From: Actinomycetota bacterium
GTDB lineage: Bacteria > Actinomycetota > Coriobacteriia > Anaerosomatales > Anaerosomataceae
Length of the DNA: 64,000 nt
Reading direction: 5' to 3'
NCBI GenBank assembly: GCA_004348925.1
Contig: RCMX01000001.1
Span: 257,649 to 321,648 of the forward strand
In this document: positions 1 through 64,000 of the stretch, one piece after another
Position numbering within the stretch: the stretch's first letter is position 1
Layout of the letters: each line of letters opens with the position of its first letter
Made by a program: the position numbers and the translations under genes
Notes under the pieces: model-generated
Told to the model about the DNA's origin: nothing
The model's database searches: none
What the model saw: the letters and a program-made list of their open reading frames with translations, nothing else

Positions 1-3000
1 GGGGATGGACGCATCTCGGGCGTGAAGGACGCGACCGGAATCGGCTACACGATCGGGTACTCACCCGCCGGCCAGGTCACGACCGTGACGGCGTCGGGGG
101 CCCCCACCGAGACGGTCACCACTTTCTCGTACGGCACCGGCTACGTCGATATCGCCTCGAGCGCGGGCGGTCTTGCAGCTCCCGTGCGGCGCGTCTCCTA
201 CGATGCGGCCCTCGGATCGCAGGTGACGAGCGTCCGCATCGACGACCCGACGAGCGCCGAGGACCCGACCACGACCTTCGCCTATGACGAGTACGGCATG
301 CTCTGGAAGACGACCGACCCGCTCGGCCGGGTGACGAGGACCGAGCGAGACGCCAGCGGCCTCGCGATTGTGACAGCGAGGCACAACGCTTCTGGCACGC
401 TTCTCGAGCAGACGAAGGCGTACTACGAGAGCGGCCATATGGTCGAGTCGCTCGACCAGAAGGAGAACGTCTCGAAGGTCTCCTACGACGATGCCTGGCG
501 GGTGCTCTCGGCACAGCAGGTCGTGACCGACGTGGCCGGCGAGGGCGAGAGCGCCGATGCGCGCACCTACGACGAGTGGGGCAACCTCGCCACGCAGGCG
601 GTGCCGGGCGCGACCACCTGCAACCTGCTCAGGAACGGCACGTTCGAGATCGACCCGCTCGTGGCCGGCAACGGCTGGGACGGGCCCAAGGGCTACGGGC
701 AGAGCTGGGCCAGCGCCTTCCAGGATTACCTCGGAGGGCACGACCTCGTGCTCGGCAGCTCACTGGGGGCCTCGTATCTGACCTCGGACGAGATTCCCGT
801 GCTTCATGACAAGACCTATGCGCTCTCCGCGTGGATGCAGAACTGGGGCCAGGTCATCGTCGCCGAATACGACGCGGACCACCATTTCGTGCGGACGTAC
901 ATCGTCCTGCAGTCGGTGAGCCCCGGCTGCGGCACGGGCGATGAACTGCAGCTGCGCCGCGTGAACGCGAATTACCGAGTGCCCGAAGGGACCGCGTACG
1001 TGCGCATCCGTCCGTACACGGCTGCCGAAGGCGGATTCGTCGTCGACAACCTCCGGTTCGAGCTCTCGAACACGGCGAGCGGGGACTCGTTCACGGAGAA
1101 CGAGTCGATGGAGCAGGTCGTATCCGGTCTGCCCCGCGCGTGGCACCGTAGGAGCACGAGCTACACGACCGCCGTCCACAAGGCGACCACGGACGAGCAG
1201 GTAGCGGGCAGGACGTCCGCGCAGATCAGCCACACCACGACGAGCACACTCGGCTACTTCACGAGCGATGTCCTGCCGGTCCGCGCCGGCGAGAAGTACA
1301 CGGTCTCGGCGTCGCTCAAGACGAAAGCGTCGGTCGGCGGCGCTAAGGCGATCGTGCGGTACTCGAACTCGTCGGGCACCCTGCTGACCTCGCTCGACGT
1401 CACGATCACGGCCGGGCTCATCAAGGGTACCGAGGACTGGTGCCGCTACGTACGCCAGGTCACGGTGCCTGCCGGCGCCGCCAAGATGCAGGTCAACTTC
1501 TACCACGAGATCGGCGGCGGCGACGCGTACATGGACGCCGTCGTGATCACCCCGTCCTCCGGTGTCACGCAGACCGGGTACGACGCGACCACGCATGCGT
1601 ACCCCGTGACGACCACGAGTGTGACGGGCGTTGTCGCGAACACGTCCTACGACTCCCGTGGGCGCGCAACCGAGACCTCGATCACGCCGCCCGGCGGCAC
1701 CAAGACGTCGCTCACCAAGCGCTCCTACGATGAGCTCGACCGCATGAAGACGGTCGAGACCGCCCCGGGCTCCGGCCTTGGGATCACAGCGAGCTTCACC
1801 TACGACGCCGCCGGCCGCCTCACGACCCTCACCGGCCCGCGGAGTACGACGACGACCCTCGCCTACGACGCGGCAGGTCGGGTGACTGGCGTCACCTCGC
1901 CGACGGACATCCGCTCGAAGACGGTCTACGACGCCCTCGGGCGCGTCCCGGCCGTCTTCGCGCCCTCCCAGGGCGAGGAGCCGACGCGGGTGGTCGCCTC
2001 GACCACCTATGACGCGCTCTCGCGCCCGAAGACGACCACGACCTTCGCCGAGGACGGCACGACCTTCGCCGTGCGCACGCTCACCTACGACATCGCCTCA
2101 CGGGTCACGGCCGAGACGCTCACCGGCGCGACGGCGGCGAGCGCGAGCACCGACTACGACGACCTCGACCGCGTGAGACTCCGGAGCGAGAGCGGACCGG
2201 CAGGGGACACGTCCTTCGCCTACACGTACGACGCCGCGTCCCTCCCGCTCACGCAGCAGATCACCGCGTTCGGGGAGACCACGACGACGGCGCTGACGTA
2301 CGCGAAGACGAACGAGCTCGCCACGATCAACGCCGCAGGCCGCAACTGGTACGTGGCGTACGCGGGCTCCGGCGAGCTTTCGAGCATCTGGTCGAACCTG
2401 TCGATCCACACCCGCTCCTTCGACGTCTACGGACGGCTCGAAGCGGTGCGCACTGGCTTCAAGTACCCGTCTGAGACCTACCACACGGACCTCGCGGAGT
2501 CCGTCTTGTCCTACGACGCGCGCGGACGGATTGCGACGCAGACGGTCCTGTCGAGCAAGGGTGTCGCATCGTCCGAGTCCTTCTCCTATGACGCGGCCGA
2601 CCGTCTGAGTGCCTGGACGCGCACCGGACTTGGTGCCGGGTCCGCGACCTACGGTTACGACTCCTCAGGCAACCTCACGACCGCGACCGTCTCCGGCGCG
2701 ACCACAACTCTCTCCTACGACCTCGAGAACCGGCTCACGCGTTCGGCCACCGGCTCGAGCGTCACGACCTTCACGAACGACCTCTACGGGCGCCGCACGG
2801 CTAAGATCACCGGATCGGCGACCACCACCTACACGTGGGACCCGGCAGGCCGCCTCGCGGTCGTCGCATCGCCCGATGCCACCGCCACCTACGCCTACGG
2901 CATCTCCGGCATGCGCGAGCAAAAGACCGTCACGACCGCCTCCGGCACCACGACCACCAAGTCCGTGTGGTCAGGCGGCCAGCTCGCGGCCGAGCTCGAT

Positions 3001-3972
3001 TCCGACGGCACCCGCTACACCTACCTCTGGGGTCCCGGCCGCATCCCGCTCTCGGTCACGCAGAAGACCGCCGCCGGCGTCTCGACGACCTACGCGTACC
3101 ACGTTGACGCGCTCGGCAGCGTCATCGCCATGACCGACGCGGCCGGGGGCGTCGTCGCGCGCTACACCTACGACCCGTGGGGCCGCGTGACGAGCGCGAC
3201 CGGTACCGCCATCGCCGCCAGGAACCCGCTTCGCTACCGCAGCTACTACCTCGACGCCGAGACCGGCCTCTACTACATGCCCGCCAGGTACTACGACCCG
3301 ACGACCGCGCGGTTCCTCTCGGTTGACCCCGCCGCCCCGAGCGCAGGCGACCCGAGCAGCCTGAACGCCTTCGCGTACTGCGGGGACGACCCGGTCAATG
3401 CGACCGATCCGAGCGGGGCTGTGACGGACATGGAGTCCGGCGCGTGGGAGCACTACTACAACGGCTCGAATCGGGAGCTCGCGGAGGCGAGCACGCTTCG
3501 TGAGAAGAAGAACGCGAACTACCGGCGCCGAATGTCGAACAGGTCCTACGCCGCGGATGCGCGAAGAGGCTACCCGTTCACGAACAGGTTCGGATTGCCG
3601 ACACAACCTCTGCCCGGGCAGTACGGGGGGCCAGCGACGTACGCCACGGCGTACCCTTACATGGTGCAAAGCTACTGGGGTCTCACTCGACCTGACTTAG
3701 CGAGCGGCCAGTTTATGGTGGCTGGTATGTTGATGGACTTCTATGGTCCTGTTGGATGGGTTGTATCGGGTGCGCTTGATCTTGCATCGATTTCCCACAC
3801 GCTGAGAGGTCCTTGCAGCGTTCCGGATGTACTTCTTGGCATCGTCAGCATTGCTCCTTTCGGCTCCACTGCATGCGCCGTATTGCATGTCGTGTTGGGT
3901 GTAGTCGAGCTTGGTGGCGGCAAGGTGTACAGTGAGCCCACCACGGCGTATCGGTACGGAGAGAAGGAGTGA
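1..3972 (+). CDS. RHS/YD-repeat protein with variable C-terminal tip (5' end outside window)
   Basis: The frame is open from base 1, so the N-terminus lies upstream; 1,323 residues are visible. Many YD/RHS repeats are seen (YDAAGRL, YDALGR, YDLENRL). Two beta-sandwich, carbohydrate-binding-like segments interrupt them, at about 620-1070 (begins NLLRNGTFE) and about 1090-1555. The conserved RHS core lies at about 3228-3420 (LRYRSYYLDAETGLYYMPAR, then DPSG). After DPSG comes a unique tip of about 185 residues with hydrophobic stretches; GC content drops visibly from about 3660, as is usual for exchanged tips. RHS proteins form a shell enclosing a C-terminal toxin, delivered to competitors or acting at the cell surface. 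The tip matches no family I recognise, so its toxin activity is unknown. A small membrane gene follows four bases after the stop. Confidence 0.9.
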   Translation, partial: GDGRISGVKDATGIGYTIGYSPAGQVTTVTASGAPTETVTTFSYGTGYVDIASSAGGLAAPVRRVSYDAALGSQVTSVRIDDPTSAEDPTTTFAYDEYGMLWKTTDPLGRVTRTERDASGLAIVTARHNASGTLLEQTKAYYESGHMVESLDQKENVSKVSYDDAWRVLSAQQVVTDVAGEGESADARTYDEWGNLATQAVPGATTCNLLRNGTFEIDPLVAGNGWDGPKGYGQSWASAFQDYLGGHDLVLGSSLGASYLTSDEIPVLHDKTYALSAWMQNWGQVIVAEYDADHHFVRTYIVLQSVSPGCGTGDELQLRRVNANYRVPEGTAYVRIRPYTAAEGGFVVDNLRFELSNTASGDSFTENESMEQVVSGLPRAWHRRSTSYTTAVHKATTDEQVAGRTSAQISHTTTSTLGYFTSDVLPVRAGEKYTVSASLKTKASVGGAKAIVRYSNSSGTLLTSLDVTITAGLIKGTEDWCRYVRQVTVPAGAAKMQVNFYHEIGGGDAYMDAVVITPSSGVTQTGYDATTHAYPVTTTSVTGVVANTSYDSRGRATETSITPPGGTKTSLTKRSYDELDRMKTVETAPGSGLGITASFTYDAAGRLTTLTGPRSTTTTLAYDAAGRVTGVTSPTDIRSKTVYDALGRVPAVFAPSQGEEPTRVVASTTYDALSRPKTTTTFAEDGTTFAVRTLTYDIASRVTAETLTGATAASASTDYDDLDRVRLRSESGPAGDTSFAYTYDAASLPLTQQITAFGETTTTALTYAKTNELATINAAGRNWYVAYAGSGELSSIWSNLSIHTRSFDVYGRLEAVRTGFKYPSETYHTDLAESVLSYDARGRIATQTVLSSKGVASSESFSYDAADRLSAWTRTGLGAGSATYGYDSSGNLTTATVSGATTTLSYDLENRLTRSATGSSVTTFTNDLYGRRTAKITGSATTTYTWDPAGRLAVVASPDATATYAYGISGMREQKTVTTASGTTTTKSVWSGGQLAAELDSDGTRYTYLWGPGRIPLSVTQKTAAGVSTTYAYHVDALGSVIAMTDAAGGVVARYTYDPWGRVTSATGTAIAARNPLRYRSYYLDAETGLYYMPARYYDPTTARFLSVDPAAPSAGDPSSLNAFAYCGDDPVNATDPSGAVTDMESGAWEHYYNGSNRELAEASTLREKKNANYRRRMSNRSYAADARRGYPFTNRFGLPTQPLPGQYGGPATYATAYPYMVQSYWGLTRPDLASGQFMVAGMLMDFYGPVGWVVSGALDLASISHTLRGPCSVPDVLLGIVSIAPFGSTACAVLHVVLGVVELGGGKVYSEPTTAYRYGEKE
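2911..3420 (+). repeat. RHS core repeat, copy 1 (parent)
   Basis: This segment of the parental RHS gene, from the codon for GMREQKT to the DPSGA codons, recurs 1,472 bp downstream without indels. Long tracts are identical, such as the run coding for AIAARNPLRYRSYYLDAETG. It supplies the homology needed for tip exchange by recombination. Confidence 0.9.
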
Positions 3973-3976
3973 CACC

Positions 3977-4363
3977 ATGAGCGAAGCACTCCGAAGCGCC
4001 ATGATGCTGTTTGCCGCGGCGTGGTGTATTTGGCTGTACGTGTTTCGAAGGGGGGTGATCCGTGACTTCTGCAGCGCAACGGACGCTGCGGGATACTCGC
4101 GAGCGCTTCTGCGCTACAGTCGAGGTGTCGCGAACGCCCTCCGCTCTCAGCTCGCGATTGCGGCCTGTCTCGTGTCGTTCCTTGCGTATCTTGGGGTCGA
4201 GACCAAGGGGACGGCCGTGTTCTGGATTTGCGTGAGTGCTATGGGATGGCCGCTGGTACCGCGGTTCGCTCAATGGGCTGCCGCAAGCGAGTTCGGTGGA
4301 GTTCACGATCGGGTGTCTGCTGAGTCGCTCAGTGTGCTCAGGGTATGGAAGCCTCGGCCCTAG
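3977..4363 (+). CDS. Small multi-pass membrane protein, candidate RHS-tip immunity protein
   Basis: 128 residues starting at ATG 3977, with GGAG (3966-3969) upstream at normal spacing; the start is four bases after the RHS stop, implying co-transcription. Two or three hydrophobic segments are visible (around AMMLFAAAWCIWLYVF, LAIAACLVSFLAYLGV and VFWICVSAMGW). The protein matches no family I recognise. A small gene directly behind an RHS tip is commonly its cognate immunity gene, so that role is inferred from position alone. Its GC content and codon use are less extreme than in the core, consistent with travelling together with the tip. The next RHS core copy starts 19 bp after its stop. Confidence 0.65.
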   Translation: MSEALRSAMMLFAAAWCIWLYVFRRGVIRDFCSATDAAGYSRALLRYSRGVANALRSQLAIAACLVSFLAYLGVETKGTAVFWICVSAMGWPLVPRFAQWAAASEFGGVHDRVSAESLSVLRVWKPRP

Positions 4364-4382
4364 CAGCGGACGAAAGTGACCG

Positions 4383-4892
4383 ATGCGGGAGCTCAAGACC
4401 GTCACGACGCCGTCCGGCACCTCGACCACCAAGTCCGTGTGGTCGGGCGGCCAGCTCACAGCCGAGCTCGACTCCGACGGCACCCGCTACACCTATCTGT
4501 GGGGTCCCGGCCGCATCCCGCTCTCGGTCACCGCGAAGACCGCCGCAGGCGTCTCGACGACCTACGCGTACCACACCGACGCGCTCGGGAGCGTCCTCGC
4601 TATGACCGACGCGGCCGGGAGCATAGTCGCGCGCTACACCTACGACCCGTGGGGCCGCGTGACGAGCGCGACCGGTACCGCCATCGCCGCCAGGAACCCG
4701 CTTCGCTACCGCAGCTACTACCTCGACGCCGAGACCGGCCTCTACTACATGCCCGCCAGGTACTACGACCCGACGACCGCGCGGTTCCTCTCGGTTGACC
4801 CCGCCGCCCCGAGCGCAGGCGACCCGAGCAGCCTGAACGCCTTCGCGTACTGCCTCGGAGATCCGGTCAATGCGATCGATCCGAGCGGGGCG
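4383..4892 (+). repeat. RHS core repeat, copy 2
   Basis: Direct copy of 2911-3420 at constant offset, nearly identical at DNA level. The left junction is abrupt at the ATG codon matching the Met of GMREQ in the parent; the right junction is at the end of the DPSG codons, exactly where the tips diverge. Confidence 0.9.
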
Positions 4893-4984
4893 GTGATCGA
4901 CATCCATGGGGACGGGAAGCTAGGGGTTGAGGACTCCCTGCAACAGAAGGCGACCTACAGCGGCGACCCTGCAGATCAGGCGGC

Positions 4985-5006
4985 TGCAAATGCGGTGCAA
5001 ATGCGG
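4985..5006 (+). repeat. 11-bp tandem duplication causing the frameshift
   Basis: TGCAAATGCGG occurs twice in tandem (4985-4995 and 4996-5006). Eleven is not a multiple of three, so the second copy shifts the frame. Deleting either copy joins the upstream and downstream frames exactly. Confidence 0.9.
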
Positions 5007-5578
5007 CAGCGAGCGGAGGCAGCGCGGCCAGCATCCGGGCTGCCGCGAAGAAGGCGCGAATCCCATACGAGACCGCTGGAATGTCAAACGCGGAACTGAT
5101 GCAGTACTACTTCGGTCCTTTCGGGGACGTGACAGGCATGTCATACCCCGGTGTGGTGGACACCTATACTGTGGACTTGAACGCGAATACGGGGTTTGGA
5201 CCGACCGGGGGGACGTTGAGGGTCTACGAGGTATTCTCGGATGGCGCCGTCGGGATGAAGCGGTATCTGTACTTCGGTGTGGCGACGATCGGACAGCCGG
5301 GACTATCAGAGATGATCTCGGCTGGAGGAGTTGTTTCGGGCCATGTTTACGGTGAGTTCGCGAGTGCGCTTCCATACCCACTCTGTGTAGGCAGGGCCTA
5401 CTACTTTCGACTGGGCCACCTGCAACGCGATGGGTTCAGCGCCCAGACAGGCGTCTCCTCGCCCGGGCTCACTTCATCGATCTACTATGTGATGCCCTAT
5501 CCGGTGAGTTGCGAGATCGTCGGTGCAGTTCAGGGGCACTGGTATGGCTCCGCATATGTCAGATAGGAGGCTGCTGGC

Positions 5579-5779
5579 GTGACACGACTCGATGGGCTTT
5601 GGCTGATCGTGAGCGGCGCGGGGCTGTTCTTCGGGGCGAAGCAGGTAGCGGCGACGAAGAGGCGCATAACCGGCCGTGAGAACAAGTGGGAGTACGGCTA
5701 CTACCTGCAGCTGCGGATATGGTCGCCGGTCATGGTGCTTCTTGGCCTGGCGATCCTGCTGGGTTGGGTGAAGTTCTGA
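5579..5779 (+). CDS. Two-TM small protein, candidate immunity protein of the second RHS tip
   Basis: 66 residues from GTG 5579, with a strong SD (AGGAGG, 5565-5570) overlapping the stop of the orphan tip, so the pair looks translationally linked. Two membrane segments flank a basic loop: GLWLIVSGAGLFFGA and SPVMVLLGLAILLGW. No family recognised. Position right behind an RHS tip suggests an immunity gene; this is inference from context. The reading frame is intact although the tip in front of it is frameshifted, which is expected if immunity is kept under selection. Confidence 0.65.
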   Translation: MTRLDGLWLIVSGAGLFFGAKQVAATKRRITGRENKWEYGYYLQLRIWSPVMVLLGLAILLGWVKF

Positions 5780-5786
5780 GACGGTC

Positions 5787-6005
5787 GTCCCCGGCCGCAT
5801 CCCGCTCTCGGTCACGCAGAAGGCCGCCGCTGGCGTCTCGACGACCTCCGCCATCGCCGCCAGGAACCCGCTTCGCTACCGCAGCTACTACCTCGATGCC
5901 GAGACCGGCCTCTACTACATGCCCGCCAGGTACTACGACCCGGCGACCGCGCGGTTCCTCTCGGTCGACCCCGCCGCTCCGAGCGCAGGGGACCTGGAGT
6001 TGTGA
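5787..6005 (+). pseudogene. Third RHS core copy, degraded remnant
   Basis: The RHS core is recognisable in one frame (GRIPLSVTQKAAAGVSTT, then AIAARNPLRYRSYYLDAETG, then FLSVDPAAPSAGD). About 48 codons found between these parts in the other copies are missing, and there is no start codon. The core ends at the codons for AGD. A few bases later the inverted repeat of an IS element begins, and the frame stops at 6003-6005 inside that repeat. The tip that should follow has been lost, most likely with the IS insertion or an associated deletion. Confidence 0.85.
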
Positions 6006-6026
6006 GGTCCCCGACATCGCTTGACG
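6001..6026 (+). repeat. IS left terminal inverted repeat
   Basis: 26 bp, begins TGTGAGGTCCCCGACATCGC; perfect inverted match to 6969-6994. Confidence 0.9.
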
Positions 6027-6062
6027 AATGGGCAGAATCTAATCGTCGAAGGAAGGCCGCTA

Positions 6063-6964
6063 ATGACCCAGGCGCAGCGCGACATCCGGCGGAAGATGAA
6101 GGTGCTGACGTACGCGGTAGAATGCGGCAACGTCGCCAGGACCTGCCGCTACTTCGGGATCTCACGTCAGTGCTACTACAACTGGCTGCACGCGTACGAG
6201 CGTTCGGGTGAGGCTGGGCTTGTGGGATCCAGACCCTGTCCCGAGAATCCGAAGCTCAGGACTCCGAAACCGATCGAGGACAAGATCGTCCACCTTCGGC
6301 TCACCTACCATTTCGGGCCGCACCGGATCGCGTGGTATCTCGAGCGGTACCACAGCATCAAGATCTCGCCGCACGGCGTGCACAACGTACTCGTAAGAAA
6401 CGGCATCAATCGCCTGCCTGAGAACTGCCGCCAGCGCTCGGTGCCGTCCGTCACCCGGTATGAGAAGAAGACACCCGGGCACCACGTCCAAGTCGACGTG
6501 AAGTTCCTCGACTTGGTTGATTCGACGGGTCGCAAGGTCAGGCGCTACCAGTACACGGCAATCGACGACGCGACGAGGATCCGTGCCCTGAGAGTCTACG
6601 ACAAGCACACACAGGCCAACGCGATCGACTTCGTGGACCACGTCATCGAGCGTTTCCCGTTTCGCATCCACACGATCAGGACGGACAACGGTCATGAGTT
6701 CCAGATCAGGTTCCACTGGCACGTCGAAGACCTCGGCGTCAGTCACGTCTACATCAAGCCGGCGAGCCCGAACCTCAACGGCAGGTCGAGCGCTCGCACC
6801 TGACCGACAAACTTGAGTTCTACCAGTTGCTCGACTACACCGACGATGTCGACCTCAGGGAGAAGCTGGCCGTGTGGGAGGAGTTCTACAACGTCCACCG
6901 ACCACACGGAGGCCTCGGAGGACGATCCCCGTACGAAGTACTGCATGAGAAGATGGCATCGTGA
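6063..6964 (+). pseudogene. IS481-family transposase, frameshifted before the catalytic Glu
   Basis: Start ATG 6063 follows an SD-like GGAAGG (6051-6056). The N-terminus carries a helix-turn-helix (CRYFGISRQCYYNWLHAYER), followed by an rve integrase core with the first two catalytic Asp residues visible (HHVQVDVKFLDL and IRTDNGHEF). At about 6780 the frame stops matching the family: the expected LNGKVERSH is read as LNGRSSART and terminates at 6803. One missing base in the AAGG of the Lys-Val codons explains it. The downstream frame from 6785 encodes VERSHLTDK with the catalytic Glu and the typical C-terminal RPHGGLGGRSPYE, ending at 6964. The enzyme is probably inactive, although the ends are intact and could be moved in trans. 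Confidence 0.85.
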
Positions 6965-6968
6965 GCGG

Positions 6969-6994
6969 CGTCAAGCGATGTCGGGGACCTCACA
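6969..6994 (-). repeat. IS right terminal inverted repeat
   Basis: Perfect 26-bp reverse complement of 6001-6026; starts four bases after the transposase stop. Confidence 0.9.
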
Positions 6995-7147
6995 ATCTCC
7001 AGTCCGACGAGCCTGTCTCCCGCGTTCGCCGGGACGGTACTGATTCTTGCTCTGCTAGGGATTCCGGCCAGCCTGATCTGGTTGGCAATCGATGCTCGTC
7101 GTGGTGGAGCGGCGGCAGCCAAAGACGACGGGAGCGAGGCATGCTGA
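6995..7147 (+). pseudogene. 3' remnant of a small membrane-protein gene cut by the IS
   Basis: From the IS right end to TGA 7145-7147 one frame reads a plausible membrane protein end: LSPAFAGTVLILALLGIPAS and then a charged tail ending DDGSEAC. No start codon is available because the IS occupies the 5' part. Its stop overlaps the ATG of the next gene (ATGCTGA), the arrangement expected for two coupled genes. It was probably an immunity or accessory gene of the third RHS tip; function unknown. Confidence 0.55.
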
Positions 7148-7446
7148 GCCTGGCTGCAACAATCATCGCTGTCACCAACGCGGGACTTGGGGTGGCGATC
7201 GCGGTTGGAGCGCGCGGGCGACGAGCGTTCCGGCTCCTTTTCGGGTTACAGGCAGTCGCCTCGCTGTTCGGCGTCTGGATTGTCTCCTCGGCTGGTGTAT
7301 CTCAGGCATGGTGGTCTGTGGTCACCGGGAGCGCATCGGCGTTCCTGGTCTGCTTCGTGGGACCATCGGGACTCATTGTCGCTTTGGCCGCGCGGGTTGT
7401 TCTGGCGAAGGTCGCGACTGTGAGAGTGCCTGAGCCACCTGCCTGA
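7141..7446 (+). CDS. Small three-TM membrane protein of unknown function
   Basis: 101 residues from ATG 7141, preceded by GGGAGCGAGG as SD. Three hydrophobic segments: near the N-terminus (LAATIIAVTNAGLGVAIAVG), in the middle (LLFGLQAVASLFGVWIV) and a long one near the C-terminus (ASAFLVCFVGPSGLIVALAA). The start codon overlaps the stop of the truncated upstream frame, so they were once one operon. No family recognised. By position it belongs to the RHS tip/immunity neighbourhood. A longer frame exists upstream of 7141, but it runs through the IS end and lacks protein-like sequence. Confidence 0.6.
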   Translation: MLSLAATIIAVTNAGLGVAIAVGARGRRAFRLLFGLQAVASLFGVWIVSSAGVSQAWWSVVTGSASAFLVCFVGPSGLIVALAARVVLAKVATVRVPEPPA

Positions 7447-7503
7447 TACCGGCCGCGATTGGCGCCCGACACGCATCGCAACCGCCGCGGACTGCTCCAG
7501 CGC

Positions 7504-7761
7504 CTACTTGATCGACCCGATGGCCAGCCACATCGGTACCGGACGAGGTCGAGCCGCACCGCCGCCGGCAAGGACGCCGATCGGGCGAAAGCCGAACCGC
7601 TCGTAGAAGCCGGTCGCCCCAGGGCGTGCGTCGACGACAACACCCGCACACCCGATTCGCTCGGACTCATCTACGAAAATGTAGAGAGCGAGGCAAGCCT
7701 CGCGTGGAAGTGCTTCTTTGTGCAGCGCATCAGCATCCGCGCGCGGTAGACGCTGCCCACT
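7504..7761 (-). pseudogene. C-terminal remnant of a GNAT acetyltransferase
   Basis: Reading the minus strand, one frame gives AGVVVDARPGATGFYERFGF followed by RPIGVLAGGG and ends in MWLAIGSIK before the stop at 7504-7506. This is the acetyl-CoA-binding C-terminal part of a GNAT fold (the FYERFGF motif is typical). The frame is open only back to a stop that coincides with the vapC stop codon (7762-7764), and no start codon gives the N-terminal half. So it is a remnant. Similar GNAT proteins act as toxins with RHH/DUF1778 antitoxins, which would fit this neighbourhood. Confidence 0.7.
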
Positions 7762-8175
7762 TCACCCCAGCGCCCGCACCTGACAGGCACCGCTTTCGGC
7801 GAACTGACGGTCGTCGGTGACCAGGTCGCAGTCGAGGCGCTTTGCAAGGGCGGTGAAGACGGCGTCGTAGATCGTAAGGGGGTACTTGCCTGAGAGTGCG
7901 ACGGCCGAGCGCGCAAGTGCACCGTCGACCGCGAACCACTGCAGCTGCACGAGGTCGAGCCGATCGGCTGCCTCAAGCAAGTGCACGTCGTCGAGTTTCC
8001 GATACCTGAGCGCGTTCAAGACCTCAAGGCGGAGGTGTTCGGGTGCGGCTAGGGTGACGACTCCGTCCAGGTGGCCCTGAAGGAGATCGAGCGCCGCGGG
8101 GACGTGGTTCTCGCCTTCGTGAACGAACCATTTCACGGCAACCGACGAGTCGACCACCACCAGCTGCGCGCTCAC
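7762..8175 (-). CDS. vapC: PIN-domain toxin of a type II toxin-antitoxin system (VapC-like)
   Basis: 137 residues. The PIN fold acidic residues are visible: Asp in VVVDSSVAVKWF near the N-terminus, Glu in LRLEVLNAL mid-protein, Asp in YPLTIYDAVFTALA and Asp in CDLVTDDRQF. VapC enzymes are Mg-dependent RNases that cleave tRNA or rRNA when the antitoxin is lost. Its ATG overlaps the stop of the upstream antitoxin gene by four bases (8172-8175), the usual coupled order of antitoxin before toxin. The length is normal for the family, so it looks intact. The exact RNA target cannot be read from sequence. Confidence 0.88.
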   Translation of the reverse strand: MSAQLVVVDSSVAVKWFVHEGENHVPAALDLLQGHLDGVVTLAAPEHLRLEVLNALRYRKLDDVHLLEAADRLDLVQLQWFAVDGALARSAVALSGKYPLTIYDAVFTALAKRLDCDLVTDDRQFAESGACQVRALG

Positions 8176-8453
8176 TCTTCGCCCGCTTTGCGGCCATCGC
8201 GGTCTCGGTCGGCGCGGATGATCGCCGTCGTGTCCATACCGGCGGGAAGGTGCTTCGAGAGCTCGCGCATCCCGGCTATCGCCTCGGAGATGCTGCGGCG
8301 GCGCTCCTCGGCGGCCTGCTCATCGCGGACCTGGGCCACGTAGAGCGCGGTGGCTTCCTGCACGAGCCCGCTGCGCGAGCGCCCAAGCGCGGCCGCGATG
8401 GCGTCGACTTCGTCGAGCAGCGAGTCGGGGAGCGAGACGTTCACCTTAGCCAT
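8172..8453 (-). CDS. Ribbon-helix-helix antitoxin
   Basis: 93 residues from ATG at 8451-8453. The N-terminus AKVNVSLPDSLLDEVDAIAA is a ribbon-helix-helix DNA-binding domain: a beta strand, then two helices. The remainder is a charged helix that usually wraps the toxin. A longer frame reaching back to 8507 would include the operator and promoter, so I use the internal ATG; GGAGGACTACC lies just upstream of it on the minus strand as SD. It neutralises the PIN toxin and, with it, should repress its own promoter through the GGTAGT repeats in front of the gene. Confidence 0.87.
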   Translation of the reverse strand: MAKVNVSLPDSLLDEVDAIAAALGRSRSGLVQEATALYVAQVRDEQAAEERRRSISEAIAGMRELSKHLPAGMDTTAIIRADRDRDGRKAGEE

Positions 8454-8500
8454 GGTAGTCCTCCATGGTAGTGCCGGACGGTAGTGCCACTTGGAGTATA
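8454..8500 (-). promoter_or_regulatory. Toxin-antitoxin promoter with three GGTAGT operator repeats
   Basis: On the minus strand a -10 TATACT occupies 8500-8495, giving a leader of about 30-40 nt. In that leader GGTAGT (plus-strand reading) occurs at 8454, 8467 and 8480, an exact 13-bp period. Direct repeats at this place fit cooperative binding of RHH dimers for autorepression. Confidence 0.6.
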
Positions 8501-8526
8501 CCACCACGCCACCGCCTGAAATCCGT

Positions 8527-8568
8527 GTTTCCGCAGGGTTTCACGCTCGGCACGACGCGTGCTATACT
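8527..8568 (+). promoter_or_regulatory. Promoter of the glutamate synthase cluster with a GlnR-type direct repeat
   Basis: GTTTC occurs at 8527-8531 and 8538-8542, separated by six bases, the complement of GAAAC-N6-GAAAC found before glnA and amtB. A -10 TATACT follows at 8563-8568. The -35 position (8539-8544, TTTCAC) is poor and overlaps the repeat, as expected for an activator-dependent promoter. Confidence 0.6.
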
Positions 8569-8690
8569 CCCCGAACCAGCACAACGGCGTGCTGTCATAG
8601 TTTTCGTGAGCAATGGCGCTCACCTCGGCCAGGAGGCCGGTGGTGGGCGTTTTGGTTTTGTCAGGGACCGATGACGATCGGCAGGTGCGC

Positions 8691-10025
8691 ATGAAGGAAT
8701 TCGCAGTCTTCTGGGGATGCACCATCCCCGCGCGGTTCCCGTTCATCGAGAAGGCCACTCGGCTTGTCTTCGATGACCTGGGCGCGACCGTGCATGAACT
8801 CGAGGGTCACACGTGCTGCCCCGAGGGTGTGCTCGTAAAGGCCAACGACGAGAACGCGTTCTACTCCACCGCAGCGCGCAACCTCGCGCTCGTGGAGAAG
8901 GCGGGCCTGGGCGTGGTGACGCCGTGCAACGGCTGCTACTCCACCTTCAAGGAGGCGCAGAGCCACCTCACCACGGATTGGCGCCTCAAGGACGCGATCA
9001 ACGAGAAGCTCGCCGCCCAGGAGCTCCACTATGACGGCCGCGTGCAGGTCACGCATTTCGCCGAGTGGCTCTCGGAAGACATGGGCGCGGGACTCATCGC
9101 CTCCAAACTCAAGAAGCCGTTCTGGGGCATGCGCATCGCCGTCCACTACGGTTGCCACCTGCTGCGCCCCAGCCCGGCCGTTCGTTGGGACGACCCGCTC
9201 AACCCGACCAAGGTCGAGGCGCTCATCGCGGGTCTTGGCGCGACGGTCGTGGATTACACCACCAAGATGCAGTGCTGCGGCAACGCGCTCGACCGCGTGG
9301 GTGAGCGCGAAGGCTCGCTCGCATTCGCGCGTCGCAAGCTCATGGACCTCATGAAGAACGACGTCGACGCGCTCGTGGTCGTCTGCCCCAGCTGCTTCCA
9401 GCAGTTCGACCTCAACCAGGCCGCGCTCCAGCGCGCGAAGGAGGACGTGAACGTCCCGGTGCTGTACCTCTCGGAGCTGATCGCGCTGGGGATGGGACAT
9501 GCGCCGGACGAGATCGGCCTGGACATGCACCGCGTGTCGGTCGACCCGTTCCTGGAGAAGTGGGACGACCGCCAGGCCGACAAGGCGCGGCTTGCCACGC
9601 TCTTCGACGTGTCGCTGCTCTTTAAGTGCGTGAACTGCCAGGCGTGCAAGGACGACTGCCCGGTCTGCAAGGTCGACACCAACTACCAGCCCACCGAGAT
9701 CATCGAGCGCCTGCTCAAGGGCGAGATCGACGAGGTGCTCGCCGACCCGCAGGTCTGGAAGTGCCTGGAGTGCTACACCTGCCAGGAGCTCTGCCCCAGC
9801 CGCATCGGCATGGCGGACGCCTTCCGCAAGCTCAAGGAGCTCGCCGTCGAGGCGGGTACCGCGCCGGAGCAGGTCGGCGCCGCATACGACACCTTCCGCA
9901 AGACGGGCATGCTCGGTGCGCCGAGAGAGTCCGCCCGCAAGAAGCTTGGATTGTCACCGCTGCCCGCATCGGGTGGCGAGGCGCTGTCGCGCCTGCTGGC
10001 CGATGATGACGAGGGAGTTGAGTAG
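8691..10025 (+). CDS. HdrB/HdrC-like iron-sulfur protein heading the glutamate synthase cluster
   Basis: 444 residues from ATG 8691 (MKEFAVFWGCTIPARF); a frame from 8613 exists but the HdrB-like start is at 8691. Two cysteine-rich CCG-type domains are visible: WGC...HTCCPEG...PCNGCYSTF, then YGCHLLRP...MQCCGNAL...CPSCFQQFD. These are the domains that hold the unusual cubane clusters in heterodisulfide reductase subunit B. From about residue 313 two 4Fe-4S motifs follow (CVNCQACKDDCPVC and CLECYTCQELCPS), like HdrC. The protein is therefore a B-C fusion. It precedes the amidotransferase by one base and so belongs to the same operon. Likely role: passing electrons to, or taking them from, glutamate synthase in place of a GltD subunit. 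That role is inference. Confidence 0.82.
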   Translation: MKEFAVFWGCTIPARFPFIEKATRLVFDDLGATVHELEGHTCCPEGVLVKANDENAFYSTAARNLALVEKAGLGVVTPCNGCYSTFKEAQSHLTTDWRLKDAINEKLAAQELHYDGRVQVTHFAEWLSEDMGAGLIASKLKKPFWGMRIAVHYGCHLLRPSPAVRWDDPLNPTKVEALIAGLGATVVDYTTKMQCCGNALDRVGEREGSLAFARRKLMDLMKNDVDALVVVCPSCFQQFDLNQAALQRAKEDVNVPVLYLSELIALGMGHAPDEIGLDMHRVSVDPFLEKWDDRQADKARLATLFDVSLLFKCVNCQACKDDCPVCKVDTNYQPTEIIERLLKGEIDEVLADPQVWKCLECYTCQELCPSRIGMADAFRKLKELAVEAGTAPEQVGAAYDTFRKTGMLGAPRESARKKLGLSPLPASGGEALSRLLADDDEGVE

Positions 10026-10026
10026 C

Positions 10027-11232
10027 ATGACGACGGCGCGCCCGCGCTACGCCGAAGAGGCGTCGTACAAGATCCACGGCGGCTGCGGCCTCATGGGCAT
10101 CTGCGATGAGAGCGGCAAGCTCATGAGCGGCGAGGACGCCATCCTCGCGATGGCCGTCCAGCACGACCGCGGCAACGGCCTTGGCGGTGGATTCGCCGGC
10201 TACGGCATCTACCCCGAGTTCCCGGATCACTTCGCGTTCCACATGATGTACCACGACATCCAGGCCAAAGAAGAGGCCGAGGCGCTCTTCGACCAGTACT
10301 TCCTGGTCGATCTGGCCGAGCCGATGCCGACCCGTCCGGTCAAGGGCATCGCAGACGCGCCGCTTTTGTGGCGCTACTTCCTCAACCCGTACCCCAACAA
10401 GCTCGAAGAGTCGGAGCTTTCCGCCGAGGACTACGTGGTGAAGGCCGTCATGCAGATCAACTCGTCGGTGGACGGCGCGTTCGTGGCTTCCTCGGGCAAG
10501 AACATGGGCGTCTTCAAGGGCGTTGGCTATCCAGAGGAGATCGGCCACTACTTCCGCCTGGAAGAGTACGAAGGCCACACCTGGACCGGCCACAACCGCT
10601 TCCCGACGAACACGCCGGGCTGGTGGGGCGGCGCGCATCCGTTCGCGCTCCTCGACTGGACCATCGTGCACAACGGCGAGATCTCCAGTTACGGCATCAA
10701 CAGCCGCTACCTGGAGCAGTTCGGCTACAAGTGCACACTGGGGACCGACACCGAAGTCGCCGCGTACCTCTTCGACCTCATGCTTCGCCGCCACAAGCTC
10801 CCGATGGAGCTCGCGTGCAAGGCGCTTGCCTCGCCGCTGTGGGACGAGATCGACCGCATGCCCGAGGCCGAGCAGGCCGTCATGCGCTCGCTGCGTGCGG
10901 TGTACGGACCCGGCATGCTCAACGGCCCGTTCGCGATCGTGCTCGGCTTCAACGGCGGCATGGTGGCCTTGAACGACCGCATCAAGCTGCGTCCGCTGGT
11001 CGCGGCGCGCAAGGGCTCGATCCTGATGGTCGCCTCGGAAGAGAGCGCGATCCGCGCCGTCATCGCCGAGCCGGACGCCATCTGGATGCCGAAGGCCGGC
11101 GAGCCCACAATCGCCCGCGTGCAGGGCATGGAGTGGCCGATCCACGGCGACTTGCACCTGTCGCCCTCGGACATCTCCTGCGCGGTCACCGGAACCGAAG
11201 TCTCCTGCGACACCGTGGAGGTGAACGCGTAA
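10027..11232 (+). CDS. Glutamate synthase, glutamine amidotransferase subunit (class II)
   Basis: 401 residues from ATG 10027, one base after the preceding stop region. The class II (Ntn) amidotransferase nucleophile is Cys20 in HGGCGLMGIC; as in other glutamate synthases this implies removal of a short N-terminal propeptide to expose the Cys. The substrate-binding region (GHNRFPTNTPGWWGGAHPF, VHNGEISSY, GTDTEVAAYL) is well conserved. The subunit releases ammonia from glutamine and channels it to the synthase subunit encoded next. This corresponds to the N-terminal domain of the large GltB chain, here a separate gene as in archaea and some anaerobes. The next gene starts one base after its stop. 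Confidence 0.92.
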   Translation: MTTARPRYAEEASYKIHGGCGLMGICDESGKLMSGEDAILAMAVQHDRGNGLGGGFAGYGIYPEFPDHFAFHMMYHDIQAKEEAEALFDQYFLVDLAEPMPTRPVKGIADAPLLWRYFLNPYPNKLEESELSAEDYVVKAVMQINSSVDGAFVASSGKNMGVFKGVGYPEEIGHYFRLEEYEGHTWTGHNRFPTNTPGWWGGAHPFALLDWTIVHNGEISSYGINSRYLEQFGYKCTLGTDTEVAAYLFDLMLRRHKLPMELACKALASPLWDEIDRMPEAEQAVMRSLRAVYGPGMLNGPFAIVLGFNGGMVALNDRIKLRPLVAARKGSILMVASEESAIRAVIAEPDAIWMPKAGEPTIARVQGMEWPIHGDLHLSPSDISCAVTGTEVSCDTVEVNA

Positions 11233-11233
11233 G

Positions 11234-12745
<1,512 letters not shown>

Positions 12746-12755
12746 GGGAGGCACG

Positions 12756-13577
12756 ATGCCACGACAGATGGCTCCGGGAGTCACGGAAGGCTACCTCAAA
12801 GTCGCGCCCAGCGTTGCGCGTGACGGCGACACGGTCACGATCGACGCGGCCGGCATCTACTACCGGCAGCTTAACGAGGCGATCCGCGGTGCGATCGCCG
12901 AGGGTGCGACGCGAGTTGTGCTGAAGAACGTGAACGGCCAGCGCTACATCGGCACCGGCGTGAAGGCCAAGGGCGTGACCATCGAGGTCCACGGCACGGC
13001 GGGCAACGACATGGCGATGTTCATGGACGGCCCCACCATCGAGGTCTTCGGCGCGGCGCAGGACGGCGTTGGCAACACGATGAACGCCGGCAAAGTGATC
13101 GTGCATGGCGACGCGGGCGACGTGCTCGGCTACGGGATGCGCGGCGGTGCGGTCTACGTGAAGGGCGACGTGGGCTACCGCGTGGGCATCCACATGAAGG
13201 CGTACGAGTCGCTGGTGCCGATCATGGTGTGTGGCGGCAACGCGCGCGACTTCTTCGGCGAGTATATGGCCGGAGGCATCCTGGTGCTCCTGGGCATGAA
13301 CACGCAGTTCGCCGAGCAGCCGCTTGTGGGCTCGTTCGTAGGCGCCGGCATGCATGGCGGCGTGATCTACCTGCGCGGCCAAGTCGAGTCCTGGCAATGC
13401 GGCAAGGAGGTGGGCATCACCGAGGCCACCGAGGAGGACATGGCCGCACTCAAGCCGATCCTGGCCGACTACTGCGAAGCGCAGGGCATGGACCTTGCCG
13501 AGGTGCTCTCGGTACCGTTCACCAAGCTCGCACCGTTCAGCCACCGGCCGTACGGGAAGATGTACGCGCCGATGTAG
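12756..13577 (+). CDS. Glutamate synthase, GXGXG-domain subunit
   Basis: 273 residues from ATG 12756, ten bases after the previous stop, with GGGGAGG as SD. The sequence is the right-handed beta-helix with Gly-rich turns that ends the GltB large chain: GGAVYVKGDVGYRVGIHMK, DFFGEYMAGGILVLLGM, GSFVGAGMHGGVIYLRG. In the fused enzyme this domain is structural and links the amidotransferase and synthase domains. With the two preceding genes it makes a complete split large subunit. No gene for the NADPH-binding small subunit is present in the window. The run ends here; the following 180 bp hold no clear gene. Confidence 0.92.
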   Translation: MPRQMAPGVTEGYLKVAPSVARDGDTVTIDAAGIYYRQLNEAIRGAIAEGATRVVLKNVNGQRYIGTGVKAKGVTIEVHGTAGNDMAMFMDGPTIEVFGAAQDGVGNTMNAGKVIVHGDAGDVLGYGMRGGAVYVKGDVGYRVGIHMKAYESLVPIMVCGGNARDFFGEYMAGGILVLLGMNTQFAEQPLVGSFVGAGMHGGVIYLRGQVESWQCGKEVGITEATEEDMAALKPILADYCEAQGMDLAEVLSVPFTKLAPFSHRPYGKMYAPM

Positions 13578-13969
13578 GCTGCGGCGAAGGTTCGCGTTGG
13601 GGTGCGCTTACACAGACTGCGTAAGGGGCGGGTCCGGAGAGAGCCTACCCTTGGTGCGTAGCAAGAGATGTGGGATATGATGGAAATGCCCGGTGTTCTT
13701 CGGGGACCCATGCGCACATCTGTTGGAGGGTATCCTCGACGTAGTGGAGGAATGCGGCATGAATCACTGGCTCTTGCTCATCTCGGCAGCGCTCGGCGCA
13801 TTCACGGTGACGCTAGCTGCGGTCATACGTGCGAGACGCCGTGATTGAGGTTGCGAGTTTGCGACGGTGCTTGGATCTGCGGCCGCGATCAGCAGCCGGG
13901 TAGACGGCGTCAGTAGTGGAGCAGCCGGGCGGAGACGGAGAGCGGGGGCACGTTGATGGAGCTGCGCAC
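13578..13969. other. Sparse intergenic stretch between glutamate synthase and arr
   Basis: Apart from one possible 29-codon frame at 13759-13848 I see no gene, strong hairpin or repeat here. The segment is less GC-biased in codon pattern and contains no protein-like long frame on either strand. Confidence 0.5.
13759..13848 (+). CDS. Possible 29-residue single-TM microprotein
   Basis: ATG 13759 follows GTGGAGG (13744-13750) at good spacing and opens a frame that reads MNHWLLLISAALGAFTVTLA followed by a basic end (VIRARRRD). One hydrophobic helix with a positively charged C-terminus is typical of small membrane peptides. There is no family match that I know and the frame is short, so this is tentative. 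Confidence 0.4.
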   Translation: MNHWLLLISAALGAFTVTLAAVIRARRRD

Positions 13970-14425
13970 ATGAGCGATCCCAGGTGGACACCCGTCACAT
14001 TTGAGAACAGCGAGCATGTCGAGGGACCCTTCTACCACGGGACGAAGTCGGTGTTGGAGGCGGGAGACGAACTCATTCCCGGTTTCGACTCCAACTTCCA
14101 GGAAGGGCGGGTCTCCAACCACATCTACTTCAGCGCGCTGATCGAAACCGCGGCCTGGGGGGCGGAACTTGCGACGGCGCTGGCGGGCAGCGAGGAGCGG
14201 GGGCATATCTACGTGGTCGAACCCCGGGGCTCGTTCGAGGACGATCCAAACGTGACGAACAAGCGATTCCCGGGGAATCCTACCCGGTCCTACCGGACCC
14301 AGGGAGCGCTTCGCGTCATCGGCGAGGTCGTGGAGTGGGAGGGGCACAGCCCCGAGGTGCTCAAGGAGATGCTGAACCACCTCGCGCAGTTGCGTGAGCA
14401 GGGGCTCGACGTCATCGAGGACTAG
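13970..14425 (+). CDS. arr: Rifamycin ADP-ribosyltransferase (Arr family)
   Basis: 151 residues from ATG 13970 (GGAG at 13957-13960 as SD); upstream GTG codons in frame would add a poorly conserved extension. Arr signatures are clear: FYHGTKSVLEAGDELIPGF, NHIYFSALIETAAWGAELA, IYVVEPRGSFEDDPNVT and RFPGNPTRSYRT. The enzyme transfers ADP-ribose from NAD+ to the C23 hydroxyl of rifamycins, which inactivates them. It is a cytoplasmic single-domain protein and the length is as expected. Neighbours are unrelated, and such genes occur widely in environmental actinobacteria as stand-alone loci. Whether it confers measurable resistance here is not knowable from sequence. Confidence 0.88.
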   Translation: MSDPRWTPVTFENSEHVEGPFYHGTKSVLEAGDELIPGFDSNFQEGRVSNHIYFSALIETAAWGAELATALAGSEERGHIYVVEPRGSFEDDPNVTNKRFPGNPTRSYRTQGALRVIGEVVEWEGHSPEVLKEMLNHLAQLREQGLDVIED

Positions 14426-14556
14426 GAGCACAGCAGTCTCGGGGGCGGGACGGGACGCTGGGGATCAGGACGTGTCTCGGATGCAGTGCGGTAGACTTGG
14501 GTACAGGGAACACCGCGCGCCCCCAACCGTGCGGCAACGTCGATAGGTGGGATCGC

Positions 14557-15099
14557 ATGACGATCACGGAAGCTCAATCCGAGATGCGCACCGCCCTCAT
14601 GGGTGGCTTCATGGGTCAACTCGTGTCAGGGATTCTCTGGCTGGCCTCGGCAGCGCTTGCGACGTGGAGCACCGACTACTGGGCGATCGGTCTTCTGATC
14701 GTGGGCGGGTTCTTCATCTTCCCGCTGACGCTGCTGGGCCTCCGTGTCATCGGGCACGCGGCGACCGTATCGAAAGAGAACCCCTTCAATCGACTTGGCA
14801 TGCAAGTCGCGTTCGTGCTGCCGCTCAGTCTTCCCGTCGTAGGTGCTGCAGCAATGTACCGGCCCGGGTGGTTCTACCCTGCCTTCATGATCGTACTCGG
14901 TGCGCACTACCTGCCGTTCGTTACCCTCTACGGGATGCGCATGTTCTACGCCTTGGCAGGCATCCTCGTGACCGCGGGGCTCGCTCTCGCGATGTACCTC
15001 TCCCTGCCGTCAGCGAGCGGCGCCTGGCTCACGGGTGTGGTCCTCGTTGTCTTCGCGATTCTCGGCCGACGGCTTGCCACGCCCGAAGCGGTTGCCTGA
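14557..15099 (+). CDS. Multi-pass membrane protein (DUF7010-like)
   Basis: 180 residues from ATG 14557 with GGTGGG upstream as SD; the frame can be extended to 14497, but that part is not protein-like. About five to six hydrophobic segments, in pairs: LVSGILWLASAALATW, AIGLLIVGGFFIFPLTLLG, MQVAFVLPLSLPVVGAAAMY, PAFMIVLGAHYLPFVTLYG, and two near the C-terminus. The NPFNRLGMQVAF loop and YLPFVTLYGMR segment resemble the uncharacterised DUF7010 membrane family, from memory and with moderate certainty. No catalytic motif is visible. A TAGACT at 14491 may be the -10 of its promoter. Confidence 0.75.
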   Translation: MTITEAQSEMRTALMGGFMGQLVSGILWLASAALATWSTDYWAIGLLIVGGFFIFPLTLLGLRVIGHAATVSKENPFNRLGMQVAFVLPLSLPVVGAAAMYRPGWFYPAFMIVLGAHYLPFVTLYGMRMFYALAGILVTAGLALAMYLSLPSASGAWLTGVVLVVFAILGRRLATPEAVA

Positions 15100-15171
15100 C
15101 CTCGACGCGCCAACTCTTCAGGGGAGGTGCGTGTGGATACGCGCTCGTGGAGGTTCGGGGAAGGGACGGCC

Positions 15172-15687
15172 ATGACTCAGCGGGTTCTGGTGGGATACGC
15201 AACACGTACCGGATCGACGACAGGTGTTGCCGAGGCGATCGGGCGCACGCTCGGCGAGCGCGGGTTCGCGGTCGACGTCAAGCCGCTGCGCGAGTGTCCG
15301 TCGCTTGAGGGTTACGACGCATGCGTGCTCGGCAGTGCGATCAATGGTGCCAGATGGTTGCCCGAGGCGACTGCCTGGTTGGCGTCGCAAGCCGAACCGC
15401 TCCGGGAGATGCCGTTCAGTGCCTTCTGCGTGCACAGCATGAACGGTGGCGACGGGGAGAAGGAGACGCGCAAGCGGCTCGCGTATCTCGATTCCGTGCG
15501 CGGGGTGGTGCAGCCCGCAGCCGAAGGGTTCTTTCTCGGCAAGGGACCGGCTGCCGACGACACGTCGCTCGTCGCTCGTTGGGCGTTCAAGGCGTTCGGT
15601 GGCACCGCCGAGGGTGATTCCAGGGACTGGGAGAAGATCCGCGCCTGGGCCGAGCGTCTACCGCTGGGCGACGTCGGTGCGGCGTGA
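15172..15687 (+). CDS. Flavodoxin-domain protein
   Basis: 171 residues from ATG 15172 (AAGGGA upstream as SD). The N-terminal YATRTGSTTGVAEAIG is the FMN phosphate-binding loop after the first beta strand; VLGSAINGARWLPEA and SAFCVHSMNGGDGE fit the loops that hold the isoalloxazine ring. This form resembles the menaquinone-linked protoporphyrinogen oxidase/HemG-type flavodoxins (flavodoxin_5), but no haem genes are nearby. So I only call it an FMN electron-transfer or oxidoreductase protein. It converges with a TetR gene, and a hairpin lies between the two. Confidence 0.8.
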   Translation: MTQRVLVGYATRTGSTTGVAEAIGRTLGERGFAVDVKPLRECPSLEGYDACVLGSAINGARWLPEATAWLASQAEPLREMPFSAFCVHSMNGGDGEKETRKRLAYLDSVRGVVQPAAEGFFLGKGPAADDTSLVARWAFKAFGGTAEGDSRDWEKIRAWAERLPLGDVGAA

Positions 15688-15720
15688 TCCAGGCGGACCG
15701 TGGCTCGAGGAGGGACTCCG

Positions 15721-15745
15721 GCCCCCCGGTCACACACCTGGGGGC
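15721..15745. terminator. Hairpin between convergent flavodoxin and tetR genes
   Basis: GCCCCCCGGT (15721-15730) pairs with ACCTGGGGGC (15736-15745) with one mismatch around a 5-nt loop. The stem is strong, but neither side has a convincing T run; it could serve both strands. Confidence 0.5.
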
Positions 15746-15783
15746 GCGCCCGCCGCGCACTCGCACGCCGCCTCGGTCCGCAT

Positions 15784-16467
15784 CTAGCGCGAGCCGTCGA
15801 GCATCCGCTCCAGCCCGTCGAGGATGATCTCGAGTCCGAACTCGAAGTCACTCTCGGCATCGTAGCCTGTCCGCATCGCGTGTGATGCCATGCGGTGCAG
15901 GTAGGGGAACTCCTCCGGAGGGATGAAGGCGAGCATGGCCTCGGCGCGCTGCTCTGGTGACTCGTCGCTCCCTGCCGAGAAGTTGAACTGTTGGATGCCG
16001 AAGCCGTAGATGTAACTGTCGAGCAAGGAGAACGCCCGGGGGGCGTCGTCGATCGAGAAGCCCGCACGCATGAGCACGCCAAGGACCCAGTCGTAGTAGC
16101 GCAGGGCGGACGGACCGCTCGATCCGCGCGAGTCGAAGAGCGCTGGCGCCCAGGGATGCTCGGCGAACACCCTGTGTGCCGAGACCGCCCTGCGACGCAT
16201 CGCCTCACGCCAACTGCACGCATCCTCCGGAAGATCGAACTGCTCGGCCACACGGTCGGTCATGCCGTCGAGGATGTCGTCCTTGTTCGCCACATGGTTG
16301 TAGAGCGACATCGCCTCTACCCCCAGCCGGGATGCGACCTTGCGCATTGTAAGGGCGCCGACCCCGTGCTCGTCGGCGATCTCCATCGCTGCGGTGAGCA
16401 CGCGGTCCCGACTCAGGGGAGGGCGCGACGTGGTCTGGTCGGCTGCGGCGCCGGCTTTCTTGGCCAT
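15784..16467 (-). CDS. TetR-family transcriptional regulator
   Basis: 227 residues. An N-terminal helix-turn-helix (LTMRKVASRLGVEAMSLYNH) is typical of TetR, followed by an all-helical ligand-binding domain of the TetR_C_1 type. It is divergent from the two membrane-protein genes at 16595-17733. The gap between them holds two near-identical palindromes, ACTTACT-N-AGTAAGT, which overlap the promoter of the membrane genes. The simplest reading is that it represses those genes and itself, and releases DNA on binding an unknown small molecule. Confidence 0.88.
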   Translation of the reverse strand: MAKKAGAAADQTTSRPPLSRDRVLTAAMEIADEHGVGALTMRKVASRLGVEAMSLYNHVANKDDILDGMTDRVAEQFDLPEDACSWREAMRRRAVSAHRVFAEHPWAPALFDSRGSSGPSALRYYDWVLGVLMRAGFSIDDAPRAFSLLDSYIYGFGIQQFNFSAGSDESPEQRAEAMLAFIPPEEFPYLHRMASHAMRTGYDAESDFEFGLEIILDGLERMLDGSR

Positions 16468-16482
16468 GTTCCCTCCCGGGTG

Positions 16483-16537
16483 TTGACGGACTTACTTAGT
16501 AAGTGTGATACTGACAACGCTTACTTACTAAGTAAGT
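16483..16537 (+). promoter_or_regulatory. Promoter and twin TetR operators
   Basis: Two palindromes, ACTTACT-T-AGTAAGT (16490-16504) and ACTTACT-A-AGTAAGT (16523-16537), are centred 33 bp apart, about three helical turns. A plus-strand promoter TTGACG (16483-16488), 18 bp, GATACT (16507-16512) spans the first operator, so bound repressor would block the promoter. Confidence 0.75.
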
Positions 16538-16594
16538 ATACCGTTCAGGGGCCGATGCGCAAGCGCACCGTGGCCCGACGAGGAGGAGACAGGA

Positions 16595-17290
16595 ATGGAA
16601 GCGTTGACTCGCGATGACAGCAGGCGACAGAGGACGGGAGGTGCGGCGGCGATCTACCTGGCGCTGGCGTACATTGCGGCGATGCCGTTCTTCCTGCTGG
16701 TGGTCGACTACCAGGGTGCCACCACGGCGGCCGACAAGGTCGCGTTGGTCGTCGGCAACTACGGGAGCATGTACGCGATGTATCTCGTCACCTACGTGGT
16801 GTTCGGGTTTGCGCTCGGCGTGCTCGCGCTTGCGCTCTACGACCGGATGAAGGCGATCGCGCCCGCCACCGCGCGTGCGGCAACCGCTGCCGGCCTTCTG
16901 TGGGCGGTGGCGCTTGTGACAAGCGGCATGGTCTTCAACTACGGGATGACCACGGTCGTGAGCCTGGCGAAGACCGACCTTGCGGCCGCCCGGCTCACGT
17001 GGCAGGCGATCGAGCCGGTCGCGCAGGGGCTCGGCGGCGCGGGCGGCGAGATACTCGGCGGCCTGTGGGTGCTGCTGGTGAGCTGCGTGGCGCTGCGAGG
17101 CCGGTCGCTTCCGAAGGCGCTGTGCGTGCTCGGCATCATCATCGGCGTGGCCGGGCTTGTCTCGGCAGTGCCGGCGCTGAATGCGGCGGCGTATCTCTTC
17201 GGACTGGCACAGATCGTGTGGTTCACATGCGTGGGCGTGGTCCTTCTGAAGACGAAGGCAGTAGCGGCTGCCGAAGGGAGCCAGAGATGA
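16595..17290 (+). CDS. DUF4386-like membrane protein
   Basis: 231 residues, ATG 16595 with a strong SD (GAGGAGGAGACAGGA). Six or so transmembrane segments are visible, e.g. AIYLALAYIAAMPFFLLVV, MYLVTYVVFGFALGVLALAL, GLLWAVALVTSGMVF and LCVLGIIIGVAGLVSAVPAL. The arrangement resembles DUF4386 proteins, whose function is unknown. It is the first gene of a two-gene operon facing the tetR gene and is probably induced when the TetR protein binds a ligand. The next gene overlaps its stop by four bases. Confidence 0.78.
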   Translation: MEALTRDDSRRQRTGGAAAIYLALAYIAAMPFFLLVVDYQGATTAADKVALVVGNYGSMYAMYLVTYVVFGFALGVLALALYDRMKAIAPATARAATAAGLLWAVALVTSGMVFNYGMTTVVSLAKTDLAAARLTWQAIEPVAQGLGGAGGEILGGLWVLLVSCVALRGRSLPKALCVLGIIIGVAGLVSAVPALNAAAYLFGLAQIVWFTCVGVVLLKTKAVAAAEGSQR

Positions 17291-17733
17291 ACGCGAACGG
17301 TACAGGTATGGAGACGCCGAGCATGCCGGTCCGACTCTCACTGCTATGGGTCTTCATCATGTTCAACATGGTCTTCGCCGACATCCTGTCATTTATGTAT
17401 CCCGGCTTCCTGAGCGAGGTCATGGGTGGGCGCGCCGACGGCGTTGTGATCACGCCCGGCTTCCTGCTGGTAGCAGCGGTGCTCGCCGAGATCCCGATCG
17501 CGATGATCGTGCTGTCTCGCGTTCTCAGGCAGCCCGCGAACCGCTGGGCGAACATCATCGCGGGCGTGATAACGATCGTCTACGTCGCCGGAGGCAGTTC
17601 CACGTACCCGCACGGCATCTTCTTCTCGGCGCTGGAGGTCGGTTGCGCGCTGCTGATCATCGGGTATGCCTGGCGCTGGCGCGAGCCCGCCGCATCGCCC
17701 GCCGCCCTCGTGGGTGCGAGTGCCGAGGCGTAG
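17287..17733 (+). CDS. DUF6326-like membrane protein
   Basis: 148 residues. The ATG at 17287 overlaps the stop of the preceding gene (ATGA), so the two are translationally coupled. Four hydrophobic segments: LLWVFIMFNMVFADILSFMY, PGFLLVAAVLAEIPIAMIVL, WANIIAGVITIVYVAGG and ALEVGCALLIIGYAW. The N-terminal LLWVFIMFN-x-VFADIL pattern resembles DUF6326 proteins from memory; no biochemical role is known. Controlled together with the upstream membrane gene by the TetR operators. Confidence 0.75.
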   Translation: MNANGTGMETPSMPVRLSLLWVFIMFNMVFADILSFMYPGFLSEVMGGRADGVVITPGFLLVAAVLAEIPIAMIVLSRVLRQPANRWANIIAGVITIVYVAGGSSTYPHGIFFSALEVGCALLIIGYAWRWREPAASPAALVGASAEA

Positions 17734-17863
17734 TCTCACCGGGGGCACGTGCCTTCGGTGCTGGAAGCCGTATCATCATACTTGTGGCATCCCGGTCGCG
17801 GCCTCGGCGTGCGTGTCCCGGCGTCGTGCAGGTATGATCAGGTGAGCAGGTTGGGGGTTCTGG

Positions 17864-18700
17864 ATGAAGATCACAGTGCTTGTGGACCATGAGGCCAGCA
17901 GTGACGGCATCGGCACGGAGTGGGGTGCCAGCATCCATATCGGCTGGCGGGAGCACTCGATCCTCTTTGACATGGGCACATCCGGTCTGTTCGCGGACAA
18001 CGCGCGCTTGCTCGGCGTGCCGATCGGGGACGTCGAATTCGCGGTCTTGTCGCACTCGCATGCGGACCATGGAGGCGGACTTTCCCGGTTCCTCTCGGAC
18101 ACGGACGCACCTGTGTGGGCTCGAGCGGGCATCACGCCTGATCTCTTCATGAAGCTTGGCCCCGTGCGCAGACGTGTGGGGATCGACGCGGCCGTCGTGG
18201 CCGACAACGCCGACCGCTTCAGGTTCGTGGAGCGCGACACCGAAGTGGCGCCAGGTGTGCATCTGCTCACCGACATCTCAGGTGACGTGCCTGCGCCGAG
18301 AGGGAACCGCGTGCTCATGCGCGAGGAGGACGGGCGGCTCGTGCCCGATGACTTCCGTCACGAGCTTGCGCTCGTCATCGAAGACGAGGGCGAGCTCGTG
18401 GTGTTCACCGGCTGCAGCCATCACGGCGTGCTCAACATCGTTGCGTCGGCGTGCCGCGCGTTTCCCGGGCGACCCCTCAAGGCGCTTATCGGCGGCTTCC
18501 ACTTCATGGGAATCCCGATCGCGGGGCTTCTCGGCGACAGCGACGCGGCGATCGAGGAGGTTGCCGGGCGCCTGCGCGCACTGGAGATCCCGCATGTCGT
18601 CACCATGCATTGCACGACCCGCAAGGGCTACGAGACGCTGCGGCAGACATACGGGCCGGGCATCGCCTACGCGGGCGCGGGAGCTTCGTTCGAGCTGTAG
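17864..18700 (+). CDS. MBL-fold metallohydrolase (COG1237 type)
   Basis: 278 residues, ATG 17864, SD GGGGG, and a -10 TATGAT at 17833-17838. The metal ligands of the metallo-beta-lactamase fold are in SHSHADHGGG; later ligands lie in TGCSHHGVLNI and near GGFHFMG and HC in VTMHCTTRKG. This pattern is that of the COG1237 group, named after a predicted archaeal dihydropterin ribofuranosyl-aminobenzene phosphate synthase, though most members are uncharacterised hydrolases. It is cytoplasmic, with no signal peptide. The substrate cannot be read from sequence and the neighbours give no hint. Confidence 0.8.
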   Translation: MKITVLVDHEASSDGIGTEWGASIHIGWREHSILFDMGTSGLFADNARLLGVPIGDVEFAVLSHSHADHGGGLSRFLSDTDAPVWARAGITPDLFMKLGPVRRRVGIDAAVVADNADRFRFVERDTEVAPGVHLLTDISGDVPAPRGNRVLMREEDGRLVPDDFRHELALVIEDEGELVVFTGCSHHGVLNIVASACRAFPGRPLKALIGGFHFMGIPIAGLLGDSDAAIEEVAGRLRALEIPHVVTMHCTTRKGYETLRQTYGPGIAYAGAGASFEL

Positions 18701-18728
18701 CCGACCGAGATCGTATGACGGGAGTCCA

Positions 18729-18887
18729 ATGGAAACACCACTGGCCAGCACGCCGATCGCCAGGATCACCCGGATGGAAGCGGGGCAGATCTTTGCTCTG
18801 GCAACGCTCGTCGCGGCCGTGCTCTTCGGCGCTGCCGGGGTGATCGGCGCGCTCGGCTATCAGGTGGCGGTCGCTCGCAGCAGGTAG
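18729..18887 (+). CDS. Small single-TM protein
   Basis: 52 residues from ATG 18729, SD GGGAG at 18720. One hydrophobic helix (FALATLVAAVLFGAAGVIGA) lies near the C-terminus after a short polar N-terminal part and is followed by a basic end. No family recognised. It begins 28 bp after the MBL-fold gene and may be co-transcribed; it converges with the GNAT gene. Confidence 0.5.
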   Translation: METPLASTPIARITRMEAGQIFALATLVAAVLFGAAGVIGALGYQVAVARSR

Positions 18888-18908
18888 TCGCCGCGTGGCC
18901 TCCTGGCG

Positions 18909-19463
18909 CTACGACTGCGTCCCGTACCGCTCACGGAACTCGCGGTCGAGCATATCGAGCACGACGTGGTCGCGGAAGCGTCCACGCATGAACACGACCT
19001 CGCGTTCGCGTCCGACCTCGGTGAAGCCGACGGAGGAGTACAGGTGCACGGCGCGCTCGTTCTCGGTGTTCGCGAGGATGGCGATGCGGTGCAGCCCAAG
19101 TGTGTCGAAGCCGAACCGCAGCAGCGTCACGAGCGTGTCTCGGCCGAACCCCCTGTTCTGGTCGGGAAGTGAGCCGATGCAGATGCCGATCTCGGCGTGG
19201 CGGTGGGTTCGGTCGACCTGCTCGAGGCCGCAGTTGCCGATGTAGCGGTCGTCCTCGGCCACATGGATCTCGAAGCGATAGGCGGAACCGGCGGCCCGGT
19301 CCGCCTCATCGGCCGAGTAAAAGGCGAGTTCGCCTTCACGGGATACCGGTACCTGACCTGCGAGGAGCCACTGGTTGACCTCGGGGTCGTTGATCCATCC
19401 GCGCGCCGTCTCGGCGTTCGCGGAATCGAGCGGCACGAGATAGATGAGTTCGCCTTCGAGCAT
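18909..19463 (-). CDS. GNAT acetyltransferase, RimJ/RimL type
   Basis: 184 residues. GNAT fold features: VPLDSANAETARGWINDPEVNQWL at the N-terminus is the RimJ-like start, IGNCGLEQVD leads to strand 4, and QNRGFGRDTLVTLLRFGF is the acetyl-CoA pyrophosphate-binding loop. The end has LHRIAILANTENERAVHLY and then YSSVGFTEVGRERE. These enzymes acetylate protein N-termini, small amines or sugars. The acceptor is unknown. It is divergent from glnA with about 200 bp between the genes. Confidence 0.85.
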   Translation of the reverse strand: MLEGELIYLVPLDSANAETARGWINDPEVNQWLLAGQVPVSREGELAFYSADEADRAAGSAYRFEIHVAEDDRYIGNCGLEQVDRTHRHAEIGICIGSLPDQNRGFGRDTLVTLLRFGFDTLGLHRIAILANTENERAVHLYSSVGFTEVGREREVVFMRGRFRDHVVLDMLDREFRERYGTQS

Positions 19464-19556
19464 GATGCCTCCGTCCGTTCTCGCTATGCTGCCACAATTC
19501 GCCAGGGCTATGAACCCCCTTCAGCAATGAAGGTCATCGCAGATAATTCGGGCCTG

Positions 19557-19588
19557 AAACGTGCACGAAACATAGACCGCGTACGCTC
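19557..19588 (+). promoter_or_regulatory. glnA promoter with GlnR-type repeat GAAAC-N6-GAAAC
   Basis: GAAAC at 19557-19561 and 19568-19572, six bases apart, then ten bases, then TACGCT (19583-19588) as a weak -10. The same arrangement, repeat, ten bases and TACGGT, stands before amtB. The repeat covers the place of the -35 box, as in activator-dependent promoters. Confidence 0.65.
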
Positions 19589-19664
19589 TTCACCGTAGCG
19601 CCAAACGTGTACGCGGGGCGGGTCCTCCGCTTCGCGTCGGTTCCTTTACCAAGGAGGAGTGAGC

Positions 19665-20999
19665 ATGGCAGCGCAGTTCGATAAGGATTACGTGCTCAAG
19701 AGCGTCGAAGAGCGTGGCATCCGTTTCGTTCGTTTCTGGTTCACCGACGTCCTGGGCTTCCTGAAGTCGTTCGCAGTCACCGACACCGAGCTTGAGGGTG
19801 CGTTCGAAGAGGGCATGGGCTTCGATGGTTCCTCGATCGATGGCTTCACCCGCATCCAGGAGTCGGACATGGTCGCGTTCCCCGACCCGTCCACGTTCCA
19901 GGCCCTCCCGTGGCGCCCGCAGGGCACCGATGGTGTTGGCCGCATGTTCTGCGACATCGTCAAGCCGGACGGCTCGCCGTTCGAGGGCGATCCGCGTTAC
20001 GCGCTGAAGCGCGTGCTCAAGAAGGCCGCCGACATGGGCTACACCATGTATGTCGGTCCCGAGCTTGAGTTCTTCTACTTCGCCGACAGCGACAGCACCG
20101 AGTTCCTGGACCAGGGCGGCTACTTCGACCTGACCCCGCTTGACGTTGCGTCGGACCTTCGCCGCGAGACCGTGCTCACCCTCGAGAAGCTTGGCATTCC
20201 GGTCGAGTACTCGCACCACGAGGTTGCCCCCTCGCAGCACGAGATCGACCTTCGCTACCAGGATGCCCTTACGATGGCCGATGCGGTCATGACGTACCGC
20301 CTCACGGTGAAGGAAGTCGCTTACGCCAACGGCGTGTACGCGACCTTCATGCCGAAGCCGGTCGCAGGCGTGAACGGCTCCGGTATGCACGTGCACCAGT
20401 CGCTCTTCACCAAGGACGGCAACGCGTTCTACGATGCCAGCATGCCCGGTCACCTGAGCCAGGTCGCCCGCTGGTACATCGCCGGACTCCTCAAGTACGC
20501 CCCCGAGTTCTGCGCGATCACGAACCCGCTCGTGAACTCGTACAAGCGTCTTATCCCGGGCTACGAGGCTCCCGTGTACGTCTCCTGGGCGCAGGCCAAC
20601 CGCTCCGCTATGGTGCGCGTGCCGCTGTACAAGCCCGGCAAGGAGGCCGCAACCCGCCTCGAGCTCCGCAACCCGGACCCGTCGTGCAACCCGTACCTCG
20701 CGTTCGCGGTCATGCTCGGCGCCGGCCTCAAGGGTATCGAGGAGCAGCTCGAGCTTATGCCCGAGGCGACGAACGACATCTTCGAGATGACCGAGGCAGA
20801 GCTTGCCGAGGCCGGAATCGTGACGCTGCCGGAGAACCTCGGCACCGCGATCGAGCTGTTCGCAGCGTCCGAGACCATGCGGGAGATCCTCGGCGATCAC
20901 ATCCACTCGTTCTACGTTGAGAACAAGAAGGCCGAGTGGGCGGACTACATCAAGAACGTTTCACAGTGGGAGCTCGACAGGTACCTCCCGGTTATCTAG
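19665..20999 (+). CDS. glnA: Glutamine synthetase type I
   Basis: 444 residues from ATG 19665; AAGGAGG (19651-19657) fits this start better than the in-frame GTG six bases upstream. The active-site motifs are clear: GFDGSSIDGF, GPELEFFYF, HHEVAPSQHEIDLRY, VNGSGMHVHQSL and the arginine region. It catalyses ATP-dependent condensation of ammonia and glutamate. The length and the absence of the extra segment and adenylylation-type NLYDLP motif point to the GSI-alpha subtype, so control is more likely by feedback and transcription than by adenylylation. A GlnR-like regulator follows, and a GlnR-type repeat precedes it. With the glutamate synthase cluster it completes the GS/GOGAT cycle. Confidence 0.96.
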   Translation: MAAQFDKDYVLKSVEERGIRFVRFWFTDVLGFLKSFAVTDTELEGAFEEGMGFDGSSIDGFTRIQESDMVAFPDPSTFQALPWRPQGTDGVGRMFCDIVKPDGSPFEGDPRYALKRVLKKAADMGYTMYVGPELEFFYFADSDSTEFLDQGGYFDLTPLDVASDLRRETVLTLEKLGIPVEYSHHEVAPSQHEIDLRYQDALTMADAVMTYRLTVKEVAYANGVYATFMPKPVAGVNGSGMHVHQSLFTKDGNAFYDASMPGHLSQVARWYIAGLLKYAPEFCAITNPLVNSYKRLIPGYEAPVYVSWAQANRSAMVRVPLYKPGKEAATRLELRNPDPSCNPYLAFAVMLGAGLKGIEEQLELMPEATNDIFEMTEAELAEAGIVTLPENLGTAIELFAASETMREILGDHIHSFYVENKKAEWADYIKNVSQWELDRYLPVI

Positions 21000-21027
21000 T
21001 CACTCCGGATCGCTGATATTCACGGCA

Positions 21028-21061
21028 ATGGTGCCGGGCGGGTGTTCCCGTCCGGCACCAT
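21028..21061 (+). terminator. Terminator-like hairpin after glnA
   Basis: ATGGTGCCGGGCGG (21028-21041) pairs with CCGTCCGGCACCAT (21048-21061), with one G-U pair and a 6-nt loop. The stem is very stable but there is no T run after it. Confidence 0.6.
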
Positions 21062-21087
21062 GCATTCCTGCCAGGCGAGCGAGGCGG

Positions 21088-21100
21088 TAGAATCGTGCAT
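21088..21100 (+). promoter_or_regulatory. -10 element placing glnR on a leaderless transcript
   Basis: TAGAAT (21088-21093) ends seven bases before ATG 21101, so transcription should start at or next to the start codon. No separate SD fits the space. Confidence 0.55.
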
Positions 21101-21766
21101 ATGAAGAACGTGCTGCTTGCATCGGATGACGTTCACACGCTCGCGTGGATGCGAGATGCCCTCTCACGTCTGGACGTCGAGGCGATCGAGATCCCGCCCG
21201 CCGAGATCAAGGCGCGCCTCGCGTCGCTCAACGCCGAGCTCATCGTCGTCGACGGCGGGCGGTCGCCCGAGGTGCTTGCCGGCATCGTAGAGTCCTCGGC
21301 CGCGGAGGGTGGCGACACCCACCTACTCCTCGTCATCGAGCCTGAGGCGCTCGATGCGCTTCGCCTGCCGGTGCGCATGCCGAGCGACTTCCTCGTGCGG
21401 GGCTCCTCGGCGGCCGAACTTGCGGCCCGGGCGCGCGCGCTGCTGTGGCCCGGCGAAGAGGTCGCGTCGCAGGAAGTCATCAGGGTTGACGACCTCACGC
21501 TCAATCTCGCTACCTATCAGGCGTACATCTCGGGCGAGGCGCTCGAGTTCACCTACCTCGAGTACGCGCTCTTTATGTTTCTTGTCACGCACCCCAACCG
21601 CGTCTACAGCCGAGAAGTGCTGCTCCGCCGTGTCTGGGGAAGCGACTACTTCGGTGGCTCGCGGACGGTGGACGTCCATGTGCGACGCGTGCGCGCAAAG
21701 CTCGGTCCCGAGATCTCGCGGCGGCTCGAGACCGTACGCAACGTGGGATATCTCTGGAGGAGCTAG
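21101..21766 (+). CDS. glnR: GlnR-like OmpR-family regulator with atypical receiver domain
   Basis: 221 residues from ATG 21101. The N-terminal receiver has a phospho-site-like Asp51 (LIVVDGGRSP), but the usual Lys of the KPF motif is replaced (DFLVRGSSAAE). It therefore probably does not work as a standard phosphorylated switch, as known for actinobacterial GlnR. The C-terminus is an OmpR winged helix (LEFTYLEYALFMFLVTHPNR, REVLLRRVWG, TVDVHVRRVRAKLG). No kinase gene adjoins. The position right behind glnA and the shared GAAAC-N6-GAAAC repeats before glnA, amtB and the glutamate synthase cluster support a role as global nitrogen regulator. The stop codon is shared with that of the convergent methyltransferase gene. 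Confidence 0.8.
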   Translation: MKNVLLASDDVHTLAWMRDALSRLDVEAIEIPPAEIKARLASLNAELIVVDGGRSPEVLAGIVESSAAEGGDTHLLLVIEPEALDALRLPVRMPSDFLVRGSSAAELAARARALLWPGEEVASQEVIRVDDLTLNLATYQAYISGEALEFTYLEYALFMFLVTHPNRVYSREVLLRRVWGSDYFGGSRTVDVHVRRVRAKLGPEISRRLETVRNVGYLWRS

Positions 21767-22359
21767 GCGGTCTCTCCAGGCTTCTCCACCACGCCCAGGA
21801 ACCGGTAGTCGGCTTTCCGAAGGCTCTCGCACTGACCTGTGATGCCCTCGTGCGCCATGAAGCCGCACATCTCGGCGGGCGTGAAGAACGCGCCGGGCTC
21901 ACCCAGCAACTTCTCACCGATGACGATGAGGCGCATCAACAAGCCGCTCGGGTCGAGCTCTAGCACGAGCACGAGGCCGCCGGAGCGCACGACACGCGAG
22001 AACTCCTTCACGGCGCCGGGCTGGTCCCGGAAGTGATGGAACGCGTCCGAGACGACCACCGCGTCGAATTCGCTGTCCGAGAACGGCATCGCTTCCGCGA
22101 CGCCTGACACGGCGGTCACGCCCGGGCGCGCCGGCACATGGTCGAGCATCTGCGGCGTGGGGTCGAGCACCGTGACCGAAGCCTTCAGCGTGTCCGCGAG
22201 CAGCACCGCAAGCTGTCCGGCGCCGCCGCCCACGTCGAGGACACGCCCGCCGGGCTCCACCGCAGGGCGCAGCCACCCGGCGATTTCCGCTGCATCGAGC
22301 TCGGTGAAGCGGTCTCCGAAGCGACGAACGAGCGGTGCAGCCCAATTGAAGAAGCCCAT
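21763..22359 (-). CDS. Class I SAM-dependent methyltransferase (UbiE-like)
   Basis: 198 residues from ATG at 22357-22359, with GAGAGGA as SD; a longer frame upstream runs antisense into polA and is rejected. The SAM-binding motif I is GGRVLDVGGGAGQLAVLLA, followed by VLDPTPQML, the AEAMPFSDSEFDAVVVSDAF stretch (motif post I/II), and HHFRDQPGAVKEFSRVVRSG. The pattern is like UbiE and other small-molecule C- or O-methyltransferases. The substrate is unknown. The gene is divergent from polA (28 bp apart) and convergent with glnR, sharing CTAG at the ends. Confidence 0.83.
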   Translation of the reverse strand: MGFFNWAAPLVRRFGDRFTELDAAEIAGWLRPAVEPGGRVLDVGGGAGQLAVLLADTLKASVTVLDPTPQMLDHVPARPGVTAVSGVAEAMPFSDSEFDAVVVSDAFHHFRDQPGAVKEFSRVVRSGGLVLVLELDPSGLLMRLIVIGEKLLGEPGAFFTPAEMCGFMAHEGITGQCESLRKADYRFLGVVEKPGETA

Positions 22360-22374
22360 GTCGGTCCTCTCGGC

Positions 22375-22387
22375 TAGAATCAACGGT
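22375..22387 (+). promoter_or_regulatory. -10 element of a leaderless polA transcript
   Basis: TAGAAT (22375-22380) lies seven bases before ATG 22388 and there is no SD. The gap to the divergent methyltransferase gene is only 28 bp. Confidence 0.55.
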
Positions 22388-25054
22388 ATGGATAAACGTA
22401 CCCTCGCCGTCATCGACGGCAACAGTCTGCTCCACCGGGCCTTCCACGGCCTCCCGCCGACGATGACCGCGCCGGACGGGCGGCCCACCAACGCCGTCTT
22501 CGGCTTCACGTCGATGTTGGTGAAGATGGCGACGGACCTCAGGCCCGATGCCGTGGTGGTCGCGTTCGATCGCGGCAAACCGGCGTTCCGGACCGAGGCT
22601 CTCGCACGCTACAAGGTGCACCGACCTCCGACTGCCGATGAGCTGCGCGTGCAGTTCCCGATGGTCAAGGAAGTCATCACCGCGCTTGGCGTCCCGATCG
22701 TGGAGGTCGACGGCTGGGAGGGCGACGACATCCTTGGCACGCTCGCGGTACGTGGCGCCGAGGCGGGCATGCGCGTGCTGCTCGTCACCGGCGACAAGGA
22801 CGCTCTCCAGCTGGTGAACGACGACGTACAGGTCGTGAGCACACGCAAGGGCATCACGGACATCGTCGTCTACGACCGCGACGCGGTCATCGAACGCTAT
22901 GGCGTGGCGCCCGAGCAAGTGGCGGATTTTCTCGGGCTGAAGGGTGACACCTCCGACAACATCCCGGGCGTTCCCGGCGTAGGGGAGAAGACCGCCGCGA
23001 AGCTGCTTCAGGAGTACGGTACGCTGGAAGCCGTGTTGGAGCGCGCGCCCGAGATCAAGGGCAAGCTCGGCGAGAACCTGCGCGAGCACGTGGACGGCGC
23101 GCTCGCGAGCCGTCTGGTGGCGACCATCCGCTGCGATGTGCCGTTCGAGCTCGACCTCGACGCCGTGCACTTCGGTGACTTCAACGCCGAGGAGATCCTG
23201 CGGGTCTTCACGAGCTTCGCGTTCGTGTCGCTGGCGGACCGGGTGTTCGCACTCGCGAAGAACCTCGGCGCGTCTCGCGCGGCGGTGGCGAGTGCGCCCG
23301 CGGCTGCCGAGACGCCCACACTCGCAGCTCTCGAGTGGCGCGCGCTCAAGGGCGGCCCCGCTCGCGAGTGGGCGGACGCGCTCGTGGCAGCGCCGCCGTC
23401 GGGCTGGGTCGGTCTCGCGGCTGGCGACAGCAGCGGCGAGTGCCTCTTCGTCGACGAGCGCGAGCTCGCGGTGGCGAGCGATGGCGCGGTCGCGACGCTC
23501 AAGGGTAGCGACGCGGACGCCGTCTGGCATGCGCTTCTCGGCAGCTGCAAGATCGCGGCTGCGGACATGAAGGCGCTCGTGGAGGCGGACTGCCCGCCCG
23601 GGAGCGTCGCGAACCGCGAGCACAGCGCGAGCGAGGCGCTCGATCCGGCGCGCCTGTTCGACTGCGCGGTCGCCGCCTACATGCTCGCATCCAACCGCTC
23701 AAGCTACGACCTCCAGACGCTCGCCGGGGAGTTTCTCGGCAGGCGGCTGCCCGAAGGCGCCACAGCCGCCGATGCGGCGATCGCGGTCGCCGAGATCGCA
23801 CCGCTGCTTGAAGCGGAGCTCACGCGCACGGATTCGCTCGATGTCTACCGGCGCTGCGAGGTCGACCTCATCCCCGTGCTCGTCCGCATGGAGGAGGTGG
23901 GTGTCGGTCTCGACCGCACGGTTCTCTCGGCGCTTGCTGCCGAGACGGGCGCGGCAATCGAGCAGCTTCGGGCCGAGATTCACAGCCTTGCGGGCTTCGA
24001 CTTCAATGTGGATTCACCCAAGCAGCTCGGCGAGGTGCTCTTCGAGAAGCTGGGGATTCCCTCGGGCAAGCGCACCAAGACCGGCTACTCCACGGACGCG
24101 TCGGTTCTCGGCCCGCTTGCCGAGGCGTTCCCAATCACCGGAAAAGTGCTGGAGTATCGCGAACTCACCAAGCTGAAGAGCACGTACATCGACGCCCTGC
24201 CGAGGATGGTGGGCGAGGATCGCCGGCTCCATACGTCGTTCAACCAGACGGTCGCCGCGACCGGGCGGCTCTCGAGCAGCAACCCGAACCTACAGAACAT
24301 CCCGGTTCGAAGCCCGCTCGGCCTGCGCATTCGTGCGGCGTTCGTCGCCGCCGAGGCAGGGGACCTGATGGTCTCGGCCGACTACTCGCAGATCGAGTTG
24401 CGCGTGCTGGCGCACCTTTCGGGGGACCAGGGGCTCATCGACGCCTTCACGTCGGGACACGACTTCCATGCCGTCACCGGCTCGCGCGTCTTCGGTGTGG
24501 ATACCGCCGATGTCACGCCCGAGATGCGCCGCCGCGCGAAAGCTGTGAACTTCGGAATCGTGTACGGTCAGAGCGCGCATGGCCTGGGCGAGACGCTTAA
24601 GATCGGCTACGGCGAGGCGCAGGAGATGATCGACCGGTACTTCGCGACGTTCCCGCAGGTACGCGAGTTCCTCGATCGCACGGTGGCCGACGCGCACCGC
24701 GAGGGATTCGCGGTCACGATGTTCGGTCGCAGGCGTCCGATACCCGAGCTTGCGAGCAGCAACTTCAACATGCGCTCCTTCGGCGAGCGCACCGCGATGA
24801 ATCACCCGATGCAGGGTACGGCAGCCGATATCATGAAGCTCGCGATGGTGGAGGTCGATCGGCGTCTTCGTGCCGGTGGTTTCGCCAGCAGAATGGTCTT
24901 ACAGGTGCACGACGAACTCATCTTTGAGGCAGTGCCGGCCGAGCTTCAGCGCCTCTCGGCGATGGTGCGCGAGGCGATGAGCGGCGTTGTTGAGCTGGCG
25001 GTGCCGCTTGAAGTAAGCATCGGGTCGGGTCGCGATTGGGCGAGCGCGAAGTAG
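22388..25054 (+). CDS. polA: DNA polymerase I
   Basis: 888 residues from ATG 22388. The first 290 residues are the 5'-3' exonuclease/flap domain (VIDGNSLLHRAFHGL, GWEGDDILGTLA, LVTGDKDALQLV, GDTSDNIPGVPGVGEKTA). The middle part has the 3'-5' exonuclease fold but lacks the catalytic DxE (the strand reads GWVGLAAGDSSGECLF), so proofreading is probably absent, as in several Gram-positive and thermophile Pol I enzymes. The polymerase domain has motif A DLMVSADYSQIELRVLAHLS, the O-helix RRRAKAVNFGIVYGQS and motif C LQVHDELIFE. It fills gaps after excision repair and replaces Okazaki primers. Confidence 0.97.
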   Translation: MDKRTLAVIDGNSLLHRAFHGLPPTMTAPDGRPTNAVFGFTSMLVKMATDLRPDAVVVAFDRGKPAFRTEALARYKVHRPPTADELRVQFPMVKEVITALGVPIVEVDGWEGDDILGTLAVRGAEAGMRVLLVTGDKDALQLVNDDVQVVSTRKGITDIVVYDRDAVIERYGVAPEQVADFLGLKGDTSDNIPGVPGVGEKTAAKLLQEYGTLEAVLERAPEIKGKLGENLREHVDGALASRLVATIRCDVPFELDLDAVHFGDFNAEEILRVFTSFAFVSLADRVFALAKNLGASRAAVASAPAAAETPTLAALEWRALKGGPAREWADALVAAPPSGWVGLAAGDSSGECLFVDERELAVASDGAVATLKGSDADAVWHALLGSCKIAAADMKALVEADCPPGSVANREHSASEALDPARLFDCAVAAYMLASNRSSYDLQTLAGEFLGRRLPEGATAADAAIAVAEIAPLLEAELTRTDSLDVYRRCEVDLIPVLVRMEEVGVGLDRTVLSALAAETGAAIEQLRAEIHSLAGFDFNVDSPKQLGEVLFEKLGIPSGKRTKTGYSTDASVLGPLAEAFPITGKVLEYRELTKLKSTYIDALPRMVGEDRRLHTSFNQTVAATGRLSSSNPNLQNIPVRSPLGLRIRAAFVAAEAGDLMVSADYSQIELRVLAHLSGDQGLIDAFTSGHDFHAVTGSRVFGVDTADVTPEMRRRAKAVNFGIVYGQSAHGLGETLKIGYGEAQEMIDRYFATFPQVREFLDRTVADAHREGFAVTMFGRRRPIPELASSNFNMRSFGERTAMNHPMQGTAADIMKLAMVEVDRRLRAGGFASRMVLQVHDELIFEAVPAELQRLSAMVREAMSGVVELAVPLEVSIGSGRDWASAK

Positions 25055-25075
25055 AGGCACCACGGGGGAGGGCAC

Positions 25076-25771
25076 GTGCGGGGGAGGATCCTGGTCGTCG
25101 ACGATGATGCGGCGATTCGTGAGGTCGTGCGGCTGAATCTTGAGGCCGAGGGCTACGACGTCACGTCTGCCGAGAACGTCGAGCGCGCCCGTACCGCGTT
25201 TTCCGCTGAGCATTTTGAGATGGCGATCCTCGACGTGATGCTGCCGGACGGCGACGGTTTCGAGCTGGCGCGTGCGTTGCGCGAGAACTCGGACCTGCCG
25301 ATCATGATGCTCTCGGCGCGAGACACGGATGTGGACAAGGCTGTCGGTCTCGGCGTGGGTGCCGACGACTACCTGACGAAGCCGTTCAGCCCGCTCGAGC
25401 TCGTCGCGCGCGTGAAGGCGCACCTGCGCAGGTACGCGGCAAGCGCACCGGCGCGCGCACACGAAGGTCTCATCCACGTGGGCCCCGTGAGCGTGGACGT
25501 GGCCCGACGCACGGTTCTTGTACGCGGAGCCGAGGTCGAGCTCACCGCCACAGAATTCGACATCTTGCGGATGCTTGCCGAGCAACCCGGCCGCGTCTAC
25601 ACGAAGGCGCAGATCTACGAGCACGTGTGGGGCGAGGAGGCGTTCGGCGACCTCTCGACCGTGCAGGTGCACGTGAGACGTCTGCGCACCAAGATCGAGG
25701 AGCATCCGGACGAGCCGACGCTTGTCACGACCGTGTGGGGCATCGGTTACCGGCTCGAGGAGGGCCGCTAG
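25076..25771 (+). CDS. OmpR-family response regulator
   Basis: 231 residues from GTG 25076 (SD GGGGGAG). The receiver is complete: acidic pair in ILVVDDDAAI, phospho-acceptor Asp in MAILDVMLPDGDGF, conserved Ser in MMLSARD and Lys in YLTKPFSPLE. The C-terminal winged helix has ELTATEFDILRMLAEQPGRV, and TVQVHVRRLRTKIE is the recognition helix. The partner kinase gene starts right after its stop. The ABC exporter genes that follow 60 bp after the kinase are the likely target, which would make this an envelope-stress or antibiotic-sensing system. The signal is unknown. Confidence 0.93.
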   Translation: MRGRILVVDDDAAIREVVRLNLEAEGYDVTSAENVERARTAFSAEHFEMAILDVMLPDGDGFELARALRENSDLPIMMLSARDTDVDKAVGLGVGADDYLTKPFSPLELVARVKAHLRRYAASAPARAHEGLIHVGPVSVDVARRTVLVRGAEVELTATEFDILRMLAEQPGRVYTKAQIYEHVWGEEAFGDLSTVQVHVRRLRTKIEEHPDEPTLVTTVWGIGYRLEEGR

Positions 25772-26659
25772 ATGGCGTGGGGGATTGCGATAGCCGCGCT
25801 TGTGACGGGCCTTGCCGCAGGTCTGATGCTCGGCGCTCGGTCGCGCGCTCGCGTCGGCAGACTGCGTCATGGCGTTCGTGAGCTGGCGTCGGGCAACCTC
25901 GGTCACCGCATCATCCTTCCCGGACGCGATGACGCCGCCGCAATAGCCGAGGACCTCAATCAGCTCGCCGACGACCTGCAGACCGAACGGCAAGCGACTC
26001 AGGCGCGCGAGGCTTCTCGCAGGCGGCTGCTTGCCAACATCTCTCACGACCTGCGCACGCCGGTCGCCTCCATTGGCGGCTACGTTGACGCGCTGCAGCG
26101 AGGGCTCGGCGACGACCCCACGCGGTACCTTGCGGTGATCGCCACGAAGACCGACGAGCTCGCCGAGCTCACCGACGACCTGTTCTACGAGGCACGCCTC
26201 GATTCCGGGGACCTGGTTCTTGCGTCGACACCGGTCGATCTGGCCGAGGCGGCGCGCCGCGCCATTCTCGGATTCGAGCCGCAGCTGACGGCGCGGGGTG
26301 TGCGGGTGGACGTGGCGATTCCCGAGGAGGCCTGCGTGGTCGAGGCCGACGGGCTCGCCGTGACGAGGATTCTCGGGAATCTCGTCTCGAACGCGATCCG
26401 GCACGGCGAGCGCATGACGACCATGACGGTTGAGGTGACGTGCGATGGCACGCGCCGAGAAGTACGCCTCACGAACGACGGTGCCGCGCTTCCCGCGGAT
26501 GTCGAGCGGCTCTTCGAGCGTGGAGTGGCGGGCGCCGGGGGTGCCGGGCTCGGACTCGCGATCGCCCGGGAGCTTGCACATCGCATGGGAGCCGCCGTTC
26601 TCGCTGAACGGCTCGCTGACGACAAGGTCTCATTCGCGCTGACCTTCAGGGAATCGTAA
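25772..26659 (+). CDS. Sensor histidine kinase
   Basis: 295 residues; ATG 25772 directly follows the regulator stop. One N-terminal membrane segment (GIAIAALVTGLAAGLMLG), a HAMP-like linker (LASGNLGHRIILPGRDD), the HisKA dimerisation helix with the phospho-His in NISHDLRTPVASI, and a HATPase domain (N box NLVSNAIRHG, G2 box GGAGLGLAIAREL). There is no extracellular sensor domain, so sensing must occur in or at the membrane, as in the intramembrane-sensing kinases that partner with ABC exporters. Partner of the adjacent regulator. Confidence 0.92.
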   Translation: MAWGIAIAALVTGLAAGLMLGARSRARVGRLRHGVRELASGNLGHRIILPGRDDAAAIAEDLNQLADDLQTERQATQAREASRRRLLANISHDLRTPVASIGGYVDALQRGLGDDPTRYLAVIATKTDELAELTDDLFYEARLDSGDLVLASTPVDLAEAARRAILGFEPQLTARGVRVDVAIPEEACVVEADGLAVTRILGNLVSNAIRHGERMTTMTVEVTCDGTRREVRLTNDGAALPADVERLFERGVAGAGGAGLGLAIARELAHRMGAAVLAERLADDKVSFALTFRES

Positions 26660-26720
26660 GAATCGCGCAAACCCACCTTCAGCCCGCCGGTGCACACTGG
26701 GACACAAGGGGGTGGGCGCA

Positions 26721-27671
26721 GTGTCAGCCGATAGTCGTGAAGTAGTCATACGCACGTACGGCCTCTGCAAGCGATTCGGTGATGTCGACGCGGTCCGTGA
26801 TCTCGACCTCACCGTCCGTCGCGCCGAGATTTACGCCTTTCTCGGCAGGAACGGCGCGGGGAAGTCCACCACCATCAAACTCATGCTCGCGCTGCTGCGC
26901 CCGACGTCCGGGTCGGTGGAGATCCTTGGACACCGCATGGAGCCGAACGCGCTGAGGGCGCTCGAGCGAATCGGCTCGATGGTGGAGGCGGCGGGCGCGT
27001 ACGGCAACCTCACGGTGCGAGAGAACCTGGAACTGCAGCGCAAGATGCTCGGTTTGAGGCGTGGCTCCTGGGTCGACGAGGCGGTCGAGCTCTGTGGGCT
27101 CGGCGAGTACCTCGACCGACGCGTGGATACGCTCTCGCTCGGCAACAAGCAGCGCGTGGGTCTCGGCAGAGCGCTTCTCAACAAGCCCGAGATACTCATC
27201 CTCGACGAGCCAACCAACGGGCTCGATCCGGCCGGCATCGCCGACGTGCGAGCGCTGCTGAAGCACCTCGCAGACGATCGCGGCACGACGGTCTTCCTGT
27301 CGAGCCACATCCTCTCCGAGGTGCAACAGCTGGCCGACACTATCGGCATCATCCATCAGGGACGCCTCCTGGAGGAGATCGGCTACGAGGAGCTCAGGCA
27401 GCGCAACCGGGAGTACCTGGAGATCCGCGTCTCGGACCTGAAGCGCGCCGCATGGACACTGGAAGAGCGGTGCGGTGTTCGCGACTACGTTGTCCGTGAA
27501 GATGGCGCGCTGCGAGTGTTCAGCGGGTTCGACCGGGCGGCCGAGTACACGAAGGCGCTCGTTGAGGGTGGCGTTTCGGTGCTCGGCTCGGCTATGTCCG
27601 AGGAGCGCCTCGAAGATCACTTCATGCGTTTGACGGCAGAGGACGAAAGGCAACCCGCGATACGCGGGTGA
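26721..27671 (+). CDS. ABC transporter ATP-binding protein
   Basis: 316 residues from GTG 26721 (AAGGGGG upstream); an in-frame GTG nine bases earlier is too close to the SD. Walker A FLGRNGAGKSTT, a variant signature LSLGNKQRVGLGRAL (Asn in place of Gly-Gly), Walker B EILILDEPTNGLD and switch His in VFLSSHILSE. The C-terminal extension of about 90 residues is typical of antibiotic/bacteriocin-type exporters. It works with the two permeases encoded next. The two-component system upstream probably controls it. Confidence 0.92.
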   Translation: MSADSREVVIRTYGLCKRFGDVDAVRDLDLTVRRAEIYAFLGRNGAGKSTTIKLMLALLRPTSGSVEILGHRMEPNALRALERIGSMVEAAGAYGNLTVRENLELQRKMLGLRRGSWVDEAVELCGLGEYLDRRVDTLSLGNKQRVGLGRALLNKPEILILDEPTNGLDPAGIADVRALLKHLADDRGTTVFLSSHILSEVQQLADTIGIIHQGRLLEEIGYEELRQRNREYLEIRVSDLKRAAWTLEERCGVRDYVVREDGALRVFSGFDRAAEYTKALVEGGVSVLGSAMSEERLEDHFMRLTAEDERQPAIRG

Positions 27672-27685
27672 AGGGGGGAGCGGGC

Positions 27686-28486
27686 ATGATGCGCGCACTG
27701 TCGGCGGAGTTCGCCAAGCTCAAACGATCACGGATGATTCTATGGACGTCGCTCGTCGTAGTCGGCTACACCTCAATCGGGCTGGCGGTCTTCCCGCTGG
27801 TCCAGAAGGCACAATCGGGCGACGTCGCCATGGGTACTGCAGGAATCGGCGACGTCTTCGCGCAAGCCGGCATCACCGAGATGAACTGGGCGACCGCGAT
27901 GAAGTTTATCCCGATGGGCGTTTCGGGTGCGTGGGGCATCATGCTGCTCAGCCTGGTGGCGGCCTATGTGTTCGGACGCGAGCTCCGGGAGGGAACGGAT
28001 GTCGCGACGGCAACGCTCCCAATCCGACGGGAGTTTGTGATCGCGTCCAAGATGACCGTCATCGCGACGTGGACGGTGTACCTGTGCGCACTCGCCGTCA
28101 TCGCGGACGTTGCCGTCGTCGCGCTGTACATGGGCTTTGACACGTTCGCCTGGTCGTATGTGGGACGTGCGTTCGCCGAGACGCTCTACGCGTGCCTGCC
28201 GATCTTCCTAACACTGCCGCTCGTCGGCTGGTTTGCGATGACTCGCAAAGGGTACTTGCGGCCGATGCTCTTCGCCCTCGGCACGTTCATGGTGGCGAAC
28301 AGCCTTGTGGGTCTTGAAGCTGCGTCATACGTTCCGTGGGCCATGCCGATCGCCGGAGTGGGTGTGACCTGGATGCCGGTGCGGGGTGAGCTCGGCGCAG
28401 CGTCGTGGCTCATTGCAGCCGCGGTCTTCGTTGTGGGTATGGCGGTCGTCCTCCGTACCGCGAACCGCGCCGATCTGAGCGTGTAG
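27686..28486 (+). CDS. ABC-2 type permease
   Basis: 266 residues from ATG 27686 (GGGGGGAG as SD); a GTG at 27668 overlapping the previous stop is the alternative. The N-terminus AEFAKLKRSRMILWTS is typical of ABC-2 permeases, followed by six membrane segments (e.g. GIMLLSLVAAYVFGRELREG, ending in FGRELREGT, a conserved gating element). It pairs with the next, similar permease gene to form the channel. The substrate cannot be deduced. Confidence 0.87.
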   Translation: MMRALSAEFAKLKRSRMILWTSLVVVGYTSIGLAVFPLVQKAQSGDVAMGTAGIGDVFAQAGITEMNWATAMKFIPMGVSGAWGIMLLSLVAAYVFGRELREGTDVATATLPIRREFVIASKMTVIATWTVYLCALAVIADVAVVALYMGFDTFAWSYVGRAFAETLYACLPIFLTLPLVGWFAMTRKGYLRPMLFALGTFMVANSLVGLEAASYVPWAMPIAGVGVTWMPVRGELGAASWLIAAAVFVVGMAVVLRTANRADLSV

Positions 28487-28494
28487 GAGGCATC

Positions 28495-29241
28495 GTGCTG
28501 CGCGCTGTCGAGGTCGAGTTCTCCAAGATGCGGCGCTCCCACATCCCGCTGTGGACTGTGGCGATCGTGGCGATAGCGCCGTTCATGACCGGGACGATGG
28601 GCAGTGCGGACAGGGCCTGGTTCGACTCTCTCACATGGCTGCAATACGTGCGTCTCGGTCCTATGAACCTCTCGACCTGGTATGGCGTGCTTCTGCTGGG
28701 CCTGATGACGGCGTTCACGTTCGGCCGAGAGTACACCGAGGGTGTTGTGGCGAACGTTCTCACTACGCCGGCACGACGCGAGTATTGGGTCTTGGCGAAG
28801 GTGTTCATTCTCGGCGTGTGGTATCTCGCTCTGGCGGTCCTTTCGGTGGTGATGCAAAGCGCGTGGGCTGCGGTTCTCGGCAAGCATGGATTCGACGCTG
28901 CCGGTGCGTGGACGGTTCTCTCGGACACGCTCCGTATCGCGCTACTCCTGCTCTGTACGATGCCGGTGGTCGCGCTTACCGCAGTCGTCACGCGCGGCGT
29001 GCTTGCCCCGATGATCCTCTCGGCGTTGGGGTTTTCGGCCGGGATGATCGGAGGCATCGCGGGATGGGGCGACTGGCTGGTGTGGGCGATGCCCACAACG
29101 ATCGCGGGGTCCTTCATGCAGCTTGAAGGTCAACCGGCGGCTGACCTGGCGACCGGTTCATGGCTCATCGCGATCGGGGTGTTCGTTGTGGGGCTGTTCT
29201 CGCTCGTCTGGTACGTCGACCGAGCCGACGTGGCATCGTAG
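28495..29241 (+). CDS. ABC-2 type permease, second subunit
   Basis: 248 residues from GTG 28495; TAGGAGG ahead is the SD. It shares the layout of the preceding gene: AVEVEFSKMRRSHIPLWT start, then FGREYTEGVVANVLTTPARR and six membrane segments. The two permeases are distant relatives, implying a heterodimer served by the upstream ATPase. Last gene of the likely operon that starts with the response regulator. Confidence 0.87.
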   Translation: MLRAVEVEFSKMRRSHIPLWTVAIVAIAPFMTGTMGSADRAWFDSLTWLQYVRLGPMNLSTWYGVLLLGLMTAFTFGREYTEGVVANVLTTPARREYWVLAKVFILGVWYLALAVLSVVMQSAWAAVLGKHGFDAAGAWTVLSDTLRIALLLLCTMPVVALTAVVTRGVLAPMILSALGFSAGMIGGIAGWGDWLVWAMPTTIAGSFMQLEGQPAADLATGSWLIAIGVFVVGLFSLVWYVDRADVAS

Positions 29242-29391
29242 CCCCGCATCTCGGCTGAACCGCCCGGCCGAGTAGTCGAACGCGTAACGCACCAATAATT
29301 TGCATACCTCTGACGACATTGTCGGTGCTATCGTTGCTGTGGCGCAGTTCGCGCTTCATGAAACGTCGGAGTACGTGGCGAGGGGGATCCG

Positions 29392-32300
29392 ATGAGGGGT
29401 TCGGGTGCACGGTCTCGGTTCATGCACATTCTGCTTGTATTCGTCCTTTCGTTCAGCGTAGTGCCTGCTCTTGCGGTCGGGGTGACGCCCGCACCTGCCG
29501 TCCGGCTCGGTGGCGCGCCGATCAAAGCGCCACAGGGGGTCCCGGTCGATGCGGCCGGCCATCCGTACGTCGAGGGCGAAGTCCTCGTCAAGTTCAGTGC
29601 CGGAGTCAGCGCCACATCGGTGTCCGAGGCACACAAGAAGCTGGGCGCCACGGTCATCGCGAAGAGCGAGGGCGTTCCGGGGCTCCAGAAAGCCCGCGTT
29701 CCCAAAGGGCTCTCTGCAGACGCCGCTGCTCGCCGCTATCGCGAGATGCCGGGCGTAGCGTACGCGCAGCCGAACTACCTCCACTCGATCACGGCGATGC
29801 CGGACGATCCGCGGCTACCTGAACTCTGGGGCATGAACAACGAAGGTCAGACCGGTGGGCTTGAGGACGCCGACATCGATGCACCGGCCGCCTGGGATAC
29901 GCAGACCGGCAGCAGCGATGTCGTTGTAGCCGTCATCGACACCGGTGTCGACTATCGCCATCCCGATCTTGCCGACAACATGTGGGTGAACGCCGGAGAG
30001 ATCGCGGGCAACGGCATCGATGATGACGAGAACGGCTACGTCGACGACGTCTACGGCTACGACTTCTACAACTACGATGGCGACCCGCTCGATGACCACA
30101 GCCACGGCACACACTGCTCGGGCACCATCGGCGGCGTGGGCGACAACGGCATCGGCGTTGCCGGCGTAGCGTGGGACGTGCGGATCATGGCACTCAAGTT
30201 CCTCTCGGCTGATGGCTTCGGTGACACCTGGGCAGCAGTCGAAGCGATCAACTACGCGGACATGATGGGTGCCGACATCATGTCGAACTCGTGGGGCGGC
30301 GGTCCATGGGAGCAGGTTCTCTACGATGCCATCGCCAACACCGACGTGCTGTTCGTAGCCGCTGCCGGCAACGACAGCATGGATGCCGACAGCTTCGGGT
30401 TCTATCCCTCGGGCTACGACCTGCCGAACATCGTGTCAGTCGGCGCGACCGACCACAACGATGAGCTTGCGTGGTTCTCGAACTGGGGCCAAACCACGGT
30501 GGACGTGTTCGCCCCGGGCGACGAGGTCTTGAGCACGGTTGCGGGTCCGGCACCTTCCTTCATGCCGAAGGTCACGAACCAGCTGTCAGTCTCGGCGTGC
30601 GACAACGCCGCCGACTGGGACCTTACCTCGTACGTCAAGTTGCCCTGGAAGGTAAGTAGCGACTGGTACTCATCCGAACCAGCAGCGCTCGTAGCGATGC
30701 AGTACAAGAACGATGAGGACGCCTGGGCACGACTCAACGCGCCGGTCGACCTCTCGGGAATGACGGATCCCGTGCTGCGGTTCCAGGCGATCTATGAGAC
30801 CGAGGCCGGGTTTGACTTCCTGAATGCGTGGGCGTCGAACGACGGCGTTGCCTGGACGAAGGTGGCCGAGCGCTCGGGATACTCGGGCGGCATGGTCACT
30901 GTCGACGCTGATCTCGGCGCATTCGCGGGTGACTCCACTGTGTATCTCGCGTTCAGCCTCTCAAGTGACGACTCAATCGACTCCAAGTTCGGCCATCTGG
31001 GAGCGATGGTCGATGATGTCGAGGTCGTCGAGCTCGCAAGCTTCCTCCGGGAGGACTTCTCGGATCTGTCCGCCTGGGATGCTGATGACTACGCCGTGAC
31101 GCCGTGGGCACTCACCTCGAAGTGGGTCGTCTCGGCTCCCTCTGCCGCCGGTGTCATCGGCTACGGCGACAACGAGCGGTCCCTGTTGAAGCTCGCGGAT
31201 CCAATGGATCTGTCGGCAGTGACCGGTGACATCTCGGCGCTGTTCAAGGCGTTCTATGAGACGGAACCCAACGTCGATTTCCTCAGCGTTCTGGCATCGA
31301 CCGATGGAACGAACTGGACGACCTTGTCCAGCTTCTCCGGCTTCAGCGGTGAGTGGGAGCCCGGCTTCGTGCCGGTCAGCGCGAACCTCTCGGCATACGC
31401 CGGCGAGCCCTCCGTGTATCTCGCGTTCATGTTCGAGAGCGACATGTCGGTCTCGTCTGACGTGGGCCTCACGGGCGTCGCTGTCGATGACCTGACGGTT
31501 GTTGAAGGAACGTGGTCGGAAGCTGACTACTCGGATGCGTACGCATTGTTCAGCGGTACCTCTATGGCCACGCCGCACGTCTCGGGTATCGCTGCTTTGG
31601 TGCTCTCGCAATGGCCCGATGCGACCACCGCCGACCTGAAGAACGCGATCATGCTGAGTGCCGACAAGCTTCCCCAGCTCGACGGGCGTTGCGTCTCGGG
31701 CGGTCGGGCGAATGCAGCGGCAGCCCTCGGCGACGTGTTCGCTCCCGTGGTGACCGATGACAACGCAGGCTCGTACACGGGCGTGGCTGAGATCGCGCTT
31801 ACCGCCACCGATGACAGCGGCGTCGCCTCGATCAGCTATGCGTTCGATGGCGCGTCGCCGACAACGGTCGGAGAGGCCAGCACGGTGGCCATCATGAAGA
31901 TACCGGCGAAGAGCCACACATTGACGTACTGGGCCGAGGACACCCTCGGCAACGTCAGCGAGCCGGTGACGGTGGAGTTCGAGCTCCTTCGCGGGACACC
32001 GCGATCTGAGAGCGTGGCAGGCTCGAACCGGTACGCGACATCGGTTGCGGCGTCTCAGAAGTCGTATCCCGATGGCGCCTCCACCGTGGTGATCGCAACG
32101 GGTCGAAACTGGCCGGACGCGCTCGGTGGAACCGCTCTTGCGGGCGTGGTCGACGGACCGATCCTGCTTACCGACCCGGCCCGGATGCCCGCAGTCGTCC
32201 TTGCCGAGGTCGAGCGGCTCGACCCGTCGCGCGTGTATGTGCTGGGTAGCCAGTCGGCGGTCGGAAGCTATGTCATCGGCCAGATCATGGACACGATCAC

Positions 32301-32919
32301 GTCGGGAACGCTGACCCGGCTGTCGGGCGCGAATCGCTATGAGACGGCGGAGGCCATCGCTGCTGAGGTGATCGCGCTCAGTCCGGAATACGACGGCACG
32401 GTCCTCGTGGCGACCGGTGCGAACTATCCGGACGCACTCGCGGCAGCCCCGCTGGCAGCGCACAAAGGCTGGCCGGTCGTTCTCGCGAACCCGTCCGGAG
32501 CCACAGACATTCCCGAGGAAGCATCGTCTGCGGTTATCCTTGGCGGTCCCGGTGCTGTGTCCAGCAGCATGGAGGCGGCGCTGCGCGGTCGTCTCGGCGA
32601 GGCCAATGTGCAGCGTAAGGGCGGTGTCGATCGGTATGAGACTGCCGCCATCGTCGCGGCGTACGGAATCAGCAACGGACTGCATTGGGACGGAGTCGGC
32701 ATCGCCACTGGCGTGTCGTTCGCAGACGCGCTTTCGGGTGGTGTGATGCTTGGCCGCCAGCACTCACCGATGCTGCTCACGGATCCGAACGTCCTGTCGG
32801 CGGCGGTTCGCGGACCGCTCTGGGTCAACAAGAAGTCGATTCAGACCGTGCAGTTCATCGGCGGAACCTCGGCCGTGAGCACAGCTGTCCGGTCGCAAGT
32901 CATGCGTGCGATCCAGTAG
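29392..32919 (+). CDS. Secreted subtilisin-like protease with cell-wall-binding repeats
   Basis: 1,175 residues. A signal peptide (MHILLVFVLSFSVVPALA, starting at Met11) is followed by an inhibitor-like propeptide and the peptidase S8 domain. The catalytic triad is visible: Asp183 (VVVAVIDTGVD), His238 (DDHSHGTHCSG) and Ser724 (FSGTSMATPHVSG), with oxyanion Asn327 (AAAGNDS). His to Ser is 486 residues, far above the usual 150 or so. Two related beta-sandwich modules of about 155 residues each (nt about 30560-31035 and 31036-31520) are inserted before the Ser. After the protease come an Ig-like segment and three type-2 cell-wall-binding repeats (SNRYATSVAAS, ANRYETAEAIA and VDRYETAAIVA as repeat starts). 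It is expected on the cell surface, degrading proteins or processing other surface proteins. Confidence 0.93.
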   Translation: MRGSGARSRFMHILLVFVLSFSVVPALAVGVTPAPAVRLGGAPIKAPQGVPVDAAGHPYVEGEVLVKFSAGVSATSVSEAHKKLGATVIAKSEGVPGLQKARVPKGLSADAAARRYREMPGVAYAQPNYLHSITAMPDDPRLPELWGMNNEGQTGGLEDADIDAPAAWDTQTGSSDVVVAVIDTGVDYRHPDLADNMWVNAGEIAGNGIDDDENGYVDDVYGYDFYNYDGDPLDDHSHGTHCSGTIGGVGDNGIGVAGVAWDVRIMALKFLSADGFGDTWAAVEAINYADMMGADIMSNSWGGGPWEQVLYDAIANTDVLFVAAAGNDSMDADSFGFYPSGYDLPNIVSVGATDHNDELAWFSNWGQTTVDVFAPGDEVLSTVAGPAPSFMPKVTNQLSVSACDNAADWDLTSYVKLPWKVSSDWYSSEPAALVAMQYKNDEDAWARLNAPVDLSGMTDPVLRFQAIYETEAGFDFLNAWASNDGVAWTKVAERSGYSGGMVTVDADLGAFAGDSTVYLAFSLSSDDSIDSKFGHLGAMVDDVEVVELASFLREDFSDLSAWDADDYAVTPWALTSKWVVSAPSAAGVIGYGDNERSLLKLADPMDLSAVTGDISALFKAFYETEPNVDFLSVLASTDGTNWTTLSSFSGFSGEWEPGFVPVSANLSAYAGEPSVYLAFMFESDMSVSSDVGLTGVAVDDLTVVEGTWSEADYSDAYALFSGTSMATPHVSGIAALVLSQWPDATTADLKNAIMLSADKLPQLDGRCVSGGRANAAAALGDVFAPVVTDDNAGSYTGVAEIALTATDDSGVASISYAFDGASPTTVGEASTVAIMKIPAKSHTLTYWAEDTLGNVSEPVTVEFELLRGTPRSESVAGSNRYATSVAASQKSYPDGASTVVIATGRNWPDALGGTALAGVVDGPILLTDPARMPAVVLAEVERLDPSRVYVLGSQSAVGSYVIGQIMDTITSGTLTRLSGANRYETAEAIAAEVIALSPEYDGTVLVATGANYPDALAAAPLAAHKGWPVVLANPSGATDIPEEASSAVILGGPGAVSSSMEAALRGRLGEANVQRKGGVDRYETAAIVAAYGISNGLHWDGVGIATGVSFADALSGGVMLGRQHSPMLLTDPNVLSAAVRGPLWVNKKSIQTVQFIGGTSAVSTAVRSQVMRAIQ

Positions 32920-32956
32920 GAACGAGCACAGGACTCGTCTGGCGTTGCATGAACCG

Positions 32957-32994
32957 GGGCCGCCTTCATCGCGTGCGGCGAAGGCGGCCCTTTC
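32957..32994 (+). terminator. Intrinsic terminator after the subtilase gene
   Basis: GGGCCGCCTTC (32957-32967) pairs perfectly with GAAGGCGGCCC (32980-32990) around a 12-nt loop, and TTTCGT follows. Confidence 0.75.
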
Positions 32995-33156
32995 GTGCCA
33001 CCGGGAGCAGGCGTAGGGCGAAAAGCGCCTGGTACGAATCGTTTCACGGTGGTATCATCCTAGGGCTTGCGCGCGCTCGCGTGCGGGTGAACAGTCCTGT
33101 AGGCCCCCGAGAGCATGACCGACCGGAAGGCAAGCGACCGAGACGTTAGCACCCGG

Positions 33157-33178
33157 GGCCCCGACGTTGGAAGGGGCC
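33157..33178 (+). promoter_or_regulatory. Hairpin masking the rpsA ribosome-binding site
   Basis: GGCCCC (33157-33162) pairs with GGGGCC (33173-33178); the latter overlaps the SD stretch GGAAGGGG (33169-33176) of rpsA, whose GTG is at 33185. Folding would block initiation. rpsA is autoregulated at translation in E. coli, so this may be an autoregulatory site. Confidence 0.45.
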
Positions 33179-33184
33179 ACCACA

Positions 33185-34507
33185 GTGGTAGAGTACGACA
33201 GCATCATCGCGGACGACCGCGAGTACACCGATGAGGAGATGCACGCTCTCATCGACGGCACCATCACCGATTTCGACGACGGTGACCTGGTAACCGGAAC
33301 CGTCGTGCAGGTCGAGCGGGACGAAGTCCTCCTCGATATCGGCTACAAGTCCGAAGGCGTCATCCCGGCCCGTGAGCTCTCCATCCGCAAGGATGCCGAC
33401 CCGAGCGAGATCGTGAAGCTCGGCGACGAGATCGAGGCTCTGGTCCTCCAGAAGGAGGACAAAGACGGCCGTCTTATCCTTTCCAAGAAGCGCGCGGCGT
33501 ACGAGCGCGCCTGGGTCCAGGTCGAGGAGAAGTTCACCTCGGGCGAGAACGTCGAGGGCGAGGTCATCGAGGTCGTCAAGGGCGGTCTCATCCTCGACAT
33601 CGGCCTGCGCGGCTTCCTGCCGGCATCGCTCGTCGACCTTCGCCGCGTTAAGGACCTGCAGGCGTTCCTCGGTACGCGTCTTGAGTGCCGCGTCATCGAG
33701 ATGGATCGCAACCGCAACAACGTCGTTCTTTCGCGCCGCGTGGTGCTGGAAGAGGACCGCAAGCAGGAGCGCCAGGACATCCTGGGCAAGCTCGTCAAGG
33801 GCATGATCCTGCCGGGCGCCGTCTCCTCGATCGTCGACTTCGGTGCGTTCGTTGACCTCGGCGGTATCGACGGTCTGGTGCACATCTCCGAGCTCTCCTG
33901 GAGCCACGTCAATCACCCGTCCGAGGTCGTCTCGGTGGGCGACAAGGTCGAGGTCCAGGTCCTCGAGGTCGATCTCGACCGCGAGCGCATCTCCCTCGGT
34001 CTCAAGCAGACTCAGGACGATCCGTGGAAGCAGCTCGTCAAGGGCTTCGAGATCGGTACGCTCGTGAGCGGCAAGGTCACGAAGATCGTCCCGTTCGGCG
34101 CCTTCGTTGAGATCGGCGACAGCGTCGAGGGTCTCGTCCACATCTCCGAGATGGCCAAGGGCCACGTCGAGAAGGCCGAGGATGTCGTGGCCGTGGGCAA
34201 GGAAGTCCAGGTCAAGATCATGGACGTCGACGTTGAGCGCCGCCGCATCTCGCTGTCGCTTCGCGCGGCGAACGAGGAGCTCGGCATCGAGGAAGAGGAG
34301 CTTCCCGCTCCGTCCGGCGATGAAGATGTCGTTGAGGGCGAAGAGGTTGCCGAGACCGTCGAGGCCGAAGAGACCGTCGAGGTCGAAGGTGCCGATGAGA
34401 CCGAGGCCATTGAGACTGAGGCGGAGGTCGCCGAGGAGGTCGTCGAAGCACCGGAAGCCGTTGAGGCTGAGGTCGCCGAGGACGCCGCCGAGGAGACCGC
34501 CGAGTAA
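33185..34507 (+). CDS. rpsA: Ribosomal protein S1 (four S1 domains)
   Basis: 440 residues from GTG 33185; a TTG 18 bases upstream is in frame but lies within the SD. Four S1/OB domains follow one another, each starting with a GxxVxG-type strand: LVTGTVVQVERDEVLLDIGY, NVEGEVIEVVKGGLILDIGL, ILPGAVSSIVDFGAFVDLGG and LVSGKVTKIVPFGAFVEIGD. The last about 85 residues are an acidic Glu/Val/Ala tail (EEVAETVEAEETVEVEGADE), probably unstructured. S1 binds mRNA leader regions and helps the 30S subunit load; four-domain forms are normal in actinobacteria. A -10 like TATCAT about 130 bp upstream leaves a long leader with a hairpin over the SD. Confidence 0.93.
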   Translation: MVEYDSIIADDREYTDEEMHALIDGTITDFDDGDLVTGTVVQVERDEVLLDIGYKSEGVIPARELSIRKDADPSEIVKLGDEIEALVLQKEDKDGRLILSKKRAAYERAWVQVEEKFTSGENVEGEVIEVVKGGLILDIGLRGFLPASLVDLRRVKDLQAFLGTRLECRVIEMDRNRNNVVLSRRVVLEEDRKQERQDILGKLVKGMILPGAVSSIVDFGAFVDLGGIDGLVHISELSWSHVNHPSEVVSVGDKVEVQVLEVDLDRERISLGLKQTQDDPWKQLVKGFEIGTLVSGKVTKIVPFGAFVEIGDSVEGLVHISEMAKGHVEKAEDVVAVGKEVQVKIMDVDVERRRISLSLRAANEELGIEEEELPAPSGDEDVVEGEEVAETVEAEETVEVEGADETEAIETEAEVAEEVVEAPEAVEAEVAEDAAEETAE

Positions 34508-34540
34508 GACCGGCTCTCGCCGGGACGTCACAGTCACGCA

Positions 34541-34578
34541 CGGGGCCGGACCGCCGCTTCTGCGGAAGTCCGGCCCCG
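34541..34578 (+). terminator. Hairpin between rpsA and coaE
   Basis: CGGGGCCGGAC (34541-34551) pairs perfectly with GTCCGGCCCCG (34568-34578). No T run follows, so it may stop transcription only partly and let some reach coaE. Confidence 0.6.
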
Positions 34579-34606
34579 AGTCGTCTGAAGTGTTGGAGGT
34601 ACGCAG

Positions 34607-35218
34607 GTGTACGTGCTCGCGCTCACTGGGGGCATCGGATCGGGCAAGTCGACGGCGTCGGAGTACTTCGCGTCGCTCGGTGCGGTCGTGCTCGACCTCG
34701 ATGACATCGCGAAGCGACTTCTCGAGCCAGAGATGCCGATGCATGCGGCGGTCGTGGAGGCCTTCGGGCCCGAGATCCTCGCGGCTGACGGTCGTATCGA
34801 TACCGCTGCACTCGCGGAGCGAGCGTTCGCGTCTCCCGCCTCGGCCAAGCTGCTGAACGACGCCGTCCACCCCGCCGTCTACAACGTCGTGGCGGGTGCG
34901 CTCGATGCCCTTGCGCTGCAGGCCGAACCGCCTCGCTTCGTGGTGCTCGACGTGCCGCTGTTGGCCGAGTCGCCCGAGTTCGCGGATCTTGCCGATGCCG
35001 TGCTCGCGCTTTCCTCGGATGAGGACGCTCGCATCGACCGCCTGGTCGCGCGCGGCATGGCCGAGCACGACGCCGAGCGCCGTATGGCGTGCCAGGCATC
35101 CGACGCCGAGCGACGCGACATCGCCGACTACGTGATCGAGAACGACGGCGACCTGCTCGACTTCCGGGCCGCGCTCGCGCAGTTCTTCGAGGAGGAGGTG
35201 GCACCGCGTGTCGCGTGA
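34607..35218 (+). CDS. coaE: Dephospho-CoA kinase
   Basis: 203 residues from GTG 34607 with GGAGG upstream. P-loop LTGGIGSGKSTASEYF, the CoA-binding DLDDIAKRLLEP, and FVVLDVPLLAES as the lid/substrate region. It phosphorylates dephospho-CoA at the 3' hydroxyl, the last step of coenzyme A synthesis. The arrangement coaE, transglycosylase, uvrB is common in actinobacteria (coaE next to uvrB). The downstream gene overlaps its stop. Confidence 0.93.
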   Translation: MYVLALTGGIGSGKSTASEYFASLGAVVLDLDDIAKRLLEPEMPMHAAVVEAFGPEILAADGRIDTAALAERAFASPASAKLLNDAVHPAVYNVVAGALDALALQAEPPRFVVLDVPLLAESPEFADLADAVLALSSDEDARIDRLVARGMAEHDAERRMACQASDAERRDIADYVIENDGDLLDFRAALAQFFEEEVAPRVA

Positions 35219-35792
35219 GCACCCGCTCTCGCTTCACCGCGCCGTGCCCGTCATCGTCATCGTCGCGCTGGGGCTGGTGCTGCTGTTCGCGCTCCGGGGC
35301 CCCGTCTGGTGGCAACGCGTCTATCATCCGCTGCGCTACGAGCCCTTCATAGCAGCATCCGCCGAGAAGAACGGCCTCGACCCATACCTGGTCGCCGCCG
35401 TTATCAATGCCGAGTCGGGTTTCGATCGCACTCAGGTCTCAAGCGCGGGAGCCGTTGGGCTCATGCAGCTCATGCCCATGACTGCGATGGAGGTCGCAGC
35501 CGCTGAGGCGCTCAATCAGCGTGTCGATACCGAGGCGCTCAAGGATGCCGAGTTGAACATCCAACTTGGATCGCGTCACCTCGGTGATCTTCTCGGCAGG
35601 TACACCGATACCGAGACCGCTCTGGCCGCCTACAACGCCGGTTCTGGCAACGTGGACCGCTGGATGTCAGAGCAGGGTGGTACAACACTCACGGCGGCCG
35701 GATTCTCTGAGACGCGCGCGTATGTAGAGCGCGTGCTGTCGGAACGCGCACGCTATGCGAAGCTGTACCCGGACGCGTTTGTCGGCAAGTAG
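35208..35792 (+). CDS. Membrane-anchored lytic transglycosylase (SLT domain)
   Basis: 194 residues from GTG 35208, which overlaps coaE by 11 bases; GGAGGAGG in the coaE end serves as SD. An N-terminal anchor ([18 protein letters not shown]) is followed by a Slt70-type domain: catalytic Glu in VINAESGFD, then [16 protein letters not shown] and [16 protein letters not shown]. It cleaves peptidoglycan between MurNAc and GlcNAc, leaving 1,6-anhydro ends, on the outer face of the membrane. Likely used in wall growth or in assembling surface structures. Confidence 0.92.
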
Positions 35793-35805
35793 GGAAGGGA
35801 GCGGG

Positions 35806-37872
35806 ATGACGGAGCTCAAGGTCGTCTCGGGGTATGAACCGGCAGGCGATCAGCCGAAGGCCATCGAGAACCTGGCCAGGGGCATCCGTGCGGGCATGAG
35901 CGACCAGACGTTGCTCGGTGTCACGGGTTCCGGCAAGACGTTCACGGTGGCCAAGCTGGCCGAGGCCATCGGCAAGCCCACACTCATCCTTGCCCCCAAC
36001 AAGACGCTCGCTGCCCAGCTTGCCTCCGAGATGCGCGACATCATGCCGGATAACGCCGTCGTGTACTTCGTCTCGTACTACGACTACTACCAGCCCGAGG
36101 CGTACGTCCCGTCGTCGGACACGTACATCGAGAAGGACGCCTCGATCAACGAAGAGGTCGAGAAGCTGCGGCATGCTGCCACGGCCGCGCTCCTCTCGCG
36201 CAGAGACGTCGTGGTCGTTGCAAGCGTGAGCTGCATCTACGGCATCGGCTCGCCCGAAGACTACGCCGGCATGGCGGTCTTCCTGAGCGTCGGCGCAGAC
36301 TACGACCGCGACAAGCTCATTCGCGACCTCATCGAGGTCAACTACGACCGCAACGACTACGACCTCACGCGCGGCACGTTCCGCGTGCGTGGCGACGTCG
36401 TCGACATCTTCCCTCCGTACGCAGACAATCCGGTGCGGGTCGAGCTCTTCGGCGACACCATCGAGGCGCTCACCGAGGTCGACATGGTCACCGGCGAGGT
36501 CGTCTCGCCGTTCGACTCGCTGCCGATCTGGCCGGCGACCCACTACGTGACGCATCCCGATCGCATCTCGGAGGCGCTCGATGGCATCCGCGACGAGTTG
36601 CAGCAGCGTCTCGCGCAGCTCAAGAGCGAGGGCAAGCTCCTTGAGGCGCAGCGCCTCGAGATGCGCACCAGCTACGACCTCGAGATGCTCGAGACGATGG
36701 GGTACTGCAACGGCGTGGAGAACTACTCGCGCCACCTCGACGGCCGCAAGCCGGGGGAGCCGCCGCACACGCTCATCGACTACTTCGGCAAGGACTTCCT
36801 GTGCGTCATCGATGAGTCGCACGTGACGGTTCCGCAGCTGCACGGCATGTACGAGGGTGACCGCTCCCGCAAACTCACGCTCGTGGAGCACGGGTTCCGG
36901 CTCCCCAGCGCGCTCGACAACCGGCCGCTGCGCTTCGAGGAGTTCCGCGCGCGCATCCCGCAGACGGTGTTCGTCTCGGCCACGCCAGGGGAGTACGAGA
37001 TTCGCTCGAGCCAGCAGGTGGTGGAGCAGATCATCCGCCCGACAGGCCTGGTGGACCCAAAGGTCGAAGTGCGCCCCACGCTCGGGCAGATCGACGATCT
37101 CATCGCCGAGGTGCGCGAGCGCGCCGACCGCGACGAGCGCTCGCTCATCACCACGCTCACCAAGAAGATGGCCGAGGACCTCACCGAGTACCTCTTCGAG
37201 CACGGCATCAAGGTCCGCTACCTGCATAGCGACATCGGCACGTTGGAGCGCGTCGAGATCCTGCGCGACCTGCGGGCGGGCATCGTTGATGCCGTCGTCG
37301 GCATCAACCTGCTGCGCGAGGGTCTCGACCTGCCGGAAGTCTCGCTCGTGGCGATTCTCGACGCCGACAAAGAGGGGTTCCTGCGCAACCACCGCAGCCT
37401 CATCCAGACGATCGGGCGCGCCGCCCGCAACGTCTCAGGCGAGGTCATCCTCTACGCCGACAAGGTCACGGACTCCATGCGCACCGCCATCGACGAGACC
37501 GACCGCCGCCGTGCCATCCAGACCGCGTACAACACCGAGCACGGCATCGAGCCGAAGACGATCCGCAAGGTCATCCACGACATCGCGCAGTACGTGCGCG
37601 AAACCGAGGTCGGCCTTGAGCCGAGCGTCTCTGTGGCCGAGGAACTCGGGAAGCTGCCGCACGCGGAGCTTGCGCGCATCATCGCCACGATGGAAGAGGA
37701 CATGCACGGCGCTGCCGAGGCACTCGATTTCGAGACTGCCGCGCGGCTGCGCGACCAGGTCGTGAAGATCAAGGCCGAGGTGGAGTCATCCACCGCCGAC
37801 GAGGTGCTCGCACGCCTGAAGCAGGGCGCGCGCAAAGGCTCGGCCCACGGGGTCAGGAAGCGAAAGCGATAG
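35806..37872 (+). CDS. uvrB: Excinuclease ABC subunit B
   Basis: 688 residues from ATG 35806 with GGGAAGGGA as SD. Walker [15 protein letters not shown], the beta-hairpin [12 protein letters not shown] that opens the damaged duplex, motif [13 protein letters not shown], motif [11 protein letters not shown] and the C-terminal UVR motif ([16 protein letters not shown]) that binds UvrC. Complete in length. It verifies lesions delivered by UvrA and recruits UvrC; both partner genes lie 14-18 kb downstream in the window. No LexA box was seen near this operon, unlike uvrA. Confidence 0.96.
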
Positions 37873-37880
37873 GGTCGACG

Positions 37881-38510
37881 TCAGGGTAGGTACTGCTCGG
37901 CGATCACCGTGATGGTCCCGTTCTTGATCGTGATCCAGAACGGCTGGCGCGTGAGGTCGGGACCGGATGCCACGCCCGTGAAGATGTTCTGGAAGTCACC
38001 GAACGGCACCTTGTAGCCCTCCGGCTGCACGCCTTCGGCAGTGGATGTGAGCGTGACGTTGATTGCGGTATCCACCGGGAATTCGCGCAGCTTCTTGTTC
38101 GTGTTGCTGATGAAGTAGTCGTTGGGCGGGGGAGACTCCTGGCCGGCCGCTGCCGCCGCGTCTGCCGCCGCCTTGCCGGTGAGCATCTCGGCATAGTCGA
38201 CCGTGAGGTACGTGCCACCGTTCTTGTCGACGATGGTCTTGATGTAGCAGAAGTGCTTCCCGTCCTCGGCAGTGGAGACTGTCGGCGTGCCGGAGTCGGT
38301 CGGAGGCGTGGTCGGCTCAACGGAGGAGCTGACTTCGGCCGAAGAGCTGTCTTCGACCGCCGCGAGCTTCTTCTCGGCCTGGTCGGCGCGGTTGAGCGCT
38401 TCGTTGAGCGCCGGACCCCTCAGCAGGAAGCCGAGCAGTCCTCCGGCAAGTCCGACGACGAGCGCCCCGCCAACGAGCATCGCGATGATCTTCTTGGAAC
38501 GAAGGTCCAT
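37881..38510 (-). CDS. Membrane-anchored extracytoplasmic protein of unknown function
   Basis: 209 residues from ATG at 38508-38510, with AAAGGGG as SD. A single N-terminal membrane segment (IIAMLVGGALVVGLAGGLLG) is followed by a short Ala/Glu-rich helix, a Ser/Thr/Pro-rich linker (SVEPTTPPTDSGTPTVS) and a C-terminal globular domain (KHFCYIKTIVDKNGGTYLTV through ITIKNGTITVIAEQYLP). The C-terminal part is beta-rich and has no catalytic motif I recognise. The layout fits a protein attached to the outer face of the membrane. Convergent with uvrB. Confidence 0.75.
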   Translation of the reverse strand: MDLRSKKIIAMLVGGALVVGLAGGLLGFLLRGPALNEALNRADQAEKKLAAVEDSSSAEVSSSVEPTTPPTDSGTPTVSTAEDGKHFCYIKTIVDKNGGTYLTVDYAEMLTGKAAADAAAAAGQESPPPNDYFISNTNKKLREFPVDTAINVTLTSTAEGVQPEGYKVPFGDFQNIFTGVASGPDLTRQPFWITIKNGTITVIAEQYLP

Positions 38511-38576
38511 GATGCGCCCCTTTCGCAGCGTCCCCTCAGGTGATGATACCCACGAGGCGTCAGCGAAGGAAGCGCG

Positions 38577-39803
38577 CTACCCCGCGATACAGGAGTCGCT
38601 CGGCTTCAGGAAGCGTCCGGCGACGCCGAGCGCCACCGCCGAGACGAGCATGAGCGCGGCGCTTAGGAAGAACGGTGAGCTGTGTCCGACGGTGTCCCAC
38701 AGGATGCCCGCCACCGCGCTTGAAGGCAGCGCGGCCAAGCCGAGGACGAACGTGTAGCTTCCCACGGCCGTGCCCCGGCAATCGGGGCCGACGAGGTCGA
38801 CCACGAACGCCCGCGCCATCCCCTCGGTCATCGCGTACGGGACGCCGTAGGCGGCGAAGAGCAGCCACGGCGCCCACGACTGCGAGGCAAGGGCGAAACC
38901 CGCGTAGACCACGCCGTAGAGCGCGAAGCCCACGGTGAGCATCCGGCGGCGACCCAGGCGGTCCGAAAGGATACCGGCGGGCGTTGCCACGAGCGCGCCA
39001 ACGATGTTGAAGACGAAGTACATGAGCGGCACAATCGGCGTGGCCGTGCCCAGGTCTTTCGCACGCAGGATCAGCATCGCGTCAGACGAGTTCCCCAGCG
39101 CGAAGACCGCCGAGATCGCGGTGAAGACGCCGAACGGCACCCCGAGGTGCTTGAAGCCGAGCGGTGGCCGCGTGCCGGCCGTCTGCTGCGGCCGTCGCTC
39201 GCGAACCGCGAGGAGCAGCACAATGACCGCCGCCGTCCCTGGAATCGCCGAGATGAGGAACACCGTGCGGAACCCGGCCGCGCCGTGCACGAGCGAGAGC
39301 GTCGCCCACGCCACGAGCGGCCCGATCGCAGCCCCGAGCGTGTCGAGCGCGCGGTGGAGCCCGAACGCCTTGCCTCGCACCTCCGGCGGCGCTGAGTCCG
39401 CGATGAGCGCGTCTCTCGGCGCGGTGCGGATGCCCTTGCCGAAGCGGTCGGCGAACCGCACCGCGAGGACCGCCGGCCAGTTCCCGGCGATCGCGAGCAC
39501 CGGCTTCATGAGGTTCGAGAGCCCATAACCCACCAGGATGAGCGGCCTGCGTCGGCCGACGCGGTCGGAGAGCCATCCCGAGAAGACTTTCATGAGCGAC
39601 GATGTCGCCTCGGCGATGGACTCGATGACGCCGATGACCGCCACGGGCGTGCCGAGCACGCTGGAGAGGAAGAGCGGGAGGATCGGGTAGATGGCCTCCG
39701 AGGAGGCGTCGGTGAGCAAGCTCACGATGCCGAGCGCCTTCACGTTGCGGAGCGACGTATCTGGCGCGGGCTCGGCGGTGGGCGTCACGGGCTCTTCGGG
39801 CAT
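38577..39803 (-). CDS. Major facilitator superfamily transporter
   Basis: 408 residues from ATG at 39801-39803 (GAGGAGGAACGC as SD); the frame open to 39869 would run over the promoter. Twelve membrane segments. The MFS motif between TM2 and TM3 is GWLSDRVGRRRPLILVG and recurs as GILSDRLGRRRMLTVG in the second half, reflecting the two-fold repeat. FADRFGKGIRTAPRDALIAD is characteristic of a subgroup of predicted drug or sugar efflux MFS proteins seen in anaerobes. The substrate is unknown. Divergent from the P-type ATPase gene, so a shared metal response is possible but not shown. Confidence 0.88.
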   Translation of the reverse strand: MPEEPVTPTAEPAPDTSLRNVKALGIVSLLTDASSEAIYPILPLFLSSVLGTPVAVIGVIESIAEATSSLMKVFSGWLSDRVGRRRPLILVGYGLSNLMKPVLAIAGNWPAVLAVRFADRFGKGIRTAPRDALIADSAPPEVRGKAFGLHRALDTLGAAIGPLVAWATLSLVHGAAGFRTVFLISAIPGTAAVIVLLLAVRERRPQQTAGTRPPLGFKHLGVPFGVFTAISAVFALGNSSDAMLILRAKDLGTATPIVPLMYFVFNIVGALVATPAGILSDRLGRRRMLTVGFALYGVVYAGFALASQSWAPWLLFAAYGVPYAMTEGMARAFVVDLVGPDCRGTAVGSYTFVLGLAALPSSAVAGILWDTVGHSSPFFLSAALMLVSAVALGVAGRFLKPSDSCIAG

Positions 39804-39864
39804 GCGTTCCTCCTCGGCGTATCGCACGATGATACTCCTGCCGCACGATGTCAGGAGCGTCGGG

Positions 39865-39876
39865 TACACTAGCGGA
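39865..39876 (+). promoter_or_regulatory. -10 element of a leaderless P-type ATPase transcript
   Basis: TACACT (39865-39870) lies six bases before ATG 39877, with no SD between. Confidence 0.5.
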
Positions 39877-42234
39877 ATGACTCCAACGGCTAGAGAGACG
39901 TTCCAGCTGCAAGCGCTTCTGCCCGCGCCGTACTACTGCCTGGGCTGCGCGTCGCGTGTGTGCGACGCCGTGCGCGGGGTCGCTGGCGTCACAGAGGCGC
40001 ACTGTGCTGCCGAGGAAGGTGCGCTCGACGTCACCTACGATCCGCTCGCGATCGATGCCGAGGAGCTTGCCGCGCGCGTGCGCGAACTCGCGCTCTCGAT
40101 CACGGGCGCCGTGGGGCACGCAGTCTTTCGGCTCACCGGCCTCGATTGACCTGACTGCGCACGCGCCGTGGGCGCGTCGGTGGCCGGGGTCGAGGGCGTG
40201 TTCTCGGCCGACGTGAACTTCGCGAGCGGACTTCTCACCTTCGAATACGACGCAGCGGTGGACCCGCGCGAGACGGTCGCGACCCTTGTGCGCGGCACCG
40301 GTCACGGCGTGGAGTCGCTCGGCGAGGCCGCGGGCGGGGAGGCGCCGCCGCAGACGTGGTGGCAGCGCAACCGCACGACCGCCGCGATGGCCGCAAGCGG
40401 GCAGCTCATCGCGACCGGCTGGGCGCTTGGCGTGGTCGGAGCGCCGGAGATCGCCTCAACGGTGCTCTACGCGCTCGCGATCGTGGCGGGCGGCCTCATC
40501 ACCTGGCGACGTGCCTGGGTGTCGCTCAAGGCGCGCATGCTCGACATGAACGTGCTCATGACGATCGCGGTCATCGGCGCCGCCGCCATCGGGGAGTGGC
40601 AAGAAGGCGCAACCGTCATCTTCCTGTTCGCGCTCGGCGGCTGGCTCGAGTCGCGCTCGCTCGAGCGCACGCGCCGTTCCATCCGCGACCTGCTCGCCTT
40701 CGAGCCGGAGCTCGCGCGCGTCGTGCGCGCCGGAGCCGAGGTGCTCGTGCCGCCTGCCGAGGTGCTCCTCGGCGAGACGCTCGTCGTGCGGCCGGGTGAG
40801 CGCGTCGCACTCGACGGCATCATCGCAGTCGGCGCCTCCGCGCTCGACGAAGCGCCCATCACCGGCGAGTCGGTGCCCGTCGACAAGGCCGAGGGCGACC
40901 GCGTCTTCGCTGGTTCGCTCAACACGAGCGGTCTCTTGCAGGTGGAGGTGACCGCGCTTGCGGCGGACTCCACGCTCTCGCGCATCATCTTCCTGGTGGA
41001 GGAGGCGCAGGCCGCCAAGGCGCCCGCGCAGCAGCTCGTCGACCGCTTCTCGCGCCTGTACACGCCCATCGTCGTGTGGCTTGCTGCGGGCATCGCGACC
41101 GTCCCGCCGATTGCAGCCTGGGTGCTCGGCGCCGAGTGGGGCAGCTTTGCGTCGTGGCTCTACCGCGCGCTCGTGCTGCTCGTCATCAGCTGTCCGTGCG
41201 CGCTCGTGATCTCCACGCCCGTGGCGATCGTCTCGGCCATCACGCGTGCGTCGCGCGACGGCGTGCTCGTGAAGGGCGGGGCGTTCCTTGAGGTCGCGGC
41301 CAAGGTGCGCGCGATCGCGTTCGACAAGACCGGCACGCTCACGCACGGCCGCCCCGCCGTCGTGGAGGTCGTTGCCGAGAACCACCACGAGTTCCTTGCG
41401 CTTGCCGCATCGCTTGAGGCGAACTCGAACCACCCGCTCGCACGTGCGGTCGTCGCATACGCGGAGCGCGAGGGGATCGCAACGCTTGCGGTCTCGGGCT
41501 TCGAGGAGCTGCCAGGTCGCGGCGTGGGTGCGATGATCGCGAATCGCCATATCCGCCTCGTGAGTCCCGCTTTCGCTGCCGAGATCGGTGACGTCCGCGA
41601 GCCGCTCGCGTCGCGCATCACGCTTGCCGAGGAGGCCGGGCGCACCGTGCTCGTGCTGCTCGATGAGGGCCTGCCGCTCGGCTATATCGCCGTGGCTGAT
41701 GAAGTGCGCGCAACGGCCGCGAGCGTGATGGGCGCGCTTCGCTCGGCTGGCATGCAGCATCTCGTGATGCTCACGGGCGACAACGAACGCACCGCGGCTG
41801 CCATCGCGGCCGATGCCGGTCTCACCGAGAGCCGCGCGCGGCTGCTCCCGGGCGACAAGACCACCGCGATCGTCGAGCTGCGCGAGCGCTACGGCGCCGT
41901 CGCGATGATCGGCGACGGCGTGAACGACGCGCCTGCACTTGCGGCCGCCGACCTCGGCATCGCGATGGGCGCGGCCGGGAGCGACACGGCGGTGGAGACG
42001 GCGGATGTGGCGCTCATGCGCGATGATCTCTCGGCGTTGCCGGGCTTCTTCGACCTGGGTCGCCGTACGGTCGCGAACATCCGCCAGAACGTGGCGCTCT
42101 CCATCGTGGTGAAGCTTGCCGTGCTCGTGCTGGCGGTCTTCGGCAGGGCCACGCTGTGGATGGCGGTCTTCGCCGATACCGGCGTGGCGCTCATCGTCAT
42201 AGCGAACGGACTGCGGCTGCTCAAGAAGCGGTAG
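39877..42234 (+). CDS. Heavy-metal P1B-type ATPase with probable selenocysteine at residue 91 (in-frame TGA)
   Basis: One frame runs from ATG 39877 to the stop at 42232-42234, interrupted only by TGA 40147-40149. Before the TGA lies a heavy-metal-associated (HMA) domain with CLGC (YYCLGCASRVCDAVRGVAGV). The TGA sits in GLD-TGA-PDCARAVGASVAGV, exactly at the first Cys of the CxxC of a second HMA domain, giving U91-P-D-C94. After it come the normal P1B parts: the CPC membrane motif (SCPCALVISTP, Cys439 and Cys441), phosphorylation Asp483 (DKTGTLTHG) and GDGVNDAPAL. CPC with ALVISTP resembles the Zn/Cd/Pb exporters ZntA and CadA. A hairpin right after the TGA fits a bacterial SECIS element. Alternatives are a nonsense mutation from TGC or a sequence error, with translation restarting at GTG 40168. 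Confidence 0.78.
40147..40177 (+). promoter_or_regulatory. UGA codon and SECIS-like hairpin
   Basis: TGA at 40147-40149 is followed by ACGCGCC (40161-40167), loop GTG (40168-40170), GGCGCGT (40171-40177): a perfect 7-bp stem whose loop starts 18 nt after the TGA. Bacterial SECIS elements have a small apical loop with a G in the first two positions at 16-37 nt, so the placement fits. High GC makes chance hairpins common, so this alone is weak evidence. Confidence 0.5.
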
Positions 42235-42239
42235 CGCGG

Positions 42240-42620
42240 CTAGAACATCCGCCCGACGACCACGCCGAGCGCGACGGCCGCAAGCCCGATGAGCCCGCTG
42301 CCGAACATGTTCGCCACGCCCGCGACGGTGCTTCCCTCGGCTATGAGGGTAATGCTCTCGTAGGAGAGCGTGGAAAACGTGGTGAACCCGCCAAGGATCC
42401 CCGAGCCGAGGAAGAGCCGCCACGACAGGCTCACGCCGCCGCGTCCCAGTGAGACCGCCATCAGCACGCCGAGGAGGAACGCGCCGCCGGCGTTGATGAC
42501 GAGCGTGTGCCACGGGAACGACGTGCCCCAGCGGTCTGTGAGCCATCCGCCGAGCAGATACCGGGCCCCGGCACCGAGCGCGCCGCCGAGCGCCACCAAT
42601 AACAGGTGTGTCATCTTCAT
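42240..42620 (-). CDS. crcB: Fluoride channel CrcB/Fluc
   Basis: 126 residues from ATG at 42618-42620; a longer minus-strand frame running back to 43430 is antisense to the next genes. Four membrane segments and the Fluc signatures are visible: GGALGAGARYLLGGW, FPWHTLVINAGGAFLLG (the Asn of the pore) and GILGGFTTFSTLSYE (the central TTFST stretch with the bound sodium). It forms a dual-topology dimer exporting fluoride. Only one copy is present, as expected of a homodimer. A -10 TACACT (plus-strand 42628-42633) lies seven bases before the ATG, so the transcript is probably leaderless and carries no fluoride riboswitch. Confidence 0.92.
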   Translation of the reverse strand: MKMTHLLLVALGGALGAGARYLLGGWLTDRWGTSFPWHTLVINAGGAFLLGVLMAVSLGRGGVSLSWRLFLGSGILGGFTTFSTLSYESITLIAEGSTVAGVANMFGSGLIGLAAVALGVVVGRMF

Positions 42621-42710
42621 AGGGGGCAGTGTAGCGTAAACCTCGGATAGGGACGGGACCGACGCGGTCGGGTTCCGTGGGATGACGGCGAACGATGGGG
42701 GAGATGCCCG

Positions 42711-43058
42711 ATGACCGACGACGTGATGCGCTTCTTTGCAGCATGGATGCTCACGCACGAGGCAGCTGACGAGGGACTGAAGGCCGCGGTGCTCCGCGGC
42801 GACGAAGGCGGCGCCGACGGCATGAGCGGTGGCCCGGACGCCTTCGTCGATGGCCTCGCCGCGATGGTCGCCGAGGAGAAGGAGAAGCTCAAGCGAGACC
42901 TCGAGGCCCGCGCCCGTGGCGAGCAGGTCCCCATCGAGTCCGAGCCCGATCCGGCCTTCGAGGAGTTGCGGTTCGAGGTCGGCGAGCTGCGTGGTCGTCT
43001 CGACAACATCGAGTCGCTGCTCGAGACGCTCGTACGCCGCGCCGACGCGGGAAAGTAG
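42711..43058 (+). CDS. Small acidic helical protein of unknown function
   Basis: 115 residues from ATG 42711 with GGGGGAG as SD. The protein is acidic, with a long C-terminal amphipathic helix likely to form a coiled coil (FEELRFEVGELRGRLDNIES). No membrane segment, no metal motif. It starts a likely operon with the ABC1-kinase gene six bases downstream of its stop. Co-occurrence suggests a link to that kinase-like protein, but no function can be assigned. Confidence 0.65.
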   Translation: MTDDVMRFFAAWMLTHEAADEGLKAAVLRGDEGGADGMSGGPDAFVDGLAAMVAEEKEKLKRDLEARARGEQVPIESEPDPAFEELRFEVGELRGRLDNIESLLETLVRRADAGK

Positions 43059-43064
43059 CCCGCC

Positions 43065-44423
43065 ATGGCATCCAGACGACTCACCATCGCCGGGACTGTC
43101 GCGAAGCGGCTTGTCGCGGCGCTCCCGGCTGCCGGATTCGGCCTCGCGTCGGCCCACCGACGCCGCGCGGCGTTCGCACGGGCCTGGCGGCTCGCCTTCG
43201 AGGACCTCGGCCCCGCGTTCATCAAGCTCGGACAGCTCATCTCGGTGCGCCCCGACGAGTTCTCCGACGAGCTCGTAGCCGAGATGCAATCGATGCAAGA
43301 CGCCGTCCCGCCGCTTCCCGCCGAGGCGATCCGCGCCGTGATCCGCGAGGAGTTCGCGCGCGAGCCCGAGGAGCTCTGGGCGACGTTCGACGACACGCCG
43401 GTCGCCTCGGCATCGATCGCGCAGGTGCACCGCGCCACGCTGGCGCGCGCGTACAAGCCCGTGTGGGGCGCGGAACTGCCCGCCGGGACCGCGCTTGCGA
43501 TCAAGGTCGTGCGCCCCGGCGCCGCCGCCTCCATCCGCGCAGATGTCGCGATCGCCCGCTCGCTTGCCGAGCGCGTGGCGCGCATGCGGGTCTCCCGGCG
43601 GTTCGACCCGGTCGCGTTGCTCGACGAGTTCGCCGCGACCGTCGATCGAGAGCTCGACTTGCGCCAGGAAGGCCGCTTCGCCGACCGCTTCACGTTCGAC
43701 TTCCGGGACGACCCCAAGGTGGTGGCGCCGCGCATCGTGTGGCCCACCTCAACCGCGCGCGTGCTCACGATGGAGTTCATGACCGGCTGGCGTCTCAACC
43801 AGCTCGACGAGGCCCGCGCCGGTGGCGTGGACTGCTACGCGCTCGCAGTGCACGGCGCCACCGCGTTCATGCGGCAAGTCTTCGTCTACGGCCGCTACCA
43901 TGCCGACCTGCATCCCGCGAACCTCTTCGTCACGCCCGACAACACCATCGCGTACCTCGATTTTGGCATCGTGGGATTCCTCACGCCCGAGGAGCGCATG
44001 AACATCACCCAGGTGATGGCCGCGCTCGTCTACCGGGACCCGGAGCGCGCGCTCACGTACTCGGCGAACCTGGGCGTGCACGTGCCTGCCGAGAAGATCG
44101 CCACGGTCCGAGACGGTCTCGGCGAGCTTCTTTCCGGGACGTTCAGGCCGGACGGCACGCGGGACTTCGCGCACTTCGGGCTCGGGTTTCTGAAGCTGCT
44201 CGGTGAGAACAACGTGCAGATCCCAAGCGGGTACGGGCTGCTCATCAAGTCGCTCGCAACCGTGGAAGGCGTTGCCCGGGCGCTCTATCCCCAGATCGAC
44301 ATCGTGGAAACGGCGAAGCCGTTCACCACACGGATACTGGGGCAGGCGATGGGCGATCCGGCGCGCCTCTACGAGCGGATCCCGGCTGCGATACGTGCGG
44401 CGCTGCGGGAGTTGGTCGCGTAG
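43065..44423 (+). CDS. ABC1/AarF (UbiB) family atypical kinase
   Basis: 452 residues from ATG 43065. Family hallmarks are present: the KxGQ motif (FIKLGQLISVRPDEF), the Ala-rich nucleotide loop ASASIAQVHRA, the catalytic YHADLHPANLF and the metal-binding IAYLDFGIVG. UbiB relatives have ATPase activity and are needed for isoprenoid quinone and other lipid pathways; in actinobacteria lacking ubiquinone the role is unclear. There is no clear C-terminal pair of membrane helices, so membrane contact may be peripheral. Follows the small acidic-protein gene, converges with larE. Confidence 0.88.
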   Translation: MASRRLTIAGTVAKRLVAALPAAGFGLASAHRRRAAFARAWRLAFEDLGPAFIKLGQLISVRPDEFSDELVAEMQSMQDAVPPLPAEAIRAVIREEFAREPEELWATFDDTPVASASIAQVHRATLARAYKPVWGAELPAGTALAIKVVRPGAAASIRADVAIARSLAERVARMRVSRRFDPVALLDEFAATVDRELDLRQEGRFADRFTFDFRDDPKVVAPRIVWPTSTARVLTMEFMTGWRLNQLDEARAGGVDCYALAVHGATAFMRQVFVYGRYHADLHPANLFVTPDNTIAYLDFGIVGFLTPEERMNITQVMAALVYRDPERALTYSANLGVHVPAEKIATVRDGLGELLSGTFRPDGTRDFAHFGLGFLKLLGENNVQIPSGYGLLIKSLATVEGVARALYPQIDIVETAKPFTTRILGQAMGDPARLYERIPAAIRAALRELVA

Positions 44424-44426
44424 CGG

Positions 44427-45251
44427 TCAGCTGGGCTGGGGGTTCTGCTCGGCAGCGGTGAGCAGGTCGTTCATGCTGCCCGAGCGGTACCCTTCCAGGT
44501 CCTGTGCTGCAAACGCGAAGCCAGCGGCCTTGATGGCCTCGGAAACCTGATCGCGCAGCGTCCAGGCGCGCTCCATCTCCTCGGGATCGACCTCGAGGCG
44601 GGCGACGTCGCCGTGCGAGCGGACGCGGAACTGTCGCAGCCCAAGCGCCCGCAGGCCTGCCTCGGCGTTACGAACGCGATCGAGACCCTCGTCGGTGATG
44701 GGCACGCCGTACGGGAACCTGCTGGCGAGGCACGCCATCGAGGGCTTCTCCCAGGTGGGGAGGTCGAGCATCTGCGAGAGTTCGCGGATCTCGTCCTTGT
44801 GCAGGCCCACCTCAAGAAGCGGGCTCACGACGCCGTACTCGATCGCGGCCTTGCGACCAGGACGGTGGTCGGAGACGTCGTCCGCATTCGTGCCATCGAG
44901 CACCCACTTGATGCCGCGCGTTTGCGCGACGGCGCGGAACAGCCCGAACATCTCGGACTTGCAGTAGTAGCAGCGGTCCGGCGGATTCACCAGGAAGCGC
45001 GGATCCGAGAGCTCGTAGGTGTCGACCTCGTAGAGCCTGAAGCCGAGCAGCGCCGCGGTCTTACGTGCATCCTCAACCTCATTGGCGGTGTGGACATCGG
45101 AGGTGGCCAGTACCGCAAGGCAGTTATCGCCGAGAACCGCGTGCGCCGCGAACGCCACGAGGGTAGAGTCGACGCCCCCGGAGTACGCGACGAGCGCGCT
45201 GCCGAGGTTCGCGAGGCGATTCCTGAGACTGTCGTATTTGCGGGCGAGCAC
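44427..45251 (-). CDS. larE: LarE-type ATP-dependent sacrificial sulfur transferase
   Basis: 274 residues from GTG at 45249-45251, preceded by AGGGGGACCT as SD; the open frame continues upstream but without protein-like sequence. The PP-loop LVAYSGGVDSTLVAFAA binds ATP. The family features DRCYYCKSEMF and PSMACLASRFPYG are present, the latter containing the Cys that donates its sulfur in the sacrificial type. LarE converts the carboxylates of a pyridinium nucleotide to thiocarboxylates for the nickel pincer cofactor of lactate racemase and related enzymes. No larA, larB or larC is in the window. Divergent from acs. Confidence 0.85.
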   Translation of the reverse strand: MLARKYDSLRNRLANLGSALVAYSGGVDSTLVAFAAHAVLGDNCLAVLATSDVHTANEVEDARKTAALLGFRLYEVDTYELSDPRFLVNPPDRCYYCKSEMFGLFRAVAQTRGIKWVLDGTNADDVSDHRPGRKAAIEYGVVSPLLEVGLHKDEIRELSQMLDLPTWEKPSMACLASRFPYGVPITDEGLDRVRNAEAGLRALGLRQFRVRSHGDVARLEVDPEEMERAWTLRDQVSEAIKAAGFAFAAQDLEGYRSGSMNDLLTAAEQNPQPS

Positions 45252-45363
45252 AGGTCCCCCTGACCGTGCGGGGCGAGGTACCGTCCATCCTGCCACGTCC
45301 GACGCGAGCTTTGTAGGGGCTGAACGGGAAAAGACCCAGTAAGCCGACGAACGGAGGTTACGT

Positions 45364-47352
45364 ATGCCCGATGAGCAGCAGGACCACGGCATAGAGAGGC
45401 TGAGCGGCGAGGGAGCGGTGGTGCAGCCGCAACCGGAGTTCGCCGAGCACGCTGTCATCGGTGGGCGAGACGCGTATCTGGAGCTCTACAAGCGCTCACT
45501 CGATGACCCCGACGGCTTCTGGGGAGACATGGCCCGCGAGAAGCTTGCGTGGATGACGCCGTTTACGCAGGTGCGCTCGGGCGGGTTCGACGACCTCGAC
45601 TACACCTGGTTTGCCGGGGGCACGCTCAACGTGAGCGCGAACTGCCTCGATCGCCATCTCGATACCTGGCGGCGGAACAAGGCGGCGCTCATCTGGGAGG
45701 GTGATGACGGCTCGTCTCGGACGTTCACGTACCAGCAGCTGCACTACGAGGTCTCCAAGTTCGCCAACGTCCTCAAGAAGAAGGGCATCGAGCGCGGTGA
45801 CCGCGTCGCCATCTACCTGCCGATGATCCCAGAGCTTCCCATCGCGATGCTCGCCTGCGCACGCATCGGCGCCATCCACTCGGTGGTGTTCGGGGGGTTC
45901 TCGGCTAGCGCGCTTCGGGAGCGCATCCAGGACTGCGGAGCGAAGCTCCTCATCACCTCGGACGAAGGCATCCGGGGCGGCCGCAAGGTTCCGCTGAAAG
46001 CGGCAGCCGACGAGGCGCTCTTCGAGTGTCCCAGCGTTGAGGCGTGCGTGGTCGTGAAGCGCGGCGCAGGCGACGTGGACATGGAGCCGGGACGCGATAC
46101 CTGGTGGCACCAGGAGATCAGCGCGCCCGAGGTCCGCAAGCCCTGCGCGCCGGTGCCGATGGATGCCGAGGACCCGCTCTTCATCCTGTACACGTCGGGT
46201 TCCACCGGTAAGCCGAAAGGCGTGCTCCACACGACGGCGGGCTACCTGCTCTACACGTCACTCACGTTCAAGACGGTCATGGACTACCGCGACGAGGACG
46301 TGTACTGGTGCACCGCCGATATCGGCTGGGTCACCGGCCACAGCTACATCGTCTACGGCCCGCTTGCCGAGGGTGCCACCTCGCTCATGTTCGAAGGTGT
46401 GCCCACGTACCCGGACCCGGGCCGGTTCTGGGCGGTCGTGGAGAAGTACCGCGTGAACATCTTCTACACCGCGCCGACGGCGATCCGGGCGCTCATGCGT
46501 CACGGAGCCGGCTGGCCGCAGCGCTATGACGTTTCGTCGATTCGGTTGCTCGGCACGGTAGGCGAGCCGATCAACCCCGAGGTCTGGAGCTGGTACCGCG
46601 ACACCATCGGACGCAGCGAGGTGCCGATTGTCGACACGTACTGGCAGACCGAGACCGGCGGCTTCCTCATCACGCCGTTCCCGGGTGCTACGCCGCTCAA
46701 GCCCGGGTCTGCGAGCTGGCCGTTCTTCGGCATCGAGCCCGAGGTCCTGCGTGAGGACGGCAGTCGGGCCGAGCCGGGCGAGGGCGGCTACCTCACCGTG
46801 AAGCGGCCGTGGCCGGGCATGCTGCGCGGCACCTGGGGTGACCCGGAGCGCAAGCGCATGCGCGAGGTGTACTTCGAGCGGTTCCCCGGGCGGTACTTCA
46901 CCGGTGACGGTGCGCGCGTGGACGCCGATGGTGACTTCTGGCTCCTCGGCCGCGTGGACGACGTCATCAACGTGAGCGGTCACCGCCTCGGCACCGCCGA
47001 GATCGAGAGTGCGCTCGTGAGCCACGACGCCGTCAGCGAGGCGGCCGTCGTCGGCTTCCCGCATCCGGTGAAAGGCGAGGGCATTCACGCATACGTCATC
47101 CTGCGGGACGGACAGGTGGCAAGCGACGACCTCGCGAAGATCCTCTCGGGACATGTACGCAAGCTCATCGGACCCATCGCGAAGCCCGACGTCATACAGT
47201 TCGCGCGTGACCTCCCCAAGACGCGCTCCGGCAAGATCATGCGACGCATTCTGCGCAAGATCGCGGCGGGAGAGCGCGAGATGGAGGCATTCGGCGACAT
47301 CTCCACGCTGCAGGATCCGAAGGTCGTGAAGGATCTGCTGGCAGGCGTCTAG
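45364..47352 (+). CDS. acs: Acetyl-CoA synthetase (AMP-forming)
   Basis: 662 residues, full length; ATG 45364 with ACGGAGG upstream. ANL-superfamily motifs: [18 protein letters not shown] (ATP loop), [13 protein letters not shown] (A5), [20 protein letters not shown] (A8 hinge) and [11 protein letters not shown], whose Lys is the acetylation-regulated catalytic residue. It activates acetate to acetyl-adenylate and then acetyl-CoA. No protein acetyltransferase is next to it. The stop codon is shared with the convergent glnD gene (CTAG 47349-47352). Confidence 0.96.
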
Positions 47353-49625
47353 CCGAGGCGTGCGAGCCGCTCCCGCAACCGCATAGCCAGATGCCCGAGC
47401 TCGCCGGGGTCGCGCGGCGCGAGCCCTTCTTCATCGACGATGTGGAAGGTGTCGAGCGCGCGACCCTCGCGGGTTCGCGCGTTCACCCGCGTGATCTCGA
47501 AGCCTGCGCGGGCGACCTCATCCGCGATGTCGAAGAGCAGCCCGGGTCGATCCGGTGCGCCGACGTCAAGGGTGGTCGCGAAGGCGGAGTCGGTCCGGGT
47601 GACGATGCGTGACCGGCGCTTCGAGTGCGACGGGTACTGCCTGCGTCGCTCGGCGAGACGGACGTCGAGGTCGAGGTGTCCCTCGAGAGCGGCCGTGAGG
47701 TGCCGCTCGAATGTCGTCCACGTCTCCGGCCCGATCTCGGCAAGCGTCGCCGGGGTCACCGTGAAGGTGTCGAGCACGGTTCTGCCCGGTCCGGGGAACG
47801 CGGTTGCGCCGAGGATATCGAGGCCGGACAGCGCGATCGTCCCGGCAAGCAGCGCGAAGACGCCAGGCCGGTCGTAGGTGGCGACCGTCACCCGGTGAGC
47901 GCCGGGGGTGTCCGCCACGGAGACGCGAAGCGATGATTGCGTGCGCGACCCACGTGGACCAAGGTTCGCGAGCAGGCGCGCATCGGCGGCGGCTTCTGCA
48001 GCCGTCCGGGAGATGAAGTAGCGCACGGCAGCGTTCCTGATGATGTACGCGGCCGCGTCGTCGCGCGCGAGCGCGAGGGCCTCGGCGCGGACGGCCTCCG
48101 TTGCCGCGACCATGCCAGCGCCGTCGACGTCGTCTGCGAGCGCGGCATCCACGCGCGCCACGAGCGTGCGCACGAGCGAGGCGTGCCATGCGTCCCACGT
48201 GCTGGGGCCGGTGGCCATGCTGTCGGCCGCCGTCAGCGTGTAGAGCAGCGCAAGCATGTCACGATCGCCGATCCGTGCGGCCACACGCAGGACGACGTCC
48301 TCGTCGTCGATGTCCGAGCCGGACGCGGTTTCCGCGAGCAGCAGGTGCTCGCGAACGAGCATCCCGGCCGCTGACGCGGTGTCATGGGAGGCGCCCATCG
48401 CGAGAGCGGCGGTGACGGCCGCCGGTGTACCGCGCTCAGGGTGTCCCGGTCCCGCAACCACCTTGCCGGCATCGTGCATGAGAGTGGCCGCAACCAGTTC
48501 GAGCGGCAGCTCTCCCGGTGAGCGGACGGAGGCGGCGATAGCATCGGTCGCGGGCAGCTCGATGGCGAGCGCGGCCGTGAGCAACGAATGCGCGCCCACG
48601 GTCAGGCGGTGCGACAAGGCCGGTCGGCGCAGCGTCATGAGCGCGGCGATGCCGGGTGCAAGCGGCTCGAGCGCGCCTCGGCGGGCGGCGCATTCGAGCT
48701 GCGAAAGCGACGCGGTCCCGCGTGCGAGTCGGGACGTCAGGTCGCGCGTGCTCCAGGGGAGGGGATGCAGGTCGCCGGACAACAGCTCGCCACGCGCGGC
48801 GAGGAGCAGCTCGTGCACCGTGGCAAGCGCTTCGTGCAGCGCATCACCACCGGGCGGAGTCGTCTCCGCCGCATCAGCGTCCAACACCGCTTCCTTGCGA
48901 CCCGCGGTGCGGTGGAGCGCCCACCTGGCCGCCGAGATGCGGTCCTGCGCGATCGCCAGGTCGCCCAGCTTCGCATCGCCGAGAACCCCCGGCGACGCCT
49001 CGACACCCGGTCGTGACCTCGGCTCACCGCGCGCTATGGCCGTGCGCCAGGTGAGCTCGTCGAGATCGCGCTGGCCGCCCGCGCCCTCCTTCAGGTTCGG
49101 CTCGAGGTCGTACGGCGAGCCGGGGCGCTCGCGGGCAGCGAGCGTGCGAAGCAGCGACGCACGTCGTCTGTGCGCAAGCGATGCGACAGCGGTGAGCGTC
49201 TCGGCGGTCAGCGATGCATCACCGGCGAGGTGGCGTCCGGTGAGCGTTGCGGTGAGCGTCTCGGCGTCGTCGGTGCATGCTCGCAGGTGTTCCTTGCGGG
49301 TGCGGACCGCGTGGCCGACCTCGAAGCCCGCATCCCAGAGCGGGTAGAGGAGCGCCTGCACCGGCTCGCGCGCCCCGTGCGGGTCCGAAGCGACGATGAC
49401 GACCAGGTCGAGGTCCGAGAACGGCAGTAGTCGCTGCGACCCGTATGCGCCGAGCGCGAGCAGTCCCCATCGGATGCCGCAGGATGCGAAGGCCGTCTCC
49501 GCAAGCGCGGAGACGGCCTCGTCGGTCAGATCCGATAGCGCGCGTGTCGCTGCAGTACCGGGCTCGGCGCTGTCGATGAGATCGACGCGTCGTGCGATGA
49601 ACCCCGTCAGCGACCCGTCAGCCAT
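47349..49625 (-). CDS. glnD: [Protein-PII] uridylyltransferase/uridylyl-removing enzyme
   Basis: 758 residues from ATG at 49623-49625. The nucleotidyltransferase motif is [18 protein letters not shown] (Gly-Ser plus DxD), followed by the [15 protein letters not shown] region, an HD domain (LMHDAGKV) and two C-terminal ACT domains ([15 protein letters not shown] and [15 protein letters not shown]). GlnD senses glutamine and modifies the T-loop Tyr of PII. It sits just behind glnB and amtB (4-bp gap), the classic actinobacterial amt-glnB-glnD order. In actinobacteria this enzyme can be an adenylyltransferase instead, which sequence alone does not settle. Confidence 0.92.
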
Positions 49626-49629
49626 CGTC

Positions 49630-50001
<372 letters not shown>

Positions 50002-50027
50002 CTACGGAGTACGTATCCCACAATCGC

Positions 50028-51323
50028 CTAGAAGATGGTCTCGGTCTGGACGAAGTCAGGATACGCACGGTTGCCATGCTCGCCGATATCCAGGCCCTCT
50101 ATCTCCTCCTCGGCACTGACGCGGATGCCCATCGTGGCTTTGATGCCGAGCCAGACGAGGAGCGATACCGCGAACACGGCCGCGCCCACGGCGCCGATAC
50201 CTGCGAGCTGCTTGAGGACCGGCTCGAAGCCACCGCCGAAGAACAGGCCGTTCCCGGTCGTTCCCGGCATGAACTTATCCTGCGCCCAGAGGCCGACCGC
50301 CAGCGTGCCGAAGATACCGCCCATGCCGTGCACCGCGATGGCGCCGACCGGGTCGTCCCACTTGACCTTGTCGAGGAACAGAACGCCGACCACGATCAGC
50401 AGACCCGCGATGGCGCCGATGACCAACGAGCTGCCGACGCTCACGAATGCGCAGCTTGCAGTGATGCCGACGAGACCGGCGAGGGCGCCGTTGATCGTCA
50501 TGCCGATATCAGGCTTGCCAAGGAGCTTCCACGCGAGCATCGTCGCAGCCAGCGCGCCGGCCGCGGCGGAGACGTTCGTCGTGACCATGATGCGCGAGAT
50601 AGCCTCAGGATCAGCAGCCATCGTGCTGCCGGGGTTGAAGCCGAACCAGCCGAACCACAGGATGAGGCAGCCGGTCATGGCGGACGTCATGTTGTGACCC
50701 GGGATGACGTGGATGCTGCCGTCCTTGCCGTACTTGCCGAGGCGCGGTCCGAGCACGAGCACGCCAGCGAGCGCCGCCCATGCGCCCACGGAGTGGACGA
50801 CGGTGGAGCCGGCGAAGTCCCAGAAGCCGAGTTGCTGCAGCCAACCGCCACCCCAGACCCAGTGGCCGATGATCGGGTAGATGAACCCGACCAGGATGAA
50901 CGAGAAGACGATGAACGAGACGTACTTGATCCGCTCGGCGACCGCGCCGGAGACGATCGTCGCGGCGGTGCCGGCGAAAACGAGCTGGAAGAAGAACTTC
51001 GCGAGGAGGGGGACACCTGTCCAGCCGAGTGCCGAGTACACACCCTGGTATGCGTCGCCGACGGCCGGGCTGTTGTCGGCGCCGTTGATGAAGAAGAGCC
51101 CCTTGAGCCCCATGAAGCCGTTACCATCGCCGTACATCAGCCCCCAGCCGACGACCAGGAAAGCGATCGTCGCCACGGCGAACACGACGAAGTTCTTGGA
51201 GATGATGTTGACCGTGTTCTTCGCGCGGGCAAAGCCGGATTCGACGAGTGCGAATCCCAGGTTCATGAAGAACACGAGCATCGCTGCGAGCAACACCCAG
51301 ACGGTGTCGACAACCACCTTCAT
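50028..51323 (-). CDS. amtB: Ammonium transporter
   Basis: 431 residues from ATG at 51321-51323 (AGGAGGGG as SD; an in-frame GTG six bases upstream is also possible). Eleven membrane segments. The twin His pair of the pore is in STVVHSVGAWAAL and AIAVHGMGGIFGTL. FWDFAGSTVVH and GHNMTSAMTG fit the Amt signature. The C-terminal tail EGLDIGEHGNRAYPDF is the conserved element for PII contact. First gene of amtB-glnB-glnD. A GAAAC-N6-GAAAC repeat and a weak -10 lie about 75-105 bp upstream. Confidence 0.96.
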   Translation of the reverse strand: MKVVVDTVWVLLAAMLVFFMNLGFALVESGFARAKNTVNIISKNFVVFAVATIAFLVVGWGLMYGDGNGFMGLKGLFFINGADNSPAVGDAYQGVYSALGWTGVPLLAKFFFQLVFAGTAATIVSGAVAERIKYVSFIVFSFILVGFIYPIIGHWVWGGGWLQQLGFWDFAGSTVVHSVGAWAALAGVLVLGPRLGKYGKDGSIHVIPGHNMTSAMTGCLILWFGWFGFNPGSTMAADPEAISRIMVTTNVSAAAGALAATMLAWKLLGKPDIGMTINGALAGLVGITASCAFVSVGSSLVIGAIAGLLIVVGVLFLDKVKWDDPVGAIAVHGMGGIFGTLAVGLWAQDKFMPGTTGNGLFFGGGFEPVLKQLAGIGAVGAAVFAVSLLVWLGIKATMGIRVSAEEEIEGLDIGEHGNRAYPDFVQTETIF

Positions 51324-51395
51324 GTCCACGAAACCCCTCCTTCTGTGCTGACCTCCGAGCGGCGCTCGATCGAACACCGCCGCCATCGTCTTTGC

Positions 51396-51427
51396 ACCGT
51401 ACCGGCGCGGTGTTTCGCACCGGTTTC
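51396..51427 (-). promoter_or_regulatory. amtB promoter with GlnR-type repeat
   Basis: On the minus strand GAAAC (51427-51423), six bases, GAAAC (51416-51412), ten bases, then TACGGT (51401-51396). Repeat, spacing and -10 sequence match the glnA promoter. Confidence 0.65.
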
Positions 51428-51479
51428 GACGACGTGTCTGCTGTGGGAAGGTTAGGCCGTGTCTCGCAGGCAAGAGTAT

Positions 51480-51513
51480 CGAACGTGCGTTCGCTTCCTC
51501 GCGGGGGTAGAAT
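51480..51513 (+). promoter_or_regulatory. LexA box and -10 of uvrA
   Basis: CGAACGTGCGTTCG (51480-51493) is a perfect palindrome of the Gram-positive/actinobacterial LexA type (CGAAC-N4-GTTCG). TAGAAT at 51508-51513 is a good -10, and the box covers the -35 place, so LexA binding would block transcription. Confidence 0.75.
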
Positions 51514-51566
51514 AGAACATTGCAGGAATTACCCTCTCGGCCCGCACAGGAAGGTTCACTCCCACT

Positions 51567-54419
<2,853 letters not shown>

Positions 54420-54421
54420 CC

Positions 54422-56278
54422 ATGACGCTTGATGCCGTAGGCGCTTCGCTTCCGGGGGTTCCCGACAGCCCGGGTGTCTACCTGTGGAAGGCCGAGGACG
54501 GCGAGGTGCTCTACGTCGGCAAGGCGAAGTCGCTGCGCAAGCGCATGCGCCAGTACGTGAGCGGTCACGACGACCGCGAGAAGATCCCATTCATGATGGA
54601 GCAGGTCGCCAGCTACGATTACGTCGTCACCGACAACGAGGTCGAGTCGCTCATCCTCGAGGCGAACCTCATCAAGCAATTCGATCCGCCGTTCAACGTG
54701 GATTACCGCGATGGCAAGTCGTACCCGTACATCGCGCTCACCACGGGCGATGCGTTCCCCGCGATCAAGTACACCCGGGAGAAGCATCGGCCGGGCACGC
54801 GCTACTTCGGGCCCTACACCGACGCGCGCGCTGCCCGAGAGACTATCGAGGTCGTACGCCGTGTCTATCCGATCTGCCGGGCTACGTGCGTCGAGTGGAA
54901 GCGTCTCACCGCGAAGGGTGGCGAGCCCACCGGCAAGCCCTGCTTCGACTTCCACGTCGGCAAAGGGCCGGGACCGTGTGTCGGCGCAATCTCGCCCGAT
55001 GAATACGCCGAGAAGGTCAACGACGTCTCGGCGTTTCTCGAGGGGCGACGGGGAGGCATCGCGAGCGATCTCGAGCACGCGATGCGCGCCGCCTCGGCCG
55101 ACCTCGACTACGAGCGCGCGGCGCGCCTGCGCAACTCGCTCGAAGCGGTGAAGAGCGTGCTCGAGAAGCAGAAGGTCGTCTCGGACAGACCGCTCGACAT
55201 GGACGTGATCGGTGTGGAGCGCGAGGAGACCATCGCGGGAGTGCATGTCTTCCTGGTGCGCGAGGGTCGCGTGCTTGCCGGAAACGAGTTCGTGCTCGAC
55301 AAGGGACTCGACGTGCCCGAAGCCGAGCTCATCGAGGGCTTCCTGCTGCGCTACTACGGCGAGACGTCGTATGTCCCGAAGGAGATCATCGTCCCCGCGC
55401 TGCCCGAGGAGCCCGAGGTGGCCGAGGCGTGGCTGTCGCGGCTTCGTGGCAAGCGCGCGCGCCTCTCGGTACCGCAGCGTGGCGAGAAGCGCGCGCTCTC
55501 CGAGCTGGCGTGCACCAACGCACGTCACGCTCTTGCGAGGTACAAGCACCGCACGCGCTACGACGAAGAGCGCCTTAACCGAGCGCTGCTCGAGCTTGAG
55601 AGCGCGCTCGCGCTGCCGGTGCCGCCGCTCAGGATCGAGTGCTACGACATCTCGACGCTGCACGGGCGCTTCTCGGTGGGGTCGATGGTGGTCTTCTCTG
55701 GCGGTCGCGCGGACCGATCGGCCTATCGGCGCTTCAAGGTGCGACTCGACGCCGCCGAGGCGAACGACTTCGCGATGATGCAGGAGGTGCTCGGAAGGCG
55801 CTTCGCCCGCGATGCGGCAGGGGACTCGCGCTTCGGCTCACGACCGGACCTCATCGTCATCGACGGGGGCAAGCCGCAACTCACGGCGGCCGTCGCGGCG
55901 GCTGCCGAACTCGGCGTCACGGTGCCCATCGTCTCGCTCGCGAAGCGCGAGGAGGAGCTCCACGTCCCCGACTGGGATGAGCCGGTGACGTTGCCGACGG
56001 GCTCGTCGTCGCTCTACCTGGTGAAGCGGCTCCGGGACGAAGCGCACCGCTTCGCGATCGAGTACCACCGCACGATCCGCGACAAGGCGATGACCGTCTC
56101 GGCGCTTGACGACATCCCAGGTGTGGGACCGAAACGCCGCAAGGCGCTCATCAAGGCGTTCGGCTCGGTGCGTAAGCTCCGTGCGGCCACCGCCGAGGAG
56201 ATCGCGGCCGTGCCGGGCATTCCTGCGGAGGTCGCACGCGACATCGTTGCCGCTCTTGCTTCCGAGGACGGCTCGTAG
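54422..56278 (+). CDS. uvrC: Excinuclease ABC subunit C
   Basis: 618 residues from ATG 54422. GIY-YIG nuclease (PGVYLWKAEDGEVLYVGKAK) for the 3' cut, a Cys cluster region, the UVR motif (ASADLDYERAARLRNSLEAV) that meets UvrB, an RNase-H-like domain for the 5' cut (LRIECYDISTLHG, RPDLIVIDGGKPQL) and a tandem helix-hairpin-helix end (DDIPGVGPKRRKALIKAFGS). All elements are present and the length is normal. Co-transcribed with uvrA. Confidence 0.96.
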   Translation: MTLDAVGASLPGVPDSPGVYLWKAEDGEVLYVGKAKSLRKRMRQYVSGHDDREKIPFMMEQVASYDYVVTDNEVESLILEANLIKQFDPPFNVDYRDGKSYPYIALTTGDAFPAIKYTREKHRPGTRYFGPYTDARAARETIEVVRRVYPICRATCVEWKRLTAKGGEPTGKPCFDFHVGKGPGPCVGAISPDEYAEKVNDVSAFLEGRRGGIASDLEHAMRAASADLDYERAARLRNSLEAVKSVLEKQKVVSDRPLDMDVIGVEREETIAGVHVFLVREGRVLAGNEFVLDKGLDVPEAELIEGFLLRYYGETSYVPKEIIVPALPEEPEVAEAWLSRLRGKRARLSVPQRGEKRALSELACTNARHALARYKHRTRYDEERLNRALLELESALALPVPPLRIECYDISTLHGRFSVGSMVVFSGGRADRSAYRRFKVRLDAAEANDFAMMQEVLGRRFARDAAGDSRFGSRPDLIVIDGGKPQLTAAVAAAAELGVTVPIVSLAKREEELHVPDWDEPVTLPTGSSSLYLVKRLRDEAHRFAIEYHRTIRDKAMTVSALDDIPGVGPKRRKALIKAFGSVRKLRAATAEEIAAVPGIPAEVARDIVAALASEDGS

Positions 56279-56302
56279 CACGTCCATGTCACCGGTGGCT
56301 GC

Positions 56303-56308
56303 TATACT
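56303..56308 (+). promoter_or_regulatory. -10 of the holin–rapZ–yvcK–whiA operon
   Basis: TATACT, about 38 bases before ATG 56347; the -35 place has no good match. Confidence 0.45.
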
Positions 56309-56346
56309 TTGCTGAGCCTGTCATCGACCTGCCCGGGGAGGACGCG

Positions 56347-56709
56347 ATGAGATTCATCCTGCGTATGCTCGTATCGGCGGCAGCGCTCTTTGGTGTGGCA
56401 TACCTCACCGGCGGCGCCTTGCTGTACGTCGACTCGTTCTGGCCGGCCGCCGTAATCGCCGCGGTTGTGCTCGCCGTGGTCAACGCGCTCATCAAGCCGG
56501 TCGTTCACGTTCTGGCGTTTCCAGTGACGGTGCTGAGCCTCGGCCTGTTCTCGCTGGTGATCAGTGCACTCATGCTCTACATCGTGGCGGCAGTGGTTCC
56601 GGGCATCGAGACAACCGGCTTCTGGCAGACGGTCGTCGCGAGCGTCATCATCTCGATCATCAGTTCTGTCGGTGGCAGGGCTGTCGACGGGGACTCGAAT
56701 CGTGACTGA
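56347..56709 (+). CDS. Phage holin 4-2/YvlD-type membrane protein
   Basis: 120 residues from ATG 56347 with GGGGAGGA as SD. Four membrane segments in the YvlD layout: LVSAAALFGVAYLTGGALLY, AAVIAAVVLAVVNALIKPVV, LSLGLFSLVISALMLYIVAA and TVVASVIISIISSVGG. The NALIKPV motif is typical of this family, which is chromosomal and despite the name not part of a phage here. Function is unknown; homologues are linked to envelope stress. Its last codons overlap the start of rapZ. Confidence 0.85.
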   Translation: MRFILRMLVSAAALFGVAYLTGGALLYVDSFWPAAVIAAVVLAVVNALIKPVVHVLAFPVTVLSLGLFSLVISALMLYIVAAVVPGIETTGFWQTVVASVIISIISSVGGRAVDGDSNRD

Positions 56710-57628
56710 CGTTCCGGACATGGCACCTGCCGAGGATGTCACGGTCGCGCCGGGGGAGCGCGAACTCGTCGTCATCACCGGCATGTCGGGAGCGGGGCGC
56801 TCGGAGGCGATGCACACCTTCGAGGACCTCGGCTACTTCTGCATCGACAATATCCCGCCGACCCTCATCTCGCAGCTTGTCGCGCTTACGGCATTGCCGG
56901 GCAGCCGCATCCGCCACGTGGCAGTCGTGTGCGATGTGCGTGGAGGATCCTTCTTCTCGGAGCTCTCGGCGGCTCTTGCGTCACTCGGCGAGTCGGGCCA
57001 TCCGCATCGCCTGCTCTTCCTGACCGCTGACGATCGAACGCTGGTCCGACGGTTCAAGGAGACGCGTCGCCGTCACCCGCTCGCCGATGACCGTTCGCTC
57101 AGCGAAGGGATCCGTGCCGAGCGAAAGCTGCTCGAACCGTTCGAGCGCGTCGCCGATCTCATCGTGGACTCGAGTCATCTCCGCCCGCAGGAGCTTCGCG
57201 CACTTATCCGTCAGCGATTCCTTTCGGGCACCGAGACAGAGTCCCTCACGGTCACCGTCTCGTCGTTCGGCTTCAAATACGGTGTGCCGATCGATGCTGA
57301 CATCGTCATCGATGTGCGTTTTCTCCCGAATCCTTTCTACATGCCGAAGCTTCGCGACAAGACCGGCCTCGACAAGCCGGTTCGTGCGTTCGTGCTCGGC
57401 AGAGTGGAGACCGAGGAGTTCTTGCGACGCTGGTTCGACCTGCTCGACGTCCTTATTCCCGCATACGCGACCGAGGGCAAGACGCAGCTGCACATCGCGC
57501 TCGGATGCACGGGAGGCATGCACCGCAGCGTCGTGCTCGTCGAGCAGACCGCAGAGCACCTGCGGCGTCATGGGGAGATCGTGAACGTCTCGCATCGGGA
57601 CATCGGCAAAGACAAGGAGCGCTCGTGA
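56702..57628 (+). CDS. rapZ: RapZ-like nucleotide-binding protein
   Basis: 308 residues from GTG 56702, overlapping the holin-like gene by eight bases; ATG 56720 is an alternative. P-loop ITGMSGAGRSEAMHTFED (Arg in place of Lys is common in actinobacterial members), then GYFCIDNIPP, DVRFLPNPFYMPKLRDKTG and the C-terminal LGCTGGMHRSVVLVE ligand site. In E. coli RapZ binds GlcN6P and directs RNase E to an sRNA; in Gram-positives the role is unclear but the rapZ–yvcK–whiA block is conserved. Its stop overlaps the yvcK start (GTGA). Confidence 0.94.
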   Translation: MTDVPDMAPAEDVTVAPGERELVVITGMSGAGRSEAMHTFEDLGYFCIDNIPPTLISQLVALTALPGSRIRHVAVVCDVRGGSFFSELSAALASLGESGHPHRLLFLTADDRTLVRRFKETRRRHPLADDRSLSEGIRAERKLLEPFERVADLIVDSSHLRPQELRALIRQRFLSGTETESLTVTVSSFGFKYGVPIDADIVIDVRFLPNPFYMPKLRDKTGLDKPVRAFVLGRVETEEFLRRWFDLLDVLIPAYATEGKTQLHIALGCTGGMHRSVVLVEQTAEHLRRHGEIVNVSHRDIGKDKERS

Positions 57629-58551
57629 GGCGCGCCGTCGCCATCGGCGGCGGTACAGGCCTCCCGGTCGTGCTGCGGTGCCTTGCGTCCTTGGACTTCG
57701 ACGTCACCGCAGTGGTGACCGTCGCTGACGATGGCGGCTCCTCGGGCATGCTGCGTCGGGAACTGGGTGTGCTGCCACCCGGCGACATCAGGAACTGTCT
57801 CGTCGCGTTGGCTGCTCCTGACTCCCTGCTCGCCGACGTGTTCCAGTACCGGTTCCCTGCGGGCGAGGGTCTCATCGGCCATGCCCTCGGAAATCTCATC
57901 ATCGCGGCGCTTGCCGAGATGCGTGGCGGCTTTGCCGAAGCCATCGAGGGCGCGTCGGAGCTGCTGGGCGTGCGCGGTCATGTGCTTCCCTCGACGCTGT
58001 CAGACGTCGTGCTCTTTGCCGAGGACGACAACGGCGGGCGAGTCATGGGCCAGGAGAACGTGGCACACAGTGTCGCACGCGTGTGCAGCGTGCATCTCGA
58101 ACCGACGTCCCCACCTGCGTTCCCGCCGGTGCTTGACGCGATCCGCGCGGCCGACGTCGTCGTGCTCGGTCCCGGCAGTCTCTACACGAGCATCATGCCG
58201 AACCTGCTCATCGATGGTGTGGCCGAGGCGCTGTGCGCGACCGATGCGCGAATCATCTACATCTGCAACGTCGCGAACCAGCGAGGCGAGACGACGGGTC
58301 TCGACGCGGCCGGACATGTGCGCGCGCTCGAGGAACACGGGCTTCTCGGTGCGATCGACGTCGTGCTGGTGCACGACTCCGACACCGATCCGCTCCCCGA
58401 GGGCGTATCGCCGGTGGACGGCGGCGCCGACGCTCAAGCGCGGATCAGGGCGCGGGGCATCGCCGTCATCGCGACCGACCTTGTCGACCGGCTCGCACCG
58501 ATGCATCACGATCCCGAACTGCTCTGCGCGGCACTGAGGAGGCTGGCGTAG
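57625..58551 (+). CDS. yvcK: YvcK/CofD-like protein (gluconeogenesis factor)
   Basis: 308 residues from GTG 57625. The Rossmann start is VAIGGGTGLPVVLRCL; VADDGGSSGMLRRELG and PPGDIRNCLVALA are the conserved ligand loops, and VVLGPGSLYTSIMPNL follows. YvcK proteins bind UDP-sugars and are needed for growth on gluconeogenic carbon and for wall synthesis in Bacillus and mycobacteria. Located between rapZ and whiA with overlapping or abutting codons, so one operon. Confidence 0.94.
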   Translation: MRRAVAIGGGTGLPVVLRCLASLDFDVTAVVTVADDGGSSGMLRRELGVLPPGDIRNCLVALAAPDSLLADVFQYRFPAGEGLIGHALGNLIIAALAEMRGGFAEAIEGASELLGVRGHVLPSTLSDVVLFAEDDNGGRVMGQENVAHSVARVCSVHLEPTSPPAFPPVLDAIRAADVVVLGPGSLYTSIMPNLLIDGVAEALCATDARIIYICNVANQRGETTGLDAAGHVRALEEHGLLGAIDVVLVHDSDTDPLPEGVSPVDGGADAQARIRARGIAVIATDLVDRLAPMHHDPELLCAALRRLA

Positions 58552-59475
58552 GTGTCATTCACGGCCGAGGTCAAAGACGAGCTCTCGCGGGTCGAGCCGA
58601 AGCGCGCGTGTTGTCCGCGCGCCGAGCTCTCGGCTCTCGTTCGCGTTGAGGGCACCCTTCACTTCACCGGCAATGAGCGCTTTCGCCTGGAGATCGCCAC
58701 GGAGACTGCGCCCGTGGCCCGCAAGGCGATCAAACTGCTGCACAGCATCTACGAGCTCACCACCGAGCTGACCGTCCGCCGCTCGGTGTTGCACAAGTCC
58801 AACAACTACCTCATCACGGTTCCCGCGCAACCGAAGCTCGCACAGGCGCTGCACGACATGGGCATCCTTGACGACGCGCTCACGCCCAGCCACGGCATTC
58901 CGCGCTGGCTCGTCAAGAGAGACTGTTGCGCCATCTCGTACCTGCGCGGCGCGTTCCTCGGCGGAGGGTTCGTCGCTGACCCGCACGGCGACTTCCACTT
59001 CGAGCTCACCGCTGAGTCCGAGCAGGTCGCCGAAGACCTCACGACGATCATGGCTCGCTTCGACATCAACGCGCGGATCACGCAGCGCCGCGGCACCTAC
59101 GCTGTGTACCTCAAGGGCGCCGAGCCGATCGTCACGTTCCTGGCGCTCGTCGGCGCACACCACGCGCTGCTTCGCACCGAGGATGTCCGCATTATCAAAG
59201 GCGTGCGCAACGACGTGAACCGTCTGGTGAACGCCGAGACCGCGAATCTGCAGAAGAGCGCTGAGGCGGCCATGACGCAGGTCGAGGCGATCCGACGGCT
59301 TGCGTCTTCGCGTGGTCTCGAAAGCCTGCCGCCGGCACTGCAGGAGCTTGCGGCGCTGCGTCTGGAGAACCCCGACGCGAGCCTGCGCGAGCTGGGCGAA
59401 CTTGCGGAGCCACCGCTCTCCAAGTCCGCTGTCTACCATCGTATCCGGCGTCTGGAAGAGCTCGCCTCGGAGTAG
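58552..59475 (+). CDS. whiA: Sporulation/cell-division regulator WhiA
   Basis: 307 residues from GTG 58552, directly after the yvcK stop. SFTAEVKDELSRVEPKRACC begins the N-terminal half, which is a degenerate LAGLIDADG homing-endonuclease fold (SYLRGAFLGGGFVADPHGDF). The C-terminal half is a helix-turn-helix (DASLRELGELAEPPLSKSAV then YHRIRRLEELA). WhiA is a DNA-binding regulator of cell division in actinobacteria, with FtsZ among its targets in Streptomyces. Wide occurrence outside sporulating species suggests a general division role here. Confidence 0.95.
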   Translation: MSFTAEVKDELSRVEPKRACCPRAELSALVRVEGTLHFTGNERFRLEIATETAPVARKAIKLLHSIYELTTELTVRRSVLHKSNNYLITVPAQPKLAQALHDMGILDDALTPSHGIPRWLVKRDCCAISYLRGAFLGGGFVADPHGDFHFELTAESEQVAEDLTTIMARFDINARITQRRGTYAVYLKGAEPIVTFLALVGAHHALLRTEDVRIIKGVRNDVNRLVNAETANLQKSAEAAMTQVEAIRRLASSRGLESLPPALQELAALRLENPDASLRELGELAEPPLSKSAVYHRIRRLEELASE

Positions 59476-59512
59476 CTGCTGCGCGGGGGTGCTGTTACGT
59501 CGCGGTTTCGGC

Positions 59513-59518
59513 TACTAT
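59513..59518 (+). promoter_or_regulatory. Possible -10 of the gapA operon
   Basis: TACTAT, about 63 bases before GTG 59581; the -35 is not clear. The leader holds no strong structure. Confidence 0.35.
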
Positions 59519-59580
59519 TCGGAGCGTGGTCCGTAGCGGCCCGGCATTTATCCGTTCGGGTTTTGAGGAGGGGTTGGCTC

Positions 59581-60582
<1,002 letters not shown>

Positions 60583-60598
60583 CTCGATCTCACCTGCA

Positions 60599-60620
60599 GC
60601 GGGCGCGGAAACGCGCCCGC
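60599..60620 (+). terminator. Perfect GAAA-capped hairpin between gapA and pgk
   Basis: GCGGGCGCG (60599-60607), loop GAAA, CGCGCCCGC (60612-60620). Very stable, but followed by only scattered Ts, so it may act as an attenuator or an mRNA stabiliser/processing site within the glycolytic operon rather than as a full stop. Confidence 0.5.
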
Positions 60621-60653
60621 TGTCGTGTCCGGTACCGACTACGCGGAGGGACC

Positions 60654-61847
60654 ATGTTCTCCAAGAAGACCGTGAAAGACGTCGACGTCCGCGGCAAGCG
60701 TGTGCTCGTGCGAGTCGACTTCAACGTCCCGCTCTCCGAGGGATCCGTCACTGACGACACCAGGGTGCGGGCCGCGCTTCCCACGCTGCGTTACCTTGTC
60801 GACCACGGGGCGCGCGTGATCGTCATGAGCCATCTCGGCCGTCCCAAGGGCGAGCCGGATCCGCAGTTCAGCCTTCGGCCCGTTCGCCGGGTGCTGCAGC
60901 GCCTCCTCGGCCGCAACGTCGTCTTCGTGGACGACATCGTAGGAGCCGAGGCGCACGAGGCGGTCGACCGCATGGTCGATGGCGAGATCATCATGCTCGA
61001 GAACGTGCGGTTCAATCCCGGCGAGAAGGCGAACGACCCGGGGTTTGCGAAGGCGCTCGCTTCGCTTGCGGACATCTACGTGAACGATGCATTCGGTGCG
61101 GCGCACCGCGCTCATGCTTCAACCGCCGGAGTCGCGCAGTTCTTGCCGGCGTACGCGGGGCTGCTGCTCGCGCGCGAAGTCGAGACGCTTACCTCGATGC
61201 TCACCGACCCCGAGCGCCCGTTCGTGGCGATTCTCGGTGGTTCGAAGGTCTCGGACAAGATCGGCGTGATTGATCGGATGCTCGACTGCGTCGATTCGCT
61301 CCTTATCGGCGGCGGGATGTGCTTCACGTTCCTGGTCGCCAAGGGCGTTGACGTAGGCCGCTCGCTCGTCGAGGAAGAGTGGATCGAGCCCGCCAGGCAG
61401 ATGATGGAGAAGGCGCTCACGCGCGATGTGGAGATCATGCTGCCGGTCGACTTCGTCGTCGCCGAGGCGATCGAGCACGACTCCGAGACGAAGGTCGTTG
61501 GCCGAGAGGAGATTCCCTCGGAGATGATGGGTCTCGATATCGGGCCGACCACAAGCGAGCTGTTCAAGGGCGCGATCGGTGGAGCGCGGACCATCTTCTG
61601 GAACGGCCCGATGGGCGTGTTCGAGATGAAGCCGTTCGAGACCGGGACGCGCGAGGTCGCCATGGCGGTCGCGCGCAACAACCGCGCCGTCTCGGTCATC
61701 GGTGGCGGCGATTCGGTCGCGGCGCTCAAGAAGTTTGATCTAGAGGAGCGCGTGACGTTCGTCTCCACTGGCGGTGGCGCTTCGATGAAGCTGCTCGAGG
61801 GCACGACGCTTCCGGGCGTCGAGGCGCTCATGGACAAAGACGCGTAG
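60654..61847 (+). CDS. pgk: Phosphoglycerate kinase
   Basis: 397 residues from ATG 60654 (GCGGAGGGA as SD); the frame open from 60510 lies inside gapA and is rejected. Hallmarks: KRVLVRVDFNVPLSEG, the 3-phosphoglycerate pocket MSHLGRPKGEPDPQFSLRPV, VDRMVDGEIIMLENVRF, AILGGSKVSDKIGVIDRML, and the nucleotide loop SVIGGGDSVAALKKF. It makes ATP from 1,3-bisphosphoglycerate. Full length. Confidence 0.97.
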   Translation: MFSKKTVKDVDVRGKRVLVRVDFNVPLSEGSVTDDTRVRAALPTLRYLVDHGARVIVMSHLGRPKGEPDPQFSLRPVRRVLQRLLGRNVVFVDDIVGAEAHEAVDRMVDGEIIMLENVRFNPGEKANDPGFAKALASLADIYVNDAFGAAHRAHASTAGVAQFLPAYAGLLLAREVETLTSMLTDPERPFVAILGGSKVSDKIGVIDRMLDCVDSLLIGGGMCFTFLVAKGVDVGRSLVEEEWIEPARQMMEKALTRDVEIMLPVDFVVAEAIEHDSETKVVGREEIPSEMMGLDIGPTTSELFKGAIGGARTIFWNGPMGVFEMKPFETGTREVAMAVARNNRAVSVIGGGDSVAALKKFDLEERVTFVSTGGGASMKLLEGTTLPGVEALMDKDA

Positions 61848-61867
61848 CACCGGGAAAGGGGAGCGCC

Positions 61868-62647
61868 ATGGAGCGCCGCATGATGGTCGCCGGCAACTGG
61901 AAGATGTACACCACCTCGGGCGAGGGAGCGGTGCTCGTCCAGGATATCGCCGAGGAGCTTGAGCGCGAGCTCGACGACGATGCGATCGATGTGGTCGTCT
62001 GCCCGCCGTTCACGGGCATCAAAGCCGTCTCGACGGTGATCGAACTCGATCACCTCAACATGGGGCTTGGTGCGCAGGATATGTTCTGGGAGGCCGAGGG
62101 CGCGTTCACCGGAGCCGTCTCGGCGCGCATGCTCACCGAACTGCGTTGCACCCACGTGATCGTCGGTCACTCCGAGCGCCGCGAGTTCTTCGGTGAGACC
62201 GACGAGACGGTCAACAAGAAGGTCCGTGCCGTCTTCGCCGCCGGGATGACGCCGATCATGTGCTGTGGCGAGACGCTCGCGACGCGTGACGCGCTCGAGA
62301 CCGACTCGTTCATCCGGGCACAGGTCATGGCTGGCGCCGCCGGTCTCTCTGCTGAGGAAGCCGCGCGTCTTGTCATCGCCTACGAGCCGATCTGGGCGAT
62401 CGGTTCCGGCCGCACCCCCACGCCCGAGTCCGCCAACGACGTCACTCGAGCCATCCGCGCGACCATCGGCGCGATGTACGGACCTCCCGCGGCGATGCAG
62501 GTTCGCGTGCTCTACGGCGGGTCGGTGAAACCGGAGAACGCGAGCATGTTCTTCTCGGAGCCCGACATCGACGGCGCGCTCGTGGGTGGTGCCGCGCTCA
62601 AGGCCGATTCTTTCTCGGCCATCGCGAAGGCGGCATGCGGGAAGTGA
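61868..62647 (+). CDS. tpiA: Triosephosphate isomerase
   Basis: 259 residues from ATG 61868, 20 bases after pgk. Active-site residues: Asn and Lys in VAGNWKMYTT, electrophilic His in HVIVGHSERREFFGE, and the catalytic Glu in VIAYEPIWAIGSG; the phosphate loop is VLYGGSVKPEN. It interconverts dihydroxyacetone phosphate and glyceraldehyde-3-phosphate. The stop overlaps the gpmI start. Confidence 0.97.
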   Translation: MERRMMVAGNWKMYTTSGEGAVLVQDIAEELERELDDDAIDVVVCPPFTGIKAVSTVIELDHLNMGLGAQDMFWEAEGAFTGAVSARMLTELRCTHVIVGHSERREFFGETDETVNKKVRAVFAAGMTPIMCCGETLATRDALETDSFIRAQVMAGAAGLSAEEAARLVIAYEPIWAIGSGRTPTPESANDVTRAIRATIGAMYGPPAAMQVRVLYGGSVKPENASMFFSEPDIDGALVGGAALKADSFSAIAKAACGK

Positions 62648-64000
62648 CCACCCCCGTCGCACTGGTGATCATGGATGGGTTCGGGCTTGGCACGCCCGGT
62701 CCCGGCAACGCCATCACCGAGGCGAACACGCCCAATCTCGACCGGCTCTTCGCCGAGTGCCCGTGGGCACCGCTTGAGGCATCCGGTGAAGCTGTCGGCC
62801 TTCCGGACGGCCAAATGGGCAACTCCGAGGTCGGACATCTCAACATCGGCGCCGGACGCGTGGTCTACCAGGAGCTGACGCGCATCTGCAAGGCCATAAG
62901 CGACGGCTCGCTTGCGAAGAACGAGGTGCTGGCAACCGCAATGGATGCAGCTATCGCCAGCGGTGGTGCCGTGCATTTCATGGGGCTCCTCTCCGACGGC
63001 GGCGTGCACAGCCATCAGGAGCACCTCTACGCGCTCGTTCGCATGGCGGCGTCACGCGGCGCGAGCCGCATCTTCGTCCATGCGTTCCTTGATGGCCGAG
63101 ACGTTCCGCCGCATAGCGGTCTCGGCTTCATCGAGCAGCTGGAGTCCGTGCTCGCCGAGGTCGGCGTCGGACGCATCGCGACGGTGATGGGCCGCTACTA
63201 CGCGATGGATCGGGACAGGCGATGGGAGCGCGTCGAGCGGGCGTGGGCCGCGATGGCGGTTGGCGAGGGGACACAGGCAGCATCGGCCGCGGAGGCCGTC
63301 TCGGCGTCGTACGCGGACGGCATCACCGACGAGTTCGTCGTGCCGACGGTCGTCTGCGAAGGCGGTCTGCCCGATGGCACGCTCGCTGATGGTGATGCGC
63401 TCGTCTTCTTCAACTTCAGACCGGACCGGGCGCGCGAGATCACACGCGCCTTCGTGGACCCTGCGTTCGACGGTTTTCCTCGCCTGACTCAGCCCAGGCT
63501 CCATTTCGTGTGCCTGACGGACTACGATCCGACGATCCTTGCGCCGGTCGCCTTCGCCAAAGACCTTCCGTGCTGCGTTCTCGCGGACGTTCTCGCGGAC
63601 GCGGGACTGCGCCAACTCCATATCGCCGAGACCGAGAAGTACGCGCACGTGACGTTCTTCCTGAACGGCGGCGCCGAGGCTCCAAAGGCGGGAGAGGAAC
63701 GGGTGCTCGTACCGAGTCCGCACGTACCCACGTACGATTCGCTGCCCGAGATGAGCGAGCCGGAGGTGACCCGCTTGCTGGTGGAGGCGATCGAAGCGCG
63801 GCGAGCGGACTTCTACGTGGTCAACTACGCCAACTGCGACATGGTCGGACACACCGGCGTTTCCGCGGCGGCCGTCCGGGCCGTCGAGGCCGTCGATGAC
63901 GGGGTCGGTCGCGTCGCCCGCGCCATCGCGGCGCTTGGTGGCGTTCTTATCGTGACTGCCGATCATGGCAACGCAGAGCGGATGACAGAACCGGATGGCA
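62644..64000 (+). CDS. gpmI: 2,3-bisphosphoglycerate-independent phosphoglycerate mutase (3' end outside window)
   Basis: At least 452 residues, still open at the right edge. I use GTG 62644, which overlaps the tpiA stop as GTGA; ATG 62635 is an alternative in the same frame. The metalloenzyme parts are visible: VALVIMDGFGLG (metal Asp), the catalytic Ser loop GQMGNSEVGHLNIGAGR, GLLSDGGVHSHQEHLYAL, FLDGRDVPP, the metal-binding NYANCDMVGHTG and TADHGNAERM near the cut end. It is the Mn-dependent, cofactor-independent mutase, alkaline phosphatase superfamily, converting 3- to 2-phosphoglycerate. Confidence 0.95.
   Translation, partial: MTTPVALVIMDGFGLGTPGPGNAITEANTPNLDRLFAECPWAPLEASGEAVGLPDGQMGNSEVGHLNIGAGRVVYQELTRICKAISDGSLAKNEVLATAMDAAIASGGAVHFMGLLSDGGVHSHQEHLYALVRMAASRGASRIFVHAFLDGRDVPPHSGLGFIEQLESVLAEVGVGRIATVMGRYYAMDRDRRWERVERAWAAMAVGEGTQAASAAEAVSASYADGITDEFVVPTVVCEGGLPDGTLADGDALVFFNFRPDRAREITRAFVDPAFDGFPRLTQPRLHFVCLTDYDPTILAPVAFAKDLPCCVLADVLADAGLRQLHIAETEKYAHVTFFLNGGAEAPKAGEERVLVPSPHVPTYDSLPEMSEPEVTRLLVEAIEARRADFYVVNYANCDMVGHTGVSAAAVRAVEAVDDGVGRVARAIAALGGVLIVTADHGNAERMTEPDG

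Follow-up and report, generated by a model that had tools for sequence, protein, structure and literature searches.

Within the window (the whole 64,000-nucleotide stretch of DNA that was analysed) we identified a forward-strand gene (39877..42234) for a predicted P1B-type ATPase of the Zn/Cd/Pb class, with 785 amino acids if the TGA at 40147 is read as selenocysteine (Sec). In translation, the frame opens with ATG at 39877, passes a single in-frame TGA at 40147-40149 (codon 91) and closes with TAG at 42232-42234. Re-reading it thus bore out the original prediction of two frames in the same phase parted by one TGA (start 39877, end 42234). From genes of this kind a plain ORF caller makes a short HMA protein and a headless ATPase, as in the mechanical ORF list for this window. 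A codon-composition scan of both strands over the whole window identified one case of a TGA flanked on both sides by coding-like sequence, and this is codon 91. The adjoining genes, both on the reverse strand, encode an MFS transporter (38577-39803) and crcB (42240-42641). No metal regulator was found directly beside the pump gene, and these neighbours are uninformative on the metal transported.

The protein begins with two HMA domains. The first (39937..40089, +; PF00403 at C2:297585-297737, 25.7 bits against a cut-off of 24.8) is of the Cys form (PYYCLGCASRVC) and has an ordinary CxxC motif (PYYCLGC). The second (40126..40305, +; PF00403 at C2:297774-297953, 32.8 bits) has one TGA inside and is of the Sec form (GLD-U-PDCA). 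Here the TGA, in the context FRLTGLD-TGA-PDCARAVG, occupies the position of the first Cys of the DCxxC motif. Its placement in an HMA metal-binding motif had been recognised correctly before, but the upstream Cys-form domain had been overlooked. Further along the forward strand are the E1-E2 ATPase domain, with the actuator and membrane part (40702..41256; PF00122, residues 276-460), the CPC membrane metal-binding motif (41191..41199; residues 439-441), the phosphorylation and nucleotide-binding domain of the HAD hydrolase type (41305..41952; PF00702, residues 477-692), which carries the DKTGT, HP and GDGVNDAP motifs, and the membrane residues Lys746 and Asp767 (42112..42177).

The general model for P1B-type heavy-metal ATPases (TIGR01525) is reached with 582.5 bits (cut-off 346), and the DKTGT, CPC, HP and GDGxNDAP motifs are present. 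The model for the P1B-2 (Zn/Cd/Pb) class (TIGR01512) is passed with 508 bits (cut-off 313.5), and the copper model TIGR01511 is missed (376.5 bits, cut-off 397). In the alignment to ZntA (chain 4umv), D58 corresponds to D90, C59 to U91, C62 to C94, K693 to K746 and D714 to D767, and the CPC motifs coincide. The ZntA equivalog models are far from reached (NF008262, 565.9 bits against 1005; NF033775, 494.7 bits against 1240). Because of these scores and aligned residues, assignment to the Zn/Cd/Pb (P1B-2) class, but not to the ZntA equivalogs, is supported at the level of sequence, in agreement with the kind of metal originally proposed.

We searched 61 genomes (this genome and 60 relatives) with the window protein and identified the pump in 45 of them. 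At the aligned codon 91 there is TGA in 32 and Cys in 13, and in the orthologues read TGA alternates solely with Cys codons. That close relatives would keep the TGA and other orthologues have Cys had been anticipated, and the counts agree with this. Comparison with the nearest species gave dN/dS of 0.18 upstream and 0.05 downstream of the TGA for one genome (G004), and 0.25 and 0.10 for another (G002). The nearest named public records are metagenome assemblies of Coriobacteriia/Anaerosomatales. Sec at the same residue was also identified in Alkaliphilus transvaalensis (an isolate), Thermincola ferriacetica, the HGW-Firmicutes-14 assembly and an Aquicultor-like genome (L172). In a tree built from the ATPase core, the distribution of Sec requires at least nine changes, at least five of them on well-supported branches. 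Given these changes and the TGA in the Alkaliphilus, Thermincola and Aquicultor-like pumps, we conclude that the swap between Sec and Cys at the HMA ligand has occurred repeatedly, also within the order.

The number of HMA domains varies among these pumps. The Aquicultor-like pump (G095, from another Actinomycetota lineage) has one Sec HMA domain (GLDUPDC) and one Cys HMA domain (GLDCPDC). Several Cys orthologues (L052, L053, L057, L061, L062 and L064) have an extra Cys HMA domain, with two GLDCPDC-type sites, compared with the Sec forms. This looks like a trade-off between the number of HMA domains and the use of Sec. Another Cys orthologue (L063; G049 C48) has a TAA inside the matched stretch.

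A SECIS-like hairpin (40161..40177, +; ACGCGCC-GTG-GGCGCGT) of 7 bp begins at the 12th base downstream of the TGA; it has a GUG apical loop at 40168-40170 and a folding energy of -11.2 kcal/mol. A published bSECIS model allows a loop of 3-9 nt, a stem of 4-16 bp, G in the first two loop positions, a spacing of 16-37 nt and a minimum free energy of at most -7.5 (PMC13188914). With 18 nt between UGA and loop, the hairpin lies within all of these limits, so the earlier report of a 7-bp hairpin with a GTG loop at a permitted place, 12 bases after the TGA, is upheld. Owing to the high GC content of the DNA, total folding energy failed to tell Sec and Cys forms apart, and shuffled versions of the 51-nt stretch fold with much the same stability as the native sequence. 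We dropped this measure as a discriminator and used a position-specific stem test instead (6 bp or more, stem start at +11 to +13, loop at +17 to +20, a G early in the loop). Such a stem is present in 29/31 distinct Sec sequences versus 1/13 Cys sequences, counts to be read with the provisos that the test window was picked after inspection of the folds and that the Sec sequences are related to one another. A synonymous null (100 draws of protein-preserving codon resampling) gave a mean of 4.0/31 and a maximum of 9/31. The Sec forms use two stem registers, both from +12, and the stems of window-type pumps show pair changes on both sides (12-28, A-T/T-A; 16-24, G-C/A-T). In Alkaliphilus transvaalensis the Sec copy has a hairpin after the TGA, and none is seen in the Cys copy from the related Anaerovirgula.

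Genes for Sec incorporation had been named as something to look for, and all are present. The genome encodes selA (612 bits), selB (378 bits) and the tRNA-Sec gene (selC, anticodon TCA), which form a cluster with selD on contig C6. The selD gene (L177, about 4306) itself has an in-frame TGA at the usual Sec place (SG-U-AAK), and is followed by genes for a 119-aa protein, selA and selB. In two TGA-carrying genomes (G013 and G017) selA, selB and selC were not found. Both retain selD with an in-frame TGA, 2-4 kb from a contig end; thus an assembly gap is likely, and we set these genomes aside as counterexamples. Whether a genome carries selA does not tell which form of the pump it has, Sec or Cys, as most genomes with the Cys form also have selA.

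A PF00403 profile search of the genome identified 11 HMA matches, two of them with a TGA inside. The second belongs to another pump (C1:338947-341019), about 48% identical to the window pump, which reads GIT-U-LDCA at the same site and adjoins a gene for an ArsR/SmtB metalloregulator. The Sec site is TGA in all 14 of the 14 copies of this second pump, from 12 genomes; one genome (G009) has Cys in its window-type pump and Sec in its second pump. A separate hairpin, with a GAGAA loop, occurs in the second pump, and there one pair (15-33, C-G/G-C) is changed on both sides. In two genomes of different genera the second Sec pump lies in tandem with an HMA-less pump (L083 and L084; G002 C92 and G021 C14), and the cassettes are 99.94% identical over 5,056 nt; the cassette is 96-98% identical to those of two further genomes (L081 and L082). 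Such identity across genera suggests that either a selenoprotein cassette for metal resistance was recently transferred horizontally or the bins are contaminated. Near both Sec pumps is a larE-like PP-loop gene, named by eye from its protein (window, 44427-45458, reverse strand; L074, 7034-7930, forward strand), which may be coincidence.

Could the TGA be a true stop? The locus would then encode a 90-aa HMA protein and an ATPase restarting at GTG 40168, where the mechanical ORF begins, and free HMA proteins and HMA-less pumps do occur in these genomes. Alternatively, the stop would be a recent nonsense mutation or a sequencing error. However, the HMA domain runs across the TGA, and the codon is kept in 32 genomes and exchanged only for Cys codons in the orthologues read; we therefore reject two separate genes. 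TGA in 32/45 related pumps with Cys in 13/45 likewise rules out mutation or error. The dN/dS values below 1 on both sides also argue against a true stop, as do the 9/30 Sec forms that have no upstream HMA domain to release, and we regard this explanation as very improbable. Reading of the TGA as Trp or another amino acid, via an altered code or a suppressor, would account for the open frame and for nothing more. Only one TGA in the window lies inside coding-like sequence, with no scatter of such codons through genes, the alternative residue at codon 91 is Cys, and the genome has a tRNA-Sec gene whose anticodon is TCA; an altered code is thus the least credible of the explanations considered, with almost nothing to commend it.

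Two further possibilities accept Sec at codon 91. Most known selenocysteines serve redox chemistry, and since UxxC is a classic redox pair, metal binding is not the sole possible role here. Sec91 could mainly be a redox switch, in which a selenenyl-sulfide bridge between Sec91 and Cys94 shuts the HMA site when oxidised and opens it when reduced, and the metal is held on ordinary thiols. The lineage uses Sec, the first HMA domain retains its Cys pair, and UxxC is a common redox-type motif in catalogued selenoproteins (PMC13188914). Against this, the motif is an HMA metal ligand with the ZntA-type Asp conserved alongside, Sec occurs at this ligand in several separate pumps, and a thioredoxin-like partner is neither fused nor adjacent. 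We consider a mainly redox role unlikely, though clearly the strongest of the competing ideas. The UGA might also act as a selenium-dependent switch, so that the full pump is made when selenium suffices, its Sec HMA domain gripping very soft metals, and the first HMA domain is released as a free 90-aa metal chaperone or sponge when selenium is scarce. The upstream HMA domain is present in 21/30 Sec forms; such release is only speculative because the remaining 9/30 and the second pump do not fit, and we find the idea rather improbable.

The reading we prefer, with a probability of roughly 0.78, is that UGA 91 in this P1B-2 pump specifies Sec in the D-C-x-x-C site of the second HMA domain, where a selenolate/thiolate pair would capture a soft metal. 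In other words, a zinc/cadmium-type export pump very probably carries selenocysteine at one of the positions that take hold of the metal, as judged from sequence. The codon, its conservation, the exchange of Sec and Cys, the hairpin and the machinery can all be seen in the sequence. We infer that living cells decode UGA as Sec, by SelA, SelB and SelC with the hairpin beginning 12 nt downstream of it. The host would be an anaerobic member of the Coriobacteriia (Anaerosomatales-type) and the pump would export soft divalent metals (Zn/Cd/Pb, perhaps Hg). Selenol and thiolate at the cytosolic Asp90-Sec91-Cys94 site most probably capture the soft metal ion, which could then either be passed to the CPC site or be sensed there to regulate the pump. 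At neutral pH selenols are in the ionised state, and their affinity for Hg, Cd and Pb exceeds that of thiols. Stronger binding of soft metals could help in sulphide-rich anoxic habitats. Selenium at a metal ligand in a transporter domain seems to have been gained several times and apparently lost again within one order, and the matched Sec and Cys pumps of related species form a natural comparison set for the contribution of selenium to metal capture.

ZntA (4umv), a P1B-2 pump for Zn/Cd/Pb, ranks first among the relatives of solved structure. The two are collinear over residues 83-785 (E 2e-118), with counterparts of the CPC motif, Lys693, Asp714 and the DCxxC motif. The window pump differs in its Sec in place of Cys59, its additional upstream HMA domain and its large distance from the ZntA equivalog cut-offs. 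The NCBIfam family NF041115 (metal-binding (seleno)protein) is a small HMA-related family that weakly matches the first HMA domain (38 bits, short of the 95-bit cut-off). Its members differ in being free proteins with UxxU rather than pump domains with UxxC. In E. coli, frameshifting in copA yields a free HMA copper chaperone. One paper reports ribosomal frameshifting in bacterial copA (PMC9548414). The likeness is that the first HMA domain would be freed wherever decoding at a recoding site behind it is incomplete, but frameshifting is a recoding event other than UGA/Sec. Since 9/30 Sec forms have no upstream HMA domain, a chaperone by-product cannot account for the codon in general.

A Sec-containing HMA pump has already been predicted in another bacterium, and is represented in catalogues by a single example accession. 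We liken it to the window pump by family and motif alone: both match the TIGR01525 family model, have a UxxC motif and are predictions from sequence. A review calls for more work on what such Sec residues do in metal detoxification. The pumps described here go beyond the catalogued one in belonging to Actinomycetota, in their two-HMA architecture and in their presence in dozens of species. What is added to the known prediction is the distribution across an order, with alternation of Sec and Cys inside it, two paralogous Sec pumps within one genome, repeated origin, and SECIS statistics that quantify the contrast between Sec and Cys forms.
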